From Candidatus Doudnabacteria bacterium (GTDB lineage: Bacteria > Patescibacteriota > Doudnabacteria > UBA920 > O2-02-FULL-48-8): DNA of 34,996 nt. Of this stretch, positions 1 to 34,996 are shown piece after piece. The stretch is taken from the NCBI GenBank assembly GCA_025450105.1, contig JANWIA010000034.1:1-34996 (forward strand), in the 5' to 3' direction. The stretch's first letter is position 1, and each line of letters begins with the position of its first letter. Made by a program: the position numbers and the translations under genes. The notes below the pieces were generated by a model. It saw only the letters and a program-made list of their open reading frames with translations. It was not told the origin of the DNA and ran no database searches.

Positions 1-2194
1 AGATGTCTTCGATTTCGGTGGCATTGATACAGTCAGTACAGTTGAGGTCTGTGGCAGCTCCGGTTAGGGCTCCAACAAATGTGGTAGTAGTTAAGGTTCC
101 ATTAGAAGCATCATAGAGGAGGGCTCCATCTGTCTTTACTGCCATGTTCCCGGTTGCTGCATCAAAGATGGCAATGAAGGATGTGGCATCGGTTCCGTCT
201 ACTACTGTTACTGTGGAAGCTAATGTGGCTAGATCAATGGTGATGTTGTTTGGGACTTGGCCATCTGTTACTGCTCCTTGGAGATCTTGAAGTTCCAGGG
301 CTGCTTCCAATGTGGCTTCTGTTGTGGCATCAATGGCATCAAGACCATTGATGGTTCCTGTTCCTGTCAGATCCAAAGTGTCTGTGTTAACATCGATGGT
401 TCCGAAGTCAAAGTCTGTGACACCGGTTGAGGATGAGACACTCACAGTATTTGATGTATCGTCAAAATTAAAAGTTAAGTCTTCGTCGGTTCCGTTTCCA
501 AGGCCAAGAATCGTAATTGCTCCATCACCGTCAGTTGAAAGATCGACCCCAGCTGAACCGATAGAAATATTATCCGAAATTACAAACTTATTATTGGTAG
601 TGTCATAAGAAAATGTTTGGTCACCGTCGGAATCATCAAATGTCAGTGTTGTTCCTGAAGCTCCGCCGAAACACGCCCCGGTACCACAGTCACCCACCGC
701 GGAAATATCTCCAGTTTCAGTAAAGTTCAAAGTTGTGGTGCTGAAAGAAAATCCACTGCCAACGGTTAACCAATCAATTGAACCAGCTGAATCATCCCAG
801 AATAAAATTCGGTCTGCCCCAGGGTCCACCAATGCCGCCCCGGTACCGCCGTTTACCAAAGGCAAAACTCCAGTGACTTCGGCCGTCGCTAAATCAATGG
901 CATTATCCAAAATCGCAAATTCAGAAGATGAAATTGTCGCACCTCCAACCGTGACATCGTTGCTACCCAAAGCAATGCCAGTCGCAATGTCAGAATCACT
1001 GACATCAATCGCGGTTGTTATTGCACCGCCACCGGCAACGTTGAAGCCGATACCTGCCGTTACCGTTAAATTGGTGTCGAGATTTTCAATCAACAACAAT
1101 TGTGCCGGGACCTCTACTGAAGCACCGTCCGCGCGAGAAATACTGACAGTGTTATCGGCAACAATATCGATATCAAGATTTGAATCAGTAGCGCTATCAG
1201 TCAAGGTTAAATCAATATCCTTAGCATCGCTGCTTGAAATTGAACCGCCGTTGTTATAGGCATCCTGCAAAGTTCCGGCACCGCCACCGACTGTATCCAA
1301 ATCAGAGACAACGCCATTCTGACATTTTTTCAATTTCGCGTCACCAGAGTTTGCCCAGATCAAATAGTCGTTGGCGTTACAAGTTGGGTTCGACGCTTCT
1401 TCGTTAAAAGCAATGTGGTCATTGCCCGATCCGTCGCCAACAGTTATTGAACCGTCTGTTGCAAGATTGCCATTCTCATCAACGGACAATTTGGAACTGG
1501 AGTTGACTTGCAGGTCCAAAAGATTTCCAGTGTAAGTGTTGGCAGTGTTAATCAACAATGCAGTGCCAGAGGTTAAAGCACTACCGCCTTGGATTTGGTT
1601 TGATGTAACTATGTCACCGGCAATGTCGATGTCACCTTGTGCATCGAGCAACAAAATATCATCGCTGCCTGTTCCTGGCGCTGCGCCTTGGACGGTGTTG
1701 GCGTTGATAGCATAACCAGCAGCAGTAATTTGTTGGCGAGGTGAAAGTGTTTCGTACGCCAGTGTAGTTGAATTATAAACTTCAACTTGCAAGTAAACTG
1801 TATCGTTGGTTTGGAAGTCATAAGTCAACGCATCAGGAAAACCACCTACGGTGTCCCCAATGTTAACGTTGAAAACACCATCATCAACGGCGAGAGTAAT
1901 TGAACCTGGGGCGCCTGCTGGCCAAAGTTTTGTTCCGCCTGGTGGAGTCGGGTCATCCCAAATAGAAAACTTGAAATCAAAATTTCCGTCTTGCAGTTCA
2001 CCAGTGTCATCAGTAAGGCGCCCTTGGTAACTGATCATTTCCGGTACACCGGCAACAGCCTGCGCTACGCTTGGTGCGGTTGGAATATTTTGCAGGATCT
2101 GAATATCCGGGAACACATACGGCAAAATAAAGAACGCGATCGCAGTATAGACCGAAAGCTTTCTAAAAATAATTTCTAGTATGTTTCGGTTCAT
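1..2194 (-). CDS. Large repetitive secreted surface protein, C-terminus outside window
   Basis: An open frame runs from an ATG at 2194 to the window edge, 731 codons without a stop. The first ~45 residues are basic then hydrophobic, like a Sec signal or anchor ending near SVAQAVA. Next comes an ISYQGRLTDDTGELQDGNFD segment, a pattern I know from secreted proteins of CPR bacteria and Bacteroidetes. The rest is rich in Thr, Ser, Asp, Gly and Asn, with short beta-type repeats and a phage-tail-fibre-like GVLPLVNGGTGA segment. This suggests a fibrous adhesin or S-layer-like protein exposed at the cell surface. The ATG overlaps the stop of the upstream MerR-like gene (ATGA), so the two are probably translationally coupled. 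The codon pattern becomes more repetitive towards base 1. Surface location is confident; the specific ligand is unknown. Confidence 0.85.
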   Translation of the reverse strand, partial: MNRNILEIIFRKLSVYTAIAFFILPYVFPDIQILQNIPTAPSVAQAVAGVPEMISYQGRLTDDTGELQDGNFDFKFSIWDDPTPPGGTKLWPAGAPGSITLAVDDGVFNVNIGDTVGGFPDALTYDFQTNDTVYLQVEVYNSTTLAYETLSPRQQITAAGYAINANTVQGAAPGTGSDDILLLDAQGDIDIAGDIVTSNQIQGGSALTSGTALLINTANTYTGNLLDLQVNSSSKLSVDENGNLATDGSITVGDGSGNDHIAFNEEASNPTCNANDYLIWANSGDAKLKKCQNGVVSDLDTVGGGAGTLQDAYNNGGSISSSDAKDIDLTLTDSATDSNLDIDIVADNTVSISRADGASVEVPAQLLLIENLDTNLTVTAGIGFNVAGGGAITTAIDVSDSDIATGIALGSNDVTVGGATISSSEFAILDNAIDLATAEVTGVLPLVNGGTGAALVDPGADRILFWDDSAGSIDWLTVGSGFSFSTTTLNFTETGDISAVGDCGTGACFGGASGTTLTFDDSDGDQTFSYDTTNNKFVISDNISIGSAGVDLSTDGDGAITILGLGNGTDEDLTFNFDDTSNTVSVSSSTGVTDFDFGTIDVNTDTLDLTGTGTINGLDAIDATTEATLEAALELQDLQGAVTDGQVPNNITIDLATLASTVTVVDGTDATSFIAIFDAATGNMAVKTDGALLYDASNGTLTTTTFVGALTGAATDLNCTDCINATEIEDI

Positions 2195-2376
2195 ATTGGT
2201 CGCGTAATAATTCCCCTAATAGTTTCTTTTTTGTACCGTCGATCTTTGCGTGGGCCAATCCGGACAACAGGAATCAAGCCTTCTCTTTCCCAGTTGCGAA
2301 GGGTGTTTGGGTGCACATTCAGTAAATGTGTCGCCTCACGTATTGTTAATAACTCCGGTAATTCTTCTATCGACAT
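2191..2376 (-). CDS. Small MerR/excisionase-type DNA-binding protein (61 aa)
   Basis: The protein is a single winged-helix DNA-binding domain. TIREATHLLNVHPNTLRNWE (residues 11-30) is the typical MerR/excisionase helix-turn-helix, followed by a wing with VRIGPRKDRRYKKE. There is no effector or coiled-coil domain, so it is much shorter than a full MerR regulator. Its TGA stop overlaps the ATG of the surface-protein gene, so both are made from one mRNA. It probably regulates that gene or itself. Repeats of TTTATCCGA lie 75-100 bases upstream of its start and could be its operator. Fold assignment is confident; the target is inferred. Confidence 0.85.
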   Translation of the reverse strand: MSIEELPELLTIREATHLLNVHPNTLRNWEREGLIPVVRIGPRKDRRYKKETIRGIITRPI

Positions 2377-2439
2377 TTTGTTTATGTTTTACAGCACTTT
2401 TGTTTCACACTTTTTGTTTATTGCCCTTTTTTTATTTAT

Positions 2440-2473
2440 CTCGGATCCTCGTTTATCCGAGATTTTTATCCGA
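2440..2473. promoter_or_regulatory. Inverted and direct repeats upstream of the MerR-like gene
   Basis: CTCGGAT at 2440-2446 pairs with ATCCGAG at 2455-2461. TTTATCCGA occurs twice in direct orientation, at 2452-2460 and 2465-2473, 13 bp apart. This arrangement suits an operator for a small MerR-like protein; a weak hairpin terminator is the alternative. Apart from this and the next hairpin (2495-2518), I see nothing else in 2377-2614. Confidence 0.4.
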
Positions 2474-2494
2474 TTTTGGACGCATTAAATTAGG

Positions 2495-2518
2495 AAAAGC
2501 TCTAATTGGGGAGCTTTT
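2495..2518. terminator. AAAAGCTC hairpin, possible weak terminator
   Basis: AAAAGCTC at 2495-2502 pairs with GAGCTTTT at 2511-2518 across an 8-nt loop. The flanking T-tract is poor on both strands, so this is a weak terminator or a leader hairpin of the MerR-like operon. Confidence 0.35.
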
Positions 2519-2614
2519 CAAAAATTTCTCGTTTCAGTTGTAATTTGTTTTAGTTTCTGACCTAACAAAACCTACTATTTATACTTAAAGTATATCAAAA
2601 TTTTGCTCTAAAGT

Positions 2615-2650
2615 CAATAAAAAAACCCGGCTGTCGTTCATTAGCCGGTA
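2615..2650 (-). terminator. Rho-independent terminator after clpP
   Basis: On the minus strand, ACCGGCT and AGCCGGGT pair across a 10-nt loop, followed by a run of seven T. It lies about 30 bases past the clpP stop and ends the nusA-clpP transcript. Confidence 0.85.
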
Positions 2651-2677
2651 AAAAATAAAATATTTTTTGATTGTTAA

Positions 2678-3295
2678 CTATTGTTCGGTTATAACTTTAT
2701 CAATTAAACCGTACTCCAATGCTTCGTTTGGACTCATGAAAAGATCGCGGTCTGTATCAACATCAATTTTCTTGATTGGTTGCCCCGTGTGCTTGCTTAA
2801 GATCTCATTAATCTGTAATTTGAGTCGTAGCATTTCCTTTGTCTGGATTTCAACGTCAGTTGCTTGGCCTTCAATGCCACCGTAAATTCGAACTTGGTGA
2901 ATTAAGAGTCGGGCATTTGGCAAAGACATTCTTTTTCCTTTTGCACCGGATGCCAAAATGACTGCGGCGGCGGATGCGGCTTGTCCAATACATACTGTCA
3001 CGACATCTGGTTTGATGTATTGCATTGTGTCGTAAATGGCCAAGGCCGCGGTTGCGGATCCGCCTGGAGAATTGATATATAATTTAATTTCTCGTTTTGG
3101 ATCTTCGGCCGCTAGGAACAACAATTGGGCAATTACTAAATTCGCGACATGGTCGTCAATTGGTTCGCCCAAAAAAATTATCCTTTCTTTGAGCAAACGG
3201 GAGTAGATATCAAATGCTCGTTCCCCGTATTGAGATTTTTCAACCACCATTGGAATAAGCGGCATCATGGGTTGAATTAAATTATTTTTAGCCAT
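2678..3295 (-). CDS. clpP: ATP-dependent Clp protease proteolytic subunit
   Basis: ClpP is the serine-peptidase barrel that degrades proteins fed in by AAA+ unfoldases such as ClpX or ClpC in the cytoplasm. At 205 residues it has the usual family length. The catalytic triad is visible as Ser108 in GQAASAAA, His133 in RLLIHQ and Asp184 in DTDRDLF. The oxyanion segment INSPGG (residues 74-79) is intact. The first ~20 residues may be a short processed propeptide. A strong GGAGG ribosome site lies just upstream of the ATG. It is the second gene after nusA, 51 bases away, which is not the common clpP-clpX arrangement; no unfoldase gene is seen in the window. Confidence 0.97.
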
Positions 3296-3310
3296 ATTTC
3301 CTTCCTCCCT

Positions 3311-3329
3311 ATCCTGACGGTATCAGGAT
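3311..3329. repeat. ATCCTGA palindrome between nusA and clpP
   Basis: ATCCTGA (3311-3317) and TCAGGAT (3323-3329) form a perfect 7-bp hairpin with a 5-nt loop. The same arms recur at 11800-11819 and 11829-11868, so this looks like a dispersed extragenic palindrome, possibly an mRNA-stabilising hairpin between nusA and clpP. Confidence 0.5.
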
Positions 3330-3346
3330 CTGGATCTTGGTTAATA

Positions 3347-4492
3347 TTATTCTGCTTTTGCTTCTGGTTCCTTAACAGCGTCTTCGGTTGGAACTTCAGT
3401 CACTGGAGCTTCTTCTGGTTTTTGTTCTACTGTTTCTTCTTTTCCTTCGCCGGCAATTTTTTCTTCAGCAATATCAATCTTCCATCCGGTTAAACGAGCA
3501 GCCAATCGAACATTTTGTCCGGCCTTACCAATTGCCAGTGACAACTGATCTTCCAAAACACCGACTCTTGCTTCCTTGGCTTCTTCATTCAATTCAACAT
3601 TCAAAATTTTTGCCGGTGACAAAGCATTGGCAATAAATTTCACAGAATCTTCTGACCAGGAAATAATATCGATTTTTTCGCCGTTCAATTCATTCATGAC
3701 TACTTGAACACGGGTACCTCGTTGTCCGACACAAGCTCCAATTGCGTCCACGCCATCTTGCGATGACCAAACGGCAATCTTGGTACGGCTGCCGGCTTCA
3801 CGAGCAATGGCCTTAACTTCCACGATGCCGTTGAAGATTTCAGGCACTTCCAGTTCAAATAATCGGCGGACAACGTCTGGATGCGATCGGGAGAGGGTAA
3901 TTTTTGGGCCCTTTGCGGTTGGTTCAACATGCAAAATCAAAACTTTCACACGACTACCGATACTATATCGTTCGCCTTTAATTTGTTCGGACGGGAACAA
4001 AACGCCCGTTGCCTTACCAATGTCTACCAGGACGGTATCCCCTTCAATTCTCTGGACCATACCGGAAATGAGTTGGCGTTCCTTGGCTTTGTAGTCAGAG
4101 AACATGACTCCGCGTTCCGCTTCACGGATTTTTTGGACAATAACCTGTTTGGCTGTCTGAGCCGCAATGCGCCCGAACGTCGCCCCGCTCTTTGGGGTGA
4201 TATCGGTTTTGATTTCGTCTCCAACCTTGGCACTCTTCTTTAATTTATGTGCTTCGTCCAAAGTAATTTCTTTGACCGGGTCGACAACTTCTTCCACAAC
4301 TTTCTTTACGTCATAAACTTTGGTCGACAAATTTTCCGGAAAAAATTCCACAACAATGTTCTGGTCTTTTTTTCCGTAATCTTTTCTAAAGGCTGCGGCC
4401 AAAGAAACCTCAATCATTTTGAGGATCTCGTCCTTGTTAATGTCTTTTTCTTCTGCGATTTGATTTAAAGCTTGCTCAAATGCTTCATTCAT
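3347..4492 (-). CDS. nusA: Transcription termination/antitermination factor NusA
   Basis: NusA binds RNA polymerase and nascent RNA to control pausing, termination and antitermination. The 381-residue protein shows the N-terminal polymerase-binding domain (about 1-125), an S1 domain (about 136-200, GMVQRIEGDTVLVDIGKATG) and two KH domains (about 205-345, with GACVGQRGTRVQ and SLAIGKAGQNVRLA). A Glu/Pro/Val-rich acidic tail of about 35 residues replaces the C-terminal repeats of enterobacterial NusA. Usually nusA lies between rimP and infB; here its neighbours are a yraN-like gene upstream and clpP downstream. A terminator just upstream of its start implies a very close promoter or read-through. 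Confidence 0.96.
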   Translation of the reverse strand: MNEAFEQALNQIAEEKDINKDEILKMIEVSLAAAFRKDYGKKDQNIVVEFFPENLSTKVYDVKKVVEEVVDPVKEITLDEAHKLKKSAKVGDEIKTDITPKSGATFGRIAAQTAKQVIVQKIREAERGVMFSDYKAKERQLISGMVQRIEGDTVLVDIGKATGVLFPSEQIKGERYSIGSRVKVLILHVEPTAKGPKITLSRSHPDVVRRLFELEVPEIFNGIVEVKAIAREAGSRTKIAVWSSQDGVDAIGACVGQRGTRVQVVMNELNGEKIDIISWSEDSVKFIANALSPAKILNVELNEEAKEARVGVLEDQLSLAIGKAGQNVRLAARLTGWKIDIAEEKIAGEGKEETVEQKPEEAPVTEVPTEDAVKEPEAKAE

Positions 4493-4518
4493 GATTTTAA
4501 TAATTTAATTAATGGTTA

Positions 4519-4546
4519 AAAAAGAAACGAGCTTAATGCTCGTTTA
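4519..4546 (-). terminator. Terminator overlapping the yraN-like stop codon
   Basis: On the minus strand AAACGAGC pairs with GCTCGTTT (4525-4532 with 4538-4545) and is followed by CTTTTTT. It overlaps the stop codon of the YraN-like gene and separates it from nusA. Confidence 0.75.
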
Positions 4547-4912
4547 ATCATCTTCTATAGCGTTCGTAAGTATTGTAACAGAACCGTTGCCGTTGTCAAT
4601 GGCCACTGCTGCAACATCAATCCGGTATTCATAGCCGTCATATTCTTTATGGATCAACATGAAGTACTTGGCCATCTGGATTAATTTTCTTTGTTTAAAT
4701 TCGTCGACCGATTCAAATGGTCCGCCGAATTGTTTGGAGTTACGCATTTTTACTTCCACAAAAACAATTTCCTTCTCTTTTTTGCAAACCAAATCTAATT
4801 CCCCTGCTTGCTTGCCGGTCTTGGGGATATAATTGCGGGCGATAATTTTGTAGCCTTGCTTTTGATATTCAGCAGCGGCCAAATCTTCGCCGATTTTGCC
4901 TGAGTCATTCAT
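4544..4912 (-). CDS. YraN/UPF0102-family nuclease-fold protein
   Basis: This 122-residue protein has the UPF0102 pattern: GKIGEDLAAAEYQKQGY at the N-terminus, then GELDLVCKKEKEIVFVEVK, the Asp...Glu-x-Lys core of the Holliday-resolvase/restriction-endonuclease fold. The family is widespread and often described as putative endonucleases, but the function is not settled. I start it at the ATG at 4912 (MNDSGKIGE). An in-frame start 33 bases upstream would put the terminator hairpin of the previous gene into the protein. It is flanked by two terminators and so is probably a separate short transcript or read-through gene. Confidence 0.88.
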   Translation of the reverse strand: MNDSGKIGEDLAAAEYQKQGYKIIARNYIPKTGKQAGELDLVCKKEKEIVFVEVKMRNSKQFGGPFESVDEFKQRKLIQMAKYFMLIHKEYDGYEYRIDVAAVAIDNGNGSVTILTNAIEDD

Positions 4913-4919
4913 AGTGATC

Positions 4920-4943
4920 AAAAACCCCGCTTGTAGCGGGGTC
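4920..4943 (-). terminator. Terminator after the three-TM membrane protein gene
   Basis: ACCCCGCT and AGCGGGGT pair across a 3-nt loop and are followed by TTTTT on the minus strand. It lies a few bases past the stop of the membrane protein gene and ends the transcript coming from rny. Confidence 0.85.
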
Positions 4944-4948
4944 ATTAT

Positions 4949-5344
4949 TTATCGTCGGGGTTGCGGCATATACTTATTTCTGACCAAACTATCTTCGTAC
5001 TCTCTTTTATCGGTACGATACTTTGTCACCATATATTTGAGGATATAAAATGCCCAAACCAAACCAATTAAAATAATTAATCCAGCCCAAAATCTTTTTG
5101 CAAAGATTGGAGTATTTTCGTAACGGAACGCGCCCCAAATAATGCCACTGGCGCCCAGGGATAAAAACAAGCTTCTCCAGCGCTTTAAAGTTCTAAGGAC
5201 AATAGCGTGCTTAATCAACATTGAAGCAACCCAAAAAATTAATCCGGCCAGGAACATACCCGCAAATAAATACAAAAACTGCCAATCAAATTCATTTAGT
5301 AATGATGCTGGTTGTAAAAACCAAAAATATGATTCTGTATACAT
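4949..5344 (-). CDS. Small membrane protein of unknown function
   Basis: I do not recognise this 131-residue protein. It has hydrophobic stretches at about 22-44, 58-73 and 84-105, separated by a basic loop (RTLKRWRS), and a charged C-terminal tail (KYRTDKREYEDS). Three membrane segments are likely. It is last in the rny / ymdB-like / methyltransferase run and directly precedes a strong terminator, so it is co-transcribed with RNA-turnover genes. That context alone does not give it a function. Confidence 0.75.
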   Translation of the reverse strand: MYTESYFWFLQPASLLNEFDWQFLYLFAGMFLAGLIFWVASMLIKHAIVLRTLKRWRSLFLSLGASGIIWGAFRYENTPIFAKRFWAGLIILIGLVWAFYILKYMVTKYRTDKREYEDSLVRNKYMPQPRR

Positions 5345-5378
5345 AATTATTGTATTTGACGCTTCGCTTACGCTCGCG

Positions 5379-5930
5379 TCATTTAGTGAATAGTAATCCG
5401 TAATGATATGAATCTGTGTCTATGTGTTTTTCGAACTTGAACCCGGATTCATGCAATTGTTTCTTGCCGTCCTGTTCGCTGACCCGTTCGTCATGCTTTG
5501 GACCAATCGGACTCGGCTTTTCGTTCCAGTCAACAATCAGTAATTTGCCACCGGTTTTTAAAATGCGGTACGTTTCTACCAGCAAATTTTTTCGATTCTT
5601 AACCTGATGGAACAAATTGCCAAAAACCACAAAATCACAAATACCGGAATCAATTTGTTTTAGCGAATGGGTCTGGTCTAAATCTGTGCGGATGGTGCGG
5701 ATGTTTTTTAGCATTCGCAATCGGGCATCAGCCGTGACATGGGCCAGAGTCGCTTCTTGGATATCAACAACAAAAACTTTGCCGTTCGGGCCTATCATCT
5801 GCCCGCCGACCAAAGCGAAGTATCCGGAACCTGCACCTAAATCAGCCATGGTTTGGCCTTTATGCAAGCCGGCCCGGAACAAAACTTTTTCCGGATCCAA
5901 GAACCTTTGATTGATATTGTAGCCTGTCAT
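5379..5930 (-). CDS. Class I SAM-dependent methyltransferase
   Basis: The 183-residue protein has the Rossmann-fold methyltransferase motifs: motif I MADLGAGSGYFAL (residues 28-40) for SAM binding, the acidic strand-2 end VFVVDIQ, and a post-motif region VVFGNLFHQVKNRKNLL with LKTGGKLLIVDW. It resembles the UbiE/Methyltransf_11 type. The substrate cannot be read from the sequence. It lies 22 bases downstream of the ymdB-like gene in the same transcript. No target-recognition domain is present, so a small molecule or a protein residue is as likely a substrate as RNA. Confidence 0.85.
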   Translation of the reverse strand: MTGYNINQRFLDPEKVLFRAGLHKGQTMADLGAGSGYFALVGGQMIGPNGKVFVVDIQEATLAHVTADARLRMLKNIRTIRTDLDQTHSLKQIDSGICDFVVFGNLFHQVKNRKNLLVETYRILKTGGKLLIVDWNEKPSPIGPKHDERVSEQDGKKQLHESGFKFEKHIDTDSYHYGLLFTK

Positions 5931-5952
5931 ATTTTTGTTTTAATTCGGTGGA

Positions 5953-6768
5953 TTAAAGGTCGACAATTTGATGAAATTGCCTGATCCCCGTCGCTTTTCG
6001 GGTCTTTTCATCCACCTCTATAATAACATAACTTAATTCCGCAAATCGAGCGTCATCGGAAATCTCATAAGGTGCATAGCCTTTATTTACAAACCGTTCC
6101 AGCGAGACTTCTTTTTTCATGCCTAGCACCGAACCCGCAGCCCCACACATACCGACATCGGTAATGTAGGCTGTGCCGCCTGGTAAAACTTTTTGGTCTG
6201 CGGTTGGGACATGAGTATGAGTGCCTACCATGGCGCTGACCTTGCCATCCAAGAAGTGGCCAAAGGCAACCTTCTCGCTAGTGACTTCGGCGTGCAGATC
6301 AATCAAAGATGCTACAACCGAATCATCCATATTTTTTTGCAACCAAGGAGGAAATTGATCAAACGGCGATTCGATTGGATCCTGGAATTGTTTTTCCATA
6401 AAAACCTGGCCAAGAAAATGACCGATCAAAACAATTCCTTTATCCGTTTTAATTTTGATGGCGCCTGAACCAGGGTAAGTATCAGGGATGTTGGACGGTC
6501 GGGCAATAATATCCTTGTACTTCACAAAGGCTGCGTCTGATAATTCCTTTTTGGAGAATCCGTGATTGCCGGAAGTAAATCCCATAACACCGGCGCGGAT
6601 CAATTCCTCCAAAGTTTTGACGGTTACCCCTTTGCCGTGCGCCAGGTTGTCGACATTTGCCAAAATCAAATCCGGCTTCTCAGATTCCAGAAGCTTGGGC
6701 AGGTTATTGCGAACCGCTTTGCGCCCCGGTTCACCGCAGATGTCTCCAAAGAAAATAATTTTAAGCAT
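5953..6768 (-). CDS. YmdB-family metallophosphoesterase
   Basis: YmdB-type enzymes are cyclic-nucleotide and phosphodiester hydrolases with two metal ions, commonly encoded beside rny as here. Metal-binding elements seen are GDICGEPGR (Asp9), GNHGFSKKE, LIDLHAEVTSEK and GTHTHVPTAD. The family hallmark Asn-Gly-Glu-Asn appears as Asn-Val-Asp-Asn (NVDNLAHGKG), a conservative Glu-to-Asp change at a metal ligand. The WDKKE signature is FSKKE. The 271-residue length is normal. An intergenic palindromic repeat separates it from rny upstream. The family call is firm; activity with the altered ligand is not certain. Confidence 0.92.
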   Translation of the reverse strand: MLKIIFFGDICGEPGRKAVRNNLPKLLESEKPDLILANVDNLAHGKGVTVKTLEELIRAGVMGFTSGNHGFSKKELSDAAFVKYKDIIARPSNIPDTYPGSGAIKIKTDKGIVLIGHFLGQVFMEKQFQDPIESPFDQFPPWLQKNMDDSVVASLIDLHAEVTSEKVAFGHFLDGKVSAMVGTHTHVPTADQKVLPGGTAYITDVGMCGAAGSVLGMKKEVSLERFVNKGYAPYEISDDARFAELSYVIIEVDEKTRKATGIRQFHQIVDL

Positions 6769-6779
6769 AGGTGATTAAA

Positions 6780-6875
6780 TTCTAATATCAAATATCGAAA
6801 TCCGAAACAAATGTCTTGAATTTTGAAATTCGAATTTAAATATTGTTTCGAATTTCGTGTTTCGGATTTCGGATT
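6780..6875. repeat. AT-rich palindromic intergenic repeat, copy 1
   Basis: The whole gap between the rny stop and the ymdB-like start is made of interlocking GAAATTCGAAAC / GTTTCGAATTTC-type arms. Read on the minus strand, a GAAATCCGAAACACGAAATT arm follows the stop codon directly, and a GTTTCGGATTTCGATATT arm ends the element. A diverged copy lies at 14519-14648. Confidence 0.7.
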
Positions 6876-8393
6876 TTACCTGGCGTATTCAATAACTCTT
6901 GTTTCTCGAATGACCATGACTCGAATTTCACCAGGATATTTCAAATCCTGTTCAATCTTATTAGCAATTTCACGGGCAAGCTTTGACGCGCCCCAGTCAT
7001 CAATTTTTTCCGGTTTAACAAAGACCCGGATTTCACGACCGGCTTGAATGGCATAAACTTTTTCAATACCTTCAAATCCCATAGCCAGAGTTTCCAAATC
7101 TTCCAAACGCTTTACATATTGTTCATAGGAATCGCGTCGGGCACCAGGACGGCCACCTGAAATATTATCGGCGGCATCAACAATTGCCGCTTCAATCGAT
7201 GTGTATTCGACATCGCCATGATGCGCTTCAATGGCGTTAACAATTTTTTCCGGCAAATTGAATTTCTTGGCAATTTGCTTACCGATTTCAACGTGCGTAC
7301 CTTCCATGTCTTGGTCTAATGCTTTTCCAACGTCATGGAGCAAAGCGCCACGTTTAACAATCGGCACATCGGCCCCGACTTCTTCGGCCATTAAGGCGGC
7401 AAGCTTGGCCATTTCAATGGAATGCTTCAAAACGTTTTGCCCGTAACTAGTACGGAATTTCAAACGACCAATCAATTGCACCAACTTGGCAGGAAATTCC
7501 GTAATGCCTAATTCATAAACCGCAGCTTCTCCGGCTTCCTTAATCATTTCCGCAACTTCTTTCTTGGCTTTCTCTGTGGCTTCTTCAATCTTGGCTGGAT
7601 GAATGCGACCGTCCTGAATCAATTTTTCCAGGGCAATCTTGGCAATGTGTCGGCGGACGGAATTAAAACCGGAAATAACTACAGCGTCTGGTGTGTCATC
7701 AACAATAACTTCCACACCAAGCATCTGTTCAAAAGTTCGAATGTTGCGACCTTCTTTACCGATAATTCGGCCCTTCATTTCTTCGCTTGGCAAAGTCACG
7801 GTTGTGGTTGTAGTTTCAGAAGTAACTTCCGAAGCACAACGTTGAATGGCCAACGAAACAATTTCACGGGCTTTTTTGTCGGCTTCATCGCGGGCATTAG
7901 CTAATAATTTTCGGGTTAATTGAGCCAATTCGTCGCGCATCCCTTTTTCCGCGGACTCCAACAGCACGCGCTTGGCATCTTCGGTGCTCAAGCCGCTGAT
8001 TTTTTGCAATTGATCCAATTGTCGTTGTCGGACTTCCTTTAATTCGTCGTGGGTCTTAACCATTTCGTCGCGCTTCTTGGCTAAATCCTGACGGGTGTTA
8101 TCCATTTCCTTGTTACGACCTTCCAAATCCGCTTCGCGTTTGCTTAAGCGGTCTTCGATCTTCAACAATTGGTTGCGAAATTCCTGTTCGCTCTTCTTGG
8201 CCTGCTCGGTAATTTCCAAAGCCTTGGCTTTGGCTTCGAGCATAATTTCTCGTTCTTTGGATTTGGCATCATCCAAAGCACGCGCAACTTTTGCTTCCAC
8301 CGAATTTACCTGCTGGGCAATTTGGACTTTGCGTACAAAATAACCGACGAGTAATCCAATGACAGCAGCTGCGACTGCTATTCGTATAGACAT
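6876..8393 (-). CDS. rny: Ribonuclease Y (membrane-anchored endoribonuclease)
   Basis: RNase Y starts mRNA decay at the inner face of the membrane. The 505-residue protein shows the full family layout: an N-terminal membrane anchor (about 3-20), a long Lys/Glu-rich coiled coil (about 30-190), a KH RNA-binding domain with GRIIGKEGRNIRTFEQMLGV, and an HD phosphodiesterase domain with the GALLHDVGKA motif and an EAHHGD segment. The C-terminus IRVMVIRETRVIEYAR matches the family. A promoter about 210 bases upstream and a hairpin with a T-rich tail in the leader suggest attenuation. The ymdB-like gene follows after the repeat. Confidence 0.97.
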   Translation of the reverse strand: MSIRIAVAAAVIGLLVGYFVRKVQIAQQVNSVEAKVARALDDAKSKEREIMLEAKAKALEITEQAKKSEQEFRNQLLKIEDRLSKREADLEGRNKEMDNTRQDLAKKRDEMVKTHDELKEVRQRQLDQLQKISGLSTEDAKRVLLESAEKGMRDELAQLTRKLLANARDEADKKAREIVSLAIQRCASEVTSETTTTTVTLPSEEMKGRIIGKEGRNIRTFEQMLGVEVIVDDTPDAVVISGFNSVRRHIAKIALEKLIQDGRIHPAKIEEATEKAKKEVAEMIKEAGEAAVYELGITEFPAKLVQLIGRLKFRTSYGQNVLKHSIEMAKLAALMAEEVGADVPIVKRGALLHDVGKALDQDMEGTHVEIGKQIAKKFNLPEKIVNAIEAHHGDVEYTSIEAAIVDAADNISGGRPGARRDSYEQYVKRLEDLETLAMGFEGIEKVYAIQAGREIRVFVKPEKIDDWGASKLAREIANKIEQDLKYPGEIRVMVIRETRVIEYAR

Positions 8394-8454
8394 AATAAAA
8401 TTCCAATCCGGTTGGATCGTCTTAGACTTTGGTTTTATTTCAGATCGTTAAACA

Positions 8455-8602
8455 CACAAAAGCGCCCTATAGTTTATAGCGGCGCATTAGGAACAGAAAA
8501 ATATTTAAACGATAATGAGAAATAATTCATGAAGCAAAGAGACGATACAACCTGTTTTAAGTGTAAATCAGTATATTTCTACTAATTCGGCCATTACTGG
8601 CC
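8455..8602 (-). ncRNA. Possible rny leader RNA or small RNA with intrinsic terminator
   Basis: A minus-strand promoter at 8609-8636 would start RNA near 8602. The RNA begins with a GGCC-AGTAAT-GGCC hairpin. About 120 nt later it reaches an imperfect GCGCC...GGCGC hairpin (8463-8485) followed by TTTTGTGTGTTT. No reading frame with a ribosome site is seen. It is either the attenuated 5' leader of rny or an independent small RNA. I see nothing else in the 8394-8712 gap except the two promoters. Confidence 0.5.
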
Positions 8603-8608
8603 ACCTTC

Positions 8609-8636
8609 AATATACCATAAATGCCCTCGGAGTCAA
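8609..8636 (-). promoter_or_regulatory. Sigma70-type promoter upstream of rny
   Basis: On the minus strand TTGACT (8631-8636) and TATATT (8609-8614) are 16 bp apart. It points towards rny, with a ~210-base leader. Confidence 0.65.
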
Positions 8637-8659
8637 AGATCGCTCAAAGCACCGGACAA

Positions 8660-8691
8660 TTGACTCGATTTTATCGGCTGGTTAGTATAAT
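8660..8691 (+). promoter_or_regulatory. Likely promoter of sod
   Basis: TATAAT at 8686-8691 is a perfect -10 box, 22 bases before the sod start codon. The best -35 match, TTGACT at 8660-8665, is 20 bp away, longer than the usual 17, so the -35 is uncertain. Confidence 0.5.
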
Positions 8692-8712
8692 TGAGTCCTT
8701 AACCAAAAAAAT

Positions 8713-9294
8713 ATGAAACATGAATTGCCAAAACTTGCCTATGGTTACGATGCGCTAGAACCTTACATTGATGCCAAGACCATGGAACTGCATCACAGCA
8801 AGCACCATCAAGCTTACATTGATAAACTCAATACGGTCTTAGAAAAATATCCCGATCTTCAGGGTCGGCCAATCGAAGAACTGCTTTCTGATCTGCAAAA
8901 TTTGAAGGCTGAAGATGCAGACCGTACCATGATCCGCAACCAAGGCGGCGGACACTTGAACCATACGCTATTTTGGAAATATCTCGATCCTGCAAACAAA
9001 ATGGATGAATTGGTTGCCAAGGAAATCAAATCAACTTTCGGCTCAATGGATGATTTCAAAAAAACTTTCACCGAATCGGCCACAAAATTATTTGGATCCG
9101 GCTGGACCTGGCTAATGCGCGATGGAAAAAATTCCAAACTCATTATCCAAAACCTGCCTTTGCAGGACAACCCGGTCATGCTCGGCCATCAAGCAATTCT
9201 AGGTTTGGATCTCTGGGAACATGCTTACTACCTCAAGCATCAAAACCGCCGACCGGAATATATTGAAAACTTCTGGAAAGTGTTTAAATTCTAA
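8713..9294 (+). CDS. Superoxide dismutase, Fe/Mn family, Mn-like
   Basis: It converts superoxide to oxygen and hydrogen peroxide. The 193-residue length is typical. Metal ligands are visible as His27 (MELHHSKHH), His84 (GGGHLNHTLFW), Asp166 and His170 (LDLWEHAYY). Gly-Gly-Gly before HLNH and Gln151 in LPLQDNP are features of the manganese subtype rather than the iron one, though cambialistic use cannot be excluded. No signal peptide, so it acts in the cytoplasm. It is one of the few plus-strand genes of ordinary composition, with its own promoter and a shared terminator, and indicates contact with oxygen. Confidence 0.96.
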   Translation: MKHELPKLAYGYDALEPYIDAKTMELHHSKHHQAYIDKLNTVLEKYPDLQGRPIEELLSDLQNLKAEDADRTMIRNQGGGHLNHTLFWKYLDPANKMDELVAKEIKSTFGSMDDFKKTFTESATKLFGSGWTWLMRDGKNSKLIIQNLPLQDNPVMLGHQAILGLDLWEHAYYLKHQNRRPEYIENFWKVFKF

Positions 9295-9295
9295 A

Positions 9296-9330
9296 ATAAA
9301 AAAAGAGCTCCAATCGGAGCTCTTTTTAAA
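9296..9330. terminator. Bidirectional terminator between sod and rplS
   Basis: AAAGAGCTCC and GGAGCTCTTT pair across a short loop, with A-rich and T-rich flanks. It serves sod on the plus strand and the rplS operon on the minus strand. Confidence 0.9.
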
Positions 9331-9333
9331 ATC

Positions 9334-9678
9334 TTATTTAGTTTCCTTGATTCTTGCTTCTTGGCCAGTGCGGCTGTAATAAAGTTTGGCTTTGCGAACT
9401 GTACCATCCTTGATGACCTCAATCTTTTCGATTGATGGCGAGTGGATCGGGAAGATGCGTTCTACTCCAACGCCCGATGAAACTTTGCGGACTGTGACAG
9501 TGCCATTAATGGCTTTGCCGCCGCGGGTTCCAATAACCACACCTTCGAAAATCTGGACACGTTCCTTTTCTTTGCCGTCTGGCGAAACGTCTTTAATCTT
9601 TTGATAAACGCGGACGGTGTTACCAGCCTTAAGCTTAGGAACATCCTTTAATTGATCTTGTTTAAATGAATTTATCAT
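9334..9678 (-). CDS. rplS: 50S ribosomal protein L19
   Basis: L19 sits at the 30S-50S interface. The 114-residue protein has the expected FKAGNTVRV-type opening ([16 protein letters not shown]), the [14 protein letters not shown] strand and the [18 protein letters not shown] block, followed by [10 protein letters not shown]. It is the last gene of the rpsP-khpA-trmD-rluD-rplS cluster. Its start lies 17 bases inside the end of rluD, so translation is probably coupled. Confidence 0.97.
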
Positions 9679-10579
9679 ACTTGATATTAACTTTCTTTAA
9701 GACCTCTTGTAATTCTTCCGGAAGTGGAGAGTTTAAGTCCAGCCAAGTTCCATCTGACTTTTGAAATCGCAAGTGGAAGGCGTGGAGGAATTGTCGCTTA
9801 ATTAATTCCTGATCTTTCTTCTTATTTTCAGCCCCATATATATCGTCGCCGACTATTGGGTGTTTGATATGTGCTAAATGCACTCTTATCTGATGAGTGC
9901 GACCTGTGTGTAAGTTTACCTTAAGCAGGGCCATTTCGTCAACAGTCCCGACGTTATCTCCGACAATGACATATTCAGTCTTGGCTTCACGACCCGGCCC
10001 GACCTTCATCTTGCGAGTTTTGAAGCTCTTTACCAGCGGTGCATCAATAACGTCATGGAGTTTTTGCGGTACGCCATGGACCAAGGCCAAATATTCTTTT
10101 TGGACTTTTCGATCCTTAAACATCTTCTTTAAATATTCGTAGGCTTCATTGGTCTTGGCAATGATGAGTAAGCCCGATGTATCTTCATCCAAACGATGAA
10201 CAATGCCTGGGCGGAACTTTTCACCAACGTTTTTGATTTGCGGGAATTTAGTCAGGAGTGCGTGACTTAGAGTGTCTTCGGTTTTGCCGGCGCCAGGATG
10301 AACCAAAAGTCTGGCCGGTTTATCGATCACAGCCAAATTATCGTCTTCATAAACAATTTTTAATTCCCGATTACTTGGGATAAATTCAAAATCCTTAAAT
10401 TCCGGCAACTCAATCACGTCCTGGTCAAAAACCTTCCAATCGGTTTCCAGTTGGACTTTGCCATTGACCGTAACCGATCCGGATTTGATTGCCTTCTGAA
10501 CAGCGCCCCGTGATTTTTCAACCACAGAAGCTAAATATTTATCCAAACGTTCAGTTTTATCGGCAACGAATTTGAGCAT
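9662..10579 (-). CDS. rluD: Ribosomal large-subunit pseudouridine synthase, RluD/RluA type
   Basis: It isomerises uridines in 23S rRNA to pseudouridine. An S4 RNA-binding domain comes first ([21 protein letters not shown], about 10-60). The catalytic domain has [19 protein letters not shown], with the catalytic Asp131 in HRLD. The 305-residue length is normal. Whether it is RluD or another RluA-family member cannot be decided by motif alone. It overlaps trmD by one base (TAATG) and rplS by 17 bases. Its position between trmD and rplS is not the standard order of this operon and may tie rRNA modification to ribosome-protein output. Confidence 0.93.
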
Positions 10580-11256
10580 TATTTTAGTAAATCGGGACGG
10601 CGCTTTTTGGTGCGCTTTAATGATTCCTTACCCCGCCATTCATTAACATTTGCATGATGACCCGTTAGCAATACCTTTGGCACAAGCATTTTTTTGTAAA
10701 CATCTGGGCGGGTGTATTGTGGATACTCCAACAGCCTATTATTGAAACTTTCGTCAGATAAAGATTCGGCTTTACCCAAAAAACCTGGGATCAGACGTGA
10801 CACTGCATCGACCACGGCCATTGCTGGAATCTCCCCGCCAGTCATGACAAAATCGCCGATGGAAATTTCCATGTCGACCAAGGAACGGACGCGTTCATCA
10901 AAGCCTTCGTAGCGGCCACAAATCAAAGTAATCTCTTTGTAGTTGGAAAGTTTAGTGACTAATTTCTGATCAAACTTTTTACCTTGAGGTGTCAGTAATA
11001 CAATCAGTTTCCCCTTACTCCCCTTTTTCCCTTTCATCCCATTTAGGGCCCGATCAATAATATCCACACGCATGACCATTCCCGCGCCGCCGCCGTATGG
11101 TCGGCCATCCACGGTTTTGTGCGGGTCGGTTGCGTAGTCGCGTAAATTTACAATTTCAATATCAATAAATTCTTTAGCCTGACCGCGTTTAATGAGACTC
11201 GTATTAAAATACGAATCAAACGCTTCGGGAAAAATTGTCAGGATTCTAAATTTCAT
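10579..11256 (-). CDS. trmD: tRNA (guanine-N1-)-methyltransferase
   Basis: TrmD methylates G37 next to the anticodon and prevents frameshifting. The trefoil-knot SAM site is visible: LIVLLTPQGKKFDQKL, LICGRYEGFDERV and ISIGDFVMTGGEIPAMAVVDAVSRLIPG, followed by LLEYPQYTRP. DGRPYGGGAGMVMR near residue 51 is the family signature. At 225 residues it is somewhat shorter than the E. coli protein, mainly in the C-terminal domain. It sits between khpA and rluD; rimM, usually next to it, is missing here. Confidence 0.97.
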   Translation of the reverse strand: MKFRILTIFPEAFDSYFNTSLIKRGQAKEFIDIEIVNLRDYATDPHKTVDGRPYGGGAGMVMRVDIIDRALNGMKGKKGSKGKLIVLLTPQGKKFDQKLVTKLSNYKEITLICGRYEGFDERVRSLVDMEISIGDFVMTGGEIPAMAVVDAVSRLIPGFLGKAESLSDESFNNRLLEYPQYTRPDVYKKMLVPKVLLTGHHANVNEWRGKESLKRTKKRRPDLLK

Positions 11257-11267
11257 ATTTAGTATTT

Positions 11268-11296
11268 AAAATCCCCGACGACGTCGGGGATTTTTA
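11268..11296. terminator. Bidirectional hairpin between khpA and trmD
   Basis: AAATCCCCGAC (11269-11279) and GTCGGGGATTT (11283-11293) form an 11-bp perfect stem with a 3-nt loop and T/A flanks. On the minus strand it would limit read-through from khpA into trmD. Confidence 0.75.
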
Positions 11297-11299
11297 TAT

Positions 11300-11635
11300 T
11301 TAGAGTTTAAATTCGTCGATGTCTGCGGACAATTCTTTATCGGCTGACATATTGTTGCTGTCTCCTCGAGGGGCGCGTCTTGAACCTTCTGGTTCATGAA
11401 TCTTAAGATTCACTCGGGACTTTCTCTTGGCTCCGACAACTCGCAACAGCGTGCGGATTGACTTAGCGGTTTGTCCCTGACGACCGATCACTTGTCCCAT
11501 ATCCTCAGGATTGAGGTGGAGAGTGAGCAAGACACCCATCTCGTCAACAGTTCGCTCAGTTTTGACATCTTCAGGATGGTCAACTAAAGCCTTTACGAGA
11601 TACTCAACAAACTCTTGGTCTTTTTCTTCTGCCAT
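11300..11635 (-). CDS. khpA: KH-domain RNA-binding protein KhpA
   Basis: A single type-II KH domain with the motif GQVIGRQGQTAKSIRTLLRV (residues 47-66). KhpA proteins bind small RNAs and mRNAs and, with KhpB, influence cell-size control in some Gram-positive bacteria. Its place between rpsP and trmD is the conserved position of this gene. At 111 residues it is longer than the usual ~80 because of a charged C-terminal tail (RRAPRGDSNNMSADKE...). It has a perfect consensus promoter and a hairpin-containing leader upstream. Confidence 0.93.
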   Translation of the reverse strand: MAEEKDQEFVEYLVKALVDHPEDVKTERTVDEMGVLLTLHLNPEDMGQVIGRQGQTAKSIRTLLRVVGAKRKSRVNLKIHEPEGSRRAPRGDSNNMSADKELSADIDEFKL

Positions 11636-11676
11636 ATCTATTGAATAGTGTTAATTCTGTAACTCAAAAAGAGCAA

Positions 11677-11717
11677 TTTAAGTGAGCTTGTTCGACTAAA
11701 CCGAAGCTTACTTAAGC
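11677..11717 (-). promoter_or_regulatory. Leader hairpin at the 5' end of the khpA operon
   Basis: The RNA expected from the promoter at 11724-11752 opens almost at once with TTAAGTAAGCTT pairing with AAGCTCACTTAA (one A-C mismatch) across a 14-nt loop, followed by a CTCTTTTT run. It could be an attenuator or a 5'-protecting hairpin. Confidence 0.45.
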
Positions 11718-11723
11718 ACAAAT

Positions 11724-11752
11724 ATTATAATTTTTTTTGGACGTAGTGTCAA
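11724..11752 (-). promoter_or_regulatory. Perfect consensus promoter for khpA-trmD-rluD-rplS
   Basis: On the minus strand TTGACA (11747-11752) and TATAAT (11724-11729) are separated by exactly 17 bp. Expected start near 11717, about 80 bases before khpA. Confidence 0.85.
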
Positions 11753-11799
11753 TCTGGATAACCCGACGTTAATGGCGCAATCAGAATCTGTCTATCCCC

Positions 11800-11868
11800 A
11801 TCCTGACGCATGTCAGGATCTACTTCTGATCCTGAAACGAGACCCGTCAGACGGGTCAAGTTCAGGAT
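11800..11868. repeat. ATCCTGA-family palindromes between rpsP and khpA
   Basis: Two units: ATCCTGAC-GCAT-GTCAGGAT at 11800-11819, and ATCCTGAA (11829-11836) pairing with TTCAGGAT (11861-11868) around an inner GACCCGT-CAG-ACGGGTC hairpin (11841-11857). The arms match the 3311-3329 palindrome, suggesting a REP-like dispersed element. Confidence 0.6.
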
Positions 11869-11882
11869 GGTCTTGCGGAAAA

Positions 11883-11912
11883 AACAAAAAACCTGCCGTT
11901 ACAGCAGGTTTG
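11883..11912 (-). terminator. Rho-independent terminator after rpsP
   Basis: AACCTGC and GCAGGTT pair (11890-11896 with 11904-11910) and are followed on the minus strand by TTTTTTG. Confidence 0.85.
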
Positions 11913-11921
11913 AATGATTGA

Positions 11922-12347
11922 TTAAGCTTGAGGTGCAGCTTCTTTTGGAGCTTCGGCAGGAGGTGCTTCCGGAGCTGGGGCTTCTGGAGCCGGAGCTTCG
12001 GCAGGAGCGGCAGCGGCTTCAGTCTTTGGAGCTTCAGCTGTTGGAGCCGGGGCAGTTGGAGAATCGGTTGCTTCCTTTTTCTTTGGCTGCCAGGCTTTAA
12101 CTTTTTTGCCTTCAACCAATTTCTTTTCTACAAAAAGGTTGTGAACGCTTGGAGAAACCTGCACGTTCTGGTCTAACCAATATTTAAGTCTTGTTTCATC
12201 TTTAACGGCAAAATTCTTACTGCGTGGATCATAACTGCCCAAAACTTCCAAGAATTTCTTGCTTGCAGATTTATGTGCTTCAGCCAAAACAATGCGGAAT
12301 TGAGCTTTGTTCTTGGTGCCAGTTCGTTGTAATCGGATAGTTAACAT
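11922..12347 (-). CDS. rpsP: 30S ribosomal protein S16 with Ala/Pro/Glu-rich tail
   Basis: S16 binds 16S rRNA early in small-subunit assembly. The first ~85 residues are a standard S16 (MLTIRLQRTGTKNKAQFRIV, then ASKKFLEVLGSYDPRSK and LKYWLDQNVQVSPSVHNLF). A tail of about 50 residues made of Ala, Pro and Glu (repeated PAPEAPAPEA-like units) follows, bringing the protein to 141 residues against 80-90 in most bacteria. The tail should be disordered and could extend from the 30S surface. It has its own promoter, with the -35 box just upstream of the smc stop codon, and its own terminator. Confidence 0.96.
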   Translation of the reverse strand: MLTIRLQRTGTKNKAQFRIVLAEAHKSASKKFLEVLGSYDPRSKNFAVKDETRLKYWLDQNVQVSPSVHNLFVEKKLVEGKKVKAWQPKKKEATDSPTAPAPTAEAPKTEAAAAPAEAPAPEAPAPEAPPAEAPKEAAPQA

Positions 12348-12375
12348 GTAGTAATTAATAAATTAGTGCTCGCGT

Positions 12376-12404
12376 ATAATAACAAAAGTGTGCAATATGG
12401 TCAA
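12376..12404 (-). promoter_or_regulatory. Promoter of rpsP
   Basis: TTGACC (12399-12404) and TATTAT (12376-12381) on the minus strand with a 17-bp spacer. It lies between smc and rpsP, the -35 box just 3' of the smc stop codon. Confidence 0.75.
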
Positions 12405-12406
12405 GC

Positions 12407-14512
12407 CTATGATTTCACTTGCTTCTCCGCTTGTTCGAGCTTTAAGGAAAGGATCTTCGAGATGCCTTCGTCGGTCATGGTTACACCATAAAGCGTATGG
12501 GCTTCGTGCATAGTCGCACGGTTATGGGTAATAGTCACGAATTGCGTTTGATGAGCTAGCGTCCCGAGAATTTTTGCAAAACGAATTGAGTTGGCTTCAT
12601 CCAAAGCAGCATCGACTTCATCTAATACTACGAATGGCGATGGGTACGATGCGAGCATGGCGCAAAGCAAAGCGATTGAAGTTAATGCGCGCTCCCCACC
12701 AGATAATGCGGCGATGGTAGAAAGCTTTTTTCCAGGAGGAGTTGCTTTGATTTCAATCCCGACTACCTGCTTAGTGCCCTTTATTTCCTCATCCTCCCCT
12801 TCTTCCTTTTCTTCAATCTCTTCGCCTTCTTCTGTAACAATTTCCTTCAACAAATTCATGTGCGCCCGGCCACCGTTAAATAAAATACGGAAGTATTCCG
12901 AAAACTTTGTGGAAATTAGGCCGTAGGCTTCATCGAATTGTTTCTTAATAACATGGTCAAGCTCATCAATAACCTGCCGCAAATCCGTAACAGCTTTTGT
13001 TAAATCCGCATGCTGCGACGACAAATAATTAAACCTCTCTTCGGTTTCGCGGTATTCCTGCATGGTCAATTCATCAACACCACCGGCGAGTTCCAATTGC
13101 CGCTTGAGCTTTTCAATTTTATGAGGCAAATCTGCAGCAACACTTTCGACTTTATCAGTAGGCTCAACCGCATGGCCCATAGTCTCGCGTGAAGTCTGCA
13201 ACATCGACTCGAATCTTGTTTCTATGCGGGCCTTTTCCACCATGATTTTGGTCTGCTCTTCCTTTAACAAATTTAACTGCGAAGATTTAATGCGGAATCT
13301 TTTTTCCTCTTCAGTCAAAAAACTTTTCTTCCGTTTTTCTTCCGCAATTAACTTTTCACGGGCAGTGTTATGGTCGTGTATTTCCTCAACCATTTTTTCC
13401 AAACGGTCATCCAACTCCTTCTTCTGTTTCAATAACTCCGTATTATCGCTTTGGCTGTATTCAGCAACGAGATCCTTAAGCTTCTTTTTTACTTCACTAA
13501 GATTTTTCTCTGTGATGGATTCAATAATTTCCTCAAATTGTTTGCGGAATACGGAAAAATCTCTGGCAACCGGTACCTTAAGCTTACCTCTAATCTCGGC
13601 GAGCTTTTCCAGTAAATCCAATTTCTTTTTTTCCAACGCACTGCCCTTTTTATCTAATTCATCCAAAAAACTGTTGGAGTTTCCGGTTTGAACCTCTTCC
13701 TTTTCTAAAACTTTTTGGAAAGATCCGATTTCGTGCTCCAATTTTTTAATACCCTCCTGGCTGCCATCAAAACGACCTGAAATTTCCTTCAATTCCTTAT
13801 CCAACAAATAATACTGGTGACCAAAGTACTGTCGATTTAAATCTGAATACTCTTTTTCTAAACCTTCGCGCTCTTCCATCCGCTTGGCTTGGCGGCGCAA
13901 AGACTTCAAGCGCGGCTCTATTTCGTTGATTAAACTTGAAACTTGGGTTAAATTTTCTTCGGTTTGCTCCAAACGACGAATTGTTTTGTCGCGCTTGGTG
14001 TAATATGGCTTAACGCCAGATGCTTCTTCGATTAAATTTTTAACTTCGGCCGGACCGGCCAAAACCATTTGATCGATAGTACCCTGCCCAATAACCGCAT
14101 AGTGGCTCGCGCCGAATCCGGAACGGGATAAGGCATCGACCACATCCAGTAAACGGACACGCTGGTTGTTAACCAAATATTCCGATTCTCCATCGCGGTA
14201 AACCCGGCGGCGGATTTCCACCTCGGAATATTCAAACGGCAACTTATGGTCTTTGTTATCGAAAGTCAGCGCGACTTCGGCCATAGATTGCTTCGATTTT
14301 TTGTCGGAACCGGCAAAAATTACGTCTTCGGTTTTTTTCCCGCGCAAAAGTTTCATGGATTGTTCTCCCATGACCCAGCGCAAAGAATCAGCGACGTTGG
14401 ATTTACCCGAACCGTTGGGGCCGACAACCGCAGTCATGCCTGGTTCAAATTCCAATACCGTTTTGTGCGCAAAGGATTTGAACCCGTGAATTTCTAACCG
14501 TTTTAAATACAT
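12407..14512 (-). CDS. smc: Short SMC-family chromosome segregation ATPase, no recognisable hinge
   Basis: The two head halves are clearly SMC: Walker A GPNGSGKS (31-38) with FKSFAHKT before it, Q-loop-like FDNKDHK, FGASHYAVIGQGTIDQ, then C-terminal LSGGERALTSIALL (from 603) and Walker B FVVLDEVDAALDE (from 627). Bacterial SMCs are usually about 1,150-1,200 residues; this has 701. Only about 350 residues of charged coiled coil lie between the heads (about 165-515). The ~150-residue hinge that dimerises SMC is not recognisable, nor is a Rad50-type CxxC hook. A Glu-rich insert (EEGEEIEEKEEGEDEE) precedes the C-terminal head. It probably acts in chromosome organisation, but how it dimerises is open. 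Confidence 0.9.
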   Translation of the reverse strand: MYLKRLEIHGFKSFAHKTVLEFEPGMTAVVGPNGSGKSNVADSLRWVMGEQSMKLLRGKKTEDVIFAGSDKKSKQSMAEVALTFDNKDHKLPFEYSEVEIRRRVYRDGESEYLVNNQRVRLLDVVDALSRSGFGASHYAVIGQGTIDQMVLAGPAEVKNLIEEASGVKPYYTKRDKTIRRLEQTEENLTQVSSLINEIEPRLKSLRRQAKRMEEREGLEKEYSDLNRQYFGHQYYLLDKELKEISGRFDGSQEGIKKLEHEIGSFQKVLEKEEVQTGNSNSFLDELDKKGSALEKKKLDLLEKLAEIRGKLKVPVARDFSVFRKQFEEIIESITEKNLSEVKKKLKDLVAEYSQSDNTELLKQKKELDDRLEKMVEEIHDHNTAREKLIAEEKRKKSFLTEEEKRFRIKSSQLNLLKEEQTKIMVEKARIETRFESMLQTSRETMGHAVEPTDKVESVAADLPHKIEKLKRQLELAGGVDELTMQEYRETEERFNYLSSQHADLTKAVTDLRQVIDELDHVIKKQFDEAYGLISTKFSEYFRILFNGGRAHMNLLKEIVTEEGEEIEEKEEGEDEEIKGTKQVVGIEIKATPPGKKLSTIAALSGGERALTSIALLCAMLASYPSPFVVLDEVDAALDEANSIRFAKILGTLAHQTQFVTITHNRATMHEAHTLYGVTMTDEGISKILSLKLEQAEKQVKS

Positions 14513-14518
14513 ATATAA

Positions 14519-14648
14519 AAATTTGAAATTCGAAGCACGAAATTCGAAAAAATATCTAATTGTAAATATTTAATATATAAATCTGATTTTGAATTTATTA
14601 TTTTTTTCATTTAAATTTGTTTCGGACTTCGATATTCGGATTTCGTAT
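14519..14648. repeat. AT-rich palindromic intergenic repeat, copy 2
   Basis: The gap between the rnc stop and the smc start is filled by GAAATTCGAAGCACGAAATT at one end and GTTTCGGACTTCGATATTCG at the other, with an A/T-rich middle. The arms match those of 6780-6875 in reverse orientation. As there, the element begins directly at a stop codon. Confidence 0.7.
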
Positions 14649-15332
14649 TTATAGATCGCTAACTTTTAATCCATTTTCTGCCGCGGCAATTTCCGCTTCC
14701 TGTTTTGAAGAACCGACACCTGTTGCAATTTGTTTCTCTCCGACAAAAACTCCGACTTCAAAATTCTTATTATGATCTGGTCCCCATTCGGCCAAAACTT
14801 TGTAATGCGGTGTCACTCCTAATTTTTCCTGGGTCAATTCCTGGAATTTGCTTTTTGGATCCAAAATTTTTCCTTCAGCAACAATTCCCTTTAATTTATC
14901 AATAATAAATTTGTCCACGAATCTTTTGGTGACATCAAAACCAGAGTCTAAATAGATTGCGCCAATCAAAGCTTCAATGGTATTAGCTAAAATTACTTGG
15001 CGGGCGCGACCAGTATCCTTGGCTTCGCCCTTGGACAACAAAATGTATTGATCCAAATCCAATTCCGAGGAAATTATGGACAGCATTTTGTAATTGACGA
15101 GCGCTGATCGCAAATTAGTCAATTCACCTTCTGGATTTGGAAAATTTTTGTACAAATACTCTGTCGTGATCAATTCCAAAACGGCATCGCCTAAAAATTC
15201 CAGGCGTTCGTTGTGGGGCAATGGCCATTTGCGGTTCTCGTTCAAATAAGAACGGTGGGTCATGGCTGACTGCAAAATGTTGCGGTCATTAAATTTTATT
15301 TCGATTTTGTTTTCTAGAGTTTCTAAATCCAT
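14649..15332 (-). CDS. rnc: Ribonuclease III
   Basis: RNase III cleaves double-stranded RNA in rRNA maturation and mRNA decay. The catalytic domain has NERLEFLGDAVLEL with Glu42, Glu45 and Asp49. The second acidic pair appears as Asn117 and Glu120 in LANTIEALIGAIYLDSGF. The Asn replaces the Asp of E. coli, a variant I recall from other lineages. The C-terminal dsRNA-binding domain (about 157-225) ends in GSSKQEAEIAAAENGL. The 227-residue length is normal. It precedes smc, as in many bacteria, but with a palindromic repeat between them. Confidence 0.96.
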   Translation of the reverse strand: MDLETLENKIEIKFNDRNILQSAMTHRSYLNENRKWPLPHNERLEFLGDAVLELITTEYLYKNFPNPEGELTNLRSALVNYKMLSIISSELDLDQYILLSKGEAKDTGRARQVILANTIEALIGAIYLDSGFDVTKRFVDKFIIDKLKGIVAEGKILDPKSKFQELTQEKLGVTPHYKVLAEWGPDHNKNFEVGVFVGEKQIATGVGSSKQEAEIAAAENGLKVSDL

Positions 15333-15371
15333 CGTAAATGAAATTCTCTTTACGAATTACGAATGATTACC

Positions 15372-15391
15372 AATATACAAACTTGTATATT
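15372..15391. promoter_or_regulatory. 20-bp palindrome upstream of rnc
   Basis: AATATACAA and TTGTATATT flank a 2-bp centre, forming a near-continuous palindrome about 40 bases before the rnc start. It could be a repressor operator or a transcript hairpin. Confidence 0.4.
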
Positions 15392-15425
15392 CGTACTGAT
15401 TAGTAATGAGTAAAAATTAATTATC

Positions 15426-15500
15426 TGGTGGGCAGTATAGGGATTGAACCTATGGCCTACTCTACGTCAAAGAGTCGCTCTACCACTGAGCTAACTGCCC
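15426..15500 (-). tRNA. tRNA-Val (anticodon GAC)
   Basis: The cloverleaf is complete: acceptor GGGCAGT/ACTGCCC, D-arm GCTC...GAGC, anticodon stem ACTCT/AGAGT with loop TTGACGT, T-arm ATAGG-TTCAATC-CCTAT. Discriminator A and an encoded CCA end follow. Anticodon GAC reads Val GUC/GUU. Confidence 0.95.
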
Positions 15501-15513
15501 TATACTAAATTTT

Positions 15514-16452
15514 TTAAACAACTTCCGGTACTGTTTCTGGTTGTGGTTGATCTTCGAATTTTTTTGGCTTCACCAGCTCCAAAAAAATCAAGATCCAGCA
15601 AATGTGCTGGAGGGTTGAGACTACGGCTGTCAGTCCCAAAAAAACCAAAAAACCGGTAAAGATTCCGCTTAAAATAACTGGTGAATTTAAGCTGAAACCT
15701 ACCATATCATACGGTAATCCGGACAAAATTACAAACGGTATAAGGATAATGGCTTGGATAATAATGATGCCGATCATGCTCAGAATAGACAACATTAGCA
15801 ATAAAATGGCAAGGCGAACTAAAATCGGCCAAATTTTCCCAATCAAATCTACACTAACCCGAATGCTGTTTCTGACCGTAACTTTATGCAAGACCACAAG
15901 CAGGCCGGCAAAAGTATTGACTGTGGACAGTAAAAAATAAATTGGGGCGAAGATTAAGAGTCCGGTAATCCCCAAGGTCGTGGCCTGGGTTGTTGCTTGG
16001 GCATTCCATAAGTGACCAATCGGCGCGCTAAGCAAAAACAATGCCAAAAAAATTGTCCCAAAAGTCACGGCCCAGATTGCCGCTAGTTGGGGGATAAATT
16101 TTCTCCCCTGCTTCACCGTTTTCCAAAATTCGATCGGTTCCCGGGCTATACTTTTGTCTACAATCACCATTAAGCTGGCACGGGAAACTAAATACATTAA
16201 CCAAAAAATAATGGCCGCAATAATAATTATCGCTCCAGACATGATTACGGTACTGCCCTTTGTCATTACCAGTTGAGTTAGGTCTTGAGCGACGTTGTTT
16301 TGTTGTTGCTGGTCTTTTGGACTAAACGTAGTAATTAAAAAATAGATAAAGACATTGCCCCAAATCAAAAACAAGCCCAAGCTCCACAAAACTTTTTTAG
16401 TTTTGGTAAAGCTTAAGGCTTGTTTAATGATTTTATCTTGAATTAAACGCAT
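15514..16452 (-). CDS. Polytopic membrane protein of unknown function
   Basis: This 312-residue protein has about six to seven hydrophobic segments (around 22-42, 70-92, 120-142, 158-188, 205-238 and 262-295) and few charged residues in them. I do not recognise a family with certainty; it resembles the general DUF975/glycerophosphodiesterase-type membrane domain. It starts 5 bases after the ftsH stop and is almost certainly co-transcribed with it, so it could be an FtsH substrate, partner or simply a neighbour. tRNA-Val follows. Confidence 0.8.
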   Translation of the reverse strand: MRLIQDKIIKQALSFTKTKKVLWSLGLFLIWGNVFIYFLITTFSPKDQQQQNNVAQDLTQLVMTKGSTVIMSGAIIIIAAIIFWLMYLVSRASLMVIVDKSIAREPIEFWKTVKQGRKFIPQLAAIWAVTFGTIFLALFLLSAPIGHLWNAQATTQATTLGITGLLIFAPIYFLLSTVNTFAGLLVVLHKVTVRNSIRVSVDLIGKIWPILVRLAILLLMLSILSMIGIIIIQAIILIPFVILSGLPYDMVGFSLNSPVILSGIFTGFLVFLGLTAVVSTLQHICWILIFLELVKPKKFEDQPQPETVPEVV

Positions 16453-16457
16453 GAACC

Positions 16458-18344
16458 TTAGACCGCCGCTGGTGACAAAGTTTCCATTGCTGGGCCAGCA
16501 GATTTTTTCATCAATTTTTCTTGGGGAATGATATCAGCCAGGAGCTGTTCATATTCTTCGCGTTCCAAAGTTTCAACTTCAATCAATTTTTCCGCCAGAA
16601 CCGTCAATTGTTTACGGTATTTTTTGAGAATTTCTGTCGCAGTCTTATATGCCCTGTCAATAAAGCCGGAAATTTCTTCGTCGATTTTTGCGGCGACTTT
16701 TTCGGAATAATTTTTCTGTTCTGAAATTTCCCGGCCCAAGAAAATCATTTCCTGATGGTCACCAAAGGTCATTGGGCCCAGGGTTTCGGACATACCATAA
16801 GTTGTGACTAATTTGCGAGCCAGGTTTGTTGCGACTTTCAGGTCATTAGAAGCGCCGGTCGTTAACTCATTGAAAATCAAGTTCTCTGTCGCATAACCAC
16901 CAAGAGTCATGGCTAAATCAGCAATAAATTCAGATTTAGAATGGAGGTTTTTATCTTCTGTCGGCAATTTCATTGTGTAACCAGCAGCCCGGCCACGGGA
17001 GACTATTGAAACTTTGTGGATTGGATCGGCATGAGGCAAAACTGTTGCGACCAAAGCGTGTCCTGCTTCGTGCCATGCGGCAATCTCTTTTTCGCGCTTG
17101 GACAACAAATGGCTTTTGCGTTCCGGACCAAGCATAACCTTTTCGATTGCTTGGATCAGGTCAATTTGGAAAACCTCTTTCTTATTTTGGCGGGCAGCAA
17201 GGATGGCGCCTTCGTTCATGAGGTTCGCCAAATCAGCACCGGAAAAACCCGGGGTTCGTTCGGCAATCGCCCGCGGATTAACATCCTTTGCCAAAGGTTT
17301 ATTTTTGGCATGGACTTTAAGAATTGATTCGCGATCATTAATGTCGGGCAAATCCAGGATCACTTGCCTATCAAATCTTCCTGGTCGCATTAATGCCGGA
17401 TCCAAAACGTCAGGACGGTTGGTAGCGGCAATGACAATGACATTGGTTTCGTTATCAAAACCATCCATCTCGACTAAAATTTGGTTCAGGGTTTGTTCAC
17501 GTTCATCGTGTGATCCACCAAGACCGGCGCCACGCTGTCGTCCGACAGCGTCGATTTCATCAATGAAGACAATGCAGGGTGAATTACGTTTGGCCTTCTT
17601 AAACAAATCGCGAACGCGAGACGCGCCCACCCCGACAAACATTTCTACGAATTCCGAACCAGAAATATGGAAGAATGGGACATTGGCTTCGCCGGCAACG
17701 GCTCGGGCCATAATAGTTTTACCAACGCCCGGAGGACCGAGCAACAAAACTCCTTTAGGAATTCGGGCGCCCAAAGAAAAAAACTTTTGAGGGAAACGTA
17801 AAAATTCCACAATTTCGCGCAATTCTTCTTTTGCCTCTTTAACTCCGGCAACATCAGAAAAAGTAATTCGCTTTCGGCGATCACTTTGCTCCAGCATTTT
17901 TGCGGAAGATTGGCCAAAAGACATGGCGCGGTTATTAGAACCCTGTACTTGTCGCATCAAAAACCAAATAAATCCCGCGATGAGTAGAAATGGAATAACA
18001 AACGGCAGAATTGTCGTGACAATCACAGACGATCCCCCGCCGTTCTTTACTTCAATCTTTAATTCTTTAATTTTTCCTTCATCAACGCCGTAATTGATCA
18101 GACCTTCAGTCAAGGAACCTTGTTCCTTTGTGGCGGCCTGCTTCTTGCCATCTTTAAGTGTGGCCAAAACATCATCACCACTGACTTCTATTTTTTCAAC
18201 AGCACCAGCATTAATTTCCTCATAGATCTGGGAGATGGATGCCTTCTCTATGCTTTTATCTTCTGTATCGAAAAATGCAAACGCTCCCGCAACAAGCAGG
18301 AAGACTCCAAAAATGATAAACAAGTTCCTAATAAATCTACTCAT
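16458..18344 (-). CDS. ftsH: ATP-dependent zinc metalloprotease FtsH
   Basis: FtsH extracts and degrades membrane and short-lived cytoplasmic proteins as a membrane-bound hexamer. Two membrane segments (about 6-24 and 107-129) flank an outside domain. The AAA+ module has Walker A GPPGVGKT (203-210), Walker [15 protein letters not shown] (259-272) and the second region of homology with the MRPGRFDRQ arginine finger. The zinc site is HEAGH (425-429). The 628-residue length is standard. It has a good promoter 45-70 bases upstream and shares its transcript with the membrane protein downstream. Confidence 0.98.
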
Positions 18345-18389
18345 ATTTGTTCTTGATTTCTTAAAATTAGCTTTCGCTTAAGTCCTAAA

Positions 18390-18418
18390 ATTTTACTTAA
18401 AATGATTACTATTGTCAA
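18390..18418 (-). promoter_or_regulatory. Promoter of ftsH
   Basis: TTGACA (18413-18418) and TAAAAT (18390-18395) on the minus strand with a 17-bp spacer. Confidence 0.75.
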
Positions 18419-18495
18419 CCTAACAAAATGTTTAAACCCATCGTATTGTTTTGCCGTAGGCACCAAAACTTTCAACTTTTCACTTTCAACTTTTT

Positions 18496-18582
18496 TGGTG
18501 CCGGGGAAAGGACTTGAACCTTCATGGGATTGCTCCCGTCAGCTCCTAAAGCTGATGCGTCTGCCAATTTCGCCACCCCGGC
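18496..18582 (-). tRNA. tRNA-Leu (anticodon TAG)
   Basis: Acceptor GCCGGGG/CCCCGGC, anticodon stem TCAGC/GCTGA with loop TTTAGGA, a long class-II variable arm (CGGGAGCAATCCCAT) and T-loop TTCAAGT. An encoded CCA end follows. The 5' end is next to the left edge of the G+C-rich plus-strand block. Confidence 0.94.
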
Positions 18583-18666
18583 AAGCTCACTAATTATAAC
18601 AAAGCCCACGTTTTAAGGCTAAAGGTTAATTTATCCTCCACAAATGCCCGTTTTATGGCTTATCTA

Positions 18667-18695
18667 TTGACAATAAGCCATATTTATGCTATCCT
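18667..18695 (+). promoter_or_regulatory. Promoter of the four-gene plus-strand cassette
   Basis: TTGACA (18667-18672) and TATCCT (18690-18695) are 17 bp apart. The leader of about 95 nt contains a TACGG-CCGTA hairpin and ends in an AGAGGAG ribosome site. Confidence 0.75.
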
Positions 18696-18795
18696 ACGCT
18701 ATTCAGTTACGGTCAGGAGCCGTACCCAAAAAACGGTTCCGGAGAAACACAATTTCCCAGGTCTTTAACAATTCGAGTTCATAGAGGAGTTTGAA

Positions 18796-19479
18796 ATGGC
18801 TGATCAAAAGAAGCCCGGAAAAGAAGGTGCTCGGCACAGTCTTTTTCTTGAGGTCATTCCAGTCGACGACAATACCTTCGACATCAAGCTGACTGCTAAG
18901 GTCAGGGACGGACAGGCGCTCGCTTCAAAGAGAGTTGTCTTTTCCGTCGGCGGAGCTCAGCTGCCTGGTTCCGAAATCACGGATGCGACTGGTGTGGCGA
19001 ATCGCCGTGCCAGCGTCGCCGGGATGAATGGCAAAATCATGGTTCGAGCGGAAGTCGAGGACAACGGCTACAAAGAAGTGCCGTTTGATGTTGGTGCAAA
19101 ACCCACATCGGGTCCGGCGAAAGTCCGACTTCAGATCGAAGACAATGTGCGCAGCACCGGCGAACGCATCCTGGACATTCTCGTCTTCGATGCCGTAACC
19201 GGACGCAGCGTCGAAGCTAAGATCAAGATCACGCCAAGCGAACCGGTTTTGTTCAATGGCGTGTTGCTTCCTAGACCTGGTCATTTGTTTTTCATCAGGA
19301 CCGTTCCAGTAAGCGGACTCGTGTTCGCCGTCGAGAACCAAAACGATTGCGAGCTTGATATCCAGGTCGTTAGCTACGATGCCAAGTTCCAGCTGAAGCT
19401 TCCGAAATCGAGGCTGAAGCGGATCACTGCCGAGCCTGATAGCCCGGCGCTCGTCCGTCTTTTCGACGGATGCAACTAG
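18796..19479 (+). CDS. Beta-rich protein of unknown function, first gene of the cassette
   Basis: I do not recognise this 227-residue protein. It has no signal peptide or membrane segment. Residues ~18-98 read like an Ig-like beta-sandwich of the invasin/Big_1 kind (DGQALASKRVVFSV...ITDATGVANRRASV...GKIMVRAEV). Residues ~108-215 look like a second beta domain with two Cys near the end (NDCELD and the C-terminal GCN). An AGAGGAG ribosome site precedes the ATG. Composition is richer in G+C than the neighbouring chromosome, with many C-ending codons. The gene after it starts 9 bases downstream. It may coat or bind the membrane proteins encoded next. Confidence 0.8.
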   Translation: MADQKKPGKEGARHSLFLEVIPVDDNTFDIKLTAKVRDGQALASKRVVFSVGGAQLPGSEITDATGVANRRASVAGMNGKIMVRAEVEDNGYKEVPFDVGAKPTSGPAKVRLQIEDNVRSTGERILDILVFDAVTGRSVEAKIKITPSEPVLFNGVLLPRPGHLFFIRTVPVSGLVFAVENQNDCELDIQVVSYDAKFQLKLPKSRLKRITAEPDSPALVRLFDGCN

Positions 19480-19488
19480 AGGACACAC

Positions 19489-20280
19489 ATGGACCAACTT
19501 CGGCGCTCCAAAAGGCTTTGCCTCCGTGGTCTGTACGCGGCATTTGTGTCGGCGATCTTCATCGCTAACATTTTTGCCAGCTGGACCCTCGGCTTTGCTG
19601 TCATCATCCTCCTGCTCACCGTTATCTCCATCAGTGTCTTTACTGACCGGAGAGAATCGGTGAAGTTTTTTAACACTACCCTCATCCGACCCACTATGCG
19701 AACCAACAACCGCTGGTGGGTGTGCATGGCGGGTATGGTAATCATCAGTGGTGTTGTCTGGATTGGAACCTGGGCGATCTTTGGGATGGGAAGTCCCACC
19801 GGAGGTCGCCACCCCACGGAAATCATGTCCAACCAGTCTACTTCTTTAATGGATCAGCGAATGGCCAACCTTCAAAAGTCTGGCCGTTTTGCTTCCAACG
19901 AAGAACTGGGCCTGGGAGGACAAGTCGAGCAAGTCTCGATTCTTTCCAACGACAGGCAAGACCCCACCCGCGAAGCGTGGATCTTTAGGTTGAGAGGGAT
20001 ATTCATTTTGCTCATCCTTCTCCTACTCTACTCGTTCTTCGCATTCTCGGATGAAGTCAAAGACACCTGGTACGCAGCCAAAGCCAAAGTCACGGGAGTA
20101 ACGGAAGGAACCTCTATTCCCACGACCGCGGTCCAAGCTGCTATCGCAACCGCAGTCCCAGTTGCCGCCGCCGCTGTCACCAAATCCGCAGGGATTGGTT
20201 TCGGCCGGTTGCTTGGGATTGATATCCTCAGCGAGTTCATCACTGGATTCGCTTCCCGAATAATCAGAGGCGCGCGCTAA
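19489..20280 (+). CDS. Four-TM membrane protein of unknown function, cassette gene 2
   Basis: The 263-residue protein has hydrophobic segments at about 14-30, 33-51, 78-98 and 168-187. Between the third and fourth lies a polar stretch of about 65 residues (NQSTSLMDQRMANLQKSGRF...). After the last is a helical, Ala-rich and partly amphipathic tail (residues 205-260). A GAGGA ribosome site sits 5 bases before the ATG. I recognise no family. The topology suggests a scaffold or channel-like subunit working with the next two membrane proteins. A longer antisense frame on the other strand has no ribosome site or recognisable domain. Confidence 0.8.
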   Translation: MDQLRRSKRLCLRGLYAAFVSAIFIANIFASWTLGFAVIILLLTVISISVFTDRRESVKFFNTTLIRPTMRTNNRWWVCMAGMVIISGVVWIGTWAIFGMGSPTGGRHPTEIMSNQSTSLMDQRMANLQKSGRFASNEELGLGGQVEQVSILSNDRQDPTREAWIFRLRGIFILLILLLLYSFFAFSDEVKDTWYAAKAKVTGVTEGTSIPTTAVQAAIATAVPVAAAAVTKSAGIGFGRLLGIDILSEFITGFASRIIRGAR

Positions 20281-20298
20281 GCGCCCAGGAGCTAACGG

Positions 20299-20985
20299 AT
20301 GGTCAAACGTCTCATCGCCGTAATCGTGCTGTTCTTCCTGTTGGGTGTCGCCCTCGCCTACATTGGCGTTGTCGATTCCGCAGGATCAGCATTCTGGTGG
20401 CTCATGGCGCTAAGCCTGCCGCTGCTCGTCGCCCACTACTTCGTCAGTGAAGGTTACTTCGGACCTCATCAAGTCCTAGTGCCGGTCATTGCGGTGTACA
20501 TTCTGTTCGGCGGCATCGCCTGGCAGTATTACAGCAGCAGTTTCCCGTTCACCAGCCAACAGATGGTTCAGGGGAAAATCGAAGCTGACGTCAAAACGGC
20601 CGACGCTCTCGAATCCAAAACCGGACCCGGAATTCACATCCTGGCTCGTGAGGATCGAGAAGAAAGCAAGGCCAAGGTCACAAAGTGGACCGCCGACCGA
20701 CTTAGAGGACTGGAAGACCAGTTCAATAAGAAGGAGATCACCTACCAACAGTGGGTTGATCTAAAGGCTGACACTTATAGACACAATACAGCTTTGCTCG
20801 CAGAAATCGATGCCAAGCTGCGTGTCCCGGACACCGATGACGGACTAGCAGCGCGATCGACGTTCAATATTTGGAAAGATCGCATTGCAGGGTTCGCCAG
20901 CGAGCCGGAGAACTTGATTGCCGTGATTTTCGTCGGCACTCTGTTCCTCCTGGCTTTTTCATCCACCGGCACTGCCAAAAAGTAG
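20299..20985 (+). CDS. Membrane protein with helical soluble domain, cassette gene 3
   Basis: The 228-residue protein has membrane segments at about 5-23, 31-49, 58-76 and 204-221. A soluble stretch of ~125 residues (80-203), rich in Lys, Glu, Asp and Gln, is probably helical (KVTKWTADRLRGLEDQFNKK). CCAGGAG is a clear ribosome site before the ATG. No known family recognised. The three-plus-one membrane layout with a long helical domain resembles gene 2, so the pair may be distant relatives or partners. Confidence 0.8.
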   Translation: MVKRLIAVIVLFFLLGVALAYIGVVDSAGSAFWWLMALSLPLLVAHYFVSEGYFGPHQVLVPVIAVYILFGGIAWQYYSSSFPFTSQQMVQGKIEADVKTADALESKTGPGIHILAREDREESKAKVTKWTADRLRGLEDQFNKKEITYQQWVDLKADTYRHNTALLAEIDAKLRVPDTDDGLAARSTFNIWKDRIAGFASEPENLIAVIFVGTLFLLAFSSTGTAKK

Positions 20986-20991
20986 GTGACC

Positions 20992-21846
20992 ATGCTCAAT
21001 TTCATCAAAGGTCTCGTATCCTTCGTGGTCTTGGTGGCTGTCTTCCTGCTTTTCCGCGACGACATCTACGCAATGCTGCGCCGGACGCCGCTGTCCAAGG
21101 GCGATCGAGAAATCGAACGCACTACGGACGTGCTCACGGACAATGGCATTGCCAAAACCCGTGTGCAGAACCAGCCAGTACTCAATGCCTCTGCTCAATT
21201 CGCCAGCACCAATGCTGACGAAGCCGAAGCCCTCAACCGAATTGGTGACATGATCTTCGACAAGACCACCAACGAGTTGCGAGCCAAGCTTCGGGCGCGA
21301 GGCAAGGTCTTCGGTGACTTCTCCATCAATCCGGGAGCAGTTATCGTCGAACCGTTTCAGGGCACCGCAGTACTCAATCCGGCAAGCCTCAAGCACACCG
21401 GCAAGAGTATCTGCGGTCAGGGCACGCTGGTCATGTACGGACGTGTCAGTTCCGATCCAGACAACAGGGTTCTCAACATACCTGTTGATGGTCGGGGCTG
21501 GGTCGATACTCTTGGGAATCGGTTACCGAACCCCGAAGGCTATCGACCCGTAGGCAGCGTCAACGGTTGGCCACTGGTGCACGAAGATGCACCATATATG
21601 GCCGCATTGGTCTATCTCGACACTGACCAGCCGTACTACAACTGGAAGCCTGTCCAACAGGCTCCAGACGGAACCGTCACCGCCGTCGCACTCGAGGTGA
21701 CTGGCATCCCAGGATGTCACGAAATCAAATGGGCGTTCAACGACTTTATTGTCGACAACGCCTTTCCAAGACCAAGCCCTGCCCGTGACGGCATGGCGAG
21801 GAACTATTCAATCGGAGGACCAATCGAAGTTCGAGTGATTCAGTAG
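20992..21846 (+). CDS. Single-anchor extracytoplasmic protein, cassette gene 4
   Basis: I start it at the ATG at 20992 because TAGGTGA lies at ribosome-site distance; an in-frame GTG at 20986 directly after the previous stop is possible. The 284-residue protein has one N-terminal membrane anchor (about 3-21) followed by a soluble domain presumably outside the cell. That domain has a helical region (30-100) and then a beta-rich part with Trp, Pro and Gly (DGRGWVDTLGNRLPNPEGYR) and two Cys (SICGQG and GIPGCHE) that could form a disulfide. No family recognised. It is last in the cassette and followed by a strong terminator. Confidence 0.8.
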   Translation: MLNFIKGLVSFVVLVAVFLLFRDDIYAMLRRTPLSKGDREIERTTDVLTDNGIAKTRVQNQPVLNASAQFASTNADEAEALNRIGDMIFDKTTNELRAKLRARGKVFGDFSINPGAVIVEPFQGTAVLNPASLKHTGKSICGQGTLVMYGRVSSDPDNRVLNIPVDGRGWVDTLGNRLPNPEGYRPVGSVNGWPLVHEDAPYMAALVYLDTDQPYYNWKPVQQAPDGTVTAVALEVTGIPGCHEIKWAFNDFIVDNAFPRPSPARDGMARNYSIGGPIEVRVIQ

Positions 21847-21884
21847 ACTGTCAAAGACGGTCTCCTGATCCAAGAATCAACAAA

Positions 21885-21929
21885 GGGGTTGTGGCGCGTA
21901 GCAATGCGTGACCACAGCCCCTCTTTTTT
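21885..21929 (+). terminator. Strong terminator closing the four-gene cassette
   Basis: GGGGTTGTGG (21885-21894) and CCACAGCCCC (21912-21921) pair with one wobble, with a small inner CGC/GCG pair, followed by TCTTTTTTT. Confidence 0.9.
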
Positions 21930-21963
21930 TATTTAAATTGCTTCCGCTTAGATACCAAAAGCC

Positions 21964-21992
21964 TTGACAAACCGACTATTTTTTGATATATT
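21964..21992 (+). promoter_or_regulatory. Promoter of the STN/PEGA-like secreted protein gene
   Basis: TTGACA (21964-21969) and TATATT (21987-21992), 17-bp spacer. In the ~70-nt leader, GATCGTT (22009-22015) pairs with AACGATC (22048-22054) just before a CAGGAGG ribosome site, so translation may be structure-controlled. Confidence 0.75.
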
Positions 21993-22070
21993 TAGCTGTT
22001 CATTTTAGGATCGTTCTTTTAAATTCTCGTTAACCAATTTCGGTATCAACGATCTTCAGGAGGAAGTTCA

Positions 22071-23288
22071 ATGAAACGCAATGTGACGTTCGTCGCAACG
22101 CTTTTGGCACTGGTCATGACAGCCAGTGTTGCCAACGCCCAGAAGCTGCCCAAGGGCATGAGTCGGACAGTGGCGCTGGAGAATGTGAAGCGCGAGGTTC
22201 TCCTCAAGAATTCACAACTCAAGTTCGTTAACCAAACGACAATCACCGGCAACATCACGGAACCGATTGATCTGCAGACCATGTCCAACGGCGACGCCCT
22301 GACCAAAATCCTGGCGCCGGACAATGCCTGGTACGCAGCTGGCGAGATCATTTACCTCGTCAGGCTCGATCAGCTGCCGGAAGCCGCCGCGAAAACCGCG
22401 ACTCCTTCGGCGCCTGCAACTTCGACAGCCTCTTTGGCCCGAAGCAATTCGCCGCAGATGCCGCAAGAGCAGATGCCGCAACAACAGTACCCGCAAGTTC
22501 CCTATCCACAGCAGAACGTTCCCAACGTTCCTGCCCAACCCGCGCCTCGGCGCCCGCCATGCAGTGATGGTGCTCCCGGCTGCATGTACTATGACGGAGT
22601 CAACCCACCGCTGATTTCCTACAACGGCGGTCCAATGGCTCCTGCTGCAGCGTACCGTCAGCAGTACCCCACGGCGACCTATGTCGGCGGCACGGGAACT
22701 CCGACGAACACTTACTATGGTGGCGTCGGTTATCCCAGCGGTTACCGCAACGGCTACAATCAGTACGGCTACGGTTCCTACGGTCAATACGGCCGTTACG
22801 GTTTCTACGCCAACTGCTCCATGCCCATGTTCCAGGGCGACGCGGACTGCACCCACGGCGACATCAAAATCGACGCGGGTGACGGCAGCTTCCTCAAGAA
22901 GTTGTTCGTAAACTTCGGCGATCGGGAAGCCGCAACACGTGGTGTCAGTATCTACGTCGACGGCGACTACTTTGGCCCAGCCAGCAAGCACGACAGCGGG
23001 CACAACGACTCTCTTCGACTGCCTGTTGGTCGACACCTGATTCAGTTGGTCAATCTCTCCGAATCTCCGACCGTCTTCGAAACCACCATCAACGTCAACA
23101 GCGCCTACGTCAATAAGGGCAAGCCCTTGTTCGTCCGAGTCGACCAGTTGGTCTTCACTCGAGCCCCATTCCTTCGGGCGTTCGAAAACGAAGTTCCACA
23201 AATGGAATCAGCTGGCGACATTCTCGCCCGACCGCCCAGCGTTCACACACTTCCCTGCCGACCAATCGCCGGCGGTGGATGCAATTAG
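22071..23288 (+). CDS. Secreted protein with STN-like and PEGA-like domains
   Basis: The 405-residue protein starts with a classical Sec signal peptide (MKRNVTFVATLLALVMTASVANA). Residues ~32-100 resemble the STN domain found at the start of secretins and TonB-type receptors (ITEPIDLQTMSNGDALTKIL...AAGEIIYLVR). Then come a Pro/Gln linker (QMPQEQMPQQQYPQVPYPQ), a Tyr/Gly-rich low-complexity region (about 170-240) and a PEGA-like beta domain (GVSIYVDGDYFGPASKHDSG...LPVGRHLIQLVN). Several Cys occur and the end is GGGCN. Function unknown; binding of wall or surface polymers is a guess. It is a single-gene unit with its own promoter and terminator, in the same G+C-rich block as the four-gene cassette. 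Confidence 0.8.
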   Translation: MKRNVTFVATLLALVMTASVANAQKLPKGMSRTVALENVKREVLLKNSQLKFVNQTTITGNITEPIDLQTMSNGDALTKILAPDNAWYAAGEIIYLVRLDQLPEAAAKTATPSAPATSTASLARSNSPQMPQEQMPQQQYPQVPYPQQNVPNVPAQPAPRRPPCSDGAPGCMYYDGVNPPLISYNGGPMAPAAAYRQQYPTATYVGGTGTPTNTYYGGVGYPSGYRNGYNQYGYGSYGQYGRYGFYANCSMPMFQGDADCTHGDIKIDAGDGSFLKKLFVNFGDREAATRGVSIYVDGDYFGPASKHDSGHNDSLRLPVGRHLIQLVNLSESPTVFETTINVNSAYVNKGKPLFVRVDQLVFTRAPFLRAFENEVPQMESAGDILARPPSVHTLPCRPIAGGGCN

Positions 23289-23341
23289 TTTCACTGAACT
23301 CAAGTCACTGTAAGCGCAAGCGCTGACAGTGAGGTAAATCA

Positions 23342-23369
23342 AAAGGCCGCTCCCACATGGGTGCGGCCT
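23342..23369. terminator. Terminator after the STN/PEGA-like gene
   Basis: AAAGGCCGC and GCGGCCTTT form a 9-bp stem followed by TTTTTC. It faces the end of the pilin operon and may work in both directions. Confidence 0.88.
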
Positions 23370-23394
23370 TTTTCTTTTAAACTAGATTTTCGCG

Positions 23395-23760
23395 TTAGAC
23401 TGTTCCGAGCAAAGCATTCTCAATAACACGGAGAATGACATAAGCGAGGATGATGACGATGATACCAATGATAGCGTTGAGGATCGTCTTTTTGGCAGCC
23501 TCGACAGTTTCTTCATTGCCACCCGCGGTTACGTATCGGAATCCACCGATGATCAAGAAGAGAATTGCGATTAATCCGGCAAGTGCCAAAGCAATCTGGA
23601 CAATTCGAGTGATGATCGAGGTGATTGTGGTGTTACCGCCGGAAAAACCTGTGGCTAATCCCCCGGGAGGCGGCGGAAGAATTTGCGCCGATACCAACAA
23701 AGGGACTGCCAAAGCTACTACGGTAGCCGCTGCTGCAAAATGTCTGGATGTTAGTTTCAT
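23395..23760 (-). CDS. TrbC/VirB2-like pilin protein, fifth of five
   Basis: The 121-residue protein has a Sec signal (to about LLVSAQ), a short Pro/Gly-rich segment, and two membrane helices (~46-73 and ~91-115) joined by a polar loop GGFRYVTAGGNEETVEAAKK. This helix-loop-helix is the TrbC/VirB2 pilin pattern of type IV secretion systems, common as multi-copy small genes in CPR genomes. A CCCGCC-TATT-GGCGGG hairpin (23787-23802) lies upstream and an AAGG ribosome site precedes the ATG. It is the last gene of the operon starting at 26982. Pilus-like assembly or a membrane-embedded role are both possible. Confidence 0.88.
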   Translation of the reverse strand: MKLTSRHFAAAATVVALAVPLLVSAQILPPPPGGLATGFSGGNTTITSIITRIVQIALALAGLIAILFLIIGGFRYVTAGGNEETVEAAKKTILNAIIGIIVIILAYVILRVIENALLGTV

Positions 23761-23786
23761 ATTTTTATACCTTTCTTATTTCTGTC

Positions 23787-23802
23787 CCGCCTATTGGCGG
23801 GA
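23787..23802. repeat. CCCGCC/GGCGGG hairpin before the last pilin gene
   Basis: Perfect 6-bp G+C stem with a TATT loop and no T-tract. Likely an mRNA-stabilising or processing hairpin that could raise the relative level of the last pilin. Confidence 0.5.
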
Positions 23803-23845
23803 TCGACCTTTATTGGTTTTAAAAATTAACCGACAAATTAATTTA

Positions 23846-24226
23846 CTATCCTATATTGCCATCGATCGCGTTCACAATTACTACAAGGATGACCCAGGAT
23901 AGGATAATGATTGCCAATCCAATGATGGCGTTTGTTAAAACACGCTTGCCTTGTTCGGTTCTGTCTTCGTTACCACCAGCCGTCATGTACAAGTAACCAC
24001 CATAAACGACAAATGCAATTGCGATGACGCCTGCAATTTCCAAAGCCAAGGTTACGATCGCCCGCAAGATACCGCCAATTGTCAGATCGCCGGTGCCGAA
24101 AGCAAAAGTGGCCTGACCAGGGACTGACTGTAATACAATAGCGCTAGCACTTGGTACGTTTAAAACAAAAACCATTACTAGCCCTAGCAATACTGGCAAA
24201 TATCGAATTATTAGTTTGTTTCGCAT
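23846..24226 (-). CDS. TrbC/VirB2-like pilin protein, fourth of five
   Basis: The 126-residue protein has a signal peptide ending near ASA (about residue 29), then two membrane helices around YGGYLYMTAGGNEDRTEQGKR, the same loop pattern as its neighbours. Its C-terminal helix (NAIIGLAIIILSWVILVVIVNAI) is nearly identical in kind to that of the third pilin-like gene, so the two probably arose by duplication. Same operon and orientation. Confidence 0.87.
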   Translation of the reverse strand: MRNKLIIRYLPVLLGLVMVFVLNVPSASAIVLQSVPGQATFAFGTGDLTIGGILRAIVTLALEIAGVIAIAFVVYGGYLYMTAGGNEDRTEQGKRVLTNAIIGLAIIILSWVILVVIVNAIDGNIG

Positions 24227-24279
24227 ATGAAAATTTAGCCTAAATATTATAACAATGCCTAATTATTATTGCAAATTTT

Positions 24280-24660
24280 TTATGGTGCACCGACATCGCC
24301 GTTAATTGCATTGGTGACAACAACCAGAATGACCCAGGACATAATTATTATTATTAGTCCAATGATGGCGTTGGAAATGATCTTCTTGCCCTTCTTGTTT
24401 TGATCCTCATTTTGTCCTGCCGTCATATAATAGTAGCCGCCGAGGACTAAAAAGAACATTGCGATCACCCCAGAGATCTCCAACATCAATTCCAGGATTT
24501 TTTGGAGTATTCCTTTGAAGGTGCCGTTACCAAATGAGGCAAAGAGACCAGGAGCCGGGTTATTATTCCCCCCATTTAGGAAACCCTGAGCATAAACACT
24601 ACTGGCAAAAGCGAAATTTACGACCAGTAACAGAAAAAATATTTTGAGTTTTCTTTTCAT
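24280..24660 (-). CDS. TrbC/VirB2-like pilin protein, third of five
   Basis: The 126-residue protein has a signal peptide ending at VYAQ (about 24-25) and an Asn/Gly/Pro-rich linker. It has two helices joined by GGYYYMTAGQNEDQNKKGKK, followed by NAIIGLIIIIMSWVILVVVTNAINGD. It is closest by eye to the fourth pilin-like protein. It starts 4 bases after the tandem-domain gene stop. Confidence 0.87.
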   Translation of the reverse strand: MKRKLKIFFLLLVVNFAFASSVYAQGFLNGGNNNPAPGLFASFGNGTFKGILQKILELMLEISGVIAMFFLVLGGYYYMTAGQNEDQNKKGKKIISNAIIGLIIIIMSWVILVVVTNAINGDVGAP

Positions 24661-24663
24661 AAA

Positions 24664-25293
24664 TTATACAAATAAATTTTTAACAGCTTCAATTAACACG
24701 TAAGCAAGAAGTGCAGTCATGAACCCGACAATTGACCAGAGCAGTCCAGTTTTAGCTTTGGCAGTTTGTTGTTCGTTGCCGGCGGCCGTAATATAAAGGA
24801 AACCATTATATACAATCATGACTGAAGCGAGGAATCCTAGCAAGCCCAAGAACATGGTTACGATCTTGGTTATGAACTGCTGCGTGTCACTTGAGCTCAA
24901 CGGATTCTGGATAGTTGGATTGCCTACGCCGCCTGGAATTGGAACAAAACCAATAAAATTCTGGAATCCTAATACTATTGAAAATGACAGGACGGAAACA
25001 ACCACGCCGATTCTCGCGTAACTAAAACCTGCTTTAGCAATTTTTAAATTTTCCGGTTCACCTCTGGCCATCAACATTCTGAATCCACTGACAACAATCA
25101 TGGTCACTGCCAGCATTCCAATTACAGTGCCGACAAAGACCAGAGTTCTAACCATCAACCCTTCAAACGAAGTGATATCACCCAAACCATTGCAAAGTTG
25201 CGTAGTTGCCGTGCCTGTACAAGTCGCTGCACTAGCAAACAACGGGGTGACTAATAATGCTAAATTAAATTGTAATAATAAAAGTTTTTTCAT
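24664..25293 (-). CDS. Double pilin-core membrane protein, second of five
   Basis: I start it at the ATG at 25293, whose first bases overlap the previous stop (ATGA); an in-frame TTG 6 bases upstream is less likely. After a signal peptide and a short Cys-containing segment (ATCTGTATTQLC) it carries two pilin-like cores in tandem. The first is about 50-105, with loop SGFRMLMARGEPENLKIAKA. The second is about 140-205, with loop NGFLYITAAGNEQQTAKAKT. The linker has FVPIPGGVGNP. A protein with two VirB2-like cores could act as an initiator or membrane platform rather than a pilus subunit. Confidence 0.85.
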   Translation of the reverse strand: MKKLLLLQFNLALLVTPLFASAATCTGTATTQLCNGLGDITSFEGLMVRTLVFVGTVIGMLAVTMIVVSGFRMLMARGEPENLKIAKAGFSYARIGVVVSVLSFSIVLGFQNFIGFVPIPGGVGNPTIQNPLSSSDTQQFITKIVTMFLGLLGFLASVMIVYNGFLYITAAGNEQQTAKAKTGLLWSIVGFMTALLAYVLIEAVKNLFV

Positions 25294-25691
25294 CCCCAAA
25301 ATTGGAATATTCCTTGGAAGCCAGGAAGCGAACCACCGGAAAGCTGACTAACAACGATATTAATAATCAAATACGATGCAAGAACAATCCCCAACCCCAA
25401 TACTGCATTACTTATTGTTGCTTTGCCTTTCTTAATAGACTCCGGGTTACCGCCAGACATAAGCATCTGGACTCCGCCAACCACCAAAAATAATAGTGCT
25501 ACCATTCCAGAACTAACCAAAAGAAAATTTATCATGTAAATGATCAATGTTTTGAGATCGCTTAGTCCGCAATCCTTGGCAGCTTGCGCCCCTTGGCAAT
25601 CAGTCGGCACTAAACCGGCCGCTATTACAAACATTGGCAGCGCCAGCAAAGTCAACACAAGTAAATTAACGACAAATGTTTTTCGTGTCAT
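25290..25691 (-). CDS. TrbC/VirB2-like pilin protein, first of five
   Basis: The 133-residue protein has a signal peptide to about AA (residue 25), two Cys (TDCQ and KDCG) possibly forming a disulfide, then helices around GGVQMLMSGGNPESIKKGKA and a C-terminal tail ending in FQFWG. Its stop overlaps the start of the next gene, and its own start is one base after the stop of the binding-protein gene, so the three are tightly coupled. Confidence 0.86.
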   Translation of the reverse strand: MTRKTFVVNLLVLTLLALPMFVIAAGLVPTDCQGAQAAKDCGLSDLKTLIIYMINFLLVSSGMVALLFLVVGGVQMLMSGGNPESIKKGKATISNAVLGLGIVLASYLIINIVVSQLSGGSLPGFQGIFQFWG

Positions 25692-25692
25692 G

Positions 25693-26982
25693 TTATTTTG
25701 GAATTAACCTTAACTGTTGATTGGCGTTTTGCACTGCCGTATCGGGGCTGACATTTCGCAAAACTACATCTTCGATCATTTTAATGAAGATTCCTTCAAA
25801 TTCATTTGCATCCTGTTTGCGTACACTTTTGGATGACGGCGCGTTTTGCGCAAAATGGCCAATATCTAAATCGGAAAATTGCTCGGTAATAGTATCCTTT
25901 CGGGATGCCGGGAGTTTGTGCACCGCGTAATATTTTTGCAGGACATCTTTTTGCGTGATGAACTGCAGAAAGTCCCAAGCCGCGGCTTGCTTGGTGGATG
26001 TTTTAGAAACAGCCTCGCCCCAGTAATTGGCAAAATTAACTTTTGGATTGACTAAGTCCGGCTGCGGCACTGGCGCCACATCCCAATTAAGATTTGGAGC
26101 TTTATCGATAATGCGATCCCGCATATAGGAATAGGAAATCATCATGCCCAATTTGTTTTGCGAAAAGGCATCCACGCTATTGTCCGATCGGGAGTTCCAG
26201 GTATAAGAAACTAACCCTGGATTTGTGAATTGTGTAAAATATTCCAAAGCCTTTGAGGCTGGGAAATATGTATCATTGCCTGTACCTGGCAAACGCTTAT
26301 CCAAACTTGGATCGCCTTGCTCGTTATAAAACTCCGTTCCGTTTTGCAGCATGAGTAAGGATAAAATATCTACGCCACGATTGACGTTAGAGGCCGCACC
26401 CATGGCAATTCCGGAATGGATAAAGTCACCATTCTTTTGCTGCGAGGTAATTTTTTGCACTGCACTGACAACTTCCACCCAAGTCTTTGGCGGTTCCGAA
26501 ATCCCAACCGAATTCAAAATATCCTTGTTGTAGTAAAGCGCCAAAACATCCACCGACAGCGGCATGGCGTAAATTTTTCCGTCTTCTACAAAATCGGCGC
26601 TGGCTACATCAAGAAAAGTATCCTGATATTGGCGCTGGGTCACGCCAGGCGCTGGGGCCATTTTTTCAATATGATTTGGCAACCAGTCGTTATGAATCGA
26701 AAAGATGTCCGGACCCTTGCCCGAGGCAATGGCGTCGATCAATTCCTTCTCGTAGTTGTTGATGTCCTTGGTTACCGGCTGGATGCGGACATTTTTATGG
26801 ACCGCGGTATAAGCGTCGATTAATGGCTGGAGATTGTTGGTTGTTTCGAAAGGCTTCCACCAAACGAGTTCAATTTGCTCGTTGCTGGTTTTTGGCGTGC
26901 CGCCAGAAGATAACAATGCACCGAGCACCAAAATAATGAAAAAGAAGACAATGGCGCCGATTATTAAGTATTTTTTTGACAT
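25693..26982 (-). CDS. Membrane-anchored ABC-type sugar-binding protein
   Basis: The 429-residue protein matches extracellular solute-binding family 1: ELVWWKPFETTNNLQPLIDA, GPDIFSIHNDWLPNHIEKMAP, a central GIAMGAASNVNRGVD block and a C-terminal AAWDFLQFITQKDVLQKYY. An uncleaved N-terminal membrane anchor (about 5-25) is present; there is no lipobox Cys. No permease or ATPase gene lies nearby. Instead it opens the pilin operon, so it may capture oligosaccharides for a pilus-linked uptake or adhesion function rather than feed a standard ABC importer. Confidence 0.88.
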   Translation of the reverse strand: MSKKYLIIGAIVFFFIILVLGALLSSGGTPKTSNEQIELVWWKPFETTNNLQPLIDAYTAVHKNVRIQPVTKDINNYEKELIDAIASGKGPDIFSIHNDWLPNHIEKMAPAPGVTQRQYQDTFLDVASADFVEDGKIYAMPLSVDVLALYYNKDILNSVGISEPPKTWVEVVSAVQKITSQQKNGDFIHSGIAMGAASNVNRGVDILSLLMLQNGTEFYNEQGDPSLDKRLPGTGNDTYFPASKALEYFTQFTNPGLVSYTWNSRSDNSVDAFSQNKLGMMISYSYMRDRIIDKAPNLNWDVAPVPQPDLVNPKVNFANYWGEAVSKTSTKQAAAWDFLQFITQKDVLQKYYAVHKLPASRKDTITEQFSDLDIGHFAQNAPSSKSVRKQDANEFEGIFIKMIEDVVLRNVSPDTAVQNANQQLRLIPK

Positions 26983-27015
26983 GTTTGTTTCGGAAATTTG
27001 GTTTCTTTCATAAAA

Positions 27016-27044
27016 ATTCTACAATATATGATTGAAAAAATCAA
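27016..27044 (-). promoter_or_regulatory. Likely promoter of the binding-protein/pilin operon
   Basis: TTGATT (27039-27044) and TAGAAT (27016-27021) on the minus strand, 17-bp spacer. A TTGACC nearby gives an alternative with a longer spacer. Confidence 0.5.
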
Positions 27045-27077
27045 ATTGGTCAATGTGCACATTCTGATTTTAGAAAC

Positions 27078-27111
27078 AAAAAACCCTGAAATGTTATTCA
27101 GGGTTTTTTTA
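27078..27111. terminator. Terminator after galU
   Basis: AACCCTGAA (27082-27090) and TTCAGGGTT (27097-27105) pair perfectly with A/T runs on both sides. Confidence 0.9.
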
Positions 27112-28011
27112 CTAAATTTTTAATCCTTTAATGTACTTAGCAAAATCTTCACGCATATCTTCATGCTTGAGTCCGAATTCGACAACGGTTTTGAGGTATT
27201 CCAGTTTGTTGCCGCAATCATGGTACTTACTGTTTTGGATTTCTGCCGCATAAATTTTCTTGCCTTCTTCGAGCATTATGTTTACGGCGTCGGCATAAAG
27301 TAGTTCACGCGGTGTGTTAGATTTTTCAGCGCGCTTCATGACTTGCTCAATGGCCGGAAAAATTTCTGGGGTATAAAGATAACCGGAAACGATTGCGTGC
27401 TTAGATTTGGTTTTTCCGACTCCCGGCTTCTCAATAAGTTCAGATACTTCCAAAATTTGATCGTCGATTTTTTTACCGTCGGCTATGGCGTATCTGGTAT
27501 AATCTTCCGGTTTAGAAACCGGAATGCTTCCAAGGATCGCACTGCCACCAACCTTCTCGTATGCCGCAATTAACTGCTGGCAACGAGTTGGTGTTGCTTC
27601 GATAAAATCATCTCCCCATAAAACTATAAAGGGTTCATCCCCTACTAAATTTTTAGCGTTCCAAATTGCAGTCGCGGTTCCAGGTGGTCCCTTTTGTCGG
27701 ACGTAATAAAAGTTGGCCATTTCAGCAATGCGGCGAATTTCGTCCAGCTCAGTTTGCTTGCCGGAATTCTGCAATCGCTTTTCTAATTCGTAAGGATAAT
27801 CAAAATGGTCCTCGATATTTCTTTTGTGCCAGCCAGTGACAATAATAATGTCTTCGATCCCTGCTGAGACTGCATCCTCAACCACATATTGAATAATTGG
27901 TTTGTCGACAATCGGCAGCATTTCCTTTGGCTGGGCCTTTGTCGCAGGTAAAAATCGGGTACCAAAGCCGGCGGCTGGAATTACTGCTTTGCGAATTTTT
28001 TGCTTTATCAT
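27112..28011 (-). CDS. galU: UTP-glucose-1-phosphate uridylyltransferase
   Basis: GalU makes UDP-glucose, the donor for surface glycans. The 299-residue protein has the nucleotidyltransferase opening VIPAAGFGTRFLPATKAQPK with the Lys and Arg of the active site, then MLPIVDKPIIQYVVEDAV. Further segments are VLWGDDF for metal binding and VSELIEKPG. It is monocistronic by appearance, with its own terminator. With the sugar-binding protein next to it, it points to glycan metabolism at the surface, but they are separate transcripts. Confidence 0.95.
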   Translation of the reverse strand: MIKQKIRKAVIPAAGFGTRFLPATKAQPKEMLPIVDKPIIQYVVEDAVSAGIEDIIIVTGWHKRNIEDHFDYPYELEKRLQNSGKQTELDEIRRIAEMANFYYVRQKGPPGTATAIWNAKNLVGDEPFIVLWGDDFIEATPTRCQQLIAAYEKVGGSAILGSIPVSKPEDYTRYAIADGKKIDDQILEVSELIEKPGVGKTKSKHAIVSGYLYTPEIFPAIEQVMKRAEKSNTPRELLYADAVNIMLEEGKKIYAAEIQNSKYHDCGNKLEYLKTVVEFGLKHEDMREDFAKYIKGLKI

Positions 28012-28075
28012 AGTCCAAACATTAATGTAAGTGTATTAATATTAGTGCACTCTTAGGGAAAGGACAAGTCCACCC

Positions 28076-29596
28076 TCACTCAACTTTTGGCCTGTATTGA
28101 ATGGCTTCTGCAATATGTTCCGTTTTAATTTTCGGTTCTAAATTTAGATCGGCAATGGTTTTGCTGACCTTTAGTATCCGATGATATGATCGTGCCGATA
28201 AATTTAATTTAATCACAGCGTTCTTAATAAATTCCTCCTCCTTTTTACCCAGGATACAATGTTCACGAATTTCTCTTAGCCCCATTTCAGAATTTGTTTT
28301 GATGGATTCCTTTCCCATAAATCTTTTTGTTTGCTCGTCGCGGGCTTTTTGCACTCGATCTTGAATTTCTGCCGACGATTCTGATTGGGACAGTCCAGTT
28401 AATTTTTCATAATCGACCCGGCCGACCTCAACATGCAAATCGATGCGATCCAGGAGTGGACCAGAAATTTTCTTTTGGTATTTCATGACCTGGGCCGGAC
28501 TACAAATGCAAGATTTGCTTGGATCACTGAGATACCCGCAAGGACAAGGGTTTTGCGCCGCGACTAATGAAAACTTTGCCGGGAATACATAAGTTCCTGC
28601 TGCCCGAGCAACGGTGACAATACCGTCTTCTAATGGTTGGCGCAAATTTTCCAAAACTGATCGGGAAAATTCGGGAAACTCATCTAAGAATAGAACACCT
28701 CGATGCGCAAGGGATATTTCTCCGGGTTTTGGGTTTGATCCCCCACCGACTAACGCCACTCCCGATGTTGTGTGATGCGGATTTCGAAATGGGCGAACGG
28801 TAATCAAGTGGTTACCAAAGTTTAACAAACCAGCCACACTATAAATTTTGGTAATTTCCAAAACCTCATCCACGTTTAAACGAGGAAGAATGGATGGCAA
28901 GGCCTTGGCTAGTAAAGTTTTCCCGGATCCAGGCGGCCCAGACAATAAAACATTATGACCGCCTGCTGCGGCAATCTCTAATGCCCGCTTTGCAGTTTCC
29001 TGACCGCGGATCAGTTTCATGTCAAAATCGATTTTCGGCACACTTAATACTTTCTTCCAATCCGTTCGCGGAACTGGATCTAAATGTATCATGCCCTGAA
29101 GATATCCAATTAATTGCAGTAGGCTGTCGCAGGCAATGATTTTAACTCCCGTGACCAAGCCTGCTTCATTAATATTTCCTGACGGCACAAAAATTTCACT
29201 AAATCCCCTGTCCTTGGCCGTTAACAGAATTGGCAATATTCCAGCGACTGTCCGAATACTGCCATCCAGCGCCAATTCCCCCACAAACAGTTTCTTGGTC
29301 GGATCAAATTCTATTTGTCCGGAATTCAAAAGAATGGAAACAGAAATCGGCACATCAAAATGCGTTCCGTTTTTGGCAAAATCCGCCGGCGCCAAATTAA
29401 CCGAAACTTTGTTACGCGGAAAAATAGCATTCGAGTGTTTTATTGCCGCCTTCACCCTCTCTTTTGCTTCCTGAACGGCGGTATCTGGTAAGCCACCAAT
29501 TATGGTTTTTGGCAAACCTGGTGAAATATCAACCTCGACTTCCACCAATTCCGCATTTAACCCAACCACAGCGGCTGAATAAACCTTGGTCAGCAT
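28076..29596 (-). CDS. comM: YifB/ComM-family Mg-chelatase-like AAA+ ATPase
   Basis: ComM acts in natural transformation as a branch-migration helicase in Haemophilus and related bacteria. The 506-residue protein has the N-terminal Lon-protease-like domain (LPDTAVQEAKERVKAA, VNLAPADFAKNGTHFDVPIS), a central AAA+ module with Walker A LLSGPPGSGKT and Walker B GVLFLDEFPEF. A Cys-rich insert (NPCPCGYLSDPSKSCICSP) and the C-terminal SARSYHRILKVSKTIADL follow. The ATG directly follows the stop of the PUR-domain gene (TAAATG). In a CPR cell it may process DNA taken up through pilin-based machinery. Confidence 0.94.
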   Translation of the reverse strand: MLTKVYSAAVVGLNAELVEVEVDISPGLPKTIIGGLPDTAVQEAKERVKAAIKHSNAIFPRNKVSVNLAPADFAKNGTHFDVPISVSILLNSGQIEFDPTKKLFVGELALDGSIRTVAGILPILLTAKDRGFSEIFVPSGNINEAGLVTGVKIIACDSLLQLIGYLQGMIHLDPVPRTDWKKVLSVPKIDFDMKLIRGQETAKRALEIAAAGGHNVLLSGPPGSGKTLLAKALPSILPRLNVDEVLEITKIYSVAGLLNFGNHLITVRPFRNPHHTTSGVALVGGGSNPKPGEISLAHRGVLFLDEFPEFSRSVLENLRQPLEDGIVTVARAAGTYVFPAKFSLVAAQNPCPCGYLSDPSKSCICSPAQVMKYQKKISGPLLDRIDLHVEVGRVDYEKLTGLSQSESSAEIQDRVQKARDEQTKRFMGKESIKTNSEMGLREIREHCILGKKEEEFIKNAVIKLNLSARSYHRILKVSKTIADLNLEPKIKTEHIAEAIQYRPKVE

Positions 29597-29830
29597 TTAT
29601 TTAATTGTCTCGACAAAACCAAAAACCTGGGACAAGGAACTCTTAAAATTTTCAATTTCTGATTCAAAAATCATTATATTTGCCCTTTGCTTTTCGCCAT
29701 TAGCCTTAACCGAAGCTTCAGAAATCCGAATATACGGCTTGTCGTCCTTGGTTTTTCTGACATCAAAGAAAAAATTCCTTCTGCCCGCGTTAAATTTTGT
29801 TGAAAACAATGGTGGTGTAATTTCCGCCAT
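29597..29830 (-). CDS. PUR-alpha-like nucleic-acid-binding protein (DUF3276 type)
   Basis: At 77 residues the protein is one PUR-type domain: GRRNFFFDVRKTKDDKPYIR, ISEASVK and IMIFESEIENFKSSLSQVF follow the beta-beta-beta-alpha pattern of the DUF3276 family (Bacteroidetes and spirochaete homologues bind single-stranded DNA or RNA). It lies directly upstream of comM with no gap, so it may supply single-strand binding for the same process. A perfect hairpin sits just upstream of its ribosome site. The family call rests on pattern reading alone. Confidence 0.75.
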   Translation of the reverse strand: MAEITPPLFSTKFNAGRRNFFFDVRKTKDDKPYIRISEASVKANGEKQRANIMIFESEIENFKSSLSQVFGFVETIK

Positions 29831-29840
29831 AAAATCCTTT

Positions 29841-29855
29841 CTGGGATAATCCCAG
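29841..29855 (-). promoter_or_regulatory. Hairpin before the ribosome site of the PUR-domain gene
   Basis: CTGGGA-TTA-TCCCAG on the minus strand lies right before the AAAGGA ribosome site. It could be a translational operator bound by the protein itself. Confidence 0.45.
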
Positions 29856-29874
29856 CATTTAATGATAAGAAAAT

Positions 29875-29903
29875 ATTCTATAAACTAGAAAAAATCTTGT
29901 AAA
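29875..29903 (-). promoter_or_regulatory. Promoter of the PUR-domain/comM unit
   Basis: TTTACA (29898-29903) and TAGAAT (29875-29880) with a 17-bp spacer on the minus strand. Confidence 0.55.
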
Positions 29904-29951
29904 TACTCCTAGCTTGTGGGTAACTTTAGGGGCGTTGCTCAGATTGGGCAA

Positions 29952-29977
29952 AATAAAAAAGATCCCTAAGGATCTCA
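29952..29977 (-). terminator. Terminator after the lexA operon
   Basis: AGATCC and GGATCT pair in a short stem followed by TTTTTT on the minus strand, just past the stop of the 60-residue gene. Confidence 0.7.
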
Positions 29978-30000
29978 TTTAAATCTGCTTGTTGAAAAAA

Positions 30001-30183
30001 TTAACGGGTGAACAGTAAACCGTTAAATCGGTCGTTTACAATTAACGGAACTCCGGAAAGCTGCTTTACTTCTTTGGCCAGGTTCTGGAGTCGGCAGTCG
30101 TGAGCCAGTCCATTTGTGCAATGGGCGCAAAGGCCACGGATCTGTTCTGCGATATTAAATTTTTGTTGTTCAAACTCTGACAT
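30001..30183 (-). CDS. Small Cys-rich protein of unknown function
   Basis: The 60-residue protein has a CAHCTNGLAHDC cluster (residues 19-30) that could bind a metal ion, in a mostly helical, soluble sequence. I do not recognise the family. It starts 16 bases after the lexA stop and is followed by a terminator, so it is the last gene of the LexA operon. No strong ribosome site is visible. Membership in an SOS operon makes a DNA-damage role possible but unproven. Confidence 0.65.
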   Translation of the reverse strand: MSEFEQQKFNIAEQIRGLCAHCTNGLAHDCRLQNLAKEVKQLSGVPLIVNDRFNGLLFTR

Positions 30184-30199
30184 ATGTTTACAATTTAAT

Positions 30200-30814
30200 T
30201 TATTCCATTCTTCGGATCAGTCCTACGACCTTGCCTTGGACTGACCATTCGTGTTCCGGATAGATATTCGGATATTCTTTGTTTTCAGCTTTAAGAAAAA
30301 ATTTGCCGTCTTTTTTTACTAAACGCTTTACCGTAGCTTCGTCTTCCAGTAGCGCAACCACAATATCGTTTACTTCGGCAATCTTTTGTTGTTTAACAAG
30401 AACCAAGTCTCCATTCAAAATTCCGGCGTCTTTCATACTCATACCTTGGACTTTGAGCAGGAACATATCCTTGCGGCCTCTAATCAAACTTACAGGCAGC
30501 TGCAACCAATCTTCAATTTGCTCTTCGGCAAGCATTGGCATACCGGCTGTAATTCGTCCGAGCAGCGGGATATTGATCATGCCTCGGGTGAGCGGTTCCC
30601 CTTCTCCGGTTAATACTTCTATTCCGCGAGCTTTACCACTTTTGCGAACGTAACCCTTGGCTTCCAGTGCATTCAGCAACTTTGCAACAGCATTCTTAGA
30701 TTTAACTTTTAGCGCGGTGGCCATCTCCGAAACACTCGGCGGTAATCCATTATCTTGGATTTCACCAGACAAGTAATCGAGAAGTTTCTTTTGTTTAGGA
30801 GTTAGTTCGTTCAT
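30200..30814 (-). CDS. lexA: SOS repressor LexA
   Basis: LexA represses DNA-damage genes and cleaves itself when activated RecA filaments form. The N-terminal winged helix (about 1-65) has PPSVSEMATALKVKSKNAVA. The cleavage site is Ala90-Gly91 in RITAGMP. The catalytic dyad is Ser126 (QGMSMKDAG) and Lys163 (EATVKR). The 204-residue length is normal. It is co-transcribed after the 104-residue protein gene (1 base apart), and a likely LexA operator lies in the promoter of the unit, giving autoregulation. recA lies about 4 kb upstream in the same orientation. Confidence 0.97.
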   Translation of the reverse strand: MNELTPKQKKLLDYLSGEIQDNGLPPSVSEMATALKVKSKNAVAKLLNALEAKGYVRKSGKARGIEVLTGEGEPLTRGMINIPLLGRITAGMPMLAEEQIEDWLQLPVSLIRGRKDMFLLKVQGMSMKDAGILNGDLVLVKQQKIAEVNDIVVALLEDEATVKRLVKKDGKFFLKAENKEYPNIYPEHEWSVQGKVVGLIRRME

Positions 30815-30815
30815 A

Positions 30816-31130
30816 TCAGTCTTGTTTAAAATCTAATTGCTCATTCGGAATGTTTATGGATAATCCATATTTAATGGCCTCGACTTTGTCTGTAACCACC
30901 TTGTCCTTAAATACTACAAGCATTCCTTTTTCACTCCAAAAATTAGCGTACCATGGACCTTCTTTAATAAAATCTTTTAGTTCGGTTACTTGTTTTTTTG
31001 AGCCGATGACTTTGACTAAGTTCCAAGTATCATTTTCAGGACCAATTGTTTGAGTAGAAAGAACTTCAAACCGATCAAGTACTGCAATGTCAGATAAACT
31101 CTCTTTAACTATTACTCCTAAATATTTCAT
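30816..31130 (-). CDS. Conserved CPR-type hypothetical protein, first gene of the lexA operon
   Basis: I start it at the ATG at 31130 (MKYLGVIVKESLSDIAVLDR), giving 104 residues. The open frame runs 180 bases further upstream, but that part encodes strong hairpins and the promoter, so it is probably leader. The sequence has LKDFIKEGPWYANFWSEKGMLVVFKDKVV and ends AIKYGLSINIPNEQLDFKQD. I recall similar ~100-residue proteins from CPR genomes without a known function. It shares the lexA transcript, so damage-induced expression is likely. Confidence 0.75.
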   Translation of the reverse strand: MKYLGVIVKESLSDIAVLDRFEVLSTQTIGPENDTWNLVKVIGSKKQVTELKDFIKEGPWYANFWSEKGMLVVFKDKVVTDKVEAIKYGLSINIPNEQLDFKQD

Positions 31131-31134
31131 AAAT

Positions 31135-31285
31135 TTGGTAGGGTCCCCTCCGCCCTCCAGCAGGAGGGGTTGGAAGCTTCGCCCGGTCAGGACGACCGGG
31201 CGTCCGATCGAATGATCAGACGAAGGAACCAATAAGATTGGGGGCGGCTCCCAAACCCACCGATTCCTTCGTTTTGTTCTTCCGT
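31135..31285 (-). ncRNA. Structured leader RNA of the lexA operon
   Basis: Three hairpins follow the promoter: GAAGGAA pairing with TTCCTTC over about 35 nt; a nearly perfect CGCCCGGTC-GACCGGGCG stem (31178-31200) with AGGAC loop; and CCTCC-AGCA-GGAGG (31154-31167). G+C-rich compared with neighbours. No ribosome site except next to the 31130 start. Confidence 0.5.
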
Positions 31286-31291
31286 ATAGAC

Positions 31292-31320
31292 ATAGTATAC
31301 GATCGTTCACCCAATGTCAA
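31292..31320 (-). promoter_or_regulatory. Promoter with candidate LexA operator
   Basis: TTGACA (31315-31320) and TACTAT (31292-31297) on the minus strand, 17-bp spacer. The spacer carries GAACGATCGTAT (31297-31308), close to the GAAC-N4-GTTC box of Gram-positive LexA. A second GAAC lies 15 bases downstream. Confidence 0.65.
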
Positions 31321-31447
31321 GAGCCCGTAATTCCAAAATAAAATAAGACCTCATCAGCCTTATCCACACCATCATCTTTTTTATTTTCTACTGAGGAACT
31401 TGCTAAACTAGACGACGAGATTTGGGGACTTTACAAACTTTCATCAA

Positions 31448-31483
31448 ATAAAAGTGGCACTTGCGCGGGATACGCAAGTGCCA
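31448..31483 (-). terminator. Strong terminator after the small secreted protein gene
   Basis: TGGCACTTGCG (31455-31465) pairs perfectly with CGCAAGTGCCA (31473-31483), followed by CTTTTATTT on the minus strand. The rest of 31321-31447 shows no gene. Confidence 0.85.
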
Positions 31484-31506
31484 TTGCACCTTCTCAAAGT
31501 TAGGCG

Positions 31507-31815
31507 CTAACCTTCTTTGCAGCTGGAGGAGTTGAGGTATTCCTGGGCCTCTTCCAACTGTGTCTTGTAGTGATCGTAGAGGACGGAGTTTGGATCCAGA
31601 CCCGCCATTTCTCGCTCTGCGATCGCGGCGTCGGTTCGTGCGTCTTTGCAGTCGCACGCCTCTGCTCCCATGGTTGTGGGGAGGACGAAAAGGACGAGTG
31701 CAGCGGCGGCTGCTGGTGAAGCGGTGGATACGATTGGCAGTCTCGCCCCCACTGATCCAGCCAGCAACATGAGAGATACTGCCATGGCCCTCAGACGTGG
31801 TTTCTTTTCTTTCAC
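31507..31815 (-). CDS. Small secreted or anchored Cys-containing protein
   Basis: I start it at a GTG at 31815, five bases after an AGAGGA ribosome site; another GTG lies 21 bases upstream but contains that site. The 102-residue protein has a basic start (VKEKKPRLR), then two hydrophobic stretches (about 11-29 and 34-50) ending AEACDC, a likely signal/anchor. The mature part (about 50 residues) is helical and acidic, with Cys in CDC near its start and SSSC near its end, compatible with a disulfide-closed helical hairpin. No family recognised. It is G+C-rich, single-gene, with its own promoter and terminator, like the 18667-23369 cassettes. Confidence 0.75.
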   Translation of the reverse strand: MKEKKPRLRAMAVSLMLLAGSVGARLPIVSTASPAAAAALVLFVLPTTMGAEACDCKDARTDAAIAEREMAGLDPNSVLYDHYKTQLEEAQEYLNSSSCKEG

Positions 31816-31879
31816 AATTCCTCTTTTGTAGATCACCTAGCAGGTACGGTTGATCCGCTATGCAGGTGACTCTACAGAA

Positions 31880-31909
31880 AAAATACCACGCTCTTTGCTC
31901 GAGTGTCAA
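31880..31909 (-). promoter_or_regulatory. Promoter of the small secreted protein gene
   Basis: TTGACA (31904-31909) and TATTTT (31880-31885) on the minus strand with an 18-bp spacer. The -35 box overlaps the TGA stop of the upstream hydrolase frame. Confidence 0.7.
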
Positions 31910-32574
31910 TATTTCAGGATTTGACTTTTCTGACTTGGTGGACTGTAATATCTAGTCGCCTGACCGACAAAAAAGACCCAAGAAAACATTCCTTGGGTCT
32001 TTCGTGATTTAATTAGTTCTTCAATGACAGCTAATACTTCTGGAATCTCAATCGCGTCCTTTTTAGAAAAATGGCCTTTACCGGGAATGATAAATGTTTT
32101 AGCCCCAAGCTGTTGCCGATAAAGTTGTTCATTCAACAACGGCACGTAAGGATCGTTATCGGAAAAAAATGCGATAATCTGCGAGCAATTCTTTTTAATC
32201 TTTTCCGCATCCATTGGAACATTGGTCCATTGCATAGCGATGGAGCGGTCTTCTTCGGTTTCTAAAGATTTTTCTTCCAGGCTCATCCATCCCGCAACTA
32301 ATATTGCCGCCCCAACTTCCGAATTAATTTCCTGCAGATATCTTAAAATGGTTCGACAACCCATACTGTGCCCGACGAAAATCGTATCCTCGTCTGGACT
32401 AGTAATTACAGTTTTTAAATGTTTGACCCAATCCTCTAAAATTGGATGGTCGGGATTTGGCATGGCTGGAATCTCAATTTCAACGTCATGTACTTCCAGC
32501 TGATTCTTGAGCCAGACAAACCACGGCTCATTTGGACTGCCACCCCAACCATGAACAATAACAACTCGTTTCAT
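31906..32574 (-). CDS. RBBP9/YdeN-type alpha/beta serine hydrolase, 3' end odd
   Basis: The 222-residue frame has the family pattern: VVIVHGWGGSPNEPWFVWLK at the N-terminus, nucleophile Ser70 in FVGHSMGCRT, AFFSDNDPYVP carrying the acid, and PGKGHFSKKD with the catalytic His. Homologues usually end near residue 185-190. Here a terminator hairpin (31967-32002) starts at codon 191, inside the frame, and the last ~20 residues are encoded beyond it. Both other frames have a TAA just before the hairpin, so the original stop may have been lost by a small indel. Substrate unknown. Confidence 0.85.
   Translation of the reverse strand: MKRVVIVHGWGGSPNEPWFVWLKNQLEVHDVEIEIPAMPNPDHPILEDWVKHLKTVITSPDEDTIFVGHSMGCRTILRYLQEINSEVGAAILVAGWMSLEEKSLETEEDRSIAMQWTNVPMDAEKIKKNCSQIIAFFSDNDPYVPLLNEQLYRQQLGAKTFIIPGKGHFSKKDAIEIPEVLAVIEELIKSRKTQGMFSWVFFVGQATRYYSPPSQKSQILKY
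31967..32002 (-). terminator. Intrinsic terminator inside the hydrolase reading frame
   Basis: AAAGACCCAAG (31972-31982) pairs with CTTGGGTCTTT (31992-32002), followed on the minus strand by TTTTTT. Transcripts ending here carry no stop codon for the hydrolase. Confidence 0.85.
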
Positions 32575-32583
32575 AAAATCTTT

Positions 32584-32660
32584 TGGTGGGCCAGGAAGGA
32601 CTCGAACCTTCGACCTAGTGTGTATAAGACACTTGCTCTAACCAACTGAGCTACTGGCCC
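32584..32660 (-). tRNA. tRNA-Ile (anticodon TAT)
   Basis: Acceptor GGGCCAG/CTGGCCC, D-arm GCTC...GAGC, anticodon stem AGTGT/ACACT with loop CTTATAC, T-arm GAAGG-TTCGAGT-CCTTC, encoded CCA. The UAU anticodon reads the Ile codon AUA directly, rather than the lysidine-modified CAU tRNA used by most bacteria. A TATAAT lies about 20 bases upstream. Confidence 0.93.
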
Positions 32661-32722
32661 GTATTATCATTAGGTTCTGTCTTATTATACAATTTACGGG
32701 CCAAACTTAAAAGCTTGGTCCG

Positions 32723-32752
32723 TGAGACAAAGGTTACCTTTGTCTCATTTTT
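32723..32752 (+). terminator. Plus-strand terminator with no plus-strand gene before it
   Basis: TGAGACAAAGG and CCTTTGTCTCA pair perfectly over a TTA loop, followed by TTTTT. An imperfect GGGCCAAACTT/AAGCTTGGTCC hairpin (32698-32721) lies directly before it. No plus-strand gene ends here. Confidence 0.7.
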
Positions 32753-32814
32753 CGAGCGCAAAAAAAGCCAAAAGCCGAAAGCCTTACTGACTTTCAGACT
32801 TAAGACTTTGAATT

Positions 32815-32943
32815 TTATCGACTAGAACTGCTATTCTTTCGTCGTCCTCGACCACGCGCCTGCCCCCCTAATTTACCAGCCCGGGCGTGTCCTGCTGTGT
32901 CACCAAACCATCCGCGGCCACTGCCGCTTGTACCTCGTGCCAT
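32815..32943 (-). CDS. 42-residue basic KGG-like protein
   Basis: This gene is below usual length cut-offs but has a near-perfect ribosome site, GGGAGGTG, seven bases before its ATG. The protein is Gly/Arg-rich: MARGTSGSGRGWFGDTAGHA followed by RAGKLGGQARGRGRRKNSSS and a final Arg. The GDxxGHARAGKLGGQAR part resembles the KGG-type motif of small stress-related proteins. The strongly basic tail could bind nucleic acid. A competing frame on the same strand (32868-33050) lacks this ribosome-site position and any motif. The stop is followed by A/T-rich sequence. Confidence 0.65.
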   Translation of the reverse strand: MARGTSGSGRGWFGDTAGHARAGKLGGQARGRGRRKNSSSSR

Positions 32944-33049
32944 AAATAACACCTCCCTTCTTCCTTATGCCTTCTTTGAAAAAGACTAAGGAATAATACA
33001 TTATTATGGTAACCCTTAATAAAACTTTGGTCATCGCACATAAGACCCA

Positions 33050-33075
33050 AAAAAATCCGCAGACGCGGATTATTT
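33050..33075 (-). terminator. Terminator after lspA
   Basis: AATCCGC and GCGGATT (33054-33060 with 33065-33071) pair over 4 nt and are followed by TTTTTTT on the minus strand. Confidence 0.85.
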
Positions 33076-33099
33076 TTGTATTATCAATTGATCTTTCCA

Positions 33100-33537
33100 C
33101 TACTTATTGCTTAATGACGACTTTAATCGCGGATTAAGCGAAACCAACAAAATTCCGAGCACTATATAAACATCAGCAAAATTAAAAACAAATCCCCAAC
33201 CGATATCAAAAAGGTCGCGGACATAACCATATATAATGCGGTCAAGAATGTTTGATGCCGCCCCGGCAAAAATTAATATGAATCCAAAATTTTCTGTGCG
33301 GCTTAGCGAGCCGTGATTTGAATAATAATATTTAATGAGTATCGCTAAAACCAATGCCGCGATTATGAAGCTGACCCAGGAACGCGATTGGATGCCAAAC
33401 GGCAAACCAAAATTTTTGACCAAGGAAATCGCAATCAGTCCACAGAAAAAATCACGAGTGCTAAGTATCGCCTTCGTGATTTGATCAACGACCATTAAAG
33501 AAACTAAAAAGTTTAAATTGGAAATGTATCGTTTCAT
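33100..33537 (-). CDS. lspA: Lipoprotein signal peptidase (signal peptidase II)
   Basis: LspA cleaves the signal peptide of lipidated prolipoproteins in the membrane. Four membrane segments are seen in 145 residues. The conserved blocks are VVDQITKAIL (box I), VKNFGLPFGI (box II-like), AGAASNILDRIIYGYVRDLF with the first catalytic Asp, and FNFADVYIVLG with the second. It follows the DksA-like gene by 8 bases and shares its promoter. Confidence 0.94.
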   Translation of the reverse strand: MKRYISNLNFLVSLMVVDQITKAILSTRDFFCGLIAISLVKNFGLPFGIQSRSWVSFIIAALVLAILIKYYYSNHGSLSRTENFGFILIFAGAASNILDRIIYGYVRDLFDIGWGFVFNFADVYIVLGILLVSLNPRLKSSLSNK

Positions 33538-33545
33538 TTTAAATT

Positions 33546-33902
33546 TTATTGCGCGTGGGTTTTACAGGTGCGGGCTTCCGGTAATGCGCGCAAACGATCT
33601 TCTTCGATCTCATCGCCCATCTCGCAGACACCGTAAGTTCCATTCTCAATTTTTTTCAATGCCGCTTCGATGTTCATGAGCTTGTCTTCCAAGTCTTGTG
33701 TCACTGCCAAGTTGCTGGCGTACTGTTCGACTTCAGAAGCGTTCTCCCCTTCTTCGCGTCCGACTTCCGGAAAATCCGGTTTGTACTCGCCGGGAAATTC
33801 TCCCTTGCCGTCTAATTTTCCTTCGTGGCCCAAAACAGTTCGGATGCGCTTGGCTTCGTCCAACAATTTTTTCTTATTCTCTTCTGCTAATTTTTGGTTC
33901 AT
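33546..33902 (-). CDS. DksA/TraR-family protein with incomplete zinc finger
   Basis: The 118-residue protein has an N-terminal helical part (about 1-80: EENKKKLLDEAKRIRTVLG, VTQDLEDKLMNIEAALKKI) and a C-terminal GTYGVCEMGDEIEEDRLRAL then PEARTCKTHAQ, the DksA/TraR zinc-finger frame. Family members have C-x2-C...C-x2-C; here the second Cys is Gly and the fourth is His, so a four-Cys site is not present. It may act on RNA polymerase without zinc, or be a general helical protein. A clear promoter precedes it, and lspA follows. Confidence 0.88.
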   Translation of the reverse strand: MNQKLAEENKKKLLDEAKRIRTVLGHEGKLDGKGEFPGEYKPDFPEVGREEGENASEVEQYASNLAVTQDLEDKLMNIEAALKKIENGTYGVCEMGDEIEEDRLRALPEARTCKTHAQ

Positions 33903-33925
33903 AAAAATAGGTTACTGACAAAAGT

Positions 33926-33954
33926 AGTATAGCAACATCTGCGGCCCGTGCCAA
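33926..33954 (-). promoter_or_regulatory. Promoter of the DksA-like/lspA unit
   Basis: TTGGCA (33949-33954) and TATACT (33926-33931) on the minus strand, 17-bp spacer, with TGC before the -10 (extended -10). Confidence 0.75.
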
Positions 33955-33961
33955 GATTTTG

Positions 33962-33992
33962 CAAAATAAAAAAAGAGCCTACTGCTCTTGGA
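33962..33992 (-). terminator. Terminator of the ~490-nt RNA
   Basis: AAGAGC and GCTCTT (33973-33978 with 33984-33989) pair over 5 nt, followed by a TTTTTTT run on the minus strand. Confidence 0.85.
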
Positions 33993-34455
33993 TTTAAAAA
34001 TAGAGTGTGGGCGGATGATACCGCTCTTATATAAAAAATATGTAGCGTCATCCGCCCAACTAACGACTTCCACGAAGTCGATCTTCGTTCGCAGGATTGG
34101 GAGGCCTACTAATACTTTAAAAATTTTGTTTAAAGCGTAAGTCGCCCAAGCCTGGAACAAAGGTCGGCATTCTTTTGTGAAAACCGTTTGTACTTATATA
34201 TCTAATCACTTTATAAGTGTAAGAATGTTCATCACTGTTCTTACGGTTTTTTAGACCTAACAAATTTTTGATGTTTTTATTTTTGTTTTATTTTTATTTT
34301 TAAAACTTTTTGATTTTTGTTTTACAAGCAGCTGGATTAGAACAGCTATGACGAATAGTGAAGAACGGAAATTGGTTAAAGAGGTCTTTCACCCCTAACC
34401 GCCCCGCGCTATATCTATTGTTGAGGTCTAAATGTATTTCGTTTTTAATGTTCTG
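33965..34455 (-). ncRNA. Candidate structured non-coding RNA of about 490 nt
   Basis: A perfect promoter and a terminator bracket a stretch with no convincing reading frame. By eye the minus-strand RNA can form several helices. TTTAGACCT (near 34430) pairs with AGGTCTAAA (near 34255), closing a large domain. GGTTA...TAACC encloses a GGGGT/ACCTC stem. AAAACCG pairs with CGGTTTT around a GTAAGAA/TTCTTAC hairpin and a CACTT/AAGTG hairpin (three-way junction). GACTTC-GTG-GAAGTC is a perfect hairpin. GGGCGGATGA/TCATCCGCCC is a perfect 10-bp stem near the 3' end. An A-rich linker lies in the middle. It lacks the hallmarks I know for tmRNA, RNase P RNA, 6S or SRP RNA. Confidence 0.6.
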
Positions 34456-34460
34456 TAGAC

Positions 34461-34489
34461 ATTATAGCAAAAAAAACCGGCCCTGTCAA
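34461..34489 (-). promoter_or_regulatory. Perfect consensus promoter of the ~490-nt RNA
   Basis: TTGACA (34484-34489) and TATAAT (34461-34466) on the minus strand, exactly 17 bp apart, with TGC before the -10. Confidence 0.88.
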
Positions 34490-34579
34490 TGATTCTGCTG
34501 TATTATTGACCAAAAATCAAGGCGGCCGATCCAAGTATTTTTTAAATTCCCAAATGAAAAATAATATTTCTCGAGGCAA

Positions 34580-34625
34580 TAAAAAAATTCGGCTCTAAAA
34601 AATTATTTGAGTCGAACTTTTTTAT
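34580..34625 (-). terminator. Terminator after recA
   Basis: TTCGACTC and GAGCCGAA pair with one wobble over an A/T-rich loop, followed by TTTTTTTA on the minus strand. The stretch 34500-34579 shows nothing else. Confidence 0.8.
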
Positions 34626-34675
34626 TTTTTCCTAAATTGATCCGAGGTTTTGCCAAATCTGTTAAGCAATTCCCG

Positions 34676-34996
34676 TTACTCGCCTGTGCTTAGCACTAAA
34701 TCCGTTTCCTTGGCCTTGGCCCGGATTTGTTTTTCAATTTCTGTGCATAACTTGGAGTTGTCCCCAAGGAAAGTCTTGGCTGCTTCCCGTCCCACGCCAA
34801 GCTTGGTCTCACCAAAGCTAAAGGTGTTGCCCGACTTGGTGATGACCTGGAACTTGGTTCCGGTGTCGAGCAGATCCGAAGTGTAGGAGATGCCACCTTC
34901 GCTAAACATGATGTCGAACTCTGTGGTCTTGAACGGCGCCGCAACTTTATTCTTTACAATTTTTGCTTTGACGCGGTTACCAATGATTGCTTCGCC
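34676..34996 (-). CDS. recA: Recombinase RecA, C-terminal part only
   Basis: The frame is open to the window edge, so the N-terminal part with the Walker motifs lies outside. The visible 106 residues are the end of the core (GNRVKAKIVKNKVAAPFKTT, EFDIMFSEGG) and the C-terminal domain (TGTKFQVITKSGNTFSFGET, LGVGREAAKTFLGDN), ending in ETDLVLSTGE. RecA drives homologous recombination and triggers LexA self-cleavage. A terminator follows the stop, then the structured RNA. Confidence 0.95.
   Translation of the reverse strand, partial: GEAIIGNRVKAKIVKNKVAAPFKTTEFDIMFSEGGISYTSDLLDTGTKFQVITKSGNTFSFGETKLGVGREAAKTFLGDNSKLCTEIEKQIRAKAKETDLVLSTGE

Follow-up and report, generated by a model that had tools for sequence, protein, structure and literature searches.

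ROOL and GOLLD RNAs are reported mainly from phages and prophages, and large structured RNAs which are kept for long evolutionary times tend toward central functions. In OLE, ROOL and GOLLD, kissing loops and A-minor contacts hold the RNA particles together (PMC12286853). The RNA described here is encoded in the window, by which we mean the whole 34,996-nucleotide stretch of DNA that was analysed, from a Doudnabacteria-type (Patescibacteria) genome. Like these three, it is several hundred nucleotides long and untranslated, it has an elaborate covarying fold with conserved kissing loops and A-rich elements, and its function is not established (PMC12286853). Unlike them, it is chromosomal and lineage-wide, and neither the window RNA nor 12 homologous loci matched the OLE, ROOL and GOLLD models of Rfam; one exact hairpin pattern, which tests only the closest sequence types, found no match in viral contigs, and a phage-borne RNA was rejected within that limit. 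The family is new in being related to none of those tested, although large ornate RNAs without a known function are already familiar as a kind, and our literature search, which left subscription papers and preprints mostly outside, found no described Patescibacteria RNA of the same sort. We consider it probable, with appreciable room for doubt, that these RNAs make up a new Patescibacteria family, non-coding, structured, present in single copy and trans-acting, whose role as a structural scaffold is inferred.

The gene is self-contained and extends from 34454 to 33968 on the minus strand (about 490 nt). The elements of the gene and of its fold are given below in the order of transcription.

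34461 to 34489, minus strand, promoter TTGACA-17-TATAAT with extended −10 (TG); −35 at 34489-34484, −10 at 34466-34461
34441 to 34454, minus strand, boxA-like leader element AGAACATTAAAAAC, just past the inferred start (about 34454)
34355 to 34413, minus strand, 5′ domain, long hairpin (RNAalifold)
34353 to 34366, minus strand, 5′ strand of the long-range closing helix P3
34330 to 34347, minus strand, hairpin A, whose loop UCUAAUC (34341-34335) kisses hairpin B (core alignment, kissing test)
34265 to 34323, minus strand, A-rich strand or strands of the closed domain (AAAACAAAAA...), with small hairpins inserted
34245 to 34257, minus strand, small hairpin GGUC..ACC, then a conserved AAG (86% of cells paired)
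34227 to 34240, minus strand, 3′ strand of the long-range closing helix P3
34193 to 34217, minus strand, hairpin B, whose loop has GAUUAGA (34207-34201), complementary to loop A
34064 to 34186, minus strand, 3′ domain I, arm closed by CGGUUUUCAC (34186-34177) and GUGGAAGUCG (34073-34064)
34005 to 34060, minus strand, 3′ domain II, the GGGCGGAUGA/UCAUCCGCCC hairpin already noted in an earlier, sequence-only reading
33968 to 33989, minus strand, intrinsic terminator AAGAGC-AGTAG-GCTCTT followed by T's
33926 to 33954, minus strand, separate promoter-like site, TTGGCA-17-TATACT, of the traR/dksA-like gene that lies downstream

The sequence-only reading of this locus had proposed an RNA with a perfect TTGACA-17-TATAAT promoter with extended −10 and a terminator, and we found both on the minus strand, the promoter with 12/12 consensus matches and as the top site of the 2.6 kb scanned, the terminator as a hairpin with T's at 33989-33968; the ends it gave to the RNA were borne out. 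A near-consensus promoter was present at the homologous place in all 49 members that could be checked, with a mean of 1.2 mismatches, where the best-scoring site of shuffled sequences had 3.6, and 76% of the members had at most 1.5 mismatches as compared to 0.5% of the shuffles. T-run terminators were recognised in most homologues having full-length sequence. Since the terminator is followed by the promoter-like site of the traR/dksA-like gene (33902-33546), the RNA is a transcription unit separate from traR-lspA. The minimum free energy of the 485-nt strand was −140.2 kcal/mol, while dinucleotide shuffles gave −92.2 ± 6.0 (z = −7.9). The absence of a convincing reading frame, claimed from the window alone, held in 19 homologues, which contained no ORF with ATG and Shine-Dalgarno and in which we found no conserved peptide; the shared peptide matches fell in two different frames, which points to conservation of nucleotides, and a small protein was ruled out on these grounds. 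That the locus is a real non-coding RNA gene is, in our judgement, almost certain.

At the place of the boxA-like leader element the homologues carry variants such as AGAACCTTGAAAACTGAA and AGCTCTTTAAAAACT. Bacterial rRNA leaders have boxA elements, the role of which has been described (PMC4807359, PMC10250234). A match of at least 10/12 to the published boxA consensus was observed in 33% of members and in 1.6% of shuffled leaders, and related motifs, judged by eye only, were seen in the rRNA leaders of the same genomes. The RNA, itself not an rRNA, would in this respect resemble rRNA-type units, a boxA-like element near the 5′ end of the transcript being enriched across the family. The window leader matches only weakly, its best match being 9/12 and away from the conserved place. 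In the absence of any Nus binding data we can only infer that boxA, through NusB-S10, may help RNA polymerase through a long untranslated transcript.

Upstream of the −35, about 31 of the 49 members have the DnaA box TTATNCACA or its reverse complement. It lies at −82 to −115 from the −35 in most members of family f2 (mostly −111 to −114) and also in members of f1, f3, f25, and f38, and nearer to the −35, at −34 to −55, in f5 and f62. At f2 loci such as L036, L023, and L118 the boxes stand at about −110 and are sometimes paired (TGTGGATAACCTGTGGATAA). In the complete genome G005 (892 kb) such boxes number only 29, and three stand within 2.4 kb of the RNA. No perfect box was found upstream of the window promoter, nor in several other members, and given also the weak boxA of the window we regard both elements as features of the family rather than of every member.

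Owing to these boxes, the main rival to a structural scaffold is a replication-linked RNA, which, modelled on plasmid RNAs using kissing loops, would be expressed from a DnaA-controlled promoter and intervene in chromosome replication, either as a regulator or in the way of a primer. Boxes that recur in the family while being rare genome-wide in G005, along with recA and an exonuclease-helicase as neighbours in the order, speak for such a role. However, DnaA boxes are common regulators and silent on how the RNA acts, the members without a perfect box do not fit, and the RNA of G005, at 682 kb, is 55 kb away from the origin, the GC-skew minimum lying at 627 kb and dnaA at 623 kb; the same positions ruled out the locus itself as a replication origin. 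We hold the replication-linked reading to be unlikely. For an RNA acting as a scaffold, the boxes would tie its expression to replication in many of the species, which again is an inference.

We examined the central domain in 19 aligned core sequences. There P3, the closing helix, counted 13 pairs, 8 of them with changes on both sides, and was paired in 88.6%; in the domain it closes, AAAACAAAAA was invariant or nearly so in the 19 sequences and remained recognisable in a wider set. Hairpin B had both-side changes in 4/6 pairs, and the kissing pair between loops A and B was formed in 99.2%, with 3/7 pairs compensatory. The core covariation score of 0.299 compares with 0.155 for shuffled alignments (0/500) and at most 0.09 for slid controls. 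Furthermore, in a kissing test we determined for every loop A the longest Watson-Crick match, first with the 3′ tail of the RNA that carries it and then with the tails of other members. Over 51 members with 25 distinct loop-A sequences the mean match was 6.4 nt for cognate and 4.2 nt for non-cognate tails, six or more Watson-Crick pairs were reached in 88% of the members as compared to 12% for mismatched partners, and when the 25 distinct loops were permuted 20000 times the observed sum was never reached. The pairs change together, as in UCUAACC/GGUUAGA, UCUAGUC/GACUAGA, UCUAAUC/GAUUAGA (window), UCCAAUC/GAUUGGA, and CCGAUCA/UGAUCGG. The predicted architecture which these comparisons showed is a long-range helix that encloses A-rich strands and a hairpin whose loop pairs with that of a second hairpin, placed immediately beyond the helix. 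Such loop pairing could be intramolecular or could join two molecules, and sequence cannot decide between these.

This kissing loop, a conserved tertiary feature, had been missed in the sequence-only reading, which drew instead a 9-bp helix (34432-34424/34258-34250) and a three-way junction closed by AAAACCGT/ACGGTTTT. Both are possible in the window sequence and absent from the family alignment, and of the junction one arm only (hairpin B, 34217-34193) is conserved; helix and junction are specific to the window sequence, and the conserved P3 and GGUC hairpin contradict them. Its GGGCGGATGA/TCATCCGCCC stem, in contrast, is real and conserved in same-family homologues, and the compensatory changes by which its helices were to be judged are abundant in all three domains.

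In the 5′ domain the long hairpin had compensatory change in 9/21 pairs (RNAalifold, 12 family members). Because the bases 34366-34355 are shared, the base of this hairpin and the 5′ strand of P3 are mutually exclusive locally, and a co-transcriptional structural switch is possible, though only inferred. Within the window's family, both-side changes were present in 15/27 pairs of 3′ domain I and 8/16 pairs of 3′ domain II, together 23/43 pairs for the 3′ domain as against 7.9 in shuffles (0/500). It may be noted that L011, L013, L014, and L016 have small GC-rich inverted or direct repeats in variable parts, at the RNA 3′ end or in the gap between RNA and traR, and that one such repeat, CCCGTTAGAAAT..., is found in L012 and L013.

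Loops and A-rich single strands which are exposed in the predicted fold could also serve a regulatory RNA that base-pairs with mRNAs via its loops. But the sequence varies freely while the structure stays, unlike the seed regions of pairing regulators, and the covariation of the two loops with each other indicates that they are used on each other. A regulator of this kind appears to us improbable.

Plain DNA similarity identified homologues in 13/13 other sampled genomes of the same family, mostly 73–82% identical. Covariance models were then built in three rounds, from 19 (R1), 43 (R2), and 44 (R3) sequences, and in a phylum sample of 380 genomes they matched once per genome in 33 of the 35 sampled genomes of the order, where the RNA is thus single-copy and nearly universal. 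Outside the order, ten genomes of about six families (f7, f9, f25, f38, f62, f142) gave matches, one per genome, with E values from 2.5e-11 to 0.007. These E values are approximate, and most sequences recovered by R3 had gone into building it; the members outside the order, except the weakest match (G169), which was left out of inspection, were therefore checked for a promoter-like site upstream and a complementary loop pair; G050 and G052 were less clean on one or the other. For these members only the central domain gives support, as comparison of the 5′ and 3′ domains was confined to the window's family. Weak model matches in G065, G055, G374, G151, G096, G089, and G135 were discarded, since they fell within genes, coincided with the end of a tRNA, or were without a matching promoter and kissing loop. 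The search tool loses many matches at first look, and non-detection in other genomes does not mean absence. An exact pattern from the conserved hairpin of the RNA matched 23 contigs of GTDB genomes, and all records among them that name a group are Patescibacteria, mostly ‘Candidatus Doudnabacteria’.

The neighbours recA, traR/dksA-like and lspA were confirmed in the window. The position next to recA, as claimed from the window, is true of its family, whereas the order's remaining families usually have a DnaQ-exonuclease/DinG-type helicase gene directly upstream. Downstream of the RNA the order has traR, lspA, and comM, and the synteny recA/[exonuclease-helicase]-RNA-traR-lspA-comM is long-lived. 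Elsewhere in the window (23395-25691, minus strand) we observed five consecutive small, similar membrane-protein ORFs with two to four transmembrane stretches each and a shared ‘..GG[YF]xY[MI]TAGGNE..’ motif; they resemble tandem paralogues of a pilin-like or TrbC/VirB2-like kind.

Such long-lived synteny would also fit a local (cis) role and counts against a trans-acting scaffold. In f7 and for the greater part of the order traR-lspA follows the RNA directly, and in f25 and f62 it is lgt-traR-lspA that lies downstream, as would be expected of a cis-regulatory leader or attenuator of the traR/dksA-lspA genes. However, about 490 nt far exceeds usual leaders, a terminator closes the RNA, with the promoter-like site of traR beyond it in the window, and the constant downstream gene which a riboswitch or cis-leader calls for is not met in f38, f9, and f142, where the downstream genes differ. 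Outside the order the downstream gene varies (pheS region, gmk, and others) while RNA and promoter stay, which argues for a trans-acting RNA rather than a leader. We give a leader or attenuator very little credence.

There remains the possibility that this RNA is one of the universal RNAs (RNase P, tmRNA, 6S or SRP RNA) which has diverged very far. Its size and its single-copy housekeeping pattern would agree with this, as would our failure to find RNase P RNA (RF00010) and SRP RNA (RF00169) in the window's own genome. RNase P RNA and tmRNA (RF00023) are also of similar length, with long-range helices and pseudoknot-type pairing, and, as with 6S RNA, the present RNA could be an abundant housekeeping RNA from a strong promoter. 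In Rfam 15 the window RNA had no match at gathering score and only chance-level matches at E up to 10, and the 12 homologous loci had none; the scan which the sequence-only reading had called for thus yielded no known RNA and agreed with its exclusion of tmRNA, RNase P, 6S, and SRP RNA. RNase P RNA is encoded at other places in 12/13 same-family genomes, and tmRNA in the window's own genome at G000:C4:12096-12479 (121.5 bits); as both genes lie elsewhere, the RNA is neither, and diverged forms of the two were rejected; nor does the locus have the tRNA-like domain of a tmRNA. 6S RNA was rejected because the locus has neither an RF00013 match nor the long hairpin with central bubble, and because 6S-like candidates, below cut-off, were located away from it in three genomes carrying the RNA, which is, moreover, much longer than 6S RNA and multi-domain, with a kissing loop. 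SRP RNA was rejected as there was no RF00169 match at the locus, no helix-8 motif in a motif scan of the window, and no Ffh in G005 outside a masked stretch of 72 kb. The universal-RNA reading, of which the RNase P and tmRNA versions are by now mostly refuted, can be set aside as scarcely credible.

With respect to the signal recognition particle itself, an E. coli Ffh query gave nothing credible in G005 (892 kb, 72 kb masked), though TrmD and RpsP were found, no SRP GTPase motif was seen, and RF00169 was absent from 18/18 genomes checked (RF01854 was outside the search). The particle may be missing in the lineage, subject to the masked 72 kb and to RF01854. The rnc-smc-rpsP-trmD cluster, at 12347-14512 in the window and also in G005, is without ftsY and ffh between smc and rpsP.

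Our best guess for the trans-acting RNA is that, without belonging to OLE, ROOL or GOLLD, it is of their kind, a structural scaffold or an RNA that works in a ribonucleoprotein; its biochemical function is not shown. Without RNA-seq or biochemical data, it is only inferred to be abundant and stable and to act as a structural scaffold. It might form part of a ribonucleoprotein, in which case the A-rich strands would be the likely protein or tertiary docking site, or, as the two loops could also pair between molecules, it might form a homodimer or oligomer; for neither the bound protein nor the oligomeric state are there data.

A bolder reading, which we regard as a speculative one with the odds clearly against it, is an ancient Patescibacteria-specific RNA machine, a particle locked by the kissing loop, under DnaA control and with rRNA-style antitermination, that performs a task specific to reduced symbiotic cells. 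Such cells may in addition be without the signal recognition particle. The RNA is absent from Rfam 15 and the RNA biology of its host group is almost unstudied; its covarying kissing loop and closing helix provide exact, mutable predictions for probing and cryo-EM, and make this RNA a new target for experiment.
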